Origin: an uncultured SAR86 cluster bacterium
GTDB taxonomy: Bacteria > Pseudomonadota > Gammaproteobacteria > Magnimaribacterales > D2472
Length of the DNA stretch: 64,000 nt
Assembly: GCA_902516285.1 (NCBI GenBank)
Contig: CABXXT010000002.1
Coordinates: forward strand, 1-64,000
Reading direction: 5' to 3'
Part shown: piece after piece, positions 1 through 64,000 of the stretch
How positions within the stretch are numbered: the first letter of the stretch is position 1
Layout: each line of letters begins with the position of its first letter
Notes under the pieces: model-generated
Seen by the model: only the letters and a program-made list of their open reading frames with translations
Databases searched by the model: none
What the model was told of the DNA's origin: nothing
Translations under genes and position numbers: made by a program

Positions 1-960
1 AGAGAGGATGGTTACTCAACTCATCTTATTAGAGATGATGCTGTTAAAATAATAGAAAGGCATGATGGCAAATTTCCTTTGTTTCTGAATATTAACTTTG
101 GAGCTCCGCATACACCAAATGAAGCACCCTATGAATCAATAGAAAAGTACTCTGAAATTTTAGATGAAAAAAGAAAGATTCATGCAGCTATGGTTTCTGA
201 GATGGATCAAGCAATTGGCTCAATTATCCAATCATTAGAAGAGGCAAATATTATTGATAATACAATTATTTTATTTGCAAGCGATAATGGTGGTCTTATC
301 CCGAATAACGAGATCAGACCAAACTTTTTAAATCTACCAAACAAACTTGGCATGTGTAATTGGCAAAGACCATTGGGTGTTGACGTACTAGAGTGGCTTT
401 GTAGTAATTTTGATGGTGGTAGTAGTAATTTTCCATTACAAAAAGGAAAAATGTCCATTTCAGAGGGAGGTATACGTGTACCAGCTGTTATTTGGTGGCC
501 AAATGAACTTGAAGGGAAAAAGAGTGAACTATTTATATCTATGATTGATGTTATGCCAACTTTGCTTGAATTAGTTGGTTATAAGAAAAATGTCGTTACT
601 GACGGAAGATCCAAGATCGATGATCTTTTTGAAAAAGGACAAACAGAACCAACTAAATATAGTGTAATAAATGTTGTTGGAGATGCTACTGCAATAATAG
701 ATATGCCTTATAAATTAATATTATATTCCGATGAAATATATTTGTTTAATATCAAGGAAGATCCATTAGAAACAACTAATATAATTGCAGAAAATAGAAA
801 TATTGCTGATAGTTTAAAAAGAAAACTTATTGATTGGCCAAAAGGTGAAAATAGATCTCTTCCACTGACTGAAGTTCTAAAGGATCCTGATTTGTTTGGA
901 GGTCCTGAAGATAGAATTCCTTGGATCGAAAAAGCTTTTCAAAATTCTGAGAATCAATGA
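1..960 (+). CDS. Sulfatase family hydrolase, C-terminal part (5' end outside window)
   Basis: The reading frame is open from base 1, so only the C-terminal 319 residues are present and the start lies upstream. Visible are a sulfatase-type SDNGG motif (bases about 280-294) and the later ISEGGIRVP segment that sulfatases use to frame the active site and substrate pocket. The enzyme would hydrolyse sulfate esters of organic substrates, probably in the periplasm as for related secreted sulfatases. The catalytic CxPSR segment and any signal peptide are not in the window. The stop overlaps the next start in ATGA, so the gene is coupled to the esterase-like gene that follows. The family call is firm; the substrate is unknown. 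Confidence 0.88.
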   Translation, partial: REDGYSTHLIRDDAVKIIERHDGKFPLFLNINFGAPHTPNEAPYESIEKYSEILDEKRKIHAAMVSEMDQAIGSIIQSLEEANIIDNTIILFASDNGGLIPNNEIRPNFLNLPNKLGMCNWQRPLGVDVLEWLCSNFDGGSSNFPLQKGKMSISEGGIRVPAVIWWPNELEGKKSELFISMIDVMPTLLELVGYKKNVVTDGRSKIDDLFEKGQTEPTKYSVINVVGDATAIIDMPYKLILYSDEIYLFNIKEDPLETTNIIAENRNIADSLKRKLIDWPKGENRSLPLTEVLKDPDLFGGPEDRIPWIEKAFQNSENQ

Positions 961-1910
961 AAAGTACAAAAATTTTTATACTCTGTGCTATAGGTGTTCC
1001 AATCCTTTATGCAGAGTTGTCTTTTGGTAATGTCGAGGAAATCTTTGTAAATAGCGAATCAAATATAAGAAAAGTACAAATATATTATCCAACACCTACA
1101 AAAAAAGGTATAAATTCCGAAACTAAATTTATTATCATGAATGATGGTGAAGAGCTTTTCTCAGAAGAGGATTCTTGGAACGGTATGTCCTGGAATATCG
1201 ATGATAGTTTCAAGGAGCTTTATGATGAAGGTTTTAATCTTAATATAATAATTATTGCAATAGATAGCGCTAAACGTCATAAAGGCAAGATTATTGATGA
1301 GACAAGAAGATATGCTGAGTATTTCCCAAAAGAATCAATTCAGTATTTTCAGAATGGTTTAAAAAAATATATTTATAAGTCTTTTATTGATACAAAAAAA
1401 TTTAATTACCCAAACTTTATTGTGAATGAAGTAATACCGTCAATAGAAACCAAATTTAATGTCGTCCTTAATAAGAATAATTTAGGTGTTATGGGCGCAA
1501 GTATGGGGGGACTATCATCAATTAATTTATGTTTAGAATATCCTGAATTATTTGGGTTTGTTGGATCTTTCTCAACTCACTGGGTTGGCATTCAAATTAG
1601 TGAATATATTGTATTGCCTGTAAAGATAGAAACTAATACAGTTGAAATTAGTGGAGATAAGGAAACCACTTTAGCTATAAGAAAATATGTCAAAGAAAAT
1701 ATAGAAGAAATAACAGACCAAAAATTTTATTTTGATCATGGAACTCTCGGTTTAGATTCTTTATATGGAGTCCCTCAAAAAGAAATCGATAAAATTTTTA
1801 ATAATAATCAAATAAGATTTCAGACTAAAGTTTTCCCTGGTCACGAACACAAGTCACCCTTCTTTGGTGAAAGGTTTAAGTCTGGTTTGATTTATTTATT
1901 AGAAAAATAA
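957..1910 (+). CDS. Secreted alpha/beta-hydrolase, esterase D / enterochelin-esterase-like
   Basis: 317 residues beginning with a hydrophobic export-signal-like stretch (residues 5-22). An early MNDGEELF segment matches the DG-containing loop of esterase D/IroE-like hydrolases, and GASMGG at 180-185 is the nucleophile elbow with Ser182 as the likely catalytic serine. A late FPGHEH near residue 298 can supply the catalytic histidine. It overlaps the upstream sulfatase by four bases (ATGA), so the two are probably translated together and may act on the same sulfated and acylated substrate. It converges with the lipoprotein gene on the other strand, overlapping by 19 bases. The fold is well supported; the substrate is unknown. 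Confidence 0.75.
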   Translation: MKSTKIFILCAIGVPILYAELSFGNVEEIFVNSESNIRKVQIYYPTPTKKGINSETKFIIMNDGEELFSEEDSWNGMSWNIDDSFKELYDEGFNLNIIIIAIDSAKRHKGKIIDETRRYAEYFPKESIQYFQNGLKKYIYKSFIDTKKFNYPNFIVNEVIPSIETKFNVVLNKNNLGVMGASMGGLSSINLCLEYPELFGFVGSFSTHWVGIQISEYIVLPVKIETNTVEISGDKETTLAIRKYVKENIEEITDQKFYFDHGTLGLDSLYGVPQKEIDKIFNNNQIRFQTKVFPGHEHKSPFFGERFKSGLIYLLEK

Positions 1911-2437
1911 TTTAAGAATTCTTTTTCTAAATTTCCTCTTGATTGGCATACTCTATATGGATCAAGACCATACGCTGGATTGCCAACTAGAATTTCTTTA
2001 GGTTTGTTTGTAGTAAACCTCCATCTTGTTCCTGTTTCTAAGGAGATAAAATCATAAAAAATTACCAGTTTTAGTTTTGAGTTTAAAAGACTATCTATTT
2101 TTACTTTACCTGTTGCAGTTAAAGATGAGTCAAAAATTCTTTTAATATAATCCACATACCTTTCATTGTTCATTTGTCCACAATCGATAGCATCATCAAT
2201 ATCAATAATTTTAATATCAAAATTAATTGAATCTTGCTGATTGGATTTAAGACTATATTTTTTATTATCACCTAGTATTAATTTAATTTTCTTAAATAGC
2301 TCTTCTTGTTGGTCTTTATTAATTTCAATTTCATTTGAGATATTTACAAATTTTAATGGAGGTATGTAAGAGTTTTTTTCAGCTGGAGAGCAACCACATA
2401 TCAAAAAAATAAAACAAAGATATATAAATTTTTTCAT
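1892..2437 (-). CDS. Hypothetical lipoprotein
   Basis: 181 residues with a short basic start, a hydrophobic core and the lipobox LICGC at about 12-16, so Cys16 should be lipidated. The mature part carries no motif I recognise; it is acidic with charged helices and a C-terminal half with GTRWRF and YGLDPYRVC segments. It is the last of a leftward group of small exported proteins (3786-1892) and overlaps the end of the rightward esterase gene by 19 bases. Outer- or inner-membrane lipoprotein location is inferred from the lipobox; no function can be assigned. Confidence 0.65.
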   Translation of the reverse strand: MKKFIYLCFIFLICGCSPAEKNSYIPPLKFVNISNEIEINKDQQEELFKKIKLILGDNKKYSLKSNQQDSINFDIKIIDIDDAIDCGQMNNERYVDYIKRIFDSSLTATGKVKIDSLLNSKLKLVIFYDFISLETGTRWRFTTNKPKEILVGNPAYGLDPYRVCQSRGNLEKEFLNYFSNK

Positions 2438-2441
2438 ACAC

Positions 2442-3296
2442 CTATAACTTATAGTTGTCTTTTAGAAATTCATCTATTTTGGAACCTATATATTCATTTT
2501 GATCTTTTTTAAAGCGATAATGGCCACCTTTTTCAATTGTTACCAGTATATGATTGCCTCTTAATTTTTCATGTAGAATTTCTGCTTGATTATATGGAAC
2601 CCAGCTATCGTCTGTTCCGTGAATGGTGAGAATATTTGGAATAATAGTTGTATTCAGATTAACAGGTGAATAGCTATATGACATATCTGATAATGAGTCA
2701 TTTGGAGATATCCATGATTTAACATAATTGGATTGAGTAAAAAATTTATTATCATCTAAATAGTCAGAAGTTTTTTGGAGATCTGTTATACCAAATAAAT
2801 TTACTACTGCCTTAGGTTTTTTATTGTATTTACATACATCTGTGTTTTTTACTTCATTAAGGCCTAACATTAGAGCTAAATGCCCTCCAGCGCTTGCACC
2901 TGCAACAATAATATCATTTGAAGAAAGGTTTTCATTATCAACAATAGTCTCAATTTTTTGATATGCACATATAACATCTTCAACAGCTTGAGGAGCCGTA
3001 TTCCTTCCAACCCTATAACCTATCATAAAAACATTATATTCTTGGTGATCAATAAAGTGTCTATGGAATCTTCGCACCCATCTATCAGCTCTTTTGTCTC
3101 CAACTAACCATCCACCACCATGAATCCAAATTAAAACTTTGTCTGAAGATCCTGGATAAAGATCGATAGCCTGCATTTTATCTTTGCCATATGTATATTC
3201 GATGGGCATTTTTTCAATAGAGTCAGCATGAACTAATGAAACAAAAAATATAAGAAGCAAAATTATTGAATTATGGAACAATCTAATCATTAACAT
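2442..3296 (-). CDS. Secreted carboxylesterase/lipase, HGGG (hormone-sensitive-lipase-like) family
   Basis: 284 residues. An N-terminal hydrophobic segment (8-24, ending VHADS) is a signal peptide. HGGGW at 59-63 forms the oxyanion hole and GASAGG at 133-138 is the nucleophile elbow (Ser135). HGTDD near 226-230 and KGGH near 256-259 provide the acid and histidine, so the triad is complete. The layout matches the alpha/beta-hydrolase-3 / BD-FAE type esterases that act on short acyl esters. It lies four bases from the following lipoprotein gene and eight from the preceding one, so the three leftward genes probably form an operon of exported proteins. Confidence 0.85.
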   Translation of the reverse strand: MLMIRLFHNSIILLLIFFVSLVHADSIEKMPIEYTYGKDKMQAIDLYPGSSDKVLIWIHGGGWLVGDKRADRWVRRFHRHFIDHQEYNVFMIGYRVGRNTAPQAVEDVICAYQKIETIVDNENLSSNDIIVAGASAGGHLALMLGLNEVKNTDVCKYNKKPKAVVNLFGITDLQKTSDYLDDNKFFTQSNYVKSWISPNDSLSDMSYSYSPVNLNTTIIPNILTIHGTDDSWVPYNQAEILHEKLRGNHILVTIEKGGHYRFKKDQNEYIGSKIDEFLKDNYKL

Positions 3297-3303
3297 TAAT
3301 TTA

Positions 3304-3786
3304 TTACTTTACAGGATAGGGTCCAATTTCTTCTGGGACAAGGTCATCTTTTAACTTATTGAAATTTTTATAATAAAGCTTAAATCCTTCATCCTCATAA
3401 AGCCATATGTTGGATACTCGTGATTTATAATTATCATTGATTTCTCCATTTGAATATTCATATCTACCCGTTAAGTAATATAGGGATAAATATACATTTT
3501 CTGATAACTTGTAGATCTTAATGAAGCTAGGCATAAGATCAGATTTTACTGTTGAATAATAGTTGACTACCGATTCAAAATCGGGCGGAGGGTCTTCGTA
3601 AAAATGATTATCTGATGATGAGCCTGTTAAAGCTCCAATCTTACTCTCATAAAAAAATATTTTTTCAAAGTCTTGGTTGTTTCTTGCATCCCAAAATTTA
3701 AAAATTGTTTTCTGAAGTTCATTCTCAGCATTAGTGGCAGAGATGTTAAGAGAAAATAAAACAAAAATAAAGAAAATACTTTTCAT
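3304..3786 (-). CDS. Secreted NTF2/SnoaL-like protein
   Basis: 160 residues with a signal peptide (MKSIFFIFVLFSLNISATNA). The mature part reads like a cone-fold NTF2/SnoaL domain: an N-terminal helix with FWDARNNQDFEKIFFYE, then alternating strands ending in a SRVSNIWLYEDEGFKLYYKNF segment, the usual last two strands of DUF4440/SnoaL proteins. No catalytic residues are evident, so it may bind a ligand or simply be a small exported domain. Neighbours on the same strand are the TPR protein (11 bases upstream) and the esterase (7 bases downstream). The fold is an inference from the pattern. Confidence 0.6.
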   Translation of the reverse strand: MKSIFFIFVLFSLNISATNAENELQKTIFKFWDARNNQDFEKIFFYESKIGALTGSSSDNHFYEDPPPDFESVVNYYSTVKSDLMPSFIKIYKLSENVYLSLYYLTGRYEYSNGEINDNYKSRVSNIWLYEDEGFKLYYKNFNKLKDDLVPEEIGPYPVK

Positions 3787-3797
3787 ATTTATCAGTC

Positions 3798-4235
3798 TTA
3801 TTTCTTTGCAGTACTAGATATGTATTCTTCAAGCTTTTGTAATTCATAACATGAATCTGGACAAAGTTTTACAAGTTTAATTAAATTTTCCTGTGCTAGA
3901 TCTAGTCTATTAGTTTGCATATATAATTCCCCTTGATATTCCAATGCTCCTTTATGATCTGGGTCTATATTTAAAGCCTTCTCGTAATACATTTCAGCCT
4001 TTTCGAATTTATTCATCTTTCTGTTAGCATAGGCATACAAATTCCAACCATCAGCATCACCCGGCTCGGACTTTGTATAAGCTTTTAAGGCTTTATTTAC
4101 CTTTGCATAATCCTGTTTATCAAGATATTTGATTGCTCTTTCATACAATGCACTTGGTTTCAATTTGTCATATTTAACAGCATGAACAGAACTAATAAAA
4201 AAATTTGATACAAAAAGTAATATAAAAGTTTTCAT
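3798..4235 (-). CDS. Exported TPR-repeat protein
   Basis: 145 residues: a signal peptide (about 1-19, ending SSVHA) followed by roughly three tetratricopeptide repeats. The clearest repeat is KFEKAEMYYEKALNIDPDHKGALEYQGELY, with canonical small/aromatic positions. These repeats normally scaffold protein-protein contacts in the periplasm. It belongs to the leftward run of exported proteins between 4457 and 1892 and starts only 9 bases after the preceding small membrane protein gene. No partner can be named from the sequence. The repeat call is firm. Confidence 0.8.
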   Translation of the reverse strand: MKTFILLFVSNFFISSVHAVKYDKLKPSALYERAIKYLDKQDYAKVNKALKAYTKSEPGDADGWNLYAYANRKMNKFEKAEMYYEKALNIDPDHKGALEYQGELYMQTNRLDLAQENLIKLVKLCPDSCYELQKLEEYISSTAKK

Positions 4236-4244
4236 TAAAAAAAA

Positions 4245-4457
4245 TTAAAATAATAAATTAATTAAGAAATATATTGATCCTCCAAATGCCCACTGAAAGA
4301 TAGTCAAAAAGAAGATTAATAATAAATATTTTAAGGAAATTTTTAAAGTTTTAAAAGCATAAAGGCTTTTAAATTTTTCGATTTGAGAAGCAACAATCAT
4401 AGATATACCTGTTGCTAGAACTATACCAACATATATTATTGTTTCTTGGGATTCCAT
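4245..4457 (-). CDS. Small two-helix membrane protein, unknown
   Basis: 70 residues with two hydrophobic segments (about 7-24 and 43-68) separated by a basic loop containing EKFKSLYAFKTLK. Starts ATG and is followed after 9 bases by the TPR-protein gene on the same strand. I do not recognise a family. The length, gene-like packing and membrane topology support a real gene, but nothing indicates a function. Confidence 0.5.
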   Translation of the reverse strand: MESQETIIYVGIVLATGISMIVASQIEKFKSLYAFKTLKISLKYLLLIFFLTIFQWAFGGSIYFLINLLF

Positions 4458-4528
4458 AAGTTAATTTTAGTTATGGACTTTAATAAAAAAAACAATTATT
4501 AGTTATAAAAAGTAAATATATTTTTATA

Positions 4529-5167
4529 CTATTTCTTTAGCTTAATATATAAAAAATAAAATAAAGCTGGAAATACTGCAACTCCTAATAAGGCCAATAA
4601 AGCCGAATTGTTGTTAATGGCTGCAGCTCCAATTGCAGTAAATATTCCTGCAACCCCAACATTGACAATACTCACCACAGCTAAAAAAAGTCGAAATGGC
4701 ATTTTTGATAAGCCTGCTGAAATTGTGACAAGCTCAGCAAAGGCTGGAACAGGTCTTGAGATAATTAGTGTAATGATATTAAGCTTTGATACTGTTTCTT
4801 GAGCATTATTAAGATCTGATTTGTTGATTATTTTTTTTGCAAAAGGCCTTGCCGCAAATCTCCCAATAAAATAACCAAAGCAACTTCCTAAATTTAATCC
4901 AATCCATACTATAAATGAACCCATTGTCCATCCTAAGGATGCACCTGCCAGGGTATTTGTGAGACCATTTGGAATTGGGAAAATAACATCCAGCATTAAG
5001 GCTAATATTACAATCAGAGAAATTAAAGACTCATTATTCCCTGCCCAATCAATAGCATCAGAAGCATATCTTGATAATGAAGTTTCTAATAGAGTCAAAG
5101 GGAGAACAAGAGATGTAAATATAATAATTATGATACTTATCCATTTAAGAAAAATTGGTATTTTCAT
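4529..5167 (-). CDS. VTT/DedA-TVP38 family membrane protein
   Basis: 212 residues with about five membrane segments. Two signature regions of the VTT (SNARE-associated) domain are visible: a glycine-rich reentrant loop (NTLAGASLGWTMGSFIVW, about 85-102) and the ISRPVPAFAE segment (about 135-144) with the conserved Arg-Pro-x-Pro-x-x-Glu pattern. Members of this family move lipids across or between membranes or affect envelope homeostasis. It is leftward, downstream of the lipocalin-like gene by 21 bases. Confidence 0.8.
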   Translation of the reverse strand: MKIPIFLKWISIIIIIFTSLVLPLTLLETSLSRYASDAIDWAGNNESLISLIVILALMLDVIFPIPNGLTNTLAGASLGWTMGSFIVWIGLNLGSCFGYFIGRFAARPFAKKIINKSDLNNAQETVSKLNIITLIISRPVPAFAELVTISAGLSKMPFRLFLAVVSIVNVGVAGIFTAIGAAAINNNSALLALLGVAVFPALFYFLYIKLKK

Positions 5168-5188
5168 ATTTATGGTTTTAATTAAATA

Positions 5189-5674
5189 CTAACCTTTTAG
5201 TTTCCAGATTAGCTGATCAACAAATCCATCCTGTTCAGCAGATAAAGTTAAAGTATCATTACTCTCATTAAATTTATGTGATCTTATTAGTGTTGTATTA
5301 ATCCATTGAGGCAAGAGACTTGTTTCTATTTCATGATAAACATTAAATTCATCAACACGGAATTTTCCTCCATAAGATATGTAACCATTTGCTGCTAAGA
5401 AATAATCTTTTAAATCTTTTAAATTTTCATCTTCAATCGATATTTTAGATTCTGATAATAATAAGTTTCTTAACTTTGCAAGTCTCATCCTATCATTTGA
5501 AGTATCTGCTCTCCCTTGCTCCATAAGTGTTGCTGTCATCCATCCTTCCTGATGGTACATAAGGTATCCTTTAACATTTCCAGAAAAAGGGAGTGTCTTA
5601 TTACCATCTGGTTTCATTACACTCCATTCTTGCAAATCCCAAACTCCATAAAACTTATTTATAAATTCTTCCAT
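5189..5674 (-). CDS. Lipocalin-like domain protein
   Basis: 161 residues with no signal peptide. The opening FYGVWDLQEWSVMKPDGNK and the following GYLMYHQEGWMTATLM match the small bacterial lipocalin-like domain (PF13924 type), where the early G-x-W anchors the barrel. The end LSAEQDGFVDQLIWKLKG fits the last strand. Such proteins probably bind small hydrophobic molecules in the cytoplasm. It follows the GFA-type gene by 7 bases on the same strand. Confidence 0.7.
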   Translation of the reverse strand: MEEFINKFYGVWDLQEWSVMKPDGNKTLPFSGNVKGYLMYHQEGWMTATLMEQGRADTSNDRMRLAKLRNLLLSESKISIEDENLKDLKDYFLAANGYISYGGKFRVDEFNVYHEIETSLLPQWINTTLIRSHKFNESNDTLTLSAEQDGFVDQLIWKLKG

Positions 5675-5681
5675 TTGTTGT

Positions 5682-6131
5682 TTAAAAAGATTTTATTAAT
5701 GTCTTAATTGTTGAAGCAATTCCAGGATTTTTGTTAAAGCTTTTTAAGCTTTGATCTGGCATGCTCCAGCTTTTTGCAGAATCAGTAAAAAAGTTTGACT
5801 CTATTGTTAACCAACTGGAATCTTCAAGAGTTCCTGCTTTTACAAATAAAATGTGTGGTAATTCTTTCAAGTAACTATAAATACCTGAGCCACAATTTTC
5901 ACAAAAACCTCGCTTAACCCCTAAGCCAGATGAACCTTTAACTTGGTAGAATTTTACCTCGCCATTTATTTCAATATGTTTTTTTGGAACATAAATAATT
6001 GTGGCTTTACCAGAACCAGTTATTTTTTGACAATCTGTACAGTGACAATGATGTGCAGATATTACTTTTTCTCTATTGAGCTTGTAAGTAATTTTCCCAC
6101 AATGACACTGTCCGTTTTCAGTACTTTTCAT
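5682..6131 (-). CDS. GFA/CENP-V family zinc protein
   Basis: 149 residues with the full cysteine set of the glutathione-dependent formaldehyde-activating (GFA) fold: C9-H-C11, H28-C29-H-C31-T-D-C34, and C77-x-x-C80. These bind two zinc ions. Founding members speed adduct formation between formaldehyde and glutathione, though many homologues have no proven activity. Other glutathione-linked genes (MAPEG, GloB) lie just upstream, which makes an electrophile-detoxification role plausible. Probably co-transcribed with the lipocalin-like gene. Confidence 0.85.
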   Translation of the reverse strand: MKSTENGQCHCGKITYKLNREKVISAHHCHCTDCQKITGSGKATIIYVPKKHIEINGEVKFYQVKGSSGLGVKRGFCENCGSGIYSYLKELPHILFVKAGTLEDSSWLTIESNFFTDSAKSWSMPDQSLKSFNKNPGIASTIKTLIKSF

Positions 6132-6251
6132 TTTAATTAATTTAACTTTGAATATATTACATAATAAACTAATGAGATTATAATTTTAGACTTATTATTT
6201 ATGGAGCCGTTCAGATGATAATTAATCCAATTGCTCTTTGGTAAAGTCTTT

Positions 6252-6572
6252 TTACGATTTAAAAATATTTACTACTGTTACGCCAATAACTATAAAAAAC
6301 AGGCCAAGAACACTTTGCCAGTTAAGCGTTTGCTTATAAAAGATGTAGCTCAATATCGCTATTGAGAAAATCCCAATTCCTGACCAAGAAGAATAAACCA
6401 CTGATAATGGTAATTTCTGTGAGACTATCGCTAACAAATAAATAGACAGTATGTACGATGCTGAAAGTACAATTGTTGGAATAATCTTTGTAAAATTTTG
6501 CGAAACTGGCAGAAGCATTGTTCCTAAAACCTCAAATGTTATTGCAAAAAAGAGAATTAGGTATGTATTCAC
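6252..6572 (-). CDS. Small multidrug resistance (SMR/EmrE-like) transporter
   Basis: 106 residues and four membrane helices, the standard SMR length. Glu14 in the first helix (FAITFEVLGT) is the essential proton/substrate-coupling carboxylate, and LPLSVVYSSWSGIG (about 54-67) matches the conserved WSG loop of helix 3. It works as an antiparallel dimer in the inner membrane and exports cationic or guanidinium-type compounds by proton antiport. The MAPEG gene lies 27 bases upstream. Whether it belongs to the Qac/EmrE or the Gdx/SugE subgroup cannot be decided by eye. Confidence 0.87.
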   Translation of the reverse strand: MNTYLILFFAITFEVLGTMLLPVSQNFTKIIPTIVLSASYILSIYLLAIVSQKLPLSVVYSSWSGIGIFSIAILSYIFYKQTLNWQSVLGLFFIVIGVTVVNIFKS

Positions 6573-6599
6573 TGATTTATATGAGGTTCAATAAAAGCC

Positions 6600-7001
6600 T
6601 CATATCAACTCAATAACAGTCAATACTATTAATAATATAAAGCCTAAGAAAGTTAGAGACATTCCTCCAATTCTCATAATTGGATTATGCGTCATAAACG
6701 AAAATACTATTCCGTGCATAAGTCTACCAATAGTAAAAATAGTCCCACTAATATAAAGACCTATATCAGAAGCGTTGTTAATTTCTAAAATTAGCATTAA
6801 AAACAAAAATAAAGGTGCATACTCAAGTAAATTTCCATGCCCTCTTACAGCCCTATTTAGTGTTTCTTCACTGATGTCAGTTTCGTTATTTTGCATGAAC
6901 TTGGTTGTTGGACTAATTCTCAGATTTATTACTCTCACAGCCAGAACAAGCATAAAAACTGAAAGTATGGTTGTGAAGATAAGAGTAATTTCGATAATCA
7001 T
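6600..7001 (-). CDS. MAPEG-family membrane protein
   Basis: 133 residues with four predicted helices. The segment LNRAVRGHGNLLEYAPLFLFL (about 47-67) is the MAPEG signature with the Arg-x-x-N-x-x-Glu glutathione-site pattern between helices 1 and 2. Eukaryotic relatives are microsomal glutathione transferases and peroxidases; the bacterial ones are poorly characterised. Its start codon directly follows the stop of the MerC-like gene, so the two are translated from one message. Confidence 0.85.
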   Translation of the reverse strand: MIIEITLIFTTILSVFMLVLAVRVINLRISPTTKFMQNNETDISEETLNRAVRGHGNLLEYAPLFLFLMLILEINNASDIGLYISGTIFTIGRLMHGIVFSFMTHNPIMRIGGMSLTFLGFILLIVLTVIELI

Positions 7002-7400
7002 TTAATTATGGCAGGTTTCGCATTCTATTTCTTTGCACGCTTTGTAATTTTTGTAATGAGCATAGACTACAAGTATTGATCCTAAAACTGTAATTGCTTT
7101 TTCTAGTTGTTCTTGATATGCATTATAGGGGAGCATTATTGCCACTACTAAAAGCAGTATCCCTGTTATCCCAATAATGAATGAATTTTTTGTTTTATGA
7201 TTTTTGTATCCTCTATTTAGAGCAAACAAACTCACAGGAACTGCAAAAAATAATATAACATAATGAATAATCTCATTGTCCATTGTAAAAGCAAAAATTC
7301 CTGTTGAAACAATTAGAAAAGCTGGCATAAATAAACAATGAAGAACACAAAGTATTGATAGCGAGGCCGCCACTTTGTCAGAATTTATTTGAGTATTCAT
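7002..7400 (-). CDS. MerC-domain membrane protein
   Basis: 132 residues and four membrane segments. ASLSILCVLHCLFMPAFLIV (about 12-31) contains the MerC-type Cys-x-x-x-His-Cys pattern in helix 1, and the C-terminal tail has a second cysteine cluster (CKEIECETCHN). In mercury operons MerC imports Hg(II); isolated MerC-domain proteins in marine bacteria are common and may move other soft metals. No merA or merR is present, so mercury resistance should not be assumed. Immediately upstream of, and abutting, the MAPEG gene. Confidence 0.8.
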   Translation of the reverse strand: MNTQINSDKVAASLSILCVLHCLFMPAFLIVSTGIFAFTMDNEIIHYVILFFAVPVSLFALNRGYKNHKTKNSFIIGITGILLLVVAIMLPYNAYQEQLEKAITVLGSILVVYAHYKNYKACKEIECETCHN

Positions 7401-7501
7401 GGTTGGCAGAGTTTAATTCAAAAGATCTGTAACTACAAACTTTATATAGCTTGGCTATAACTCACTAGTTTATTGGCTTATATAATTTAGCCATCTCCTT
7501 T

Positions 7502-8299
7502 TTACCAGTTATCCCTCAAACCTCGAAGCGCCACAAAAGTCTTTTTTGCATCAAGTTTTTTAACATCTTCATTTAAACTTTTTGCGATTCCTTGACGAAT
7601 ATCTTTTTCATTGATTCGAAAAAAAACGTTAATTTCTCTTTCTAATCCAATGTCACTTACGAAGGTCTCTGAATCAAGTCCACTATTAAACTGTTCTAGT
7701 AAGGAAGAAGCCATATTATTGGATGGTTCTCTGTCTAAAGTAAATTTAAGATTATTTTCAATATAGTCATGGCCTGGATAAATTCTTACATTATCTTCCA
7801 AGGGAAAAATTTGGTCTGAGAATGTCTCAAACATTATTTCAGGGTCTCCACCAAAATCACATCTTCCAACTCCAGCATTAAAAAGTGTATCTCCACAGAA
7901 CAATGCAGGCTCGTATTTGTCATCCCCTGAAAAGTAAAGGCAAATATGACTCATTGTATGGCCTGGAGTGTCCATAATCTTAAAGTTTATTTCACCACAT
8001 TGAAGTGCATCTCCCGCGTTTAAGCCCCTATCTACATTAGGAATCGCCTCCATGGCATCAGAGTGAGAAACAAGCTCAGCGCCTGTCGATTTGATAACTG
8101 GGCCATTTCCATCTATGTGATCATAGTGGTGGTGTGTATTTGCAACAGTTTTTATTGTCCATCCCAAATCTTTTGCAGTTTTGAGGCACAATGCGTGGTC
8201 TAGTGGATCAATTGCTAAAGCTTCTTTTGTTTTTTCACATGCCAATATATACATATAATTGCGAAGCGCATTTCTTACTGGTATCTGTTTTATTAACAT
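7502..8299 (-). CDS. gloB: Hydroxyacylglutathione hydrolase (glyoxalase II)
   Basis: 265 residues, a usual length for GloB. The metallo-beta-lactamase motif THHHYDHIDG (55-64) supplies the first metal ligands, followed by DTPGHTMSHICLY, FCGDTLFNAGVGR and YPGHDYIENN, the last being typical of glyoxalase II. It hydrolyses S-lactoylglutathione to lactate and glutathione in the cytosol, the second step of methylglyoxal detoxification. It sits in a leftward run with the monooxygenase-like and MGMT-like genes, 5 bases downstream of the former. Confidence 0.93.
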   Translation of the reverse strand: MLIKQIPVRNALRNYMYILACEKTKEALAIDPLDHALCLKTAKDLGWTIKTVANTHHHYDHIDGNGPVIKSTGAELVSHSDAMEAIPNVDRGLNAGDALQCGEINFKIMDTPGHTMSHICLYFSGDDKYEPALFCGDTLFNAGVGRCDFGGDPEIMFETFSDQIFPLEDNVRIYPGHDYIENNLKFTLDREPSNNMASSLLEQFNSGLDSETFVSDIGLEREINVFFRINEKDIRQGIAKSLNEDVKKLDAKKTFVALRGLRDNW

Positions 8300-8304
8300 G
8301 CTTT

Positions 8305-8697
8305 TTAAACTTTCTTAAAGAATCCTCCAACATAAGTTCTCTGATCTGCGTTCCAATCTTTTAGCTTTTCTTTCATATCAGCTTTTATGTTACCAAGAAC
8401 AATAAAATTCTTTATTTCAAAATGTTCTGGAAATTCTTTTACAAGATGGCTTACGGAATGATGTTCTAATCGCAGTCTTGCAGCATCACTATCTTCAAAC
8501 ATTTCGATTAAAGTAGCTGATTGATTATCTTCTGATAGAAACCATTCAAATCTTATAGTTCTTGGTTCAGGACAATTAAATACATATGGTGAAGAGTTTT
8601 CAGACATAAAACTTTTTACTTTTTCAATGCTCTTAATTAGCTTGAGTTCAAATATGTATGTTATTACTGAATTTGATTGATTTAGCTCACTACTCAT
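8305..8697 (-). CDS. Antibiotic-biosynthesis-monooxygenase-like (ABM fold) protein
   Basis: 130 residues when started at the ATG at 8697. A longer frame up to 8769 exists, but it would overlap the MGMT-like gene by 80 bases; the start at 8697 leaves an 8-base overlap typical of coupled genes. The sequence has the small ferredoxin-like dimeric barrel pattern: a VITYIFELKL strand, TIRFEWFLSEDNQSATLIEMFEDSDAARLRLEHHSVSH in the middle, and a closing NFIVLGNIKA strand. Such proteins include quinol monooxygenases and many of unknown activity. Family assignment is tentative. Confidence 0.6.
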   Translation of the reverse strand: MSSELNQSNSVITYIFELKLIKSIEKVKSFMSENSSPYVFNCPEPRTIRFEWFLSEDNQSATLIEMFEDSDAARLRLEHHSVSHLVKEFPEHFEIKNFIVLGNIKADMKEKLKDWNADQRTYVGGFFKKV

Positions 8698-8956
8698 TTT
8701 TTTCCTTATCCAATAATATTCTTTTTTGTTGGATTCCTCCAGGTCCGCTATATCCTCCCATACCTCCATCAGATCTTATTACTCTATGGCAAGGTATTTC
8801 TATTGGTTTCGGATTTTTTGCACATGCATTTGCAACTGCTCTAGATGAATTAGGATTACCAATTGCAATTGCTATTTCTTTGTAAGACTTAGTTTCTCCT
8901 CTAGGAATCTTTTGTAACTGGTGCCAGACACTTCTCTCAAAATCTGTTCCCTTCAA
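8690..8956 (-). CDS. Stand-alone MGMT DNA-binding domain (alkyl-DNA transfer)
   Basis: 88 residues from a TTG start; an in-frame stop lies a few codons upstream, so the frame cannot extend. It is the complete C-terminal domain of O6-alkylguanine-DNA alkyltransferase: RGETKSYKEIAIAIGNP, the SSRAVANACAKNP recognition helix, and IPCHRVI with the alkyl-acceptor Cys56. The N-terminal domain of Ogt/Ada is absent. Because the cysteine is kept, it is not an ATL (which has Trp there) and may still be active. Followed at once by the monooxygenase-like gene. Confidence 0.8.
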   Translation of the reverse strand: MKGTDFERSVWHQLQKIPRGETKSYKEIAIAIGNPNSSRAVANACAKNPKPIEIPCHRVIRSDGGMGGYSGPGGIQQKRILLDKEKNE

Positions 8957-8981
8957 GATTATTATGAATTACTAAAAAAAT

Positions 8982-9429
8982 TTAAATCCATCGTCTTGTA
9001 GTAGCTTTATATTTTACAAATTCATCTTTAAAGATCTTTTCCATTGCAACTTCCTCAGGAATAATCTGGAACTTTGTAATAAAGAAGACGAATAAAGGCA
9101 AAATAAATAGTCCACCAATTAAATTAAATTTAAAAGATAAAGACATAAGAATTATTAACATTCCCAAGTACATTGGATTTCGAGATAAACTAAAACTCTT
9201 TGCTGTTACTAAAGTAGAGGCATTTTCTATTTTGATTGGATTAATTGTTGTCTTATATTCTCTAAAAGAAGAAACAGCAGATACTAGAATTGAAATTCCA
9301 ACTAATAGTAATAGTAAGCTTGTAACATTTAGGAATACACTATTAAATTCAGGGAAGAAAGACTTAGTAAAAAAAATACATAGCCCAAAAAAACAAAGTT
9401 ACTAAAGGCGGTGGAATTTTATTATTCAT
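8982..9429 (-). pseudogene. Isoprenylcysteine carboxylmethyltransferase-like gene broken by one-base frameshift
   Basis: The start at 9429 overlaps the stop of the upstream methyltransferase in ATGA and encodes MNNKIPPPLVTLFFWAMYFF, the usual opening of ICMT/phospholipid-methyltransferase-like membrane proteins, then stops at once. The next frame carries the rest without a start: TKSFFPEFN, a hydrophobic helix, FREYKTTINP, SLSRNPMYLG, then IIPEEVAMEKIFKDEF and a RRWI end. The frames meet at a run of eight T (coding strand, about 9369-9376); removing one T restores a continuous protein of about 148 residues. It is either a recent pseudogene, an assembly error, or a slippage site. Confidence 0.75.
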
Positions 9430-10199
9430 AGCTTTTTAAACAAAAGTGTCATTCTGTCGCTTTCACCAATCTCTAGATATTTATCTTTATCTTTATCTTT
9501 TAAACGCAGACTTGGTGGCAAAGTCCATACACCTCTGGGATAGTCTTTTGTATCTTTTGGATTAGCATTTATTTCTGATTTTGATACCAAGGTAAAGCCA
9601 TGCTTTTCAGCAATCTCAATTGCATGCTCTTCAGTTACATAACCACTTTTTTTCATTTTTTCCATAGATGTATCAGGATTAGCTCTATGTTCAACAACAC
9701 CAAAAATCCCTCCAAGCTTAAGCACCTTATAAGTATTTGAAAATATATTGTCCATTTGTGGACCTAACCAATTATGTAAGTTTCTAAAAGTTAAAACTGC
9801 ATCAATTGACCCTTCTTTTGCAAGTTCAGAACTTAAATCAACAATTTCAACATTTTTATACATTGGGTTTGTACTAATTTTTTTTTCAAATGCTGCCCTT
9901 CCTCTTTTGAAGTAGGGAATATTAGTGTCTTTATCAAAATGAGCTGCTATCAACAATCCTGGTTTGTCTATGTAATTAGCTAAAATTTCTGTATACCAAC
10001 CGCCGCCAGGAGAGAGTTCAACAATTTTCATATCAGACTTTATTTCAAAAAAAGATAAAGTCTCATATGGATTTCTATAAGAATCTCTTAATATATTTTT
10101 TGTTTCGCGTTCATTACTATTAATAGCTTTTTCAAGTGTATGAGAATTTAAAATAGGTAAATAAAAAACAAGTGAGAGCAAAATTAATAAATTTTTCAT
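9426..10199 (-). CDS. Exported SAM-dependent methyltransferase (COG4798-like)
   Basis: 257 residues from the ATG at 10199, chosen over an ATG five codons upstream because a GAGAG ribosome-binding site sits about eight bases before it and the product then opens with a clean signal peptide (MKNLLILLSLVFYLP). KIVELSPGGGWYTEILA is the SAM-binding motif I, and SIDAVLTFRNLHNW fits motif II/III of class I methyltransferases. A predicted signal peptide on a methyltransferase is a known oddity of this group. It couples through ATGA to the broken ICMT-like gene. The substrate is unknown. Confidence 0.7.
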   Translation of the reverse strand: MKNLLILLSLVFYLPILNSHTLEKAINSNERETKNILRDSYRNPYETLSFFEIKSDMKIVELSPGGGWYTEILANYIDKPGLLIAAHFDKDTNIPYFKRGRAAFEKKISTNPMYKNVEIVDLSSELAKEGSIDAVLTFRNLHNWLGPQMDNIFSNTYKVLKLGGIFGVVEHRANPDTSMEKMKKSGYVTEEHAIEIAEKHGFTLVSKSEINANPKDTKDYPRGVWTLPPSLRLKDKDKDKYLEIGESDRMTLLFKKL

Positions 10200-10226
10200 T
10201 GTTTGAGCTCTCATTTGCTAATACTT

Positions 10227-10682
10227 TTAATTTGAGTATTCTTTGTAAAGTTCTTTGAGATCGTCAAAACACATATCTGCAACAACTTCTAGGTTGTCAT
10301 CTAATATTTCATATATAGGATCAGTAGATGTGTATGGTCTTAAGCTAAAATATACCACTACGTCTTCATCGCCTCCGCCCTCAGTGTGTGCTTCTCCTGG
10401 TGTACCAGCTTTAAAAACACCAGCGGGACGAGTGCTCTGTAAATTCCCATCAGTATCATAAGTTCGAAGTTCACCCTTAACAGTGAAAGTGCTGTAATTA
10501 GAAGTATGGATATGCATAGGTATTTTTTCATTAGCTGAAAACTTAAATAATATGTCTATTATTTTTGCTTTTTCATCAACATTTAAAAAAGACATAGAAA
10601 CATGCTCTGTTGGCTCACCATCAGGATCTGGTAATGGTTTCCAGTCAATTTTTGTTTCATCAAAGGTATTTATATCTAACAT
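10227..10682 (-). CDS. Cupin-domain protein
   Basis: 151 residues without signal peptide. Cupin motif 1 appears around KIPMHIHTSNYSTFTVKGEL (histidines at the metal positions and a downstream Glu), and motif 2 around GTPGEAHTEGGGDEDVVVYF. This matches small single-domain metal cupins, including dioxygenase-like and ChrR-like sensors; which of these is not clear. It lies 27 bases upstream of the exported methyltransferase on the same strand and 46 bases downstream of the cysteine-rich peptide, so all three could share one transcript. Confidence 0.75.
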   Translation of the reverse strand: MLDINTFDETKIDWKPLPDPDGEPTEHVSMSFLNVDEKAKIIDILFKFSANEKIPMHIHTSNYSTFTVKGELRTYDTDGNLQSTRPAGVFKAGTPGEAHTEGGGDEDVVVYFSLRPYTSTDPIYEILDDNLEVVADMCFDDLKELYKEYSN

Positions 10683-10728
10683 ATATACTCACTCCATATC
10701 GGTTAGTTAAAAAATAGGGCTTAAAATT

Positions 10729-10776
10729 TTACTTCGAGCAGCAGTTGCACTCGCAGCAATCACAACAATCACACAT
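10729..10776 (-). CDS. Putative 15-residue cysteine-rich peptide
   Basis: A tiny frame reads MCDCCDCCECNCCSK then stop: eight cysteines in fifteen residues, spaced C-x-C-C-x-C-C-x-C-x-C-C. Such a run is metallothionein-like and is unlikely by chance in DNA this AT-rich; codons are the G/C-containing TGC and TGT in an otherwise A/T-dominated gap. It starts 37 bases after the sulfatase stop and ends 46 bases before the cupin start, same strand. There is no strong ribosome-binding site. It could chelate soft metals or be a peptide substrate; either is inference. Confidence 0.45.
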   Translation of the reverse strand: MCDCCDCCECNCCSK

Positions 10777-10813
10777 AAAATAATTATAAACTAAACATCT
10801 CAAATATATTTTA

Positions 10814-12553
10814 TTAAATATCATTTTTTGATTTTTTAATTCTCTGTCTTACAAAAACTATTATAGCTATCGTTAATCCTATAAATGCAATTATCTTGTA
10901 AAAAAATGGCAAATAGAGTCTTTTAAAAGTATTTGCTGTCATCTCTTTTGCCCACTGATAATCTTGAGGCAGCTCAATTACTCCATTTTTTTTCACATAT
11001 ACTTCATAATCTTTTATAAGCTCATCGAGTTTTTCAGGCATTGATTGAGCTAAGTCTAACGTTTCACCAGGATCATTAGAAAGATTATAAAGATTCCATG
11101 TATTTGATCCATTTGGTGGTCTATTTCGCACTATTTTAAAATTGCCCTTAAATAGAGCAGAGTTGCCTGTTACTTCAAGGCCAATAGATTCAGTCTCCAT
11201 GTAATTTTCTGTATTCGATCCGGCTAAAGAATTTTTAAGAGATTTGCCTATAATTCTTTCATCAATTTCATTAAATACTATATCGCTAATAGTTGCAGCA
11301 ACATCTGTTACAAATGTAAAGTTATGATTTTTGCCTATGCTTATGTCAGGGCCACTAATTATTAGTGGAACTCTGAGGCCTCCCTCAGACATATGAAATT
11401 TATATAAGTGGCTTGGACTTGCCATTGCTTGCGCAAATTCTGTTCCAATAAAAACATAGCTGTCCTGATCACCTAAAGTCTCATAGTCACGATCATATAT
11501 AGTTGTTTCGAACCAATCTCTCCAAGCTTTATGTTCGGTTGGATCATTTCCTTCTGGTCCATTGTCTGCTGTTACTATAAAAATTGTATTTTCATAAAAG
11601 CCTTCTTCTTTCAGATAATTTATAAATCTTCCAAGATGAAAATCCATTGCGTCTAGCATACCTGCAAAAACTGCCATGCTTTTAATTAACATTTTTTTAT
11701 CTTGTTGTTCTACCTCAGACCAACTTTCAAATCTTGAAAGTGAGTCAACAATATCTTTGTCAGAGGGGAAAATGCCATTTTCAACTGCACGGATTTTTCT
11801 TTGCTCCCTCAAAACTTCCCAGCCAGCCTCATATGTTTTTATATATTTATCAATGTACTTTTTAGGAGCTTGTAAAGGTATATGCTGAGCTTGAAAAGAT
11901 AAATATGAAAAAAATGGTGCATCTTCTTCTCTATCCTCTTCTATAAATTTAATCATTTGATCTACAAAAAATTTACTTGAGTAAAAATCTTTTGGTAAAT
12001 CTGTTTTCTCTCCATTTTTAAACCATGGTGACTCAAGGTAGTATGGTAAATAGGAATGATTACTATAATTATTGCCACCGGTAGCATCTAAAATAAATGT
12101 TTTATCAAAGCCTCGATTATATGGAAGAGCTGCAGTCTCCTCTCCACCAAAAGCCAAATGCCATTTTCCAGTCATATATGTTTTATATCCAGCAGGTTTT
12201 AGTATTTCAGCAAGAGTAAGGGCATCCTCTCTCAAATAACCCTCATATCCTGGGGTATCTCGATACTTCCATGGCATAACTTCAGGAATCATTGGAATTC
12301 CTGTATTGTGATTATCCATTCCGGTCAATAACATAGCTCTTGAGGGTGCACACTCTGGGGTAGTATGATAATTTGAAAACAGCATTCCCTCTTTGGCTAG
12401 AGCATTTATATTTGGTGTACTAATTTCACCACCATATGATTGTAGATCTGTTAAGCCAAGATCATCAATTAGAATTAGTACTATGTTAGGTCTATTTGTT
12501 GATTGAATGCCTAAAGAGAAAATACAAAAAAATATAATTGCAGATAACCGCAT
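10814..12553 (-). CDS. Sulfatase with C-terminal membrane anchor
   Basis: 579 residues, full length. A signal peptide (1-17) is followed by the metal-binding LILIDDLG (27-33), the formylglycine motif C-A-P-S-R at 68-72 (Cys68 becomes formylglycine, catalytic), TGKWHLA, and later TADNGPEGND. Near the end, LPFFYKIIAFIGLTIAIIVFV plus a basic tail form a transmembrane anchor, so the enzyme is probably tethered to the inner membrane facing the periplasm. It hydrolyses sulfate esters. Activation requires a formylglycine-generating enzyme, none of which lies in this window. A homologue fragment is at 1-960. Confidence 0.93.
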   Translation of the reverse strand: MRLSAIIFFCIFSLGIQSTNRPNIVLILIDDLGLTDLQSYGGEISTPNINALAKEGMLFSNYHTTPECAPSRAMLLTGMDNHNTGIPMIPEVMPWKYRDTPGYEGYLREDALTLAEILKPAGYKTYMTGKWHLAFGGEETAALPYNRGFDKTFILDATGGNNYSNHSYLPYYLESPWFKNGEKTDLPKDFYSSKFFVDQMIKFIEEDREEDAPFFSYLSFQAQHIPLQAPKKYIDKYIKTYEAGWEVLREQRKIRAVENGIFPSDKDIVDSLSRFESWSEVEQQDKKMLIKSMAVFAGMLDAMDFHLGRFINYLKEEGFYENTIFIVTADNGPEGNDPTEHKAWRDWFETTIYDRDYETLGDQDSYVFIGTEFAQAMASPSHLYKFHMSEGGLRVPLIISGPDISIGKNHNFTFVTDVAATISDIVFNEIDERIIGKSLKNSLAGSNTENYMETESIGLEVTGNSALFKGNFKIVRNRPPNGSNTWNLYNLSNDPGETLDLAQSMPEKLDELIKDYEVYVKKNGVIELPQDYQWAKEMTANTFKRLYLPFFYKIIAFIGLTIAIIVFVRQRIKKSKNDI

Positions 12554-12569
12554 AATGTTATTTATATAA

Positions 12570-12980
12570 TCATGATTCCTTATTTGGATTCCATATTACC
12601 AAGTTTTTGGTCTTGAGCCTGTTCATTACTAATTTGTATCTGGATTGCTCTTCCTTCCATTCTTTTAACCATTTATCACCATCTCTTTCTGCATCAACAA
12701 AGACTGCATTTGTAAATGCCAAAGGTAATATTATTGCAATATGAATTACTATACTTGCAACCGTATTGTAGTTAAAAAATCCCAAGTAATTTGCTGCCAA
12801 GAATCCAAAAAACACACTCCATATAGTGAATAAAACCAACATAAAGTATGTCTGCAAACTTGGATCTGGTATATATTTTAACGGGTTATATCTTACGTCC
12901 ATTACTCTTCTCCAACCACTTACAAATTTCAATAAAACTCTTCTAAACAAACTAGGTTTTTTCATATTTGGTTCAATCAT
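12570..12980 (-). CDS. Membrane protein with 2TM domain, unknown
   Basis: 136 residues with two hydrophobic helices (about 46-65 and 76-96) flanked by a basic N-terminus and a charged C-terminal region (DGDKWLKEWKEEQSRYK). The ATG at 12980 has a clear AGGAG site 5 bases upstream, which lies inside the end of the upstream 34-residue gene. It overlaps that gene by 8 bases and is followed 16 bases later by the sulfatase. It resembles the 2TM-domain proteins of unknown role; no function assigned. Confidence 0.6.
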   Translation of the reverse strand: MIEPNMKKPSLFRRVLLKFVSGWRRVMDVRYNPLKYIPDPSLQTYFMLVLFTIWSVFFGFLAANYLGFFNYNTVASIVIHIAIILPLAFTNAVFVDAERDGDKWLKEWKEEQSRYKLVMNRLKTKNLVIWNPNKES

Positions 12981-13077
12981 CTTTACTCCTGTTGAATCTT
13001 ATAAATTCTTTGACTACGTGCATGCCAACGGTAATCCATGTGACAACAATTAAACTCCAAAACAGTATCTCAAGCAT
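12973..13077 (-). CDS. Putative 34-residue single-span membrane protein
   Basis: Short frame from ATG 13077 to TGA, beginning MLEILFWSLIVVTWITVGMH and ending with a basic tail. One transmembrane helix (about 3-20), then a positively charged cytoplasmic end. The gene runs 8 bases into the next membrane-protein gene, whose ribosome-binding site it contains, a common sign of coupled small genes. No recognisable family and no strong ribosome-binding site of its own. Confidence 0.45.
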   Translation of the reverse strand: MLEILFWSLIVVTWITVGMHVVKEFIRFNRSKDD

Positions 13078-13172
13078 TTGAATTTAAAATCTTGATGTGC
13101 ATAAATTATAATTTAAATTTTTAAACTTTGGATCTATAAATTATCTTTTTTTTACTTACATTCTCTCTTGTT

Positions 13173-13859
13173 TCATCGCCTTAATAGTATTACGAGCCAA
13201 CGACCAAGATTTAAAATATCGGCTAGTGCGGCAGAAACATAGGTTAGTGCTGCTGCCCTTAGAATACTACTAACAGCTTTTTCGTTAGACTGTGATACAT
13301 ATTTTCCTTCTCTTAATAAAGGGAGTGCTTTAGAAAAACTTGCATCAAATTCAATCGGCAGTGTCACTGCATGAACCATCATGCGAGCGATAAAACCAGA
13401 TAACCCAAGGAAAAGTAATAAAGAAAATGGCATTGGATGACGTGTAATAATACCAATCAATGGAGACAAATAGATAATGGCAACACTCCATCGAGCTACC
13501 TTATCAACAATGGGAACCATCTTTGTTCTAGTAGCCAGCCGTTTATCGCCTTGATGATCTTGAATTGCGTGTCCAACCTCATGAGCCGCAATAGCGATTG
13601 CGGTTAACGATTTAGATTCATAATGCTCTCGCAGAAGCCTGACTTTTTTTTCAATTGGATCATAATGATCTCCTAACTCAGTTATTTCGACCTTCACATC
13701 TTTTAGAGAAAATCGCTCAATTAAATGCTTTGCAAGCTCTCCACCAGTACCTGGTATTTCAGTTCTTTCTGATGAATACCTATTCATAACGAACTTCACC
13801 CACAAAGATGGTCCAAATATTACTGCCAGAACTATAAAAGCACCCACTGCTAAAATCAT
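13173..13859 (-). CDS. YugP-like neutral zinc metallopeptidase
   Basis: 228 residues. AAHEVGHAIQ at 91-100 is the zinc-binding HExxH (His93, Glu94, His97), with membrane helices before and after it (1-24, about 118-155 and the C-terminus). FDASFSKALPLL near 170-182 is the conserved region holding the third ligand in this PF04298-type family. These membrane proteases are widespread but of unknown substrate. It lies at the far end of the glmS-distal array and is leftward, like the genes beside it. Confidence 0.87.
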   Translation of the reverse strand: MILAVGAFIVLAVIFGPSLWVKFVMNRYSSERTEIPGTGGELAKHLIERFSLKDVKVEITELGDHYDPIEKKVRLLREHYESKSLTAIAIAAHEVGHAIQDHQGDKRLATRTKMVPIVDKVARWSVAIIYLSPLIGIITRHPMPFSLLLFLGLSGFIARMMVHAVTLPIEFDASFSKALPLLREGKYVSQSNEKAVSSILRAAALTYVSAALADILNLGRWLVILLRR

Positions 13860-13900
13860 ATTTTATCCTTCTAAAAAGATTTTTCTCTTATTCCTTATGC

Positions 13901-13918
13901 CCTACCATCACTAATCGA
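13901..13918 (-). repeat. Core H, degenerate
   Basis: TCGATTAGTGATGGTAGG resembles core E with its flank (GTTCGA ... TTAGTGACGGTAG) after a short deletion. Weak; could be chance. Confidence 0.3.
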
Positions 13919-13938
13919 ACTTAAAAAATGAATTAATT

Positions 13939-14136
13939 TCATTTGGCAAATGGATCATCGACATCTTTCAACTTTCCTGTACCTTTTAAATAAAAATAGT
14001 ATGTTAGTACGCCAAACATTAAAACAATGAAAAGATTTCCATTTTGTTTGATAAATTGATACAAAGAAAGAAGTGTAAATAATAAACTTATTATCCAAAA
14101 ATGTCTGCCATATTTTTTTAAAAATTTTTTAATCAC
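13939..14136 (-). CDS. Small membrane protein, unknown
   Basis: 65 residues: basic start, two hydrophobic helices (about 13-28 and 34-50), and a charged end KGTGKLKDVDDPFAK. It lies 27 bases downstream of the next small membrane protein on the same strand, inside the oldest-looking unit of the repeat array (between cores G and H). No family recognised. A real gene seems likely from topology and packing only. Confidence 0.45.
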   Translation of the reverse strand: MIKKFLKKYGRHFWIISLLFTLLSLYQFIKQNGNLFIVLMFGVLTYYFYLKGTGKLKDVDDPFAK

Positions 14137-14163
14137 TATTCAATAATGCTCCAATGTCGCTAA

Positions 14164-14451
14164 TTAAGTTATTAGCTTAGGAATTATTCCAAACTGAGCT
14201 AGAATACCAAAAATAATTAACAATATAATACTAGAGAGTATTTTAAGATTCTTCTTTAGAATCCATTCTAATGAGTTTTCTATAAATATTCTTATCAAAT
14301 CATCAGCTTTGCCCATCAATTTAATGGCTTTTCTAGTCCATTTATCAGTCATATCAATTAATATTAAAGAAAACACTGCAATAACTAACCACACAACACC
14401 ATTTAAGATCATATCAATAATCCAACCAACTGCTACCCAGTTTATTTCCAT
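14164..14451 (-). CDS. Small membrane protein, unknown
   Basis: 95 residues with hydrophobic helices at about 8-30 and 69-90, joined by a basic/charged amphipathic stretch (DMTDKWTRKAIKLMGKADDLIRIFIENSLEW). It lies between the 65- and 270-residue genes on the same strand, spaced 12-27 bases, consistent with one small operon. I recognise no family. Confidence 0.5.
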   Translation of the reverse strand: MEINWVAVGWIIDMILNGVVWLVIAVFSLILIDMTDKWTRKAIKLMGKADDLIRIFIENSLEWILKKNLKILSSIILLIIFGILAQFGIIPKLIT

Positions 14452-14463
14452 AATTGCTAAAAA

Positions 14464-15276
14464 TTACTTTATCAGAGATTCCTTTAGAACTCTAAATAAG
14501 TTTGTATAGAAATTCATAGATTTTATAGAGTGTCTCGACCACTGTTTGTAAAAGATTAAATTTGTGCCATTTGACTCTATGTTTATAAGTGCCTTCTTCC
14601 TATTAATTCCAGTGTTTAGAAGTTCGATAAACTTATTAGAAATGAAGTTTTCAATATTTGGGCTTTCACAAAAGAAAAAATATTTACTACGAGGAAACTC
14701 TTTTTTCTTAAATTTATAAGTTGCGATGCCAATTTTCTTTGATTCGTTAAGCTCCGCTCTATCTCCATAGTATGAGTCAAACCAGGTTTTCCTCTTAATA
14801 AAAAATTTTGGTATTTCAGTATTATTTTTATACAAAAAAATTTGTGTGTAATATATTGTTGAGTGTTCTCCAGCTGCAATTTTACTCTTTCCAGTAACTA
14901 TTAACGGTTTAGTTTGATTATCGTCTTTAGGGACTAGCAAATTAAAAAATTTATTTTGATCGTTTATGGTTCCCATAGATTTAAATTTTCTAAATATGGA
15001 TATTTGTTCTTGGTTAGGGTTTTCATAAAAGTCATAGTTGTGTTTTTCAGCATATTCTTTTAAATCAATTAATCTTTTCTTTTTTGTATATAAGTTATAA
15101 ATAAAATAAAAAATGATAGGGAGAAAAAATACCATCAAAAATAATAAAGTTATAAATTCATCACTTAAATCCGTGAAGATATACACAATAGTTTTTGGAA
15201 ACGTATAAAGTATCAACAACGGAACTGCAACAAGTAAAATGACTAGTTTCGTCTTGTTTCTTTCAATAAAATTCAT
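14464..15276 (-). CDS. Two-helix membrane protein with soluble C-terminal domain, unknown
   Basis: 270 residues. Two N-terminal membrane helices (about 11-31 and 40-63) lead into a cytoplasmic domain of about 200 residues beginning RLIDLKEYAEKHNYDFYEN, which resembles the opening of many uncharacterised bacterial membrane-anchored beta-rich domains. It is lysine- and phenylalanine-rich, with low GC. First gene of a three-gene leftward group inside the glmS-distal array. No function can be assigned. Confidence 0.55.
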   Translation of the reverse strand: MNFIERNKTKLVILLVAVPLLILYTFPKTIVYIFTDLSDEFITLLFLMVFFLPIIFYFIYNLYTKKKRLIDLKEYAEKHNYDFYENPNQEQISIFRKFKSMGTINDQNKFFNLLVPKDDNQTKPLIVTGKSKIAAGEHSTIYYTQIFLYKNNTEIPKFFIKRKTWFDSYYGDRAELNESKKIGIATYKFKKKEFPRSKYFFFCESPNIENFISNKFIELLNTGINRKKALINIESNGTNLIFYKQWSRHSIKSMNFYTNLFRVLKESLIK

Positions 15277-15394
15277 GCTTAAACTTATATTATTATTAAT
15301 AATTAACTACGTTAGCAAACGTATACAGGTTTTTATAAGTTATATTATGTAAAAGATTTGTATATTTTTAAGAGCAATAAATCATTGTTTGAAA

Positions 15395-15412
15395 CTACTC
15401 GACTGTGACTGA
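15395..15412 (-). repeat. Core G
   Basis: TCAGTCACAGTCGAGTAG, reading SVTVE-stop, preceded by AAG as in glmS (KSVTVE). Closest to the true glmS end despite being distant. Confidence 0.65.
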
Positions 15413-15438
15413 CTTGTACAAAACAGTGATTTGATTTC

Positions 15439-15645
15439 TTATTCATTGTTTTTTAAAAGTTGATGTCTGTAGAAAAGAATGCCGCCCCAAACCGAAAAGA
15501 TAAAAACCTCAAGGGTTACCATCAAATTATAATTTTCAACAAAAAGAGGAATAATTATCATTGCCGGGATGCCAAAGAATATTTGTAATGTTAACGTAAC
15601 AAAAGTTTCACTCTTGTTAAGATAGGTATCTAATTTTTCTTTCAT
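15439..15645 (-). CDS. Small two-helix membrane protein, unknown
   Basis: 68 residues: a short amphipathic start (MKEKLDTYLNKSETFV) followed by two hydrophobic helices (about 16-34 and 40-58) and a basic end. It is the only cargo between repeat cores F and G of the glmS-distal array; its stop is 26 bases from core G. No family recognised. Confidence 0.5.
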   Translation of the reverse strand: MKEKLDTYLNKSETFVTLTLQIFFGIPAMIIIPLFVENYNLMVTLEVFIFSVWGGILFYRHQLLKNNE

Positions 15646-15664
15646 CTTAAATCACTATTTTGTT

Positions 15665-15682
15665 CTACTCTTCAGTAACGGA
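15665..15682 (-). repeat. Core F, used as the end of a gene
   Basis: TCCGTTACTGAAGAGTAG, reading SVTEE-stop, in frame as the terminus of the DUF6607-like gene. Eleven upstream-inclusive bases (TACTCCGTTAC) are identical to cores B-type flank. Confidence 0.6.
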
Positions 15683-16762
15683 GTAGCCATAACCGGATTC
15701 TCTTTTTTCAATATGTTCATCAATTGTGGTTTCTATCTTTTCAATTGCAACTAAATTTCCGCTCTTATAATCCTCTGCTAGACCAAATAATCGTGCGAAT
15801 AGGATATTACCTCCAACACTAGAATAAACTTTAATTTTTTTCTGTTTTTCTATCTTTTCACTCCAGACCTCTCTTACTTTTTTCCAAAAGTCTGAAGTTT
15901 CATCCCAATAGGTATATCCTGCCGACCAATCGAAGTTTTCTATTCTTTGATATCTTGCTAAACCAATTTCTTTTGCAATAACTTTATTGTCTAGTGTTGC
16001 TTTATTGTTGTTTTGCTCATGAACCCATCCATTCGGGGTAATTGTGTGTATATTTGTTCCAATAACAATATCGTAATCATCTCTTATGGTCGCCTCCCTT
16101 CTTGGAAGAGGTCTTTTTGTTTCATTACTTGTCCATGATGATGAGTTTGCAAAATGTTTCCATTCCCCAAAACCCTCGTATCTTGGTGAATCATCAACTT
16201 GATAAACCGTTTGTGACCAAGTTCCCTTTCTATCACTGTAGGATAGATTTTTTCTTTCCCATGTATTTTCTCCAACAAACTCATTAATTGAATTATCTTG
16301 GTATTTCCAATCCTGTCTCCAGTGTTTAACAACAATAGGATCTGAAGTCGTCCCATCATCTTGTTCAAAAAACATAACCATTATGTGTTGCAGACTTATG
16401 AAGTCCTTTTCATCTTCAACCGCTATAACAAATTCTGTTCCCCATGACTGATAAGGTTTTGAAGGTGTGTAGTCCTCAATGAAACCCATTGTCTCCATAA
16501 AGTCAAAATTAATCTTATGTTCGCCTTGCATTGCAAGAATTGCTAACCTGTCTTTTTCAAACTTGGTCAATTCCTCATTTTGTATTTCCTTCCAGAAAGG
16601 GTTGGGAGTTTTGTCTAAATCAACATCTGGACCTGAGGAGGTACCTCCTCTTGGTGTCATCAAATCTGGATTATCTAATTGAGTCCATCCAAAAACATAA
16701 TTGCTGTCAGAACTAAAACTTATTTGACTAAAGAAAATCGTTATAAAGAAAAATACTCTCAT
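15665..16762 (-). CDS. Secreted DUF6607-like protein
   Basis: 365 residues with a signal peptide (1-16). Segments DRLAILAMQGEHKINFDFMETMGF, YQSWGTEFV, QHIMVMFF and VKHWRQDWKY resemble the large secreted proteins grouped as DUF6607; that assignment is from memory of the pattern and moderate. The last ten residues (GYGYSVTEE) are encoded by a copy of the glmS-end repeat (core F), and the start codon lies 7 bases after core E, so the gene fills one repeat unit exactly. Periplasmic or outer-membrane-associated; function unknown. Confidence 0.65.
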   Translation of the reverse strand: MRVFFFITIFFSQISFSSDSNYVFGWTQLDNPDLMTPRGGTSSGPDVDLDKTPNPFWKEIQNEELTKFEKDRLAILAMQGEHKINFDFMETMGFIEDYTPSKPYQSWGTEFVIAVEDEKDFISLQHIMVMFFEQDDGTTSDPIVVKHWRQDWKYQDNSINEFVGENTWERKNLSYSDRKGTWSQTVYQVDDSPRYEGFGEWKHFANSSSWTSNETKRPLPRREATIRDDYDIVIGTNIHTITPNGWVHEQNNNKATLDNKVIAKEIGLARYQRIENFDWSAGYTYWDETSDFWKKVREVWSEKIEKQKKIKVYSSVGGNILFARLFGLAEDYKSGNLVAIEKIETTIDEHIEKRESGYGYSVTEE

Positions 16763-16768
16763 TGGAAA

Positions 16769-16786
16769 CTATTCTACCGTCACTAA
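16769..16786 (-). repeat. Core E
   Basis: TTAGTGACGGTAGAATAG, reading LVTVE-stop. Seven bases before the DUF6607-like start codon. Shares an upstream AAATCACTGTT with core G. Confidence 0.6.
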
Positions 16787-16888
16787 ATGTTTTCGAACAG
16801 TGATTTAATTACCTTTATTTAATTAAAAAAGACATTATGAATTCTAATGTGGGTGGGTATTGAGTAGAGTTTAAATTACTGTTTAAAA

Positions 16889-16906
16889 TTACTCCACCGT
16901 AACGGA
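16889..16906 (-). repeat. Core D
   Basis: TCCGTTACGGTGGAGTAA, differing from core A at two bases. An in-frame stop lies just upstream, so only EQSVTVE remains readable. Confidence 0.75.
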
Positions 16907-16968
16907 TTGTTCTTAACCCAACCTATATTCTTCACTATTTCTGCATTGTTTAAAGGTTCGCTTTCATG

Positions 16969-17832
16969 CTAATTATCATCCGCCATAACAAATGTAAACC
17001 TGTGGAGTACATCTTCAGTTGAAACGGCCTTCCCATTAACCACCTTAGTTTTATATTTTAATTTTAACGCGGCTCTTGAAGATGAGCTATTAAACATAGA
17101 ACATGGTCTAAATACTGTTTCAGGATTTGTGGGATCTCCACAATAGCCTTCAACAACAATAACATCTTCTACCGTTCCAATTTCGGTAATTGTAAATTTA
17201 ACAAGCGAATAACCTTGCGTTCCTCTCTCTTTCGCTCTCCTTGGGTAGACAGGGGTCACTTCTTCTATTAGACGTTTGGCGATTTCTAACTCTTTTTCTT
17301 TTTTCATTCTTTCTTCTTCAGTTTTTTTCACTCTAGCAATTCTTTCTTCTTCAGCCTTTTTCAATCTAGCAATTCTTTCTTCTTCAGCCTTTTTTTCTTT
17401 AGCCATTCTTGCTTTTTCTTCTGCTAGTTTCTCTGAGGCTATTCTTGCTATTTCTTCTGCTTCTTTGACTACTGTAATTGTTTCTAATAATTTAGAATTA
17501 TAATCAGGATCATTTAAGACAAGTTCTCTACAAAGTCCGTATTCAAATGACTCCTTGATGCCAGCATCGGTTCCAAGATAGAAGTCTTCGCCAAGTCTTT
17601 CTCTTACTGAATTAATTTCTTTTATCCTCATAGCAGCATCCATATTTCTAGACTCTGCCATAAAATTGCAGGTTACTGTTGCCAAGTCACTCCTTTGTTT
17701 TAGCTCAGCTGCTTTGGCTTCTTCCGCTAATCTTTCTTGCTCAGCGATTTCCTCTTGTGAAGGACCGCAGGCAGATAAAAGTAAAATTGATAGAGTTGCT
17801 AAAATAAGGTTTTTATTTTTATAGATACTCAT
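16969..17832 (-). CDS. Lipoprotein with coiled coil and TonB C-terminal-like domain
   Basis: 287 residues when started at the ATG at 17832, which gives a proper lipoprotein signal ending LLSAC; the six extra upstream codons would spoil it. After Cys21 comes an E/A/K-rich coiled coil (about 25-195) that includes three 11-residue repeats, then a TonB-C-like domain: EVTPVYPRRAKERGTQGYSLVKFTITEIGTVEDV. True TonB is anchored by an N-terminal helix and takes energy from ExbBD; a lipid-anchored version without that helix is more like the energy-independent TonB-domain proteins. It is cargo of the third glmS-end unit (between cores C and D). Confidence 0.75.
   Translation of the reverse strand: MSIYKNKNLILATLSILLLSACGPSQEEIAEQERLAEEAKAAELKQRSDLATVTCNFMAESRNMDAAMRIKEINSVRERLGEDFYLGTDAGIKESFEYGLCRELVLNDPDYNSKLLETITVVKEAEEIARIASEKLAEEKARMAKEKKAEEERIARLKKAEEERIARVKKTEEERMKKEKELEIAKRLIEEVTPVYPRRAKERGTQGYSLVKFTITEIGTVEDVIVVEGYCGDPTNPETVFRPCSMFNSSSSRAALKLKYKTKVVNGKAVSTEDVLHRFTFVMADDN
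17306..17404 (-). repeat. 33-base tandem repeat in lipoprotein coiled coil
   Basis: Three consecutive 33-base units encode KAEEERIARLK-like 11-residue heptad-type repeats. Two of the three are almost identical at the DNA level, a sign of recent slippage or duplication. Confidence 0.65.
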
Positions 17833-17840
17833 AATTAAAT

Positions 17841-18031
17841 TCTGCCACATCTCATTATAAATGTCTCAGCGATACACATAAGAGACCGCAACAAGTCATA
17901 TACACCCCTTATGACTTCCCCTAACGCGAAAAAATGAGTGAAATTTTTAGGGTTATTTTTACGGGGATTTATTTATTGTGATTTTTAAAACCCCCGCAGA
18001 ATGCGAGGTTAAAATTAAGGTTGGGTTAAGA
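17841..18031 (-). repeat. Left end C (191 bases)
   Basis: Same layout: hairpin, AAAAATTTCAC, GTCATA/TATGAC, GTCTC/GAGAC, then TGTGGCAGA, ending 8 bases before the TonB-domain lipoprotein start. Confidence 0.75.
17991..18008 (-). terminator. Hairpin copy in left end C
   Basis: CCTCGCATTCTGCGGGGG followed by TTTT, identical in stem and loop to the glmS terminator. Confidence 0.65.
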
Positions 18032-18049
18032 CTACTCTACTGTAACGGA
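18032..18049 (-). repeat. Core C
   Basis: TCCGTTACAGTAGAGTAG, reading SVTVE-stop with synonymous changes. Same orientation. Confidence 0.75.
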
Positions 18050-18130
18050 GTAAGGTGAACCGATCTTCCATTTACCGCTATTTCTGCAGTGTTTGTAAAG
18101 ATTTAATTTTACTTGCATGAGTTGCTTATA
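18050..18130 (-). repeat. Right end C (about 81 bases)
   Basis: Aligns with right end B without large gaps, including AACTCATGCAA, CACTGCAGAAATAGC and AAGATCGGTTCACCTTAC. A weaker relative (TGCAGAAATAGTG) precedes core D at 16907-16968. Confidence 0.7.
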
Positions 18131-18181
18131 AGTTCTAATTTCTTCAATTATAATAAAATTCTTATTCAATATTACAAACTT

Positions 18182-19147
18182 GTGAAAATATTAACAAAAT
18201 TGAATATTAAAAAAATTTGTACCTTCTTTGGATTGGTATTTCTTACCTCTTGTTCCACTTCTGATATCCCTCCTAAAGAATTAGAAGAAAGACAAGGACT
18301 CATGGAAGAAAGACAAGGACTCATGTATGAGGCTAATTCACAAATTCCCTATAGTGGACTTATAAAGAGACACTTTAGAAACGGTCAAACAAAATTTATA
18401 GGAAATTACATTGATGGAAAAAGTGAAGGACAATGGGAGTATTACTTCAAAAACGGACAATTAGAAGCTATAGGAGACTATAAAGACGGTAAAAAAGAAG
18501 GATTTTGGAGTTTTTACAGAGAAGATGGTGGTAAGGTAAGGGTTCAGTACTACGTAGACGATCGAAATGTTTGGGTAAGCAAAACTTTAAGACCTAAAGA
18601 TGTTGTTGTGAGAAATGGAATAACCTACCAAATAAATGAGAAAAATCCTTTTTATGGAACTATTAATGTTTACTGGGTAAACATGATCGGTGATGAATTG
18701 TCATTACGTGTACGTCATACCTACCTAAATGGAAGAATAAGTGGAAACATGACGTCTTACCATAGGAATGGCCAAGTAGAGAGTAAAGGATACGCTAAAG
18801 ATGGAAAAAAAGAAGGACTTTGGGAGTGTTACTACAAGAATGGTCAGTTAGAATCTAAAGGAAACTATATAGACGGTAAATTAAACGGACTTATAGAGTT
18901 TTATTACGAAAATGGTCAATTAGATGTAACAGGAAACATGATAGATGATAAAAGAGAAGGATTTTGGGAGTCTTACAAAAGTGGTTTATTGTGGGGTCAA
19001 GGAAACTATAAAGATGATAAAAGAGAAGGGGTTTGGATATTTTTCGACGGAAACGGTCAATTGAACAACAAAATGACATACGTAAAAGGTAAACCACAAA
19101 GAAATTATTGGTCGCTTGGCGGCACTAAACGTTATCCCAGTTGTTGA
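18182..19147 (+). CDS. MORN-repeat lipoprotein (YwqK-like)
   Basis: 321 residues from a GTG start at 18182; a TTG at 18113 extends it by 23 codons but the GTG places a basic n-region directly before the hydrophobic core and lipobox FLTSC. The mature protein carries about eight MORN-2 repeats of the form NGQxEx-G-x-Y-x-DGKxEG-x-W-x-x-Y. Proteins of this kind occur as antitoxin-like or surface proteins and often bind other proteins or lipids. It is the only rightward gene in the array, lying inverted between repeat ends B and C. A tandem RQGLMEE duplication follows the lipobox. Confidence 0.75.
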   Translation: MKILTKLNIKKICTFFGLVFLTSCSTSDIPPKELEERQGLMEERQGLMYEANSQIPYSGLIKRHFRNGQTKFIGNYIDGKSEGQWEYYFKNGQLEAIGDYKDGKKEGFWSFYREDGGKVRVQYYVDDRNVWVSKTLRPKDVVVRNGITYQINEKNPFYGTINVYWVNMIGDELSLRVRHTYLNGRISGNMTSYHRNGQVESKGYAKDGKKEGLWECYYKNGQLESKGNYIDGKLNGLIEFYYENGQLDVTGNMIDDKREGFWESYKSGLLWGQGNYKDDKREGVWIFFDGNGQLNNKMTYVKGKPQRNYWSLGGTKRYPSC

Positions 19148-19148
19148 A

Positions 19149-19339
19149 TCTGCCACAACTCCTTATAAATGTCCTTTGAATTCACATAAAGGACCGCAAC
19201 GTGTCATATCAACATCCTATGACTTCCGCTAACACAAAAAAATATGTGAAATTTTTAGGGTAGTTTTTACCTAGGTTTATTTTTGATGATTTTTAAAACC
19301 CCCGCAGAATGCAAGGTTAAAACCGATTGTCTTCCAAAC
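19149..19339 (-). repeat. Left end B (191 bases)
   Basis: Same layout as A: hairpin, AAAAATTTCAC, GTCATA/TATGAC, GTCCTTT/AAAGGAC, then TGTGGCAGA. Borders the 3' end of the inverted MORN gene. Confidence 0.75.
19299..19316 (-). terminator. Hairpin copy in left end B
   Basis: CCTTGCATTCTGCGGGGG followed by TTTT; same hairpin with one pair weakened. Follows core B. Confidence 0.6.
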
Positions 19340-19357
19340 TTACTCCACCGTAGCGGA
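19340..19357 (-). repeat. Core B
   Basis: TCCGCTACGGTGGAGTAA, reading SATVE-stop, with 15 of 18 bases matching core A. Same orientation as glmS. Confidence 0.75.
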
Positions 19358-19438
19358 GTAAGGTGAACCGATCTTTCGTTTTTCACTGTTTCTGCGGTTT
19401 TTGAAAGTGTTTAGGTTTAGTTGCATGAGTTACTCATA
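19358..19438 (-). repeat. Right end B (about 81 bases)
   Basis: Coding-strand sequence from ATGAGTAACTCATGCAA to the core, shared with right end C at equal length (AACCGCAGAAACAG, AAGATCGGTTCACCTTAC). Abuts the stop of the exported 231-residue protein gene. Confidence 0.7.
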
Positions 19439-19440
19439 TC

Positions 19441-20136
19441 TTAGCTTTTGAATGGTTTGTTAACTTTGTACTCAATCATTCCTCCCTCATAAGACAAAAT
19501 TTCTAAAACTAACCCTTTGTAAAATAAAATATTGTCAGTTGTATACTGTATCTCTAGCTCTCTTTCAATTAAAACAGTTCTTAGGTCTTCTTCGCTTGTG
19601 GGAGTTTCTCCTTGGAAATATAAAAACTTTAGACTATTTCCTGATTTCCCAAGAAACTCTATTTTTTCTATTTCTCCTAATTTTTCTGAGGATTTTTCTG
19701 CATTTAAGTCAGCTTGGTTAAAAGAGGTAGAGTTGTGACATGCAAACTTTGGTTTATTTTCTTTCCCTTTAACTAAAATACTTTGCTTCCATATACCAAT
19801 TGTCCCGTTAAAGTTTTTTTGTGCAACAGCTTTGACCTTTTCAATATTATTAAATTCTTTATTTTTAAAAGTTTTCGCTATTGATTCTCCTGTGTCAGCT
19901 TTTACTTTGCAATAAACACCTTTGTTTATTGTGCAAAATTTGTTGTCGCCATTCTTTTTAACAATCCAGCATTCTGATTTATACCCCTTGGTTTGTTGAA
20001 AAATAATATCTCCGGGATATGCAGATTTGATTTGTTCTATATTTGGTTCATAAAAAATATCTTCCTGATAAAAATCATCTTCAGAAAAAACAAATAAAGA
20101 AAAAATTAATGATGAAACTATTGAAAAACTTTTCAT
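19441..20136 (-). CDS. Exported hypothetical protein
   Basis: 231 residues with a signal peptide (MKSFSIVSSLIFSLFVF). The mature part has a four-cysteine N-terminal region (CWIVKKNGDNKFCTINKGVYC ... near 57-78 and a later Cys) suggesting disulfides in the periplasm, and a beta-rich C-terminal half. No family recognised. It fills the repeat unit next to glmS: its start lies 9 bases from the left end and its stop abuts the right end of core B. Promoter or 5' leader would therefore lie in the shared left end. Confidence 0.55.
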   Translation of the reverse strand: MKSFSIVSSLIFSLFVFSEDDFYQEDIFYEPNIEQIKSAYPGDIIFQQTKGYKSECWIVKKNGDNKFCTINKGVYCKVKADTGESIAKTFKNKEFNNIEKVKAVAQKNFNGTIGIWKQSILVKGKENKPKFACHNSTSFNQADLNAEKSSEKLGEIEKIEFLGKSGNSLKFLYFQGETPTSEEDLRTVLIERELEIQYTTDNILFYKGLVLEILSYEGGMIEYKVNKPFKS

Positions 20137-20145
20137 TCAAATATT

Positions 20146-20335
20146 CTGCCATATCTCACTATGAATGTCTTATGAATACACATAAGCGATCGCAACAAGT
20201 CATATCAACACCTCATGACTACTGCTAATACGAAAAAATAGGTGAAATTTTTAAGGTAATTTTTACCGGAATTATTTATACGTGATTTTTGAAACCCCCG
20301 CAGAATGCGAGGTTTAAACGAAAGTTGGGTTGAAC
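20146..20335 (-). repeat. Left end A (190 bases)
   Basis: From the glmS stop to the cargo start: terminator hairpin, an AAAAATTTCAC tract, inverted repeats GTCAT/ATGAC and CTTATG/CATAAG, and a closing ATGGCAGA. Aligns with left ends B and C over its whole length. Confidence 0.75.
20295..20312 (-). terminator. Hairpin terminator after glmS
   Basis: Coding strand CCTCGCATTCTGCGGGGG followed by TTTC: a GC-rich six-pair stem (one T-G pair) with a five-base loop in otherwise AT-rich DNA. Ends the atp-glmU-glmS transcript. Confidence 0.7.
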
Positions 20336-20353
20336 TTACTCCACCGTGACTGA
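20336..20353 (-). repeat. Core A: 3' end of glmS itself
   Basis: Coding strand TCAGTCACGGTGGAGTAA, encoding SVTVE-stop in the intact glmS. It is the reference for the other copies. Confidence 0.8.
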
Positions 20354-22162
20354 CTTTGCTAAGTTTCTTGGCTGATCAATGTCAGTTTTTCTTATCATGG
20401 CAACTTCATAGGATAATAATTGGAGAGGAATAGTATAAATAATAGGAGTTAGTAAAAAATCACATTTAGGCATATTAATTAACTTGCCAGACTTTAATTC
20501 TAATGAAATAGATGGATCAGAAAAAACATATAAAGTCCCGCCCCTTGCTTTAACTTCTTCTAAGTTTGATACCAGCTTTTCAGCAATTTCGCTTTCTGGA
20601 CATAACGCAATTACTGGCATATCTTCATCAATTAATGCAAGAGGTCCGTGTTTTAGTTCACCTGCTGGATAAGCTTCTGCATGGATATATGAAATTTCTT
20701 TCAACTTAAGAGCGCCTTCTTTGGCTATAGGATAAAAAATGCCTCTTCCTAAAAACAATGCATTGTCTTTGCTAGCAATCTCTGGCGCAATCTTAACAAT
20801 TGAATCCTTTAACTTAAGAGTTTCGCTTACAATATCTGGCAGTTGTCTCAGTGCAGTGATAACTCTTCCTCTAAGCTTTGGGTTTCTTGATCTGCTTTTG
20901 GCAAGTGATAGAGCCAAAAGCATTAATGCGACTAATTGAGTGGTGAAAGCTTTAGTAGAAGCAACTCCAATTTCAGGCCCAGCATTCGTAAAAATGGAGA
21001 ATTCTGATTCTCTTGCAATGGTACTTGTTGGTACATTACAGATAGTAAGTGTTGATAAGAAATCTTTTTCTTTTGCATATTTTAATGCTGCAAGTGTATC
21101 CGCTGTTTCTCCAGATTGTGAAATAGTTACAAAAAGAGTATCTTCATCGACATGCGGATTTCTGTATCTATATTCAGATGCATAGTCTGTTTGTGTTGGC
21201 AACTCTGAAATTGCTGAGAACCAGTTTGCAGCAACCCTTGCTGCGTGAAGACTAGTTCCACATGCAACAATCTGAATTCTCTTAACTTTGCTAAAGACAT
21301 CCGATGAACCAATACCAAAAATATTCTCGAGAACATCATCTCCACCTACTCTTCCATCAATTGTATTTAAAACCGCGACTGGCTGTTCAAAAATTTCTTT
21401 TTCCATAAAGTGCTTATATTCCCCTTTAGATGATGCCTCGCTTGATATGTCAATCTCTGATATTTCTCGTTTTATCTGATTCTTTAAAGAATCATAAATT
21501 TGGTAACTATTTGCAGAAATATTTGCAACATCACCATCCTCTAAAAATATAAACTGGTTGGTTAGCTGGCCTATTGCCAAAGGATCTGATGCAGCAAGAA
21601 GTTCATCTTCACCCAATCCAATAAGCAGAGGTGATTTATTCCTAGCAATAACTATATTTGATTTATCATTTCTATCGATTGCTGCTATAGCATAAGCACC
21701 TTCAAGCTTTTCTATCATTAAGTACATAGCATCAAGCATTGAGTTGTTTGTAGTTAAAAAATAATCTAACAAATGAGCAATGAGCTCAGAGTCTGTTTCA
21801 GATGTAAAAGAATAACCCTCCTTTGCAAGAAAATTTTTAAGTGATAAATAATTTTCAATTATTCCATTATGAACAATATAGACTCTTTCATTAGATTTGT
21901 GTGGGTGAGCATTTTCTTCACTTGGTTCACCGTGGGTTGCCCATCTTGTATGTGCAATACCTAGTTTGCTTTTAGGTTTTTCGAGAATCATTTTTTCTTC
22001 AAGAAGGCTGACCTTCCCAAGTGTTCTAAGGTGAGCTATTTGATTTTCTTGGTGAAGTGCAATTCCCGCTGAATCATATCCACGATATTCCATCTTGTGA
22101 AGACCTTGGACTAAGATTTTTCCAACATTTCTTGTTGAAGCTGCTGCAATGATTCCACACAT
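20336..22162 (-). CDS. glmS: Glutamine-fructose-6-phosphate aminotransferase
   Basis: 608 residues, the usual length. The class II glutaminase domain starts with the nucleophile Cys2 (MCGIIAA) and continues with the SIS isomerase domains (ACGTSLHAARVA, TISQSGETADT, GRGIFYPIAKEGALKLKEISY). It makes glucosamine-6-phosphate, the first step toward UDP-GlcNAc for peptidoglycan and lipopolysaccharide. It ends in the gammaproteobacterial ...NLAKSVTVE, the sequence that Tn7 TnsD recognises in relatives and that is repeated downstream here. It follows glmU by 5 bases and the atp operon, the classic gammaproteobacterial order. Confidence 0.98.
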   Translation of the reverse strand: MCGIIAAASTRNVGKILVQGLHKMEYRGYDSAGIALHQENQIAHLRTLGKVSLLEEKMILEKPKSKLGIAHTRWATHGEPSEENAHPHKSNERVYIVHNGIIENYLSLKNFLAKEGYSFTSETDSELIAHLLDYFLTTNNSMLDAMYLMIEKLEGAYAIAAIDRNDKSNIVIARNKSPLLIGLGEDELLAASDPLAIGQLTNQFIFLEDGDVANISANSYQIYDSLKNQIKREISEIDISSEASSKGEYKHFMEKEIFEQPVAVLNTIDGRVGGDDVLENIFGIGSSDVFSKVKRIQIVACGTSLHAARVAANWFSAISELPTQTDYASEYRYRNPHVDEDTLFVTISQSGETADTLAALKYAKEKDFLSTLTICNVPTSTIARESEFSIFTNAGPEIGVASTKAFTTQLVALMLLALSLAKSRSRNPKLRGRVITALRQLPDIVSETLKLKDSIVKIAPEIASKDNALFLGRGIFYPIAKEGALKLKEISYIHAEAYPAGELKHGPLALIDEDMPVIALCPESEIAEKLVSNLEEVKARGGTLYVFSDPSISLELKSGKLINMPKCDFLLTPIIYTIPLQLLSYEVAMIRKTDIDQPRNLAKSVTVE

Positions 22163-22167
22163 TTAAC

Positions 22168-23523
22168 TTAACTCTTCTTTTTAGACCAATTTTCTTTATT
22201 TTCTTGTTTTGATCTAGATACTCCTAAAGCATTATCTGGAACATCTTTTGTTATTACTGACCCAGCTGCAATGTATGCATTTGATCCTATGGTCACAGGA
22301 GCTACTAGTGATGAATTTGTGCCTACGAAACTATTATCACCGATCTTTGTTTTATTTTTATTTTTACCATCATAGTTACAAGTAATTGTTCCTGCACCAA
22401 TATTTGTATCTTCTCCAATTTCTGTGTCTCCCAGATATGCAAAATGATTCGCTTTAGACTTTTCACCAACTTTAGTTTTCTTCGTTTCAACAAAATTACC
22501 AATCTTAGCATTATGTTCAACAATGCTTCCCTCTCTTAACCTTGCATATGGTCCTATGGAGCAATCTTTGCCAATTTTTGAAGAAACAATATGCGAAAAG
22601 GCTTCAATGTTTGAATTATCACCAATTTCTGTATCTTTTATTATTGAATTTGGGCCTATTGAAACATTGTTCCCTAGTTTGACCTCTCCATCCAAGATAA
22701 CATTTACATCAATACTACAGTCTTTTCCGACCTCAACATTGCCTCTTATATCTATTCTTGATAAATCAGATATTGTCACGCCCATATTTAAAAGTTCATT
22801 TGCTTTCATGCTTCTATAAATATTTTCAAGCTCCAGTAACTCCTCTTTAGTATTTGCTCCCTTTACTTCGTCGTTGGGTGCAATACATGTTTTAATTTTA
22901 TACCCTTTCTCAGCTATTATAGAAACAATATCAGTTAAATAATATTCATTAGCAACGTTATCATTTTTAACCGCATTAACAGCAGTCACTAAAAGGTCTT
23001 TTTTGCAACATAAGATACCTGTAAAAATTTCTTTAATTTTCCGCTCATCTTCCGATGCATCTTTTTCTTCAATGATAGAAATAGCATATCCATCGACATT
23101 CTTCTTAACTCTTCCATATCCAAATGGTTCATCAAGAACAGTTGTCAAAATTGCAAGGCTGTCTTCTGTATTGGAAATAAGTTGTTTTAGTGTGCTTTCT
23201 CTAATTAGTGGCACATCTCCATACAAAACAAGCAGTGTTGCTTTTTCTGGAATCATAGATAATGAAGATTTTACTGCGTCTGCTGTTCCCAAAGGCTTTG
23301 CTTGTTCGCTAAAGTTAAAATTACCTTTAAAGGTTTTAAACTCATCAATTAATGAACTTTTGTCATGGCCTATGACAAATGTGGTTGTCTTTGCAACCTT
23401 TGAAGCAACTTCATAAATTCTTGACAGCATTGAATGGCCACCAATTGGTTGTAAGGATTTGGCTTTCTCTGATAGCATTCTTGAGCCTTCACCAGCTGCC
23501 AGGATAATGTTATGAACTTTCAC
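22168..23523 (-). CDS. glmU: Bifunctional GlcN-1-P acetyltransferase / UDP-GlcNAc pyrophosphorylase
   Basis: 451 residues. The N-terminal uridyltransferase domain has LAAGEGSRM (8-16) and the downstream GTADAVKSS and YGDVPLI motifs; the C-terminal half is a left-handed beta-helix of hexapeptide repeats (IGPNSIIKDTEIGDNSNIEAFS and following) that acetylates GlcN-1-P. It converts the GlmS product (after GlmM) to UDP-GlcNAc. The gene sits between atpC and glmS on the same strand, 22 bases from atpC. Confidence 0.98.
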   Translation of the reverse strand: MKVHNIILAAGEGSRMLSEKAKSLQPIGGHSMLSRIYEVASKVAKTTTFVIGHDKSSLIDEFKTFKGNFNFSEQAKPLGTADAVKSSLSMIPEKATLLVLYGDVPLIRESTLKQLISNTEDSLAILTTVLDEPFGYGRVKKNVDGYAISIIEEKDASEDERKIKEIFTGILCCKKDLLVTAVNAVKNDNVANEYYLTDIVSIIAEKGYKIKTCIAPNDEVKGANTKEELLELENIYRSMKANELLNMGVTISDLSRIDIRGNVEVGKDCSIDVNVILDGEVKLGNNVSIGPNSIIKDTEIGDNSNIEAFSHIVSSKIGKDCSIGPYARLREGSIVEHNAKIGNFVETKKTKVGEKSKANHFAYLGDTEIGEDTNIGAGTITCNYDGKNKNKTKIGDNSFVGTNSSLVAPVTIGSNAYIAAGSVITKDVPDNALGVSRSKQENKENWSKKKS

Positions 23524-23545
23524 AATATAAGGTAAAGTATATACC

Positions 23546-23959
23546 TTACTGGTTTTTTCTTAATTTTTGAATAGTTTTAAGTCTTGCTACTGCTTCTGCA
23601 AGTTGTGCTGCTGCTTTGGCATAATCAATAGTGGAATCTTTATCAGCCAAGCTTTGTTCGGCTGCTTCTTTTGCTTTTATGGCTTCTGCTTCGTCAAGGC
23701 TATCGGCTCTTTCTGCAGTATCTGATAAGACAGTTACTAAGTCAGGCTGAACCTCAAGAAAGCCTCCAGAGCAGAAAAATGCTTCTTCATCTTTTCCGTT
23801 TTGAACTCGAACAGGACCAGGAGCCAAACCGGTTAAAAGTTGAGTATGACCCGGAGCTATGCCAATCTCACCTAAAGATCCGGTTGCATATACCATTGTT
23901 GCTTCTCCAGAATAGATTTCCTCGCTCGCTGAAACAATATTAATCTTTATAGTGTTCAT
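23546..23959 (-). CDS. atpC: ATP synthase epsilon subunit
   Basis: 137 residues. N-terminal beta-sandwich opening MNTIKINIVSASEEIYSGEATMVYATGSLGEIGIAPGHTQLL, with the conserved GEIGI-PGHT region, then a C-terminal helical hairpin rich in alanine (EAEAIKAKEAAEQ). It joins gamma in the central stalk and restrains ATP hydrolysis. Last gene of the atp operon, 2 bases after atpD. Confidence 0.96.
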   Translation of the reverse strand: MNTIKINIVSASEEIYSGEATMVYATGSLGEIGIAPGHTQLLTGLAPGPVRVQNGKDEEAFFCSGGFLEVQPDLVTVLSDTAERADSLDEAEAIKAKEAAEQSLADKDSTIDYAKAAAQLAEAVARLKTIQKLRKNQ

Positions 23960-23961
23960 TT

Positions 23962-26233
<2,272 letters not shown>

Positions 26234-26236
26234 AAC

Positions 26237-27781
26237 TTAATAAGTTTGTGTTTTTTTAAAATCCTCTACCAGATCAACGAATTGTTTTTCAATGTCATCG
26301 TTCCAATCACCAGTTGAATTTATTTGTTCTTCTAGATCTGCTTTCTCAGATGTTAGATATGAATGAAGGGCCTCTTCAAATGCTAATATTTTATCCACCT
26401 CAACATCTGCCATATATCCTTTATCTGCAGCGAACAAGCTCAGTGCTTGTTGAGCAACACTCATTGGAGCATATTGTTTTTGCTTAAGTAGTTCTGTGAA
26501 TGCTTTTCCGTTCGCCAGCTGAAGTTTTGTTGCATCGTCAAGGTCAGATGCAAACTGAGAGAATGCTGCAAGCTCTCTATATTGAGCTAATGCTGTTCTT
26601 ACTCCACCAGCAAGTTTCTTCATTATTTTTGTTTGAGCTGATCCACCAACTCTTGATACTGATAATCCTGGATTTATAGCTGGCCTGATGCCTGAATTAA
26701 ATAATTCTGTCTCTAAGTAAATTTGTCCATCTGTAATTGATATTACATTTGTTGGAACAAACGCAGACACATCCCCAGCAAGTGTTTCTATAATTGGTAG
26801 AGCCGTTAGTGAGCCAGTTTTTCCTTTCACCTTACCGTTAGTAACTTTTTCAACATAATCAGCATTAACTCTTGCTGATCTTTCAAGAAGTCTTGAATGA
26901 AGATAAAAGACATCTCCTGGATAAGCCTCTCTTCCAGGAGGCCTTTTCAAAAGCAAAGAAACTTGCCTATATGCAACAGCTTGTTTTGATAAGTCGTCAT
27001 AAACAATAAGAGCATCTTCACCCTTGTCTCTGAAATACTCGCCCATTGAACATCCAGAGTATGCCGAAAGATATTGCATTGGTGCTGGATCTGCTGCAGT
27101 TGCGGATACTACAATCGTATGCTCCATAGCGCCATATTCTTCTAGTTTTCTTACAACGTTTGCTACTGTGGATTGTTTTTGACCAATAGCAACATAAATA
27201 CATTTAACACCAGTACCTTTTTGATTAATAATTGCATCGATTGCAACAGCTGTCTTGCCTGTTTGTCTGTCTCCAATTATTAATTCTCTTTGGCCTCTTC
27301 CAATGGGAACCATGGCGTCAACAGCTTTTAGTCCAATCTGTACTGGCTGATCAACAGATTGACGAGCAATAACCCCAGGAGCTACAACCTCAACCGGGGC
27401 TGTCCCTTCTGATTTTATCTCACCCTTTCCATCTATTGGAACCCCAAGAGTATTTACGACTCTTCCAAGAAGAGCCTCACCAACAGGAACTTCTAAGACC
27501 TTTCCAGTACACACAGCTTTTTGTCCTTCTACAAGATCAAGATAGTCACCCAAAACCACAGCACCAACAGAGTCTTGCTCAAGATTTAAGGCCAATCCCT
27601 TAGTTCCATTTTCGAATTCAATGACTTCCCCATACATTACGTCACCCATGCCATGAATTCTTACAATTCCATCTGACACACTTACTATAATTCCTTCATT
27701 TTTTCTTTCTGCTGATAAATCAAGCCCAGCAATTTTTTCTTTTAATACGCTTGATATTTCTGATGGGTTTAATTGACTCAT
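26237..27781 (-). CDS. atpA: ATP synthase alpha subunit
   Basis: 514 residues. Walker A GDRQTGKT at 170-177, the [13 protein letters not shown] region and the Arg-finger segment near [14 protein letters not shown]. Alpha binds nucleotide without catalysis and alternates with beta in F1. It is 9 bases downstream of atpH and 3 upstream of atpG. Confidence 0.97.
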
Positions 27782-27790
27782 TTTTTCACC

Positions 27791-28327
27791 TTAAAAATTT
27801 AATTGATTTACAAGTTTTTTAACTTTACCTTTAATTGACAAATCTAGGGTTTCATCGCCTATTTTAATAAACAATCCTCCCATCATATTAGGATCTATTG
27901 AAAAAGAAATTTTTGATTCTTTTCCATGTGTTGATCTCAATTTGTTCTCTATATCAATTTTTGCTTCATCGCTGGGTTTGTTTGCTACAAAAACAGTTAT
28001 TGATTGTTGATGATTGTGTTTCTCTAATAGTTTTTGATAAATATCTGATATTGCGGGTATCAAATTTAATCTTTTGTTTTCAGATAAGATGTTTATTAAA
28101 GTATTTGATGAATCACTTATAGATCCAACAAATAAATCATTCATGTTTTTGGTCAGCTCTTTCTTTGAAATAGTTGGGTTGTCTATTAGTCTTTTGATCT
28201 CAGGAGAAGAAGATATTTTAGCCATTAGCTTTAGGTCGTTGCCAGTCTCTTCAGTTGTATCTAACTCAAGGGAGGATGCAAATAAAGCTTTTGCATAAGG
28301 TCTTGCTAAGGGTGTTAACTCAATCAT
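27791..28327 (-). CDS. atpH: ATP synthase delta subunit
   Basis: 178 residues, standard for delta. The N-terminal helical bundle opens ARPYAKALFASSLE and the C-terminal part ends MMGGLFIKIGDETLDLSIKGKVKKL, the conserved (GG-x-x-I-x-x-G-D-x-x-x-D-x-S) signature. It links the F1 head to the b stator. Spaced 3 bases from atpF and 9 from atpA. Confidence 0.96.
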   Translation of the reverse strand: MIELTPLARPYAKALFASSLELDTTEETGNDLKLMAKISSSPEIKRLIDNPTISKKELTKNMNDLFVGSISDSSNTLINILSENKRLNLIPAISDIYQKLLEKHNHQQSITVFVANKPSDEAKIDIENKLRSTHGKESKISFSIDPNMMGGLFIKIGDETLDLSIKGKVKKLVNQLNF

Positions 28328-28330
28328 TTC

Positions 28331-28801
28331 TTATAATTCCTCTGCAGCCTTTTTCAGAATATCGTTATGTTTTTCTTCTGAAATTTCATCATCTAAAATC
28401 TTTTGTGTAGTATCTATAATTATTTTTGACATCTGTTTTTTTAACTCTTCTTTGGCTTTGTTTGTCTCGTTTTCAACAGTTTTGGTTGCTGAGGTAATAA
28501 TCTTTTCTGCCTCTATCTCTGCCTTAGATGAAGCATCGGTGACAATTTGAGAAGCTCTTGCATTTGCTTTTTCTAGAATTTCTGCCGCTTCTGCCTTAGC
28601 TTGATTAAGCTCTTTATCAAAAGCAAGTTTTGCTTCTTCAAGAGAGTCATCAGCTTTTTTTGCTGCCTCAAGACCATCCGAAATTCTTTTCTCTCTTTCT
28701 TTCATCATGGAGAGAATCGGTGGGTATACATATTTCCAGCATATCGCCACAAAAACAATCATTACAACTGCTTGGGCAAGTAAGGTTGCGTTAATATTCA
28801 T
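28331..28801 (-). CDS. atpF: ATP synthase b subunit
   Basis: 156 residues: one N-terminal membrane helix (MNINATLLAQAVVMIVFVAICWKYVYPP) and a long charged coiled coil rich in E, A and K. Forms the peripheral stator as a dimer. Single b rather than b plus b', as in gammaproteobacteria. Lies between atpE and atpH. Confidence 0.96.
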   Translation of the reverse strand: MNINATLLAQAVVMIVFVAICWKYVYPPILSMMKEREKRISDGLEAAKKADDSLEEAKLAFDKELNQAKAEAAEILEKANARASQIVTDASSKAEIEAEKIITSATKTVENETNKAKEELKKQMSKIIIDTTQKILDDEISEEKHNDILKKAAEEL

Positions 28802-28822
28802 ATCTCTATATTTGTCTTTACT

Positions 28823-29053
<231 letters not shown>

Positions 29054-29067
29054 CTATAAGTTGAGGA

Positions 29068-30290
<1,223 letters not shown>

Positions 30291-30332
30291 ACTTCCAGCT
30301 ATAGGGTTAGTTAATTAAAAGTATTGGCGGAA

Positions 30333-30361
30333 ATTATAGAAATTTATCTATTTATTAACAA
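30333..30361 (-). promoter_or_regulatory. Promoter of the atp operon
   Basis: On the minus strand TTGTTA, a 17-base spacer, then TATAAT: a perfect -10 and a fair -35 for the housekeeping sigma factor. It lies in the 76-base gap between parB and atpI and reads into atpI, so it should drive the atp-glmU-glmS run down to the terminator at 20295-20312. Confidence 0.6.
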
Positions 30362-30366
30362 GTTGT

Positions 30367-31209
30367 TTATTGTTTATTTTTTAGCTTCTGGATTATGGAA
30401 TCCAGTTCATCCAGGGTTTTATAAAAAATAGAGACTTTTCCTGCTTTTTTATTTTTTGTATCTATTTGAATTTTATGACCAAAACTCTCGGACATCTCAA
30501 CCTCAATATTTAAAGTGTCTCTGTCTTTTTCTTTATAGGTTTTTTTATTTTTTGATTTTGGTTTGATTAAGTTGCTGAGGTCTTTAACAGAAATTCCATT
30601 TTCACTAATTTTCTTTGCTAAGGCATCTGCTTCAGTTGGATTAAGGGATGCTAAAAGCTTGGCATGACCTCTATCTATCCTACCCTCTGAAAGCATATCA
30701 AGAACCAAAGATGGTAGTGAAAGTATTCTTAATGAGTTTGCTATGGTGCTTCTTCCTTTTCCAGTTGATTTGGCAACCTCTTCTTGCGTTAAACCAAACT
30801 CTCGCTTTAATCTATCAAAACCCCTCGCCTCCTCAACTGCGTTAAGGTCCTCTCTTTGTAGGTTTTCTATTAAGGCTGAGATAAGTGCGTCTTGGTCTTG
30901 TTTCTGATCAACTAAACATGGAATTGTTTTGAGGCCTGCATTAATTGATGCTCTTAACCTTCTTTCCCCTGCTATAACCTCAAACTCATTTAAACCAAGC
31001 TCTCTGACTAAAATTGGTGATAGAACACCTTGATTTTTAATTGAGTTTGTAAGCTCAATAAGTTTTTCATTGTTAAAGTTGGATCTTGGTTGAAAGCGCC
31101 CAGGCTTTATTTTGTCCAGTTGAATCTCCTTAACTATTTTTTGTTTTGTATTGGTGTTACCAAGAAGGGCATCAAGACCTTTATTTAGGATTTTATCTTT
31201 ATCAGGCAT
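30367..31209 (-). CDS. parB: Chromosome-partitioning protein ParB
   Basis: 280 residues. The ParB/Srx CTPase box appears as NSIKNQGVLSPILVRELG and VIAGERRLRASINAG (GERRxR), followed by a helix-turn-helix (LTQEEVAKSTGKGRSTIANSLRILSLP) and a basic linker to a C-terminal dimer domain. It binds parS and spreads as a CTP clamp to guide origin segregation. It overlaps parA by 8 bases. A matching parS site is at 41573-41588. Confidence 0.96.
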   Translation of the reverse strand: MPDKDKILNKGLDALLGNTNTKQKIVKEIQLDKIKPGRFQPRSNFNNEKLIELTNSIKNQGVLSPILVRELGLNEFEVIAGERRLRASINAGLKTIPCLVDQKQDQDALISALIENLQREDLNAVEEARGFDRLKREFGLTQEEVAKSTGKGRSTIANSLRILSLPSLVLDMLSEGRIDRGHAKLLASLNPTEADALAKKISENGISVKDLSNLIKPKSKNKKTYKEKDRDTLNIEVEMSESFGHKIQIDTKNKKAGKVSIFYKTLDELDSIIQKLKNKQ

Positions 31210-31963
31210 ATTCTATTTTTCTAATTAGCTCTCCTGCCAAAGATAGGTATGCTTTCGCCCCATAAGAATCTGGTTTATATTTAATACCTGACATTCCATG
31301 GCTTGGCGCCTCAGCCAATTTAACATTTCTAGGGATAAGGGTATTAAAAACAAGTGATGAAAAATGTTTTTCGAGCTCGTCTGACACCTCTTTTGCAAGA
31401 TTGTTTCGCATATCAACCATTGTTCTAATAATACCAATTACTCTATTAGATGACATATTTTTGTTTGAAATGGTTTGAATGGTTTGCATTAAACCAGTAA
31501 CCCCTTCTAAAGAATAGTATTCGCATTGAAGGGGTATAAGTGTTCCTGAGGCGCTGAAAAGCCCTTCAATTGTTAGTTGGTTAAGGGTTGGTGGTGTGTC
31601 AATAATTGTATAGTCAAGTTGAAGGTTAGACTCATTAATGCTTTTTAGCAAAAAACCCTGATTGTTATCATTTCTAATAGCCACCTCAAGGGCTATTAGC
31701 TCCTCGCCCCCAGGTATAACATCATATTGATCTTTAGATTTATATATACATTTATTTAAATCAACACCTTCAAAATAATGATTGTATAAGGTGTTTGGAT
31801 TGTTTTGATCAATGCCTGCGGCGGTTGATGCGTTACCTTGTGGATCTAAATCAATTAATAAAATTTTTCTGTTTGTGGCAGCAAGGCTTGCCGCAAGGTT
31901 TACCGCTGTGGTTGTTTTACCCACCCCGCCTTTTTGGTTTGCAATAGCAATTATCTTGTTCAT
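31202..31963 (-). CDS. parA: Chromosome-partitioning ATPase ParA
   Basis: 253 residues. Deviant Walker A KGGVGKTT at 11-18, then LIDLDPQGNAS (Walker A'), and IIDTPP (Walker B). Chromosomal-type ParA without an N-terminal DNA-binding extension. It forms an ATP-dependent nucleoid gradient that moves ParB-parS. Overlaps rsmG by four bases (ATGA-type) and parB by 8. Confidence 0.97.
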   Translation of the reverse strand: MNKIIAIANQKGGVGKTTTAVNLAASLAATNRKILLIDLDPQGNASTAAGIDQNNPNTLYNHYFEGVDLNKCIYKSKDQYDVIPGGEELIALEVAIRNDNNQGFLLKSINESNLQLDYTIIDTPPTLNQLTIEGLFSASGTLIPLQCEYYSLEGVTGLMQTIQTISNKNMSSNRVIGIIRTMVDMRNNLAKEVSDELEKHFSSLVFNTLIPRNVKLAEAPSHGMSGIKYKPDSYGAKAYLSLAGELIRKIEYA

Positions 31964-32553
31964 CTCATTTTTATGATTACCATGTTTCTTTCTGTTGTAT
32001 TGTTTTTGAGATTAATTATTTCACACAAGTATTTGTTTTTGTCTAATAGTTTAATTTCTTTTTTAATTTTTTCATCTCTGCCTTTTAAAAGCAGTAATTT
32101 TGTTGATGTTTTTGAATTTGGTTTTGTTACCTTTAGAATGTTCTCAATATCCGAGAAAGCTCTAGCAGTTATTATGTCAAATTTTCCAAATGTGTTGTTT
32201 TTGGTTATGTTTTTATTGATAACAAACACATTGGTTAGCTGAAGTTTTTTTATGATTTTTTTTAAAAAATAAGATTTTTTTTTGTTTCTCTCTAATAAAA
32301 AAATTTGGTTTTTTTGTTTTGTTATTGCTAAGAGGATTCCAGGAAACCCTCCGCCACTTCCAAGGTCAAGCACTGTTTTGTTGGGTGTTATTTTTTCCAC
32401 TAATGGAAAACAATCTATAACATCCTTATCATAAACATCTTCTTTTGATTTTCTTACAAAAATATTATGAGTTTTGTTGAACTCTAGAGCGTCTTCAATA
32501 AATGTTTGTATTTGTTTTTTTTGTTTTGTTGATATGTCAGGTAGGTCTATCAC
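31960..32553 (-). CDS. rsmG: 16S rRNA (guanine-N7) methyltransferase
   Basis: 197 residues. VLDLGSGGGFPGILLAI is the GidB/RsmG SAM-binding signature, and ITARAFSDIENIL the conserved catalytic-region segment. It methylates G527 of 16S rRNA. The gene lies in its usual place between mnmG and parA, overlapping each by 1-4 bases. Confidence 0.96.
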   Translation of the reverse strand: MIDLPDISTKQKKQIQTFIEDALEFNKTHNIFVRKSKEDVYDKDVIDCFPLVEKITPNKTVLDLGSGGGFPGILLAITKQKNQIFLLERNKKKSYFLKKIIKKLQLTNVFVINKNITKNNTFGKFDIITARAFSDIENILKVTKPNSKTSTKLLLLKGRDEKIKKEIKLLDKNKYLCEIINLKNNTTERNMVIIKMR

Positions 32554-34400
32554 TAAGCGTTTTGTTTTTTTAGCTCTTTCTTTTTTATTTGAATAAGGAC
32601 CAGGTCTATGGCTGCTGGTGTTACGCCCTCTATCTGTTTGGCTGACCCAATTGTTTCTGGTTTAGATTTCTTAAGCCTCTCTACCACTTCGTTTGAAAGT
32701 CCTGCTATTTCTTCAAAATTTAAATCAACAGGTATTTCTTTTGCGTTTTGTTTTCTTGTTTTTTCAACTTCTCTCTGTTGTTTTTTTATGTAGCCCTCGT
32801 ACTTTATTTCTGTTTTTGCTCTACTAAAAAGCTTTGAGTTATATTTGTTTGTTTTAAAAATTTTTTCTTTATCTACGTCATCTCTTTTCAACAAATAAAT
32901 CAGGTCTTTTTTTTCGCTAAGAATAGTTTTTTTGTTCTTTATATTTGTAAATGTTTTGGTTTTGGTTTTTTTTAAAACCTCTTGCACAAACTTATAATAT
33001 TTTTTTTCCTTATTTAAAAAATCATCGTGTCTTTTCTTTTTTACTAAGCCGAGGTTGTAAGCTTTAGATAAAAGCCTTTGTTCTGCGTTGTTTTGAGAGA
33101 GCATTAACCTGTGTTCTGCTCGACTTGTAAACATTCTATATGGTTCTGTAACGCCAAGATTGGTAAGGTCGCTAATTAAAACCCCGATATAGGCCTCGTT
33201 TCTCTCCAAAACAAAGTTTTCTTTTTTGGCAATAGACAAACAACAGTTTATACCAGCAATTAGTCCTTGCGCCGCAGCCTCTTCATAGCCCGTGGTTCCA
33301 TTAATTTGTCCAGCAAGATAAAACCCTTTTAGAAATTTTGTTTCCAGTGTTGTTTTGAGAGATCTTGGATCTATAAAATCATATTCAACAGCGTAACCAT
33401 ATTCTTCTATTGTTGCTTCTTCTAGCCCTTTGATTGAGGTTATAAATTCTTTTTGTGCTTTCTGAGGAAGGCTTGTAGATATGCCGTTTGGGTAAACAAG
33501 ATCTTTGTTTATACCTTCTGGTTCTATGAAAATTTGATGGCTTTCTTTGTCTTTAAATTTGCTAACCTTGTCCTCGATTGATGGGCAATACCTAGGTCCT
33601 ATTCCTGAAATATTTCCAGAATACATTGCTGATAAGTGAATATTGTTTTTTATAATTTTATGAGTGTTTTTGTTTGTTCGTGTTATGAAACAGGATAATT
33701 GTTTTTGATGTTTTAAGGGGTGGTTGTATAAAGACATCCATGGTGTTGGTTTTTCTCCTGGTTGCTCTTCCATTAGTTCTGTCTTAATTGATGATAGTTT
33801 CAACCTTGCTGGTGTGCCAGTTTTTAGGCGCCCCATTGGTAGTTGCATTTTATAGAGTCTTTTTGATAGGGGTATTGAGGAATCTTCTCCCAGCCTCCCC
33901 CCTTGTGTTATGTCCTCCCCAGTAAACATCTTTCCATTTAGAAAAGTTCCTGTTGTTAGAATAACTTTTTTTGAATAGCAGTCACCTGAATAAGTCTTTA
34001 CACCTGACACAGAATTAGACTTTACAATAAGGTCAAGAACCTCACTTTCAAAAATTTTTATTTTTGTTCCCTTTAGAATTTTTTGTATTGCTTTTTTATA
34101 CAGATCTCTATCACACTGAACCCTCAAAGCTTGAACTGCATCCCCTTTTCTTGTATTTAAAGTCCTATACTGAATACCGGACATGTCTGTAGCAATTGGC
34201 ATGATGCCTCCCATTGCATCAATCTCTCTTACCATGTGAGATTTACCTAGGCCTCCTATTGCTGGATTACAAGACATTTGCCCAATTGTTTCTTTTTTAA
34301 ATGTGATCAAGGCACAAGAGTAACCCATTCTATCAACAGCATAAGCTGCCTCTACCCCAGCATGGCCTCCACCTACAACAATTACATCAAATTTATCCAT
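32553..34400 (-). CDS. mnmG: tRNA U34 carboxymethylaminomethyl synthesis enzyme MnmG
   Basis: 615 residues. FAD-binding [12 protein letters not shown] near the start, [22 protein letters not shown] (signature 1) and [37 protein letters not shown] (signature 2). Works with MnmE to modify wobble U34 of certain tRNAs. The C-terminal region (about 430-560) is exceptionally lysine-rich. The coding strand is strongly A-rich, in sharp contrast to mnmE next door. Upstream is a 218-base AT-rich gap. Confidence 0.97.
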
Positions 34401-34618
34401 AATAAATTAATTAATAATATCTATATTATATACTTTCTGTTATTTCTATTAGTTATACCAAGATTTGTTGATAAGCGCTTAAAAGCTTTTATTTGTATGA
34501 AAAATCAACAACTTTAACTTATGTAAAAACCAATAACTAACCATTTAAAAAACACTGCATAATGTGTTTATATAAAAAAATAAAATTTTTAAACAACAAG
34601 ATATCTACAATATACAAA
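34401..34618. other. AT-rich gap between mnmG and mnmE
   Basis: 218 bases with no reading frame I would call. It is extremely AT-rich and contains a relaxed DnaA-box-like TTATCAACA (minus strand, about 34461-34470). In enterobacteria the origin lies beside mnmG (gidA), so this gap is an alternative origin candidate, and strand composition switches across it. No hairpin terminator is evident. Confidence 0.35.
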
Positions 34619-35932
34619 CTATTTACCAATACAAAAAGAACTAAAAATATCACCTAATAAAGAATCAGAATACTTTTTCCCAACCAACTGATCTAAACAA
34701 GACCTAGCAAGCTTTAAATCTTCAGCCGCTAGCTCAAAAGTATCTTGTTTTTTAATATTAATTAGACTCTTTTCTAAACAAGCCAAAGTTTCATTAAATA
34801 GGTTTTCATGACGGTCTCGAACCATATAATGTAAACCTTTTTTATAGATATCACCCTCAACTCTGGAACTTATTAAATCTTTAAAGTTTTTTAAACCCTC
34901 ACCAGTTTTTGCTGATACACAACAATCAAAGTTATTAGAGTCTATACCATCAATATCTATTTTGTTTTGTATTTTTACAAAACAACCAGAACCCACCAAA
35001 TCTTCAAAAAAAGAAACTCTATCAAAATCTTTTCTCTCAAAAACACCAACAACCAAATCAGCCTTTTTAATTTCTTCAAATGATAACTCTATACCCTTTT
35101 TTTCAATTTCCTCAACCGTCTCTCTAATACCAGCAGAATCAAAAACAGAAAAAACATTCGAATTAAAAAACACCTCTGACTCAATAATATCCCTTGTTGT
35201 TCCAGGGGAATCAGAAACAATCACCCTATCATAACCAACCAATAAATTAAACAAAGATGATTTACCAGAGTTCACTGGACCAACAAACAACACCCTATTT
35301 TTATGCGTACCTTTTTTAATATTTATACAGCTGTCAGTAAAGCTTTTAAATCCATCCAACAAAAACTCCAAGTCCTTAAATAAATGTTTATTTATAAAAT
35401 TTTCATCTTCATCATTAAAATCAATTTCTCCTTCAACCCCCATTCTTATTTTATCTATCGCATCTGCGAACTCACAAACAGTAGAGGTAAGGCTACCCAT
35501 AACAGTAGAACCTAATATAGAAACACCTCGCTCATCAGTTAAATCAATCAAATCAGCAACAGCTTCTGCCTCATTAAGACTAAGCTTATTATTTAAAAAT
35601 GCCCTTTTGGTAAACTCACCTGGCGGCGCTTCATCAAGACCAATTTGCCTCATAACCCCTATTAGTTTAGAAATAATTGCTAACCCACCATGAAAATGAA
35701 TTTCTATAGAATCCTCACCGGTATAACTCTTAGGGCCTTTAAAAAAAACCAAACCAACCCTATCAATAAACTCATCCCTGTAAACCAAATCTTTTAAATA
35801 AAAACGACCAGCCTTACAAACACCAAAACCAAGATAACCATTAACTATTTCAAAACAACCATCACCAGTTATTCTTAAAATACCTATAGCAGACTTTGCT
35901 GGAGGTGTAGCAAGAGCAAAAACAACTGACAT
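34619..35932 (-). CDS. mnmE: tRNA modification GTPase MnmE
   Basis: 437 residues. N-terminal tetrahydrofolate-binding domain, a G domain with VGPVNSGKSSLFNLL (G1, 218-225) and DSPGTTRD, and the C-terminal FCIGK, the invariant Cys-containing tail. It partners MnmG. The coding strand is unusually G- and T-rich, so the protein is rich in F, V and G. In relatives the 3' end of this gene is an integration hotspot, but nothing is inserted here. Confidence 0.97.
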   Translation of the reverse strand: MSVVFALATPPAKSAIGILRITGDGCFEIVNGYLGFGVCKAGRFYLKDLVYRDEFIDRVGLVFFKGPKSYTGEDSIEIHFHGGLAIISKLIGVMRQIGLDEAPPGEFTKRAFLNNKLSLNEAEAVADLIDLTDERGVSILGSTVMGSLTSTVCEFADAIDKIRMGVEGEIDFNDEDENFINKHLFKDLEFLLDGFKSFTDSCINIKKGTHKNRVLFVGPVNSGKSSLFNLLVGYDRVIVSDSPGTTRDIIESEVFFNSNVFSVFDSAGIRETVEEIEKKGIELSFEEIKKADLVVGVFERKDFDRVSFFEDLVGSGCFVKIQNKIDIDGIDSNNFDCCVSAKTGEGLKNFKDLISSRVEGDIYKKGLHYMVRDRHENLFNETLACLEKSLINIKKQDTFELAAEDLKLARSCLDQLVGKKYSDSLLGDIFSSFCIGK

Positions 35933-35951
35933 GGGTTTCTAAAACAAAGCC

Positions 35952-37493
35952 CTACATACTTGGGGTTGATGAGCCCCCAACAGCACTATGTTTTCTATAT
36001 AACAAATATTGCTGTATCAACTGAACACCACTATTAATAACAGTATAAAGACAAAGGCCTGCTGGAAAGAAAACAAACATAACAGAAAACATTATCGGCA
36101 TAAACTTCATAACCTGTGCTTGGGTAGGGTCCATCCCAACAGGCTGCGGATTCAATCGTTGAGTCATAAGCATTATAAGACCAAACAGAACTGGCATAAT
36201 AAAATAAGGATCTGGTGCCGACAAATCAGCCCAAAAACCCAAAGGCGTGTGCCTAAGCTCAACCATTTCACGCAAGGCAAAAAAGAAACCAATAAAAAAA
36301 GGTATTTGAAGAACCATTGGCAAACACCCGCCAAGTGGGTTAGCGCCTTTCTCTCTCATAAGCCTCATTGTTTCTTGACTTAGTTGCTGCTTATCATTTT
36401 TATACCTTTCTTTAATTTCATTAAGCTCTGGAGTAATTTTCCTTAAAGCAGCCATAGACTTAAAGCTTTTGGCTGTAACAGGCCAAAAAACAAACTTAAT
36501 CAATAAAGTAAAAACAACAATCGTCAACCCCCAGCTATTTAAATAACCATTTAACCAATCCATAAAAGAAACCATAGGCTGAGACAGAAACCAAAACCAA
36601 CCCATATCAATCGCCAGCTCTAAATTATCAGACCGTTGCATTAAATCTTTTCTTACCTTTGGCCCAACAAAAAGCCTATGCCTGTGACCATAAACCACAC
36701 CCCCATCAGCAGAGGACTCAACGGTATAACCCATTCTGTATACTCCAGAGTTTTCAGGAAGAACATAGTAGTTATAAATGTAGTCCTCAGAACCCAAAAG
36801 TGCTGCAAAAAAATACTTTTGAACAAACGCAATCCAACCGGATCTGGAAAGGGTTTCTTGAGGCTTATCAACACTTCTCAACCTAACACTTTCATATGCT
36901 TCGCCCTCGGTGCTAACAGCCACACCCTCATAAGAGCTATTATTCATAGCCCCACCATCCAACCAATTTGTTTTTAAATCCAAGGCCCTTCCACCAGTTC
37001 TATATAAACCAGCATATGGTTTACCATTTACCCCGTTTGGGTTGAAGTCCTCAACAGAAAGCTCATAAGTTTCAGGTAAAAAAGATATGGTTTTTACATG
37101 ACCAGAGTCTTTATCAACAAGCTTAATAAAACCATCACCCTTATCTAAAAGACTATAATTTGAGGTGGATCCAGTAAAACCACTTTTAAAATAATAACTA
37201 AATGACGAGCTGTTCGAGTAACCAAACACCCTAAAACCAAGCGACCCCTTCACATTTTCAACTGGATGTTCTTTTAGCCTGGTTTCAATAATAGCACCAG
37301 TATTAACATTAACAACAACAGAAAGTTTGTCATTTTCTATTTGAACAAGACCCTCACCCAAACCCAACTTTGAAGCTTCCGCAACCCGAAGATGGTCTGA
37401 AATAACCTTCGATCGTTGTTCAAGGTTCCATTCGTATAGCAAACCCATTGAAAGCAAAACAATTACTGATATGTATATTCCTCTAATATTCAT
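35952..37493 (-). CDS. yidC: Membrane protein insertase YidC
   Basis: 513 residues: an N-terminal anchor helix, the large periplasmic beta domain, then the conserved five-helix core (NSWGLTIVVFTLLIKFVFWPVTAKSFKSMAALRKITPELNEIKERYK and GCLPMVLQIPFFIGFFFALRE). It inserts inner-membrane proteins with or without SecYEG. Overlaps rnpA by four bases; the usual yidD between them is missing. Like mnmE, the coding strand is G/T-rich. Confidence 0.97.
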   Translation of the reverse strand: MNIRGIYISVIVLLSMGLLYEWNLEQRSKVISDHLRVAEASKLGLGEGLVQIENDKLSVVVNVNTGAIIETRLKEHPVENVKGSLGFRVFGYSNSSSFSYYFKSGFTGSTSNYSLLDKGDGFIKLVDKDSGHVKTISFLPETYELSVEDFNPNGVNGKPYAGLYRTGGRALDLKTNWLDGGAMNNSSYEGVAVSTEGEAYESVRLRSVDKPQETLSRSGWIAFVQKYFFAALLGSEDYIYNYYVLPENSGVYRMGYTVESSADGGVVYGHRHRLFVGPKVRKDLMQRSDNLELAIDMGWFWFLSQPMVSFMDWLNGYLNSWGLTIVVFTLLIKFVFWPVTAKSFKSMAALRKITPELNEIKERYKNDKQQLSQETMRLMREKGANPLGGCLPMVLQIPFFIGFFFALREMVELRHTPLGFWADLSAPDPYFIMPVLFGLIMLMTQRLNPQPVGMDPTQAQVMKFMPIMFSVMFVFFPAGLCLYTVINSGVQLIQQYLLYRKHSAVGGSSTPSM

Positions 37494-37777
37494 TGCTCAT
37501 TTGTTTTTTTTAAAAAGAAAGCCATACCTTTTTTTATTTCATTTTTAGCCTGCGCATATGATAACTCTCCAAATGGTCTAAATACAGAAAAAACTATATC
37601 GCCAGAAAACTTAGTGAGAGCACCATCAGTCCTGTAAATTTCTCTTATCCTTCTTTTAACGCCGTTTCTATCAACCGAAAGATTAAAATTTTTTTTTGAG
37701 ATTGATATTTCTATATTTTTTGAAACAGAATCTTTTAAAAAAATTCTAAAATATCTTGAGGAATAGACACACTTCAT
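37490..37777 (-). CDS. rnpA: Ribonuclease P protein component
   Basis: 95 residues. The RNR motif SVDRNGVKRRIREIYR and the closing helix (ELSYAQAKNEIKKGM) identify it. It is short for the family (usual 110-120), having little N-terminal extension. It supports the catalytic RNA in tRNA 5' maturation. It follows rpmH by 30 bases and overlaps yidC by 4. Confidence 0.93.
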   Translation of the reverse strand: MKCVYSSRYFRIFLKDSVSKNIEISISKKNFNLSVDRNGVKRRIREIYRTDGALTKFSGDIVFSVFRPFGELSYAQAKNEIKKGMAFFLKKTNEQ

Positions 37778-37807
37778 ACGCTATATTCTAGGTCGAACAA
37801 ATTAAAG

Positions 37808-37942
37808 TTATGCGCTTAAAACTTTTCTGCCTTTCTTTCTTCTGTTGGATAAAACCGCTCTTCCAGCCTTGGTAGACATTCTTGCGCGAAAGCCATGGGT
37901 TCTTTTTCGTTTGAGATTGCTTGGTTGAAATGTTCGTTTCAT
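37808..37942 (-). CDS. rpmH: Ribosomal protein L34
   Basis: 44 residues, beginning [19 protein letters not shown] and continuing [11 protein letters not shown], then a basic tail ending VLSA. This is the classic L34 sequence and length. It is the first gene of the leftward rpmH-rnpA-yidC-mnmE group, divergent from dnaA. A TATAAT lies 27 bases upstream at 37969-37974 (minus strand). Confidence 0.98.
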
Positions 37943-38121
37943 AATATTAACTGTTTGAATTGGTGAGAATTATATCCGAATCCTTATCCAAAACCAGAAA
38001 AATTATAAGATTTTTATAAATTTTTTTATCTACAACTTATCCACAATAAATTCTTATATTTATTCTGTAGATATCTTGTTAGTTTTTTAATAGACTATCC
38101 AACTAATAGGAGAAAATTACA
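37943..38121. promoter_or_regulatory. rpmH-dnaA divergent region, probable oriC
   Basis: 179 bases of AT-rich DNA between divergent rpmH and dnaA. It contains a perfect DnaA box TTATCCACA at 38037-38045, a near-match TTATCTACA at 38026-38034, and another partial one near 37983. A TATAAT for rpmH is at 37969-37974 (minus strand). dnaA has an AGGAG site at 38108-38112 before its TTG start. Gene divergence plus clustered DnaA boxes suggests origin or at least DnaA autoregulation. Confidence 0.55.
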
Positions 38122-39417
38122 TTGGAACTTTGGAACAAGTGCTCGGAAAAGCTTGAAAACAAACTCTCACAAGACGACTTTAACACCTGGATTAGACCTT
38201 TAAGAGCAAATATTGATCAAGATACTTTGGAGGTTGTTGCTCCCAACGACTTTATTTTAGAGTATATAGAAAAGAACTTTGCAGATGAAATAAAAGAAAT
38301 ACTTAAAAACCAGGAAAAAAGAGACATTAGTTTGGTATTTAAGACGCTTACAAAAGAAACATTTGTTGATAAATATAAAAATAAATCTTCAAATAAAGAT
38401 ATAAAGCTGGTTGAAACATATATTTTTGACAATTTTGTTGAGGGCAAGTCTAATCATTTAGCCCTAGCAGCTGCCAAACAGGTCGCAGCAAACCCTAGGG
38501 GTGATTACAACCCTCTTTTTATTTACGGAGGAGTTGGGCTTGGAAAAACGCATCTAATGCATGCTGTGGGTAATGAAATTTTAAAAAATGAGCCAAAAAA
38601 GAGAATAGTTTATGTTCACTCCGAAAAATTTGTGTCAGACATGGTTAAAGCTCTTCAACTGGGTGCGATGAATGAATTTAAGTCTTTCTACAGAAATGCT
38701 GATGCTTTGTTGATAGACGACATTCAATTTTTTGCAGGTAAAGAACAGTCCCAAGAAGAGTTTTTTCATACATTTAATGCCCTCTTAGATAGAAACAATC
38801 AAATGATTCTTACATGCGACAAGTATCCCAAAGAAATTGATGGCCTAGAAGAAAGACTAAAATCAAGGCTTGGTTGGGGATTGCCTGTCGTTATCGACCC
38901 TCCAGAGCTTGAGACAAGGGCAGCAGTCTTGCTCAAAAAGGCATACACAATGGGAGTTCCCCTTCCAAACGATTGTGCAATTTATATTGCACAAAGAATT
39001 AGATCTAATATAAGAGAGCTTGAGGGAGCATTAAAAAGGGTTGTTGCCAATGCTAGATTCACCAACCAAGATGTTGATTTAGCCCTTGTAAAAGATGCCT
39101 TAAAAGATTTATTTGTAATATCTGCAAAAATGGTAAGTATTGAAAACATTCAAAAAACAGTTGCAGAATATTATAATATAAGGCTTTCAGACTTATTGTC
39201 AAAAAGAAGAAGCAGGTCCATAACCAGGCCAAGACAAATGGCAATGGCCTTAACAAAGGAGCTAACAAACCATAGTCTTCCAGAAATAGGAGAGTCCTTT
39301 AATGGTAGAGATCATACGACAGTTATTCATGCATGTAAGAAAATTTCAGAACTTAGAAAAGAAAACCCGTCACATGAAGAAGACTATAGAAATTTAAATA
39401 GGGCGCTTACAAATTAA
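38122..39417 (+). CDS. dnaA: Chromosomal replication initiator DnaA
   Basis: 431 residues from a TTG start preceded by AGGAG at a nine-base gap; a weak start codon is common for dnaA and limits its level. [11 protein letters not shown] (136-146) is the Walker A of the AAA+ domain, [12 protein letters not shown] the Walker B, and [11 protein letters not shown] the DNA-binding signature of domain IV. The linker domain II is short. Its stop overlaps dnaN by one base. Confidence 0.98.
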
Positions 39418-40520
39418 TGGATTTCTATATATCAAAAGAAGAGGTTGTAAAGTCTTTAAACCTTACGCTTGGTGTTGTTGAAAAGAGACAGACCCTTCCA
39501 ATTTTATCAAATGTGCTTTTAGAGGTGGATGAGTCATCGCTAAAGCTTACAGCCACCGATCTTGAGAGTGAAATTTCAACCACATCAACCATATCTAGCT
39601 TTAAAAGTGGAGGAAAAACCACAGCACCTGCTAAAAAACTTAATGACTTATGTAGACTTTTACCAGATTTAACCGAAATTCATTTATTTATGGATGGTGA
39701 AAACCTCAAAATTGAGACGGAATCAGGAAAATATAACCTTTCAACGTTGCCAAGTGAAGATTTTCCTGTGTTTGAAACAGAAGAAAGTCAATCTCAGATT
39801 AATATTTCATCAAAAAATCTTGGATCTTTGATTTCAAAAACTTCTTTTGCGATGGGCAATCAAGATTGGAGACATTATTTAAATGGTTTGTTTCTTTCGA
39901 TTGACGATAAAACAATAACTTCTGTTGCAACTGACGCTCATCGATTAGCCTTAGCCAATTCTGTTTTAAACGAAGCTTCTTCTGATAGCATAAATGGAAT
40001 TGTTCCTAGGAAATCAATTAATGAAATTTTGAAACTTGTAAATGATGAGTCTGAAAATGTAGTCATAAAACTTAACCCCTCTTCAATAACCGTTGATGTT
40101 TCTGGAACAAAATTTATAAGCAAGCTTATAGAAGGAAAGTTTCCTGATTATGAGCAAGTTATTCCATCAGGAGAAAGCTCTCTCCTTGTGCTCGAAAAAA
40201 AAATATTTTCGGAAAGCTTAAGCAGAGTAAGTGTTTTGTCTAGTGAGAAATATAAAGGAGTTAGGATTGTAGTAAAAAATAATTCAATTAACATTTCAGC
40301 AAACAATCCGGAAAAAGAACAGGGCGAAGAAAACTTATCATGCGAGTATGGCGGGGAAGATATTGATATAGCATTTAATGTAAATTACCTTCAAGAAATT
40401 TTGTCTACAATTGATTCAGAGAAGGTTGAAATTAATTTCTTTGGGGCAGATAAAAGCTGTTTGATCACTGAGCCTAACAATGACAAAATAAAATATGTTG
40501 TTATGCCTTTGCTGATATAA
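39417..40520 (+). CDS. dnaN: DNA polymerase III beta clamp
   Basis: 367 residues arranged as three clamp domains; the middle has TDAHRLALANS (typical TDxHRL) and the end reads CLITEPNNDKIKYVVMPLLI, the conserved clamp C-terminus. It is the sliding clamp for replication. It begins on the last base of dnaA and is followed after one base by recF. Confidence 0.97.
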   Translation: MDFYISKEEVVKSLNLTLGVVEKRQTLPILSNVLLEVDESSLKLTATDLESEISTTSTISSFKSGGKTTAPAKKLNDLCRLLPDLTEIHLFMDGENLKIETESGKYNLSTLPSEDFPVFETEESQSQINISSKNLGSLISKTSFAMGNQDWRHYLNGLFLSIDDKTITSVATDAHRLALANSVLNEASSDSINGIVPRKSINEILKLVNDESENVVIKLNPSSITVDVSGTKFISKLIEGKFPDYEQVIPSGESSLLVLEKKIFSESLSRVSVLSSEKYKGVRIVVKNNSINISANNPEKEQGEENLSCEYGGEDIDIAFNVNYLQEILSTIDSEKVEINFFGADKSCLITEPNNDKIKYVVMPLLI

Positions 40521-40521
40521 A

Positions 40522-44226
<3,705 letters not shown>

Positions 44227-44230
<4 letters not shown>

Positions 44231-45573
44231 GATTTTATTTTATCAACACAAAAGTCAGACAGTTCATCAATTTTAATTCTAATTTGTTTCATGGTATCTC
44301 TATCTCTTATAGTAACATCACTTTTTTCTAGAGAATCAAAGTCAACAGTAATGCATATGGGTGTACCAATTTCATCATGTTTTCTATAGCTTTTTCCAAT
44401 ATTGCCTGTATTTTCTAGAATAACTCTACCCATACCTAATTTTTGCAAGTTGTTTTTAATATTTTTTGCTAGCTTAACAATATCATTATTATTCTTTTTT
44501 AGAGGTATAACTGCAATTTTTATAGGCGAAAGATGCGGCCTTAAATTAAGAACTACTCTAGTTTTGCCATCATCTAAATCCTCGATTTTATATGCTTCAT
44601 TTAGTATTGCTAAAAAACCCCTTTCAACACCTGCAGATGGCTCTATAACATAGGGAATCTCCCAGTCCCCGCTATCATTTTGAATGGCTAATTTACTATT
44701 TGAATCTTTATTTTTTATTACTTTAGACTTGATATTTAATTCATCCTGTTTTTTTGAATGTGATCCAAGATCAAAATCAGTTCTATTTGCTATTCCTTCA
44801 AGTTCCTCTAATCCATGGGGGAATTTATACATAATATCAATAGTTTTTTTTGAATAATGTGCTAATTCTTCACTAGGCACATCATAAAGCTCAATACTAT
44901 CCATGGGTACACCCTGATCATTCCACCAACTTAGCCTTTTTTGTACCCATGAACTATGAATATTCTCATCTGTTCCTGGTTTAACAAAGTACTCTAACTC
45001 CATCTGTTCAAATTCTCTTACTCTAAAAATAAAATTTCTAGGCGTTATCTCATTTCTAAAAGCTTTGCCCATTTGAGCAATACCAAATGGTAGTGCTCTT
45101 GAGGTTGAATCCAATACGTTTTTGAAGTTAGTAAAGATTTGTTGAGCTGTTTCAGGCCTTAAGTATGCAAAAGATTCACCATCATCGATTGGACCTACAT
45201 TTGTCTTAAACATTAGGTTAAATTGTCTAGGCTCTGTTAAATCATCTTTTTTGCACATATCAGGCACTTGGTCTGCCCTAAATCTGAGACCGCAAGATTT
45301 ACAATCAACCATTGGATCTGAGAAAGTGTCTTCATGTCCTGAGTATTTTAAAACTAAAGGGTTTGTAAGAATTGAAGAATCAAGTCCTTCAATATCGTCA
45401 TTTTCATATACCATAGACTCCCACCAAGCCCTTTTAATATTATTTTTTAACTCCACTCCAAGTGGTCCAAAATCATATACGCCTTGAAGCCCCCCATAAA
45501 TATCACTCGATTGAAAAATAAATCCTCTTCTTTTGCACAATGCAACTAATTCATCCATGGTTTTTGCTGTCAA
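44227..45573 (-). CDS. glyQS: Glycyl-tRNA synthetase, single-chain dimeric type
   Basis: 448 residues. Class II motifs appear in order: [26 protein letters not shown] (motif 1 area), [31 protein letters not shown] (motif 2), [16 protein letters not shown] (motif 3), and a C-terminal anticodon domain (PIKIAVIPL... [33 protein letters not shown]). [17 protein letters not shown] suggests a zinc site. Most Gammaproteobacteria instead use the two-gene glyQ/glyS alpha2beta2 enzyme, so the alpha2 form here is notable. Confidence 0.95.
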
Positions 45574-45696
45574 AGTCTTACTCCAAGTGTAAAAAGCAAC
45601 AAATGTTTACTTATGTATAATATATTATTCATATAAAATTAAAATTAAATATAAATTATAATAATTGATTATATCAAGGTTGTTATAATTAGTGCG

Positions 45697-46554
45697 ATGA
45701 AATTACTTTTTTATTCAATTACTCTCTTTCCAAAGAGTATCTTTGAATATTTAATTGATTTATACATATCTATAGGTATTTTTAAACTTACTAAGACATA
45801 CAAAATTACAAAAATTAACTTGCAAATTGCATTTCCTGATGCTTCTCTTAAAGAGATAAATTTTATATCAAAGCTTAGTTATCGAGAAACTCTCATATCT
45901 GGATTTGAAACAATGATTGCTTGGGGAAATACAGATTTTCGATCTAATAAATATATATTCAAAATAGAAAATAATTTTTTATATAAATCTCTTTCTGACA
46001 GCGGTCTTATTGCTGTAGCTATTCACAATAGAAGCGTTGACATGCTTCTTAAATGGATAAACTCTCAAACAACCACAGTTAGCTTGTATAAAAAGATAAA
46101 GTTTAAATTATTAAATAATTTTGTAATTAAACAAAGAGAAACTGGAAAATCAAAATGTTACGAAACAAATATTGCTGGTGTTAGAAGAATATATAAAGCA
46201 CTTAAAAACGAACAAATAGTGTGTTTTGCTGCCGATCAAGTTCCACAAAGAGGTTATGGTGAGTATATTAAATTTTTTGGTAAAGAGGCTTATACTACAA
46301 CGTTAGTTCAATCATTAGCTTCAAAGACCTTGCTACCAGTTATATATTTCTACATAAATTCTAATAAACTTAATTTTCTCGAGGTTAAGATAAAACATTG
46401 TAATGATAGTATATATAACAATAGTAAGCACAAACTATTAATAAATCAAGATATAGAGAATATAATTAGCCAGAGGCCGATAGATTATTCTTGGGAGTAT
46501 AAAAGATTTAAAAAAAGTAAAACAGTAAGCTCTGATCCATATAAAGATATTTAA
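45697..46554 (+). CDS. Lipid A biosynthesis acyltransferase-like (LpxL/HtrB family)
   Basis: 285 residues with a membrane-associated N-terminus. VAIHNRSVDMLLKW holds the H-x-x-x-x-D catalytic motif, and VCFAADQVPQRGYGEYIKFFGKEAYTTTL matches the conserved downstream block. It should transfer an acyl chain to lipid A. Lysine-rich with many A-ending codons. It is transcribed alone, converging with trkH. Which of LpxL or LpxM is not decided. Confidence 0.83.
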   Translation: MKLLFYSITLFPKSIFEYLIDLYISIGIFKLTKTYKITKINLQIAFPDASLKEINFISKLSYRETLISGFETMIAWGNTDFRSNKYIFKIENNFLYKSLSDSGLIAVAIHNRSVDMLLKWINSQTTTVSLYKKIKFKLLNNFVIKQRETGKSKCYETNIAGVRRIYKALKNEQIVCFAADQVPQRGYGEYIKFFGKEAYTTTLVQSLASKTLLPVIYFYINSNKLNFLEVKIKHCNDSIYNNSKHKLLINQDIENIISQRPIDYSWEYKRFKKSKTVSSDPYKDI

Positions 46555-47988
46555 TTATTTTTCCCAAAACATCGGTGTAAGTAGAACTAAGAGTGTGAAA
46601 ATTTCTAATCTTCCTAACAGCATAGCAAAAGCTAATATTCCCTTAGAGAAGGATGTAATTTGTGAATAGTTCTCAGAAACAGCACCAAGTCCAGGTCCAA
46701 GATTGTTAAGGCAGGCACCGACTGCAGAGAACGCAGATTCAAAGTCCAAACCACTTATTAGAATTCCTAACAACAAAATAACAAAAGAAATAATATAAAT
46801 AGAAAAAAACCCCCAGACTGAAGTTGCTACCTGATCGTCTACATTTTTGGTTCCAATTTTTAAAGAAATCACTGAGTTTGGATGTATTATTGTCATAATA
46901 TTCTTATAAGCGTGATTTATCATTATTAAAACTCGCCAAGATTTAACTCCGCCCCCTACTGAACCCGAACAAGCACCAACAAATGCACCAATTAAAAGCA
47001 AAAAACTTATAGAAAATGGCCAGCTACTTGTATCAGATATTGAAAATCCAGTTGTTGTAATCATTGAAACGCTATGAAATGCAATTTGTCTAATATTTGC
47101 TCCAGACATATCAGAGAAAAAACTTATAATCAAAGCAACGATAAAAATTATCAATAAAATTGAAGCAAAAAAACGAAGTTCTGGATCATAAAAGTACTTT
47201 AACGGCTTACTTTTATAAATAGCGAAGTAATGTAAAGCAAAGCTAAATGATGACAATAACATGAACACCATACATATTAGTTCTATGGATATGCTATCAA
47301 AAAAGCCAATACTCTCATTATGTGTGGAAAATCCTCCTATCGCTACAGTAGACATCGCATGTGAAATTGCATCAAATACTGACATCCCATTGAAATAATA
47401 TAAAACTGCACAAGCAGTTGTAAGACCAAGATATATTAGCCATAGAGCTTGTGCTGTTTCTTTAATTCTTGGTGTCAGCCTTTGCTCACCCATTGCTCCA
47501 GGTACCTCAGTTTTATATATTTGTCCTCCACCAATACCAAGAAGTGGCATAACCGCAATTGCAAGAACAATTAAACCCATTCCTCCCATCCACTGAAGTA
47601 GCTGCCTATAAAATAACAATGATTCTGGCAGAGCATCAATATTAGATATTACAGTGGCTCCTGTAGTTGTTATACCAGAGGTAGACTCAAATATTGAGTC
47701 AATAAAAGTCATTCCACTTAAATAAAAAGGAACTGAGCCTGCAAAAGATAAAACAATCCAAAATAATACTATTATCACGAAGCCATCTTTCTGTGAAAGA
47801 TTATTATCTTCACCTCTTGTTAGAAATACACCAATAATTCCAATTAAACTTACAATTGATAAAGTAGAAAGAAAAAGATTTATCGCACCATCTCTATATA
47901 TCAAAGAAACGATTATTGGAAAAATATAAGAGATACTAAAAAAAAGAATTAGTATGCTAAATAGATTTACTATTGATTTAAAGTTCAT
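46555..47988 (-). CDS. trkH: Trk potassium uptake protein TrkH
   Basis: 477 residues and about ten membrane helices. The four selectivity-loop regions include STSGITTTGATVI, AMSTVAIGGFSTH, MITTTGFSISD and the late LNNLGPGLG, the M1PM2 pattern of TrkH/KtrB. ACSGSVGGGVKSWR is also conserved. It forms the K+ channel with TrkA as its regulator. The start overlaps the trkA stop by one base. Confidence 0.95.
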   Translation of the reverse strand: MNFKSIVNLFSILILFFSISYIFPIIVSLIYRDGAINLFLSTLSIVSLIGIIGVFLTRGEDNNLSQKDGFVIIVLFWIVLSFAGSVPFYLSGMTFIDSIFESTSGITTTGATVISNIDALPESLLFYRQLLQWMGGMGLIVLAIAVMPLLGIGGGQIYKTEVPGAMGEQRLTPRIKETAQALWLIYLGLTTACAVLYYFNGMSVFDAISHAMSTVAIGGFSTHNESIGFFDSISIELICMVFMLLSSFSFALHYFAIYKSKPLKYFYDPELRFFASILLIIFIVALIISFFSDMSGANIRQIAFHSVSMITTTGFSISDTSSWPFSISFLLLIGAFVGACSGSVGGGVKSWRVLIMINHAYKNIMTIIHPNSVISLKIGTKNVDDQVATSVWGFFSIYIISFVILLLGILISGLDFESAFSAVGACLNNLGPGLGAVSENYSQITSFSKGILAFAMLLGRLEIFTLLVLLTPMFWEK

Positions 47989-49343
47989 TATTTAGATTTA
48001 AATAAAATCTCAACTTCAGACATCATTTCTTTATCTGCAAGAAAAACTATAAGGTTGTCATTAATACATAATTCAACTTTAGAGTTTGGCATTATTAATT
48101 CACCATGTCTTATAACTGCTCCAATTGAAACACCTTCTGGTAATGGAATATCTTTTAATGGCTTCCCAAACAAAGAAGAGGTAAATTCATTTGCATGAAC
48201 AACTCCCTCTATTGCCTCTGCCCCAGTATCCATTTTCAATAAAACATCTTGAGTGACATCGCTTTCTCTTAAATCTTGGAGTACAGATGAAACAGTTAAT
48301 CTATATGGCGCAAGATATATATCAATAAAACCTGGAACTAATCCTAAGTAAGAAGGATTATTTAAAATTATCATTGTTTTCTTCGCACCCATTTTTTTAG
48401 CAAGAAGCGAAGACATTAAATTCGTTTCATCATCATCAGTAAGAGCGCAAAAAACATCTACATTTGCAATATTTTCACTTTTAAGAAGTTCCTCGTCGGT
48501 AGCAGAACCATTTAAGACAATAGTTTTATCTAATTTTTTGGCTAATTCGGTGCACCTTGATTTATCAGAATCAATAAGTTTGGTTTTATATGTATTTTCT
48601 AAGTCCTTAGCAAGGGAAAATCCAATCTTTCCACCACCAATTATCATTATTCTTGAATATACTTTTTCATCTTCACGAAACTCATTAACTATTTGATCAA
48701 TGTTGTCAGATGAAGAGATAAAGTAGACCTCATCGCTTTCCCTTATTACTGTGTCACCATCAGGAACAAATGGTTTGCCTTTTCTATAAATCGAAGCAAC
48801 AAAGGCATTTGTCTCAGGCATATCATCTTTTATGCCCTTAAGTTCTCTTCCTACAAGCTTTCCTTTCTTTTTTGCTTTTACGCAAACTAGATTTACCTTG
48901 CCATCAGCAAAATTTTCTATTTGCTGGGCTCCAGGATGGATAATAAGTTCTTTTAGATGTCTCATTACTTCATTTTCAGGACTTATGACAATATCAATAA
49001 TATTTTCACCAAAAATATTCAGATCCTTAGAGTAAGAAGAGTTATTGAGCCTACAAATAGTTTTATTAACTTTAAATTGTTTTTTAGCAATCTGACAGGC
49101 AATAATATTAACTTCATCATTTGAAGTAACAGCAATAACAATAGTGTTTTTATCTGCTCCAGATTTTTTAATTATTTTTGGATCGGAAGCATGACCATGA
49201 ACAGTCATAATATCTAGTCTTTCTTCAAGATCTGATAACGAACTTTTATCTTGATCAATAATAGCAATATCATAGCCATTGCTAATAAGTGCTCTTGCAA
49301 GACTAGCCCCAACACGCCCAGCACCTAATATAAGTACTTTCAT
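47988..49343 (-). CDS. trkA: Trk system potassium regulator TrkA
   Basis: 451 residues with two tandem RCK halves, each with a Rossmann NAD motif (LGAGRVGASLAR at the start and IIGGGKIGFSLAK near 230) and a TrkA-C domain. Binds NAD/NADH and ATP to gate TrkH. Standard length. It is followed directly by trkH; about 50 bases separate it from fmt. Confidence 0.95.
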   Translation of the reverse strand: MKVLILGAGRVGASLARALISNGYDIAIIDQDKSSLSDLEERLDIMTVHGHASDPKIIKKSGADKNTIVIAVTSNDEVNIIACQIAKKQFKVNKTICRLNNSSYSKDLNIFGENIIDIVISPENEVMRHLKELIIHPGAQQIENFADGKVNLVCVKAKKKGKLVGRELKGIKDDMPETNAFVASIYRKGKPFVPDGDTVIRESDEVYFISSSDNIDQIVNEFREDEKVYSRIMIIGGGKIGFSLAKDLENTYKTKLIDSDKSRCTELAKKLDKTIVLNGSATDEELLKSENIANVDVFCALTDDDETNLMSSLLAKKMGAKKTMIILNNPSYLGLVPGFIDIYLAPYRLTVSSVLQDLRESDVTQDVLLKMDTGAEAIEGVVHANEFTSSLFGKPLKDIPLPEGVSIGAVIRHGELIMPNSKVELCINDNLIVFLADKEMMSEVEILFKSK

Positions 49344-49392
49344 AGTGTGTAAATTAAACCTCTTTTAGAATAATTCAAGAGTTATGTTGAAT

Positions 49393-50319
49393 TTATTTTT
49401 TTACAAAAAAATCAAGATATGAGTTAAAAGCATCTTGTGATGAAATAATTTTCTTGTTTGGAAACTGTAAGTTAGTAATTACTATCATGTTATCTATTGT
49501 ATTTATCATTATACCAGAAGGATCAATCTGAGATATCTCTCCTGGATTTCCCTCACTCTTACTATTAGATATATACATATCATGTATCTTTATTACTTTA
49601 TTATTATGAACAAAAGATGTACCGGGCCATTCTTCTAGAGCTCTAAATTTGTTAAATATATCTAAGCTAGTATTTTTAAAATCCACCAACGAATCTTCTT
49701 TAATAATCTTAGAACAATAGGATGCATCACTTTCGTTTTGTTCAATTAACTTATAATCGTTTTTTTGAAGACTATTTAAAACCCCATCTATTTTACTTAT
49801 CGCAAGAGATGTTAACTTATTTTCTAACACTGTTTTTGTATCCTCATTATCAATTCTGACATTTGCTTTATATATCAATTCTCCAGCATCCATTTTTTCA
49901 ATAATTTTCATAAATGAAATACCAGTCTTTTTATCTCCGTTAATAATTGCTGACTGAATAGGTGAGGCACCTCTATATTTTGGCAATAATGAAAAATGAA
50001 TATTCATAGACATTATTTTAGGTATTTTTAACATTTCTTTAGGAAGAATATGACCATATGCTACAACTAATATTAAATCTATATCTGACTTGCTAAGTTC
50101 TTTGCTAATAAAGGTTTTATCAATGGTCTTTGGTTTTAGTGTTTTTATTGAATTTTCTTTGGCAACTCGTGATACCGGAGTTTCATGTTTTTCAGCCCCT
50201 CTCTTACTTCTTTTGTCTGGCTGCGTTAAAACAGTATTAACATTTAAATGTTTATTTTGAACAAGATGCTCTAATATTTCAGCAGACGTTGATGGCGATC
50301 CGGCAAATAAGATATTCAT
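49393..50319 (-). CDS. fmt: Methionyl-tRNA formyltransferase
   Basis: 308 residues. MNIHFSLLPKYRGASPIQSAI (105-125) has the formyl-transfer Asn-His-SLLPxxRG signature; a C-terminal OB-like domain follows. It formylates initiator Met-tRNA, paired with Def in the next gene. It follows def by 18 bases. Confidence 0.95.
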   Translation of the reverse strand: MNILFAGSPSTSAEILEHLVQNKHLNVNTVLTQPDKRSKRGAEKHETPVSRVAKENSIKTLKPKTIDKTFISKELSKSDIDLILVVAYGHILPKEMLKIPKIMSMNIHFSLLPKYRGASPIQSAIINGDKKTGISFMKIIEKMDAGELIYKANVRIDNEDTKTVLENKLTSLAISKIDGVLNSLQKNDYKLIEQNESDASYCSKIIKEDSLVDFKNTSLDIFNKFRALEEWPGTSFVHNNKVIKIHDMYISNSKSEGNPGEISQIDPSGIMINTIDNMIVITNLQFPNKKIISSQDAFNSYLDFFVKK

Positions 50320-50337
50320 ATTATTAAATAAATTCTT

Positions 50338-50847
50338 TTATTTTCTGCTAAAATCTTTTATAATCTTTTTTCTAATTCTATCTCTTTTCAAAGAGCTAAT
50401 ATAATCCACCATAAGCTTCCCCTCTAAATGATCTATTTCATGCTGAATACATACAGTTAAAAGGCCCTCTGGCTTGTCATTATGCTCATTTCCGTCCAAA
50501 TCTTGCCATTTTAAGTCTATTTTGTCTGGTCTTGAAATAAGCTCGTTAAAGCCAGGTATAGACAAACAACCTTCTTCAAACTCATAAAGACTATGATTAT
50601 CTAAGATTTTATAGGTAGGATTAATGAATACTCTAGGGTCATCCTTGTTTTCTGACAAATCCATTACAATTAATCTCAAATGTCGATCAACTTGTGTTGC
50701 CGCTAGCCCTATGCCATTTGCATCATACATAGTATGAAGCATTGCATCAGCAAGTTTTTTTAGACTTTTGTCGAATTTAGTAACTTTTTTAGCAACTTTT
50801 CTTAATCTAGGGTCTGGAAATATTAAAATTTTCAATTTTTCGGGCAT
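50338..50847 (-). CDS. def: Peptide deformylase
   Basis: 169 residues. All three motifs are present: GIGLAATQ (45-52), EEGCLSIPG (91-99) and QHEIDHLEGKL (135-145), the Cys and two His binding iron. Removes the N-formyl group from nascent proteins. First of the def-fmt pair, divergent from purE across 65 bases. Confidence 0.96.
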   Translation of the reverse strand: MPEKLKILIFPDPRLRKVAKKVTKFDKSLKKLADAMLHTMYDANGIGLAATQVDRHLRLIVMDLSENKDDPRVFINPTYKILDNHSLYEFEEGCLSIPGFNELISRPDKIDLKWQDLDGNEHNDKPEGLLTVCIQHEIDHLEGKLMVDYISSLKRDRIRKKIIKDFSRK

Positions 50848-50912
50848 AAATCTATTTTTTTTATTATAATTGCGTGATTATAATCCAGTTAATAATTTAA
50901 GAGTATATAAAT

Positions 50913-51413
50913 ATGACAAATGAAAGCATAGATGTTGCAATAATAATGGGTTCTGACTCTGATTTGCCTGTAGTAGAGGCAATTTTCCCAATTTTAGACT
51001 CTTTTGGCGTTAAATTTACTAAGAATGTAATGTCTGCACATAGAACTCCACACGACGTAATGGAATTAATAAAAAATAGTGAAAAAAATGGCTGTAAGGT
51101 TTTTATTGCAGCTGCAGGTATGGCTGCGCACTTAGCGGGAGCTGTCGCTGCCCATTCAATAAAGCCTGTTATCGGTATACCTATTGAATCGGGTGGAATG
51201 GGAGGCATAGATTCATTATTATCAACCGCAATGATGCCTCCAGGTGTTCCAGTTGCTACAGTAGCAGTTGGAAAAAGTGGTGCTAAAAATAGTGCAATAC
51301 TAGCTGTTCAAATTTTGGCTACTTCAGATGAAGAACTTTCTCAAAAGTTAAAAGATTACAAAAAGAATATGAGAGACGAAGTTCTTGAAAAAGATAAAAA
51401 TTTAAACTCTTAA
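50913..51413 (+). CDS. purE: N5-carboxyaminoimidazole ribonucleotide mutase
   Basis: 166 residues. IIMGSDSDLPV (11-21) and SAHRTPHDVMEL form the active site, and AGMAAHLAGAVAAHSIKPVIGIPIESG is the conserved core; class I PurE. It moves the carboxyl group from N5-CAIR to CAIR in purine synthesis. No purK follows, so that partner must be elsewhere. Its stop abuts the tsaC start. Confidence 0.95.
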   Translation: MTNESIDVAIIMGSDSDLPVVEAIFPILDSFGVKFTKNVMSAHRTPHDVMELIKNSEKNGCKVFIAAAGMAAHLAGAVAAHSIKPVIGIPIESGGMGGIDSLLSTAMMPPGVPVATVAVGKSGAKNSAILAVQILATSDEELSQKLKDYKKNMRDEVLEKDKNLNS

Positions 51414-51974
51414 TTGAATAAACATTCACTTGATTTAAATGCATCTATCGAGTGGGTAAGATCTGGTAAAATATTAGCACATCCAACTGAATCAATTTGG
51501 GGTCTAGGCTGCGACGCTTTTAATGAAGATGCTGTTGAAAATCTAATTAGTTTAAAAAAAAGAAACAATAAAAAAAACTTTATTTTATTAGCCTCTTCTG
51601 TTGAATTCATTGAAAAGTACGTAAAGGATTTAAGTAAAGATGATAAAGATTTTTTAAATATATACTGGCCAGGACCTTACACTTTTCTTTTCAATTACAG
51701 CAAAAATTTACCAAAGCATTTGCAAAACAGAACAGGCAAAATAGCAATAAGAGTAAGTGATCACTTACCTATAAAACATTTATTTATAGGGCTTGACAAT
51801 TTTTTTGTATCAACTTCAGCTAATTTATCTGGAGCAAAAAACATTAATGACCCAAATGAAGTATTAAACTTTTTTGATTATGAGGATCTTGCATATTATG
51901 ATGCTGATCTAGGATCATTGAACAAACCATCAACTATCATAGATCTTGAATCAAAAGAAATCATAAGAGATTAA
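51414..51974 (+). CDS. tsaC: Threonylcarbamoyl-AMP synthase (YrdC/Sua5 domain)
   Basis: 186 residues from a TTG start directly after the purE stop. HPTESIWGLGCDAFNEDAV is the YrdC opening and WPGPYTFLF, AIRVSDH and STSANLSGAKN complete the pattern. It forms threonylcarbamoyl-AMP for the t6A37 tRNA modification. Short single-domain form, without the Sua5 extension. Two bases separate it from hemF. Confidence 0.93.
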   Translation: MNKHSLDLNASIEWVRSGKILAHPTESIWGLGCDAFNEDAVENLISLKKRNNKKNFILLASSVEFIEKYVKDLSKDDKDFLNIYWPGPYTFLFNYSKNLPKHLQNRTGKIAIRVSDHLPIKHLFIGLDNFFVSTSANLSGAKNINDPNEVLNFFDYEDLAYYDADLGSLNKPSTIIDLESKEIIRD

Positions 51975-51976
51975 AT

Positions 51977-52882
51977 ATGATTAAAAATTTAGAATCAAAT
52001 TTCAAAAATATACATACAAAAATAAAAAGCTCTTTTACTGAGTTAGAAGAAAAAAATAATGTAAATATTTCTGATGATGTCTGGGAAAGGCCAGAGGGTG
52101 GTGGAGGGAATACCTTTGTTATTGATAATGGTAATTTTTTTAGCAATTGCGCAGTAAATTTTTCATCAATTTATGGAAAAGAACTCCCACAGGCTGCTCT
52201 ATCGACCAAAACAAATGTAAGCTCATCAAATGGCTATCAGGCTATGGGCGTTTCAGTTATTTCTCATCCAAATAATCCATATGTTCCAACAAGCCATATG
52301 AATGTGAGATTTTTTGGAATTTTAGGCAAAAGTGAAAATTTTATTGATTGGTGGATAGGTGGAGGCTACGACTTGACGCCTTTTCTTCCGTTTAAAGAGG
52401 ATATAATTGAGTGGCATAGCTCTGCAAAACAACTTTTAGATGGTTACAACGAAGAATATTACAAAGTTTTTTCTGAAAATTGTAATAATTATTTTCAAAT
52501 ACCACATAGAAGTGAAAGAAGAGGGATAGGTGGCATTTTTTTTGATAATTTTAGAGATTTTGATATTGAAAAAAGCATGATTTTTGTAAAGTCAATTGCA
52601 GAATGTTACTTAAATTCGTATTTAAAAATTGCAACAAAAAGAAAAAATCATGAATTCAATGAAAGTGAAAAGAATTTCCAACTTATAAGAAGAGGAAGAT
52701 ACGCAGAATTTAATTTAATTTATGATAGAGGAACTGCTTTTGGCCTTCAATCTAAAGGAAGAATTGAATCAATTCTTTCCTCCTTACCAGCTGATGTAAA
52801 GTGGCAATATAAAAAAGATAAAGAATACAATGTCTTAGAGAACAAACTACTGGACGTTATAAAAAAGGATTGGAATGTCTAA
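51977..52882 (+). CDS. hemF: Oxygen-dependent coproporphyrinogen III oxidase
   Basis: 301 residues. Signature stretches include WERPEGGGGNTFVI, GVSVISHPNNPYVPTSHMNVRFF, DWWIGGGYDLTPF, HRSERRGIGGIFFDNF and LIRRGRYAEFNLIYDRGTAFGLQ. It makes protoporphyrinogen IX aerobically, feeding the heme used by the oxidase genes nearby. Overlaps aroE by 8 bases. Confidence 0.97.
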   Translation: MIKNLESNFKNIHTKIKSSFTELEEKNNVNISDDVWERPEGGGGNTFVIDNGNFFSNCAVNFSSIYGKELPQAALSTKTNVSSSNGYQAMGVSVISHPNNPYVPTSHMNVRFFGILGKSENFIDWWIGGGYDLTPFLPFKEDIIEWHSSAKQLLDGYNEEYYKVFSENCNNYFQIPHRSERRGIGGIFFDNFRDFDIEKSMIFVKSIAECYLNSYLKIATKRKNHEFNESEKNFQLIRRGRYAEFNLIYDRGTAFGLQSKGRIESILSSLPADVKWQYKKDKEYNVLENKLLDVIKKDWNV

Positions 52883-53690
52883 ATTATACAAATTAGGAGT
52901 GATTGGAAACCCTATAGAACACTCAATGTCACCTTTTATTCATTCAAGATTCGCCAGGTATGAAAATATAAGTCTTGAATATTTACCTTATAAGATCAAT
53001 GAACCTGACTTTAATAAATTTGTTAAAGAATTCTTTTCAGACAAAAATGCAAAAGGCTTGAATGTAACTCTCCCATATAAAAAGAAAGCTGCTGAAATAA
53101 ATGGAGACATATCAAAAGAGGCTAAATATATTAATGCTGTTAATACAATAACTAATTATAAAAATAAACTTTCTTTGGCCTCAACAGATGGCATTGGCTT
53201 TATTGATGATATAAATTCTAAAAAATTTGATTTAGAAAATAAAAAAATCCTAATTATTGGTGCAGGAGCAGCTTCAGAGAGTGTTCTATACAAGGTTACT
53301 AAAAGCAAAGTTAATGCGATAACTATTTTCAATAGAACTAAAGAAAAATCTGAAAAGCTTCAAAGAAAATATGGTAGTTTTGTTCCAATATCTTTAGATG
53401 TTAATTCCGATTGTGAATTTGATTTAATCATTAACGGAAGTTCTGCAGGTTTAACAGGAAAGTTCAATCCAATCGATAATCTCAAATTTGATTCAGATGC
53501 TTTTTTTTATGATCTTAATTATTCTTTAACCTTAACTCCTTTTTGCAAATGGGCTATGACTCAATCTTCAAATGTTCATGATGGAATGGGAATGCTTGTT
53601 TATCAAGCTGCCCATTCATTTAAGATTTGGTTTGGTTTATTCCCTGACGCTAAAAAAGTTATTAAAGATATCGAGGGTATAAGGGAATGA
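52875..53690 (+). CDS. aroE: Shikimate dehydrogenase
   Basis: 271 residues. GNPIEHSMSPFIHSRFA binds shikimate, NVTLPYKKKA holds the catalytic Lys and LIIGAGAASESVLYKV the NADP site. It reduces 3-dehydroshikimate in aromatic amino-acid synthesis. Starts inside the end of hemF and overlaps yheV by 4 bases (ATGA). Confidence 0.94.
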   Translation: MSKLYKLGVIGNPIEHSMSPFIHSRFARYENISLEYLPYKINEPDFNKFVKEFFSDKNAKGLNVTLPYKKKAAEINGDISKEAKYINAVNTITNYKNKLSLASTDGIGFIDDINSKKFDLENKKILIIGAGAASESVLYKVTKSKVNAITIFNRTKEKSEKLQRKYGSFVPISLDVNSDCEFDLIINGSSAGLTGKFNPIDNLKFDSDAFFYDLNYSLTLTPFCKWAMTQSSNVHDGMGMLVYQAAHSFKIWFGLFPDAKKVIKDIEGIRE

Positions 53691-53884
53691 AACGCTTTGT
53701 TCAGTTTATCGCAGGAGCGGTTTGTCCAAAATGCAAACAAATAGATACAATCGCCATAAATAAACAGAATGATCAGATTTATTGTGTAAAATGTGATTTT
53801 AAGGACAACAGACCTGTAGAAGCAACCAATATAGGTCAAAGTGAGATAAAAGTTGTTAACATAGAAGACTATAAAAATAAGTAA
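53687..53884 (+). CDS. yheV: YheV-family zinc-ribbon protein
   Basis: 65 residues. MKRFVQFIAGAVCPKCKQ and IYCVKCDFKD provide two CxxC pairs that bind zinc; the RFIAGAVCPxC opening is characteristic of gammaproteobacterial YheV. Function unknown. It is the last gene of the purE-tsaC-hemF-aroE-yheV run and overlaps aroE by 4 bases. Confidence 0.87.
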   Translation: MKRFVQFIAGAVCPKCKQIDTIAINKQNDQIYCVKCDFKDNRPVEATNIGQSEIKVVNIEDYKNK

Positions 53885-53885
53885 A

Positions 53886-53947
53886 AAACTCATAGAAATT
53901 CAAGTTTCAAACAAGTATTATGAGTTTCGAAAAAAATTAACTTTTTT
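53886..53947 (+). terminator. Possible terminator after yheV
   Basis: A nine-base perfect inverted repeat AAACTCATA (53886-53894) and TATGAGTTT (53919-53927) with an inner GAAA/TTTC stem encloses a short loop. An eight-T tract follows about 15 bases later. The stem is AT-rich and the spacing longer than ideal, so termination strength is doubtful. Confidence 0.35.
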
Positions 53948-53976
53948 TTGTTGTATTTATATAAATAGCTTATAAT
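53948..53976 (+). promoter_or_regulatory. Promoter of the cox operon
   Basis: TTGTTG (53948-53953), 17 bases, then a perfect TATAAT (53971-53976), 54 bases before the coxB start. It fits a housekeeping promoter and starts the oxidase cluster. Confidence 0.55.
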
Positions 53977-54030
53977 ACATTATAAATATTTATTATTATT
54001 AAGCGCACATTAAACTTAGAGGGATTAAAT

Positions 54031-55176
54031 TTGTACAAATGTCTTAAAAATATGCACAATATTTTTTATATTTGCATGCTAACTTTTGTTGCTCCTATGG
54101 CTAAAGCTGATTGGTTTGCATTGAATATGACAAGAGGTATTACTGATATAAGCAATGAAGTGTTTGAACTTCATATGCTTATATTTTGGATTTGCGTAGC
54201 CATTGGTGTGGCGGTATTTAGTGTCATGTTTTACTCTATTTATGCACATACTAAAAAGAAAAATCCAGTACCTGCAAAATTTCATGAAAATCATAAGCTT
54301 GAAATAGCTTGGACGATTATTCCTTTCTTAATTTTAATTGCAATGGCAGTTCCAGCATCTAAAACATTAGTAAAGATATATGATGACACAGCAGGAGACA
54401 TTAACATCCAAGTCACTGGCTATCAGTGGAAATGGCAATATCAGTATCTTGAGGATGATATTAGTTTTTTTGCTAATTTATCGACAGACCTAGATGAGAT
54501 TTATAACCTTGTTCCAAAAGGCGAGAACTATTTACAGGAAGTTGATGAGATGGTGGTTATTCCTGCTGGTAAGAAAATACGTTTTCTAATTACTGCCAAT
54601 GACGTTATTCACTCATGGTGGTTACCTGCATTTGCAATTAAGCAGGATGCAATTCCTGGATTTGTTAATACCGCATGGACCATTGTCGAAGAGCCAGGAA
54701 TTTACAGAGGTAGGTGCACAGAATTATGTGGTAAAAATCATGGTTTTATGCCTATAGTAGTTAAAGTAGTTGAGCAAGATGAATATGATGAATGGGTATT
54801 GAACAAAAGAAACGAAGCTATAAAGCTTGCAGAACTCACAACTAAGGATTGGACTGCTCAAGAGTTGGTTTCAAGAGGTCAAGAAATATATGACGTAAAC
54901 TGTGTAGCTTGTCATCAAGTATCTGGACAAGGAATTACAGGAATATTTCCAGCCTTAGCAGGAAGTGACATAGTAATGAATGATAAAGAAAGAAATATTG
55001 AAATATTAATGGAAGGTGTTCAGGGAGCAGCTATGAATTCATTCAGCTACTTATCAGAGGTTGAGTTAGCGTCTGTTATTACATATACCAGACAATCTTG
55101 GGGTAATGCCGAGAAGGGCGATGGAGAAATTGTGATACCTAAAGATATAGTAGATTACAAAGAACCGAAAATATAA
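54031..55176 (+). CDS. coxB: Cytochrome c oxidase subunit II with fused cytochrome c
   Basis: 381 residues from a TTG start with AGAGGG eight bases upstream; an ATG seven codons later is an alternative. A signal peptide is followed by two membrane helices, the CuA domain with ligands H194, C229, C233, H237 and M240 (CTELCGKNHGFM), and a C-terminal cytochrome c domain with CVACH at 291-295. This is the caa3-type fusion that accepts electrons directly into a bound heme. Followed by coxA after 14 bases. Confidence 0.96.
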   Translation: MYKCLKNMHNIFYICMLTFVAPMAKADWFALNMTRGITDISNEVFELHMLIFWICVAIGVAVFSVMFYSIYAHTKKKNPVPAKFHENHKLEIAWTIIPFLILIAMAVPASKTLVKIYDDTAGDINIQVTGYQWKWQYQYLEDDISFFANLSTDLDEIYNLVPKGENYLQEVDEMVVIPAGKKIRFLITANDVIHSWWLPAFAIKQDAIPGFVNTAWTIVEEPGIYRGRCTELCGKNHGFMPIVVKVVEQDEYDEWVLNKRNEAIKLAELTTKDWTAQELVSRGQEIYDVNCVACHQVSGQGITGIFPALAGSDIVMNDKERNIEILMEGVQGAAMNSFSYLSEVELASVITYTRQSWGNAEKGDGEIVIPKDIVDYKEPKI

Positions 55177-55190
55177 AATAGGAATATATT

Positions 55191-56774
55191 ATGAGTGCAG
55201 TTATAGAAAATCATCATGAAGATCATGATCATGGACCAGCAAAAGGCATCACTAGATGGTTGTATACAACAAATCATAAAGATATAGGTACTCTGTACTT
55301 ATGGTTTAGTTTTGCAATGTTCCTTATTGGTGGAGCAATGGCAATGATCATAAGAGCTGAATTATTTCAGCCTGGCATGCAAATTGTAGAACCTGAGTTC
55401 TATAATCAAATGATTACACTGCACGGCTTGATAATGATATTCGGTGGAGTAATGCCTGCCTTCGTTGGTCTTGCAAATTGGTTGGTGCCAATGATGATTG
55501 GGGCACCAGACATGGCCTTACCAAGAATGAATAATTTAAGTTTCTGGATTTTACCATTTGCATTTTTAATATTACTTTCTTCTCTGTTTATGGAAGGAGG
55601 TGCGCCTAATTTTGGATGGACCTTCTATGCTCCACTTTCAACTACATATGCACCACCAAGCGTAACTTTCTTCATATTCTCAGTTCATATAATGGGAGCC
55701 TCATCGATTATGGGAGCCATTAATGTTGTTGTAACAATAATGAATATGAGAGCTCCTGGCGTTGGGCTTATGAAGATGCCACTATTTGTGTGGTCGTGGT
55801 TAATAACAGCATACTTATTAATTGCTGTCATGCCTGTTTTAGCTGGAGCTGTAACAATGATGTTGATGGATATCCATTTTGGAACTAGTTTTTTTAATGC
55901 TGCTGGAGGTGGAGATCCAGTATTATTTCAGCATATATTTTGGTTTTTTGGACATCCAGAAGTTTACATAATGATACTTCCTGCATTTGGTATTGTTTCT
56001 CATATCATTGAAACTTTTTCAAGAAAACAATTATTCGGTTATTCATCAATGGTTTGGGCAATGCTATCAATTGCGATACTCTCATTCGTTGTTTGGGCAC
56101 ATCATATGTTTACAGTAGGACTGCCCTTAGCTGCTGAAATTTTCTTCATGTGGGCAACTATGCTGATTGCTGTTCCAACAGGAGTTAAAGTTTTTAATTG
56201 GGTTGCGACAATGTTTAGAGGATCGCTCACATTTGAAACCCCAATGCTTTTTGCGATAGCATTTGTTGTTCTATTCACTATTGGTGGCTTATCAGGCCTA
56301 ATGCTTGCAATAGTCCCAGCTGATTTCCAGTACCATGATACTTATTTTGTTGTTGCTCACTTCCATTATGTATTAGTTCCAGGAGCAATATTTTCAATCA
56401 TGGCTGCAGTATATTACTGGATACCTAAATGGTCTGGAAATATGTACGACGAAAGACTTGGAAAACTTCATTTCTGGTTATCATTTGTCGGAGTGAATGT
56501 TACATTCTTCCCACAACATTTTATTGGTCTAGCAGGAATGCCAAGAAGGTATCCTGACTACTCACTCCAATTCGCAGACTGGAATATGGTTTCGAGTGTT
56601 GGAGCGTTTTTGTTTGGCTTTTCTCAGCTACTATTTTTGTTTATTGTTTTGAAAACAGTTATGGGTGGTAAAAAGGCTACAAGCCAAGTTTGGGATGGAG
56701 CAAGAGGACTAGAGTGGACAGTGGCATCACCTGCTCCTTATCATACTTTTTCAACACCACCAAAGGTTGACTAA
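55191..56774 (+). CDS. coxA: Cytochrome c oxidase subunit I
   Basis: 527 residues, 12 membrane helices. HPEVYIMILPAFG contains the CuB His and the Tyr-His crosslink pair, and HHMFTVG and DTYFVVAHFHYV the remaining copper and heme ligands; LFGYSSMVW has the K-channel region. A-type heme-copper oxidase. It opens with a histidine-rich ENHHEDHDHG stretch. Overlaps ctaG by one base. Confidence 0.97.
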   Translation: MSAVIENHHEDHDHGPAKGITRWLYTTNHKDIGTLYLWFSFAMFLIGGAMAMIIRAELFQPGMQIVEPEFYNQMITLHGLIMIFGGVMPAFVGLANWLVPMMIGAPDMALPRMNNLSFWILPFAFLILLSSLFMEGGAPNFGWTFYAPLSTTYAPPSVTFFIFSVHIMGASSIMGAINVVVTIMNMRAPGVGLMKMPLFVWSWLITAYLLIAVMPVLAGAVTMMLMDIHFGTSFFNAAGGGDPVLFQHIFWFFGHPEVYIMILPAFGIVSHIIETFSRKQLFGYSSMVWAMLSIAILSFVVWAHHMFTVGLPLAAEIFFMWATMLIAVPTGVKVFNWVATMFRGSLTFETPMLFAIAFVVLFTIGGLSGLMLAIVPADFQYHDTYFVVAHFHYVLVPGAIFSIMAAVYYWIPKWSGNMYDERLGKLHFWLSFVGVNVTFFPQHFIGLAGMPRRYPDYSLQFADWNMVSSVGAFLFGFSQLLFLFIVLKTVMGGKKATSQVWDGARGLEWTVASPAPYHTFSTPPKVD

Positions 56775-57331
56775 TGAATAAAGGAGCAAAAAAGACTCTT
56801 ATAAAACTAGTGGTTGCTGTTCCTTTAATGTTTGCATTTGGCTTTGCCTTGGTGCCTTTGTATGATGTTTTTTGCGAAGTAACTGGACTTAATGGCAAGG
56901 TTTTTCAATCTGAACATTCTGATGACTTAATAGCAGAACAAGGTAGACCACTTTCTCTCCAATTTATATCTACCAATAATGAAAATATGCCATGGAAATT
57001 TGAGCCATCAGTAAAAGTACTAAAGATTGAAACAGGTAAATATTATACTGCGACCTTTTCTGTTAAAAATACCACTAACAAAAAGATGACAGCTCAGGCA
57101 GTGCCGAGTGTTGCGCCGTCAAATGCAGCAGCCCATTTAAAGAAACTTGAATGTTTTTGCTTTGAAAAACAGGAATTAATGCCTGGTGAGGAAGCGCTGC
57201 TCCCTGTTAAATTGCTTGTATCAAATGAACTACCGTCAAATATCAAGAACGTAATATTATCTTATACAATTTTTGATATTACTGACTACAACGATATTGA
57301 ATTAGCAAGTAACCAGATAGTAATGGAGTAA
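56774..57331 (+). CDS. ctaG: Cytochrome oxidase copper chaperone CtaG (Cox11)
   Basis: 185 residues with one N-terminal helix and a periplasmic domain. ECFCFEKQELMPGE has the CFCF copper site and the conserved downstream acid loop. It delivers CuB to subunit I. Placed as usual between coxA and coxC. Confidence 0.95.
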   Translation: MNKGAKKTLIKLVVAVPLMFAFGFALVPLYDVFCEVTGLNGKVFQSEHSDDLIAEQGRPLSLQFISTNNENMPWKFEPSVKVLKIETGKYYTATFSVKNTTNKKMTAQAVPSVAPSNAAAHLKKLECFCFEKQELMPGEEALLPVKLLVSNELPSNIKNVILSYTIFDITDYNDIELASNQIVME

Positions 57332-57337
57332 AAAATT

Positions 57338-58252
57338 GTGAGCGGAGGAAGTTATTATGTTCCAGATCAAAGTAGATTTCCTATATTCATGGCCTTCTCT
57401 CTGTTCCTTCTTGTTATGGGAGCCTCTAGCACAATAAATAACCTAGACGACCCTAACAGTAACTCTGCATACATTTTATACCTTGGTTTCGCATCCTTGT
57501 TTTTAACATTATTCTTTTGGTTTAGACAGGTTATAAAAGAGCACTTAGCAGGACTGGATTCAAATCAATTAAAACAGTCTTATGTTTATGGAATGGCATG
57601 GTTCATTTTCTCTGAGGTAATGTTTTTTGCAGCTTTCTTTGGAGCTTTGTTCTATGTAAGAACATTGGCTGTTCCATGGCTTGCAGGAGAAGGTTCTAAG
57701 GGAGCAGCTATTACTGCTATAGAATTATGGCCTGCCTTTGAATCAACTTGGCCAGTAATAACAACTCCAGATAATGGAGTTGAATATGAATTAGCTGAAA
57801 AGAGCATGGCCTGGCCAGGATGGGATCATGCTTTAAAGTGGTTACCTATGTGGAACACAATTGTTTTGCTTAGCTCCAGTGTAACTGTTCACTTCGCTCA
57901 TCTCGGCCTTAAAAGTGGCAACAGAAAGAAATTTAATGTTTTGTTAGGCGTGACAGTCTTCTTGGCATTAATTTTTGTTGGTCTCCAGGCAGCTGAATAT
58001 TATGAGGCATACGCTCATTATGGTCTTACTTTAAATTCAGGTATTTATGGATCAACATTTTTTATGTTGACTGGGTTTCACGGCTTTCACGTTATGATGG
58101 GTGGTATTATGCTAGCAATAATGTTGGCTAGATCTGTTTTTGCAGGACACTTTGAAGATCATGACCATTTTGGTTTTGAAGCAGCATCATGGTATTGGCA
58201 CTTTGTTGATGTTGTTTGGGTAATGTTATTTTTGTTTGTCTATATCTTATAA
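57338..58252 (+). CDS. coxC: Cytochrome c oxidase subunit III
   Basis: 304 residues from a GTG start. About seven membrane helices, with AWFIFSEVMFFAAFFGALFY, the WNTIVLLSSSVTVHFAH helix and a final HGFHVMMGGIML and SWYWHFVDVVWVMLFLFVY. Longer than the minimal subunit III because of a loop with a TPDNGVEYEL stretch. It protects the active site and proton uptake. Ends one base before the divergent DUF2909 gene. Confidence 0.96.
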   Translation: MSGGSYYVPDQSRFPIFMAFSLFLLVMGASSTINNLDDPNSNSAYILYLGFASLFLTLFFWFRQVIKEHLAGLDSNQLKQSYVYGMAWFIFSEVMFFAAFFGALFYVRTLAVPWLAGEGSKGAAITAIELWPAFESTWPVITTPDNGVEYELAEKSMAWPGWDHALKWLPMWNTIVLLSSSVTVHFAHLGLKSGNRKKFNVLLGVTVFLALIFVGLQAAEYYEAYAHYGLTLNSGIYGSTFFMLTGFHGFHVMMGGIMLAIMLARSVFAGHFEDHDHFGFEAASWYWHFVDVVWVMLFLFVYIL

Positions 58253-58471
58253 TTAAGAGTCTTCCCACGGCACGCTATTCCCTAACTCACCCGTATAAAG
58301 ACCAATTACCACAAGTATGATTAACAAAGCTGCAAAAAAGACCCTAAGACCTAAAAAATATACCGTCCTTTTTCTACCGGTGTCACCTTTGTCGACTAGT
58401 AGAAAAAAAAGACCACCTGCTAGTGATAAAAGCAACAATGGTATTACTATATAAATGAGTGTAGTGATCAT
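58253..58471 (-). CDS. DUF2909-like twin-transmembrane protein
   Basis: 72 residues with two helices (about 5-25 and 41-62) and a basic loop with KGDTGRKRTVYFLGLR. In gammaproteobacteria this small gene is commonly found in opposite orientation between coxC and the SURF1 gene, as here. Function unknown. It shares a 34-base divergent region with SURF1. Confidence 0.8.
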   Translation of the reverse strand: MITTLIYIVIPLLLLSLAGGLFFLLVDKGDTGRKRTVYFLGLRVFFAALLIILVVIGLYTGELGNSVPWEDS

Positions 58472-58505
58472 GACTGAATTTTAATGCATATATACTTGAA
58501 TAGAT

Positions 58506-59207
58506 ATGAAAAGAAAAAAATTTAACCCAGGTGTGAGAATTACGATTTTCTTTATCATATTTGCTGTTGTATTTTTTTCTTTAGGTATATGGCAAATAGA
58601 AAGAGGACAAACAAAAACACAAATAATGAGTGAATTTGAAAATAAATTAACGAAAGAGCCTATTTATTTAAATGCTGAATCTAAGAAATGGGATAGGGTA
58701 TTAGTAAGTGGAAAATGGGAAAATAAAAAACAATTATTAATCGATAATGTAATTCATCAAGGAATAGCTGGTTATAAAGTTCTTACACCTTTGAGAGTTG
58801 ATGAAACAAACAAACTTATTCTTGTTGATAGAGGATGGATTAAACAAAATAAATTTAGAGATCAACTACCTGACATCCAAATACCTGATAATTTTGAAAG
58901 CGTAATTGGAACATTAGAGCAACCTGAGTTGGGTCTAGTTTTGTCAGACGAGCTTATTTCTAATAATTGGCCAAAAATTTCACAAACAAAAAATGTTGAA
59001 GTAATTTCAAAAGCTTACACAGAGGAGATATTTCCAATGATCTTACTTGCAGATCCTTTGCTTAAAAATAGTCTAGAATATATTAAAATTACTCCAACAA
59101 ACATGACGCCAATTAAACATTACGGATATTCATCACAATGGTTTTTGATGTTTATAGTTTTATGTTTTATGTATATCTGGTATGGATTAAGTAGAAATGC
59201 GAAATAA
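58506..59207 (+). CDS. SURF1 family oxidase assembly protein
   Basis: 233 residues: an N-terminal helix (about 11-28), a soluble periplasmic domain with FSLGIWQIERGQTK and VDRGWIKQ and a C-terminal helix (HYGYSSQWFLMFIVLCFMYIWYGL). SURF1 helps insert heme a3 in subunit I. It overlaps the next gene by 11 bases. Confidence 0.92.
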   Translation: MKRKKFNPGVRITIFFIIFAVVFFSLGIWQIERGQTKTQIMSEFENKLTKEPIYLNAESKKWDRVLVSGKWENKKQLLIDNVIHQGIAGYKVLTPLRVDETNKLILVDRGWIKQNKFRDQLPDIQIPDNFESVIGTLEQPELGLVLSDELISNNWPKISQTKNVEVISKAYTEEIFPMILLADPLLKNSLEYIKITPTNMTPIKHYGYSSQWFLMFIVLCFMYIWYGLSRNAK

Positions 59208-59748
59208 AATCTTTCTTGCTGCAATATTATTAACTCCTATATTGGTAGTTACCTTATCCTCACTCTATTTTGTTATGGGTTTGTCACCCGATGGAACAAG
59301 AAATAATGGTTCTTTCTTCAAGAGCTATTTTGATTTCAATCAATTTAAAAATAATGAGGGTGAAACAGACCTAATTAGTTTTGAAGATGGTAAATGGGTT
59401 CTATCTGTGTATGTTACAAACGAAGAAAAAAGTAAGGAATCTATATATTTAATGAGACAGCTTAATGTTGCTCTAAATAGAGATATAAATAAACTAAAAC
59501 GTGTTGTTTTTTATTCGAACAAACTTTTAGAGGATTATCTTGATGATGTTAAAGAAGAATATTCGAGAATTGAACTTATCGAAGATAAAAATGGAGTATT
59601 ACTAAATGTTCTTCAAAGAAATTCAAGTTTGAATTTTAATAATGAGAATCCTATATTTGTAATTGATCCATATGGAAGGGCAGTAATGTATTTTAATCCT
59701 GGAACTGATCCAAAATTAATTTTAAAAGACTTAAAGGTGTTGATTTAA
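59197..59748 (+). CDS. Unknown oxidase-cluster membrane protein, thioredoxin-like
   Basis: 183 residues: an N-terminal anchor helix (about 5-27) and a periplasmic domain that resembles a thioredoxin/SCO fold without the active-site cysteines (no Cys at all). It ends NPIFVIDPYGRAVMYFNPGTDPKLILKDLKVL, the typical closing of SCO-like proteins. The gene sits between SURF1 and ctaA, a common place in gammaproteobacteria for an uncharacterised cytochrome-oxidase-associated protein. Probably assembly; not proven. Confidence 0.6.
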   Translation: MRNKIFLAAILLTPILVVTLSSLYFVMGLSPDGTRNNGSFFKSYFDFNQFKNNEGETDLISFEDGKWVLSVYVTNEEKSKESIYLMRQLNVALNRDINKLKRVVFYSNKLLEDYLDDVKEEYSRIELIEDKNGVLLNVLQRNSSLNFNNENPIFVIDPYGRAVMYFNPGTDPKLILKDLKVLI

Positions 59749-60722
59749 TGAATAGTATCAAGAACTTATCATTTATTGGAATATGTATGGCGTTTGTGGT
59801 TATTGCTCTAGGAGCATGGACACGACTTGTAGATGCCGGACTCGGATGTCCTGACTGGCCTGGTTGCTATGGTTTTATTGTTTTTCCGACAAATGAAGCT
59901 GAAATTGCAATTGCAGAAAGTCGTTATCCATTATTTCCATATGATATTAATAAAGCTATACCTGAAGTTGTTCATAGGTATTTTGCAGCTGGCTTGGGCT
60001 TATTAGCAATTTTTTTAGTCTATTTCGCTTTTAAAAAAACAACAGATAAATCAATAAGAGGATGGTCCTCATTTTTGTTATTTTTCATATGCTGCCAAGG
60101 ATTATTTGGTTATTTGACTGTAAGCTTAAAATTACTCCCCATTATAGTTACTGCTCATCTATTTGGTGGCTTCACCACACTAACTTTACTTTATTTTATT
60201 TACCTTAAATCAAGAAATTTTCAAATCTTTAGCCAGATAAATATTTCAAATTTAAAAACCATATCAGCTCTCGCATTTGTTATTTTAGTTTTTCAAATTT
60301 TTCTTGGTGTTTGGACAAGCACAAATTATGCATCTTTAGCTTGTGCTGATTTTCCTACTTGCCAGGGTACTTATTTGCCTGAAATGGACTTTAAAAATGG
60401 ATTTAATTTAAATCAAGAAGTTGGTCCTAATTATCTTTATGGATTGTTGGACAATCCTGCTAGAGTTGCAATTCATTATAGTCATCGAGTTTCTGCGTTG
60501 TTAGTCACATTTATTTTTCTCATACTGATGTCTCGACTGTGGTTTTCAAATGCAGCTCCATTGGCTTCAACACTTGGTGTATTATTACTAACCCAAATAA
60601 CACTTGGAATAATAAACGTAATCTATGTGCTTCCTTTGTATGTTGCAATTGCCCATAATTTGGTAGCTGCCTGTTTAGTCCTCGCAACTTTCACGATAAA
60701 TTATTTAGCCTGGAAAAGATGA
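59748..60722 (+). CDS. ctaA: Heme A synthase
   Basis: 324 residues with eight membrane helices. Two conserved loops are present, ARLV-like WTRLVDAGLGCPDWPGCYG early and SLACADFPTCQGTY later, plus heme-binding histidines in VHRYFAAG and HYSHRVSALL. It oxidises the methyl of heme O to formyl, giving heme A for CoxA. Overlaps ctaB by four bases. Confidence 0.95.
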   Translation: MNSIKNLSFIGICMAFVVIALGAWTRLVDAGLGCPDWPGCYGFIVFPTNEAEIAIAESRYPLFPYDINKAIPEVVHRYFAAGLGLLAIFLVYFAFKKTTDKSIRGWSSFLLFFICCQGLFGYLTVSLKLLPIIVTAHLFGGFTTLTLLYFIYLKSRNFQIFSQINISNLKTISALAFVILVFQIFLGVWTSTNYASLACADFPTCQGTYLPEMDFKNGFNLNQEVGPNYLYGLLDNPARVAIHYSHRVSALLVTFIFLILMSRLWFSNAAPLASTLGVLLLTQITLGIINVIYVLPLYVAIAHNLVAACLVLATFTINYLAWKR

Positions 60723-61585
60723 CCCTTTTAAAAAGTTACTATGAGCTTTGTAAGCCAAATGTTGTTTACATGATGCTTATCTGCGCTTTTGTAGGGATGC
60801 TTTTAGCCGAAGAATCAGTTGAATCTTTTGGCTACTTGCTTGTTGCGTTAACAGGTATTGCTTTTTGTGCAGCATCTGCTGCAGCTATCAATCAAGTCAT
60901 TGATAGAAAGACTGATGCATCTATGACCAGAACTGACCAAAGGCCCCTACCTCAAGGTGAACTTTCAGCCAAACATGCTTCAATATTCGCTTTAATAATT
61001 GGTTTATTTGGAGCTACGATTTTATTTTTATATGTAAATACTTTAACTATGGCCCTAACATTAGCATCTTTAATTGGCTATGCTTTTATCTATACGGTCT
61101 ATTTAAAAAGGGCAACTCCTCAAAATATAGTCATTGGTGGTTTAGCAGGAGCAGCACCACCATTGTTGGGCTGGGCCTCGGTAACAAACTCCATTGAACC
61201 ATATGCGTTATTGCTGGTGTTAATAATATTCGTTTGGACTCCGCCACATTTTTGGGCGCTTGCAATCTATCGAAGGGATGAGTACGCAAAAGAATCTATT
61301 CCAATGCTACCTGTAACTCACGGAGTAGTATTTACAAAGTTGCAGATAGTCTTATATACGATTATTTTATATGTAGTTAGCTTATTACCATATGTAGTTT
61401 TAATGTCTGGAGAAATATATCTCTTTTCGGCATTAATTTTAAGTAGTATATTTTTATATTATTCAATTAATCTCTATTACAGTTCAGATATTGAAGATGC
61501 TATGAAAACTTTTCAATTTTCTATCTATTATATTTTCCTAATTTTTTTAGCTTTGTTAATAGATCACTTCATAATCTCAATCTAA
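60719..61585 (+). CDS. ctaB: Protoheme IX farnesyltransferase (heme O synthase)
   Basis: 288 residues with about eight membrane helices. AAINQVIDRKTDASMTRTDQRPLPQG (55-80) is the prenyl-diphosphate motif, and PPHFWALAIYRRDEYAKESIPMLP the second conserved loop. It adds farnesyl to heme B, giving heme O, the CtaA substrate. It overlaps ctaA and the SCO gene at its ends. Confidence 0.96.
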   Translation: MTLLKSYYELCKPNVVYMMLICAFVGMLLAEESVESFGYLLVALTGIAFCAASAAAINQVIDRKTDASMTRTDQRPLPQGELSAKHASIFALIIGLFGATILFLYVNTLTMALTLASLIGYAFIYTVYLKRATPQNIVIGGLAGAAPPLLGWASVTNSIEPYALLLVLIIFVWTPPHFWALAIYRRDEYAKESIPMLPVTHGVVFTKLQIVLYTIILYVVSLLPYVVLMSGEIYLFSALILSSIFLYYSINLYYSSDIEDAMKTFQFSIYYIFLIFLALLIDHFIISI

Positions 61586-62220
61586 TGACTATAAAAAAGA
61601 ATCTATTAATAATTGCAATATTTATTTTTGTTGTTTTGACACTATTTATTAATAAACTAACTACTCCAAGAGTTTTAAGTACAAATGAGCTTCTTATTAA
61701 TGGACTTTTTTTGTTTGAGAATCCAAAAAAGATATCTAACTTTAGTTTCTTTAAAGAAAATGGTGATGAATTTACAAAATATGATCTTCTTGGAAAATGG
61801 ACATTAATGTACTTTGGTTTTACAAAATGCCCTGATGAATGCCCGACAACAATGTATCAGATGTCTAAATTAGTAAAAGTGCTAAGGGAAAAAGAATTCC
61901 CGCTAGATGATAAACAATGGATATTAGTTACAATTGATCCTGAAAGAGACACTCCAAGTGATATTAACAAATATGCTAAAGGTTTTGACGAGGCTTTCTT
62001 AGGAGTCTCTAACGTTCGACCAATGTTACTTAGTCTTGCATCCCAATTGTCAGTTAATAATGTTATGCCAAGTGGTAATAATATGGACTACACCCATCTC
62101 GACAATCATGTTGATAATATTATTCTTTTAAATCCAGACGGTGACTTTGCGGGTGTTTTTAGGCCTCCATTTGATATATCAAGATTATCTCTAACATATC
62201 AATCAGTTACTCAAAATTAA
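61585..62220 (+). CDS. SCO1/SenC copper chaperone
   Basis: 211 residues with an N-terminal anchor helix. YFGFTKCPDECPTTM has the CxxxC copper ligands C82 and C86, and HLDNHVDNIILLNPDG supplies the histidine (about H175). It prepares or loads the CuA site of subunit II. Last gene of the oxidase cluster, one base overlapping ctaB. Confidence 0.93.
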   Translation: MTIKKNLLIIAIFIFVVLTLFINKLTTPRVLSTNELLINGLFLFENPKKISNFSFFKENGDEFTKYDLLGKWTLMYFGFTKCPDECPTTMYQMSKLVKVLREKEFPLDDKQWILVTIDPERDTPSDINKYAKGFDEAFLGVSNVRPMLLSLASQLSVNNVMPSGNNMDYTHLDNHVDNIILLNPDGDFAGVFRPPFDISRLSLTYQSVTQN

Positions 62221-62684
62221 GACTCAAAGTCTGTAATGCCTTCGAGCGAAACCATTTTCCAACCATCATAGGTTTTTTTAAATTCATAAAGGGTATTTCC
62301 AGTGAATAAATTTTCATCATTTAAATTAAATCTTGAATAGATGACATTAGCTATATAAAAGTCTTCTTTCTTTATAATTTTAAGCGATTCAACGCTACTA
62401 TACGCATAACCGGTTTGTATATTATCTTTAATGTCTTTATAAACTAATATTACTTGTAATTTATCTTCAGCAATGGTGCCAAAATTTTTAAAATTTACTG
62501 GTGGCTTAAAATGTGATGCAATTCCTTCAAAATCATTTTCTATAAAGTCTTCGATATAAGCCTTGTAAACTTTTTCAATTTCTCTTTTATCTTTAAATGA
62601 TGATTCGTTATATAAAAGGGCAATAACAAAAACTATAAAACATATATTTATGGTCCACGGTACCCAATTCTTTTCATTAATCAT
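62217..62684 (-). CDS. Membrane-anchored NTF2-like protein, unknown
   Basis: 155 residues: an anchor helix (about 8-23) and a small domain that reads like an NTF2/SnoaL fold (EIEKVYKAYIEDFIENDFEGIASHF, then strands ending TLYEFKKTYDGWKMVSLEGIT). No catalytic residues are obvious. It overlaps the SCO gene tail to tail by four bases and the oxidoreductase start by 4. Function unknown. Confidence 0.55.
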   Translation of the reverse strand: MINEKNWVPWTINICFIVFVIALLYNESSFKDKREIEKVYKAYIEDFIENDFEGIASHFKPPVNFKNFGTIAEDKLQVILVYKDIKDNIQTGYAYSSVESLKIIKKEDFYIANVIYSRFNLNDENLFTGNTLYEFKKTYDGWKMVSLEGITDFES

Positions 62685-63679
62685 ATTTTTATAATTACTT
62701 TTCCCTTTGCCTTTCTATCTTTTAAATGAGCAATAGCTTTTGCACCCTCTTCAAGCGGGAAGGAGTCAGAAACTTCTGGTTTAATTTTTTCTTGGGAATG
62801 AAGGTCAAAAAGTTCTAGAAAGTTTTTTTTGTTTTCTTCTGGAAACATACCAACCCATGCACCCCAAAAAACTCCCACAATCTTCATCCCTTTAAGCAAG
62901 GCAAGATTGATTGGTATTTTTGGTATTTCTCCGGCAGCAAAACCTATTACAAGGTATCTCCCGTCCCATGCTGTTGCACGAATGCATGGCTCAGAGTATT
63001 TATCACCAACAGGATCATAAACAACATTTGCTCCTAAACCATCTGTTAATTCTTTGATTTTAGAAGATAACTCTTTTTGTTGATCTCTATTAAGATCGCC
63101 TGTGGGATATATAAAACCTTCGTCAGCTCCATGCTTTAGACATAGATCAACCTTTTCTTGAGTTGAGGCAGCAGCTATAACTTTCGCACCCATCGCTTTT
63201 CCCAATTCAACAGTTGCAAGCCCGACTCCGCCTGCTGCACCAAGAACTAAAAGAGTTTCACCTTCCTTAAGATTAGCTCTTTGTTTAAGAGCATATAATG
63301 ATGTTCCATACGTCATTGGAAGGGCAGCAGCTGTTTCAAAATTCATTGAATCAGGAATTTTTACAACTGAGTGCTTTGGAGCTAGTATTTTTTCACAAAA
63401 TGCACCCAAACCGGTCATTGCAAAGACTCTATCTCCTACCTTCAAATTTTCCACATTCTCTCCAACAGATACAATGATTCCTGAACATTCCCCTCCTGGT
63501 GAGAAAGGTAATTCAGGCTGAAATTGATATAAGCCTTGAATCATTAAAACATCAGGAAAATTAACACTTGCTGCCTTATTTTCAATAATTACATGATCTG
63601 GAATGATTTGCGGATCTGAAACTTCTTTTATTTGAAGCTTATCTGGAGGACCAAGCTCAACACACTGTAGTGATTTCAT
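62681..63679 (-). CDS. Zinc-free quinone oxidoreductase / NADPH-dependent MDR reductase
   Basis: 332 residues of the medium-chain dehydrogenase/reductase fold without the zinc cysteines. LVLGAAGGVGLATVELGKAMGAKVIAAASTQEKVDL is the NADPH site; GLGANVVYDPVGDKY and VIGFAAGEIP follow. It reduces quinones or alpha,beta-unsaturated carbonyls in the cytosol. Overlaps the 155-residue gene by 4 bases. Confidence 0.87.
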   Translation of the reverse strand: MKSLQCVELGPPDKLQIKEVSDPQIIPDHVIIENKAASVNFPDVLMIQGLYQFQPELPFSPGGECSGIIVSVGENVENLKVGDRVFAMTGLGAFCEKILAPKHSVVKIPDSMNFETAAALPMTYGTSLYALKQRANLKEGETLLVLGAAGGVGLATVELGKAMGAKVIAAASTQEKVDLCLKHGADEGFIYPTGDLNRDQQKELSSKIKELTDGLGANVVYDPVGDKYSEPCIRATAWDGRYLVIGFAAGEIPKIPINLALLKGMKIVGVFWGAWVGMFPEENKKNFLELFDLHSQEKIKPEVSDSFPLEEGAKAIAHLKDRKAKGKVIIKI

Positions 63680-63688
63680 TTAATTACC

Positions 63689-64000
63689 TCAAAGATTTTT
63701 ATTATAGTTCTTAACATAATCATTCATTTCAGTTTTTGTATTTGTTGGCATTTTAGTTAACTCCTCTAATGATGACTCTGATTCTTTTTTTATAATATCA
63801 AAATATTTACAATCAGAGGATACAAGTTCACTCATATTTTGTTTTGCTTTTACAAGGGAATCATTATGAAAACTATTTTCTGGTAGCAGACCTTTTTCCA
63901 TTTCAATAGTGCTAATAATTGATGATGTCATTTCATCGCTGTTCACAAAAAAAGTTGCCAAATTTTTAAGATCTTTAATTATTGATTTTGTTGCAGATCT
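63689..64000 (-). CDS. Unknown helical protein, N-terminal part outside window
   Basis: The frame is open to the right edge of the window, so only the C-terminal 103 residues are visible. It is mostly polar and helical, with ESSLEELTKMPTNTKTEM near the end, and no recognisable motif. Nine bases separate it from the quinone oxidoreductase, so the two may be one operon. Confidence 0.45.
   Translation of the reverse strand, partial: RSATKSIIKDLKNLATFFVNSDEMTSSIISTIEMEKGLLPENSFHNDSLVKAKQNMSELVSSDCKYFDIIKKESESSLEELTKMPTNTKTEMNDYVKNYNKNL

Follow-up and report, generated by a model that had tools for sequence, protein, structure and literature searches.

A conserved fifteen-codon gene for a cysteine-rich, putatively metal-binding peptide in an order of Gammaproteobacteria, with counterparts of identical spacing in phages

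We start with the minus strand of the window, the whole 64,000-nucleotide stretch of DNA that was analysed (33.1% GC), where an open reading frame of fifteen codons lies between a sulfatase gene and a cupin-like gene (Table 1). This frame, MCDCCDCCECNCCSK, with its start codon at 10776-10774 and its stop codon at 10731-10729, is exactly where the sequence-only reading had placed a peptide of 15 residues with eight cysteines, and the same-strand sulfatase upstream and cupin downstream of that reading are found as well, the cupin with a domain match just under the cut-off. Cysteine makes up over half of the peptide. From the base composition of the window, a TGY codon has a probability of about 0.028, and eight cysteines at these fixed positions are expected about 4e-8 times on both strands of the 64 kb. 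It is also the sole frame in the window with more than six cysteines in 13 residues. Genes of fifteen codons are usually thrown out by annotation.

The same strand of the window also contains, no more than about 5 kb away, a MerC gene and genes of the MAPEG, SMR, GFA, glyoxalase II and MGMT types. The frame at 9426-10214, for which an exported methyltransferase had been claimed, gives no Pfam match. At 8982-9420 (minus strand), an ICMT-like reading frame looks broken; longer relatives (cluster c17) are found near the peptide gene in other genomes.

Table 1. Positions of the peptide gene, its promoter elements and selected neighbouring genes in the window
Feature	Position	Strand	Remarks
Peptide gene MCDCCDCCECNCCSK	10729..10776	-	15 residues, 8 Cys, C-x-CC-x-CC-x-C-x-CC
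-10 promoter hexamer TATAAT	10783..10788	-	exactly 6 nt before the ATG
Extended promoter element TAGTTTATAAT	10783..10793	-	TRGTNTATANT across copies
Sulfatase, immediate upstream neighbour	10814..12553	-	PF00884, E=3e-64
Cupin-like gene, immediate downstream neighbour	10227..10682	-	Cupin_7, just under cut-off
MerC-domain membrane protein	7002..7400	-	PF03203, E=2.2e-26; 3.4 kb downstream of the peptide gene
Hydroxyacylglutathione hydrolase (glyoxalase II)-like	7502..8299	-	PF00753 and PF16123

Of the 34 genomes of the genus, 19 have the gene, once each, by a degenerate pattern with at most three mismatches, while the same pattern read backward matches none of the 34. In the family, a pattern of the cysteine codons only, with one mismatch allowed, has a match in 62 of 107 genomes; some of these matches come from low-complexity repeats, and those that begin with an ATG count as the true copies. 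Over the whole order, a gene with the spacing C-x-CC-x-CC-x-C-x-CC is present in 72 of 203 genomes, covering three of the four families and 11 of the 22 genera, and nearly always as a single copy per carrier genome. The distribution is patchy (family f3 and genera g12 and g14 are without the gene). Outside the order, the pattern is absent from all 369 genomes sampled from the class and, in a slightly narrower form, from all 398 genomes sampled from the phylum, the Pseudomonadota. Genome size, base composition and gene content make SAR86 the probable identity of the order.

Because these patterns impose the cysteines that they find, we also search the order with an anchor that leaves most of the cysteines free (TATANT, six bases, ATG, Cys-x-Cys and a stop codon within range). 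This search gives 72 distinct loci, of which 62 are the peptide gene and ten are unrelated chance matches. The six cysteine codons outside the anchor encode cysteine in 371 of 372 cases at the 62 loci, and the single exception is a TGA in genome G016, so that no other sense codon occurs. In this copy (L011, G016:C2:131828-131863) the TGA replaces the eighth cysteine codon (MCDCCDCCECSC, then the stop) and is followed in frame by the usual SK-stop; it would be an assembly error or a truncated allele, recoding being unlikely.

The spacers behave differently from the cysteines. Position 3 is D, E, N or K, position 6 is D, S, K or N, position 9 is E, N, Q, T or K, and position 11 is S, T, A, D or N, and the cysteine codons themselves drift between TGT and TGC from copy to copy. 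Conserved cysteines, varying spacers and drifting codons, taken together, are in this comparison the mark of selection for the cysteines and for the way they are spaced. Measured in bits per base, the information content reaches 1.58 over the first 13 codons and 1.15 at -17 to -7, against about 0.28-0.30 in the flanks. High values are confined to the stretch between about -18 and the stop codon, which gives a conserved unit of about 65 bp. By these measures the fifteen-codon frame is a real and strongly conserved gene. The check that had been suggested, that relatives keep the cysteines and their spacing while third positions drift, thus comes out strongly positive in the genus, family, order and anchor searches. 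The expectation that the gene would sit at the same place in relatives proves wrong, for it occupies many contexts.

We turn to the promoter. The -10 hexamer of the window sits inside the 37-nt gap after the sulfatase, and exactly six bases separate TATANT from the ATG in 63 of 73 aligned copies, with the close variants TAAAAT and TACAAT in five further copies. The 74 copies represent 43 distinct upstream contexts, and 37 of the 43 have TATANT at that position. The extended element is conserved as well (T at -17 in 67, G at -15 in 47 and T at -14 in 58 of the 73 copies); taken alone, it is no rarer in the window than expected by chance. Judged from this arrangement, the peptide gene has its own promoter and would be a separate transcription unit. 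As the -10 box lies six nucleotides from the ATG, transcription is expected to start at the A of the ATG, and the position of the box predicts that the mRNA is probably leaderless. Among the window genes (open reading frames of at least 90 residues, with uncurated start sites), Shine-Dalgarno-like cores precede only 11 of 62, so initiation independent of such a sequence may be common in this lineage. The copies of genus g5 (L031-L047) have a conserved GAAAT-N8-ATTTAG upstream of the -10 box, an imperfect inverted repeat that could be a candidate regulator site, and most of them have a short inverted repeat, GTTGCT-CATA-AGCAAC, across the stop codon.

The neighbours of the gene are not fixed, given its 43 upstream contexts, and the sulfatase and the cupin are therefore incidental. 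The sulfatase/cupin setting is common to the closest relatives only, and a cupin is the immediate downstream neighbour only in this genome and two close relatives. What does recur, in changing order, is a set of genes for MerC, an HXXEE protein, DUF6249, glyoxalase II, cupins and SMR transporters (cluster c11, named SMR by its resemblance to the SMR gene of the window). By gene content, this recurring setting is an island of small detoxification-type genes, above all MerC, which is the most frequent neighbour across the order. In 32 genomes MerC and the peptide gene are no more than 6 kb apart; their order and distance vary, MerC can adjoin the peptide gene on either side, and for a single gene in a 1.1-Mb genome such proximity would arise by chance in about 1% of cases. 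Shared descent within genera accounts for part of this proximity (g5 supplies 14 of the 32 cases), and MerC occurs almost throughout the order (165 of 203 genomes) whether the peptide gene is present or not; it is therefore a frequent neighbour and not an obligate partner.

Peptides of the same design are also found in viral contigs. Scans of such contigs give 88 with a tiny open reading frame of identical cysteine spacing, representing 48 distinct peptides (for example MSKCKCCKCCNCTCC, MNCKCCECCNCDCC and MCTCCKCCNCTCC) that end at the last cysteine or within a few residues of it. Equivalent scans for the reversed order of cysteines give no such frame, which makes the spacing specific. A Shine-Dalgarno-like sequence, by a simple pattern, precedes 39 of the first 49 phage frames, and the genes downstream are varied. 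The neighbouring PhoH-like, exonuclease and cytidylyltransferase-like genes match those of Kyanoviridae (T4-like) isolates, and the carriers are uncultured phages, many of them T4-like. The peptide is absent from the eight isolate records that we scanned directly, which is weak evidence of its absence from isolates. A tblastn search of phage isolates with a 20-residue phage-type query gives no match, probably because of low-complexity filtering, and megablast of four carrier contigs gives short matches or none and no close isolate phage. Two peptides with a phage-like look, in G082 (MCKCCKCCKCSCCAK) and G196 (MCKCCKCCECACCSK), nevertheless belong to bacterial genomes and have the usual leaderless promoter. 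We treat the bacterial and phage peptides as counterparts by spacing, twelve residues being too few to decide on a common ancestry.

Some carrier phages encode a further protein of interest. Two records (L487 and L488, of the viral contigs L352 and L335) contain the cysteine peptide together with a protein like the iron-sulfur subunit of succinate dehydrogenase (SdhB), and in L487 an alternative-oxidase-like protein, recognised by eye, is beside the SdhB-like gene. The phage SdhB shares 72% identity with the SdhB of the window genome and up to 76% with those of other Gammaproteobacteria; the window genome ranks second in similarity, with several gammaproteobacterial genomes equally close. In the isolate Phage C48C1 (L486, OQ984149.1, about 42800-44400 and nearby), SdhB-like and isocitrate-lyase-like proteins can be recognised by eye in a region whose SdhB part is annotated only as hypothetical protein. 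Separately, weak PHROG matches of the peptide (phrog_13373) led to an SdhB-like iron-sulfur protein and are rejected as an artefact of shared cysteines.

What could such a peptide do? Because it is below the 20-residue limit of the search tools, upstream codons were added to the query, and this query has no match in Pfam, NCBIfam or PDB up to E=10, to a metallothionein family or otherwise. A literature search for the peptide strings returned unrelated matches only and did not find the motif in this sense. The composition has the traits of a metallothionein, with eight cysteines in 15 residues, C-x-C and C-C motifs and the same spacing in all intact copies. Aromatic residues are nearly absent: among the 74 bacterial copies one has an F, in its tail, and of the 48 distinct peptides from phages one carries two Y (MYYKNK...) and two contain one His each. 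The spacer residues are mostly hydrophilic and change charge (most bacterial copies have D or E, many phage copies K), and the variation of the spacers and the drift of the cysteine codons point to the thiolates rather than to a partner-binding surface.

The bacterial metallothioneins SmtA/BmtA and MymT are cysteine-rich metal buffers of about 50 or more residues; the peptide is likewise bacterial and cysteine-rich, but they are far longer. Phytochelatins, short thiol-rich peptides that chelate metals, are a functional analogue in size and thiol content, but they are made by enzymes whereas the peptide is encoded by a gene. There is a likeness in form to the fungal Cu-thioneins of Neurospora crassa and Agaricus bisporus, which have 26 residues and seven cysteines and have been described as once the shortest reported metallothioneins (PMC4755600); our literature search found none shorter. 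Like them, the peptide is very small and cysteine-rich, with C-C and C-x-C motifs, hydrophilic spacers and almost no aromatics. Unlike them, it has 13-19 residues, eight cysteines in a 12-residue core and another spacing, comes from bacteria and phages, has no detectable sequence relationship to them, and its metal binding is a prediction.

We favour a metal-thiolate reading because of the eight thiols in twelve residues, the hydrophilic spacers of unconserved charge and the metal/electrophile neighbourhood, and we consider it probable that the peptide chelates or buffers thiophilic metals in the manner of a minimal metallothionein. The metallothionein or metal buffer of the sequence-only reading is still the best reading, with metal binding itself at the level of inference. 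The metallothionein-like class is a working assumption, and we do not file the peptide as a member. From these features we infer translation, metal binding, the identity of the metal and the physiological role, as follows. The leaderless mRNA would start at the AUG of the gene, and the 15-residue peptide would be translated from it. Its eight thiolates, in the spacing C-x-CC-x-CC-x-C-x-CC, would act jointly as one metal-binding site, and the peptide would chelate or buffer thiophilic ions of the cytoplasm, such as Cu(I), Zn(II), Cd(II) or Hg(II), alongside the locally recurrent MerC-type metal protein and enzymes of thiol and electrophile detoxification. Phages presumably use peptides of the same spacing for metal or thiol balance during infection.

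A serious rival is a cysteine-sensing leader peptide, at which stalling, when charged Cys-tRNA is scarce, controls a downstream operon, since polycysteine leaderless short ORFs of mycobacteria sense cysteine and control their downstream operon in this way (Canestrari et al. 2020, doi 10.1111/mmi.14498, as cited in PMC9094748 and PMC9031893). As far as those citing papers describe the mycobacterial case, our gene is similarly leaderless, cysteine-rich and very short, and in some genera the next gene is consistent and co-directional (glyoxalase II of cluster c3, directly downstream, in g5; a beta-helix-like protein in g3). The mycobacterial ORFs, as so described, act in cis on the operon downstream, however, while the next gene here varies widely, with no constant co-directional operon across genomes, and is on the opposite strand in at least six of them (L007, L010, L011, L014, L015 and L379). 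The downstream sequence has no consistent structure (fold z-scores of 0.38 to -2.37 in six copies) and no Rfam match. An attenuator requires cysteine codons and not a fixed spacing with non-cysteine residues; a fixed spacing is a further difference from the mycobacterial ORFs as cited, as are the phage versions, in which the spacing is identical, a Shine-Dalgarno sequence usually precedes the frame and the genes that follow differ. We regard a leader peptide as unlikely.

It is also improbable that the peptide is a thiol redox, persulfide or electrophile buffer, that is, a gene-encoded analogue of glutathione with no metal site. The extreme thiol density and the nearby glyoxalase II, MAPEG, GFA and MGMT-type genes would suit such a buffer, but a simple buffer has no need of a fixed spacing of paired and single cysteines. 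Very improbable are a functional small RNA whose cysteine codons are a matter of chance and, as had also been suggested, a modified-peptide precursor: the short autonomous transcription unit and the inverted repeat across the stop codon in g5 would fit an RNA, but variation tracks the codon structure and there is no consistent structural signal or Rfam match, and for a precursor, the tested neighbours are not constant and include no recognised peptide-modifying enzyme.

Returning to the metal-thiolate reading, we tentatively propose, as a possibility suggested by the comparisons, a new class of minimal metal-thiolate peptides (13-19 residues, eight cysteines in 12) common to streamlined marine-type bacteria and many T4-like phages. 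In the bacteria it would be an autonomous leaderless gene of about 65 bp in a reshuffled, MerC-rich detoxification island, and in the phages an auxiliary gene for control of the infected cell's metal or thiol chemistry. The gene shows selection on its cysteines, a promoter architecture of its own and, as the new finding here, counterparts of identical spacing in dozens of phages; the leaderless promoter, the MerC-rich setting and the phage peptides were beyond the reach of the sequence-only reading. The peptide is cheap to synthesise, which makes the central claim directly testable. Should the peptide prove to bind metal, it would undercut the 26-residue fungal forms (PMC4755600) in length and would then serve as a minimal model for metal-thiolate clusters, as a candidate factor by which streamlined marine-type bacteria handle trace metals or mercury, and as a new kind of accessory gene carried by phages.
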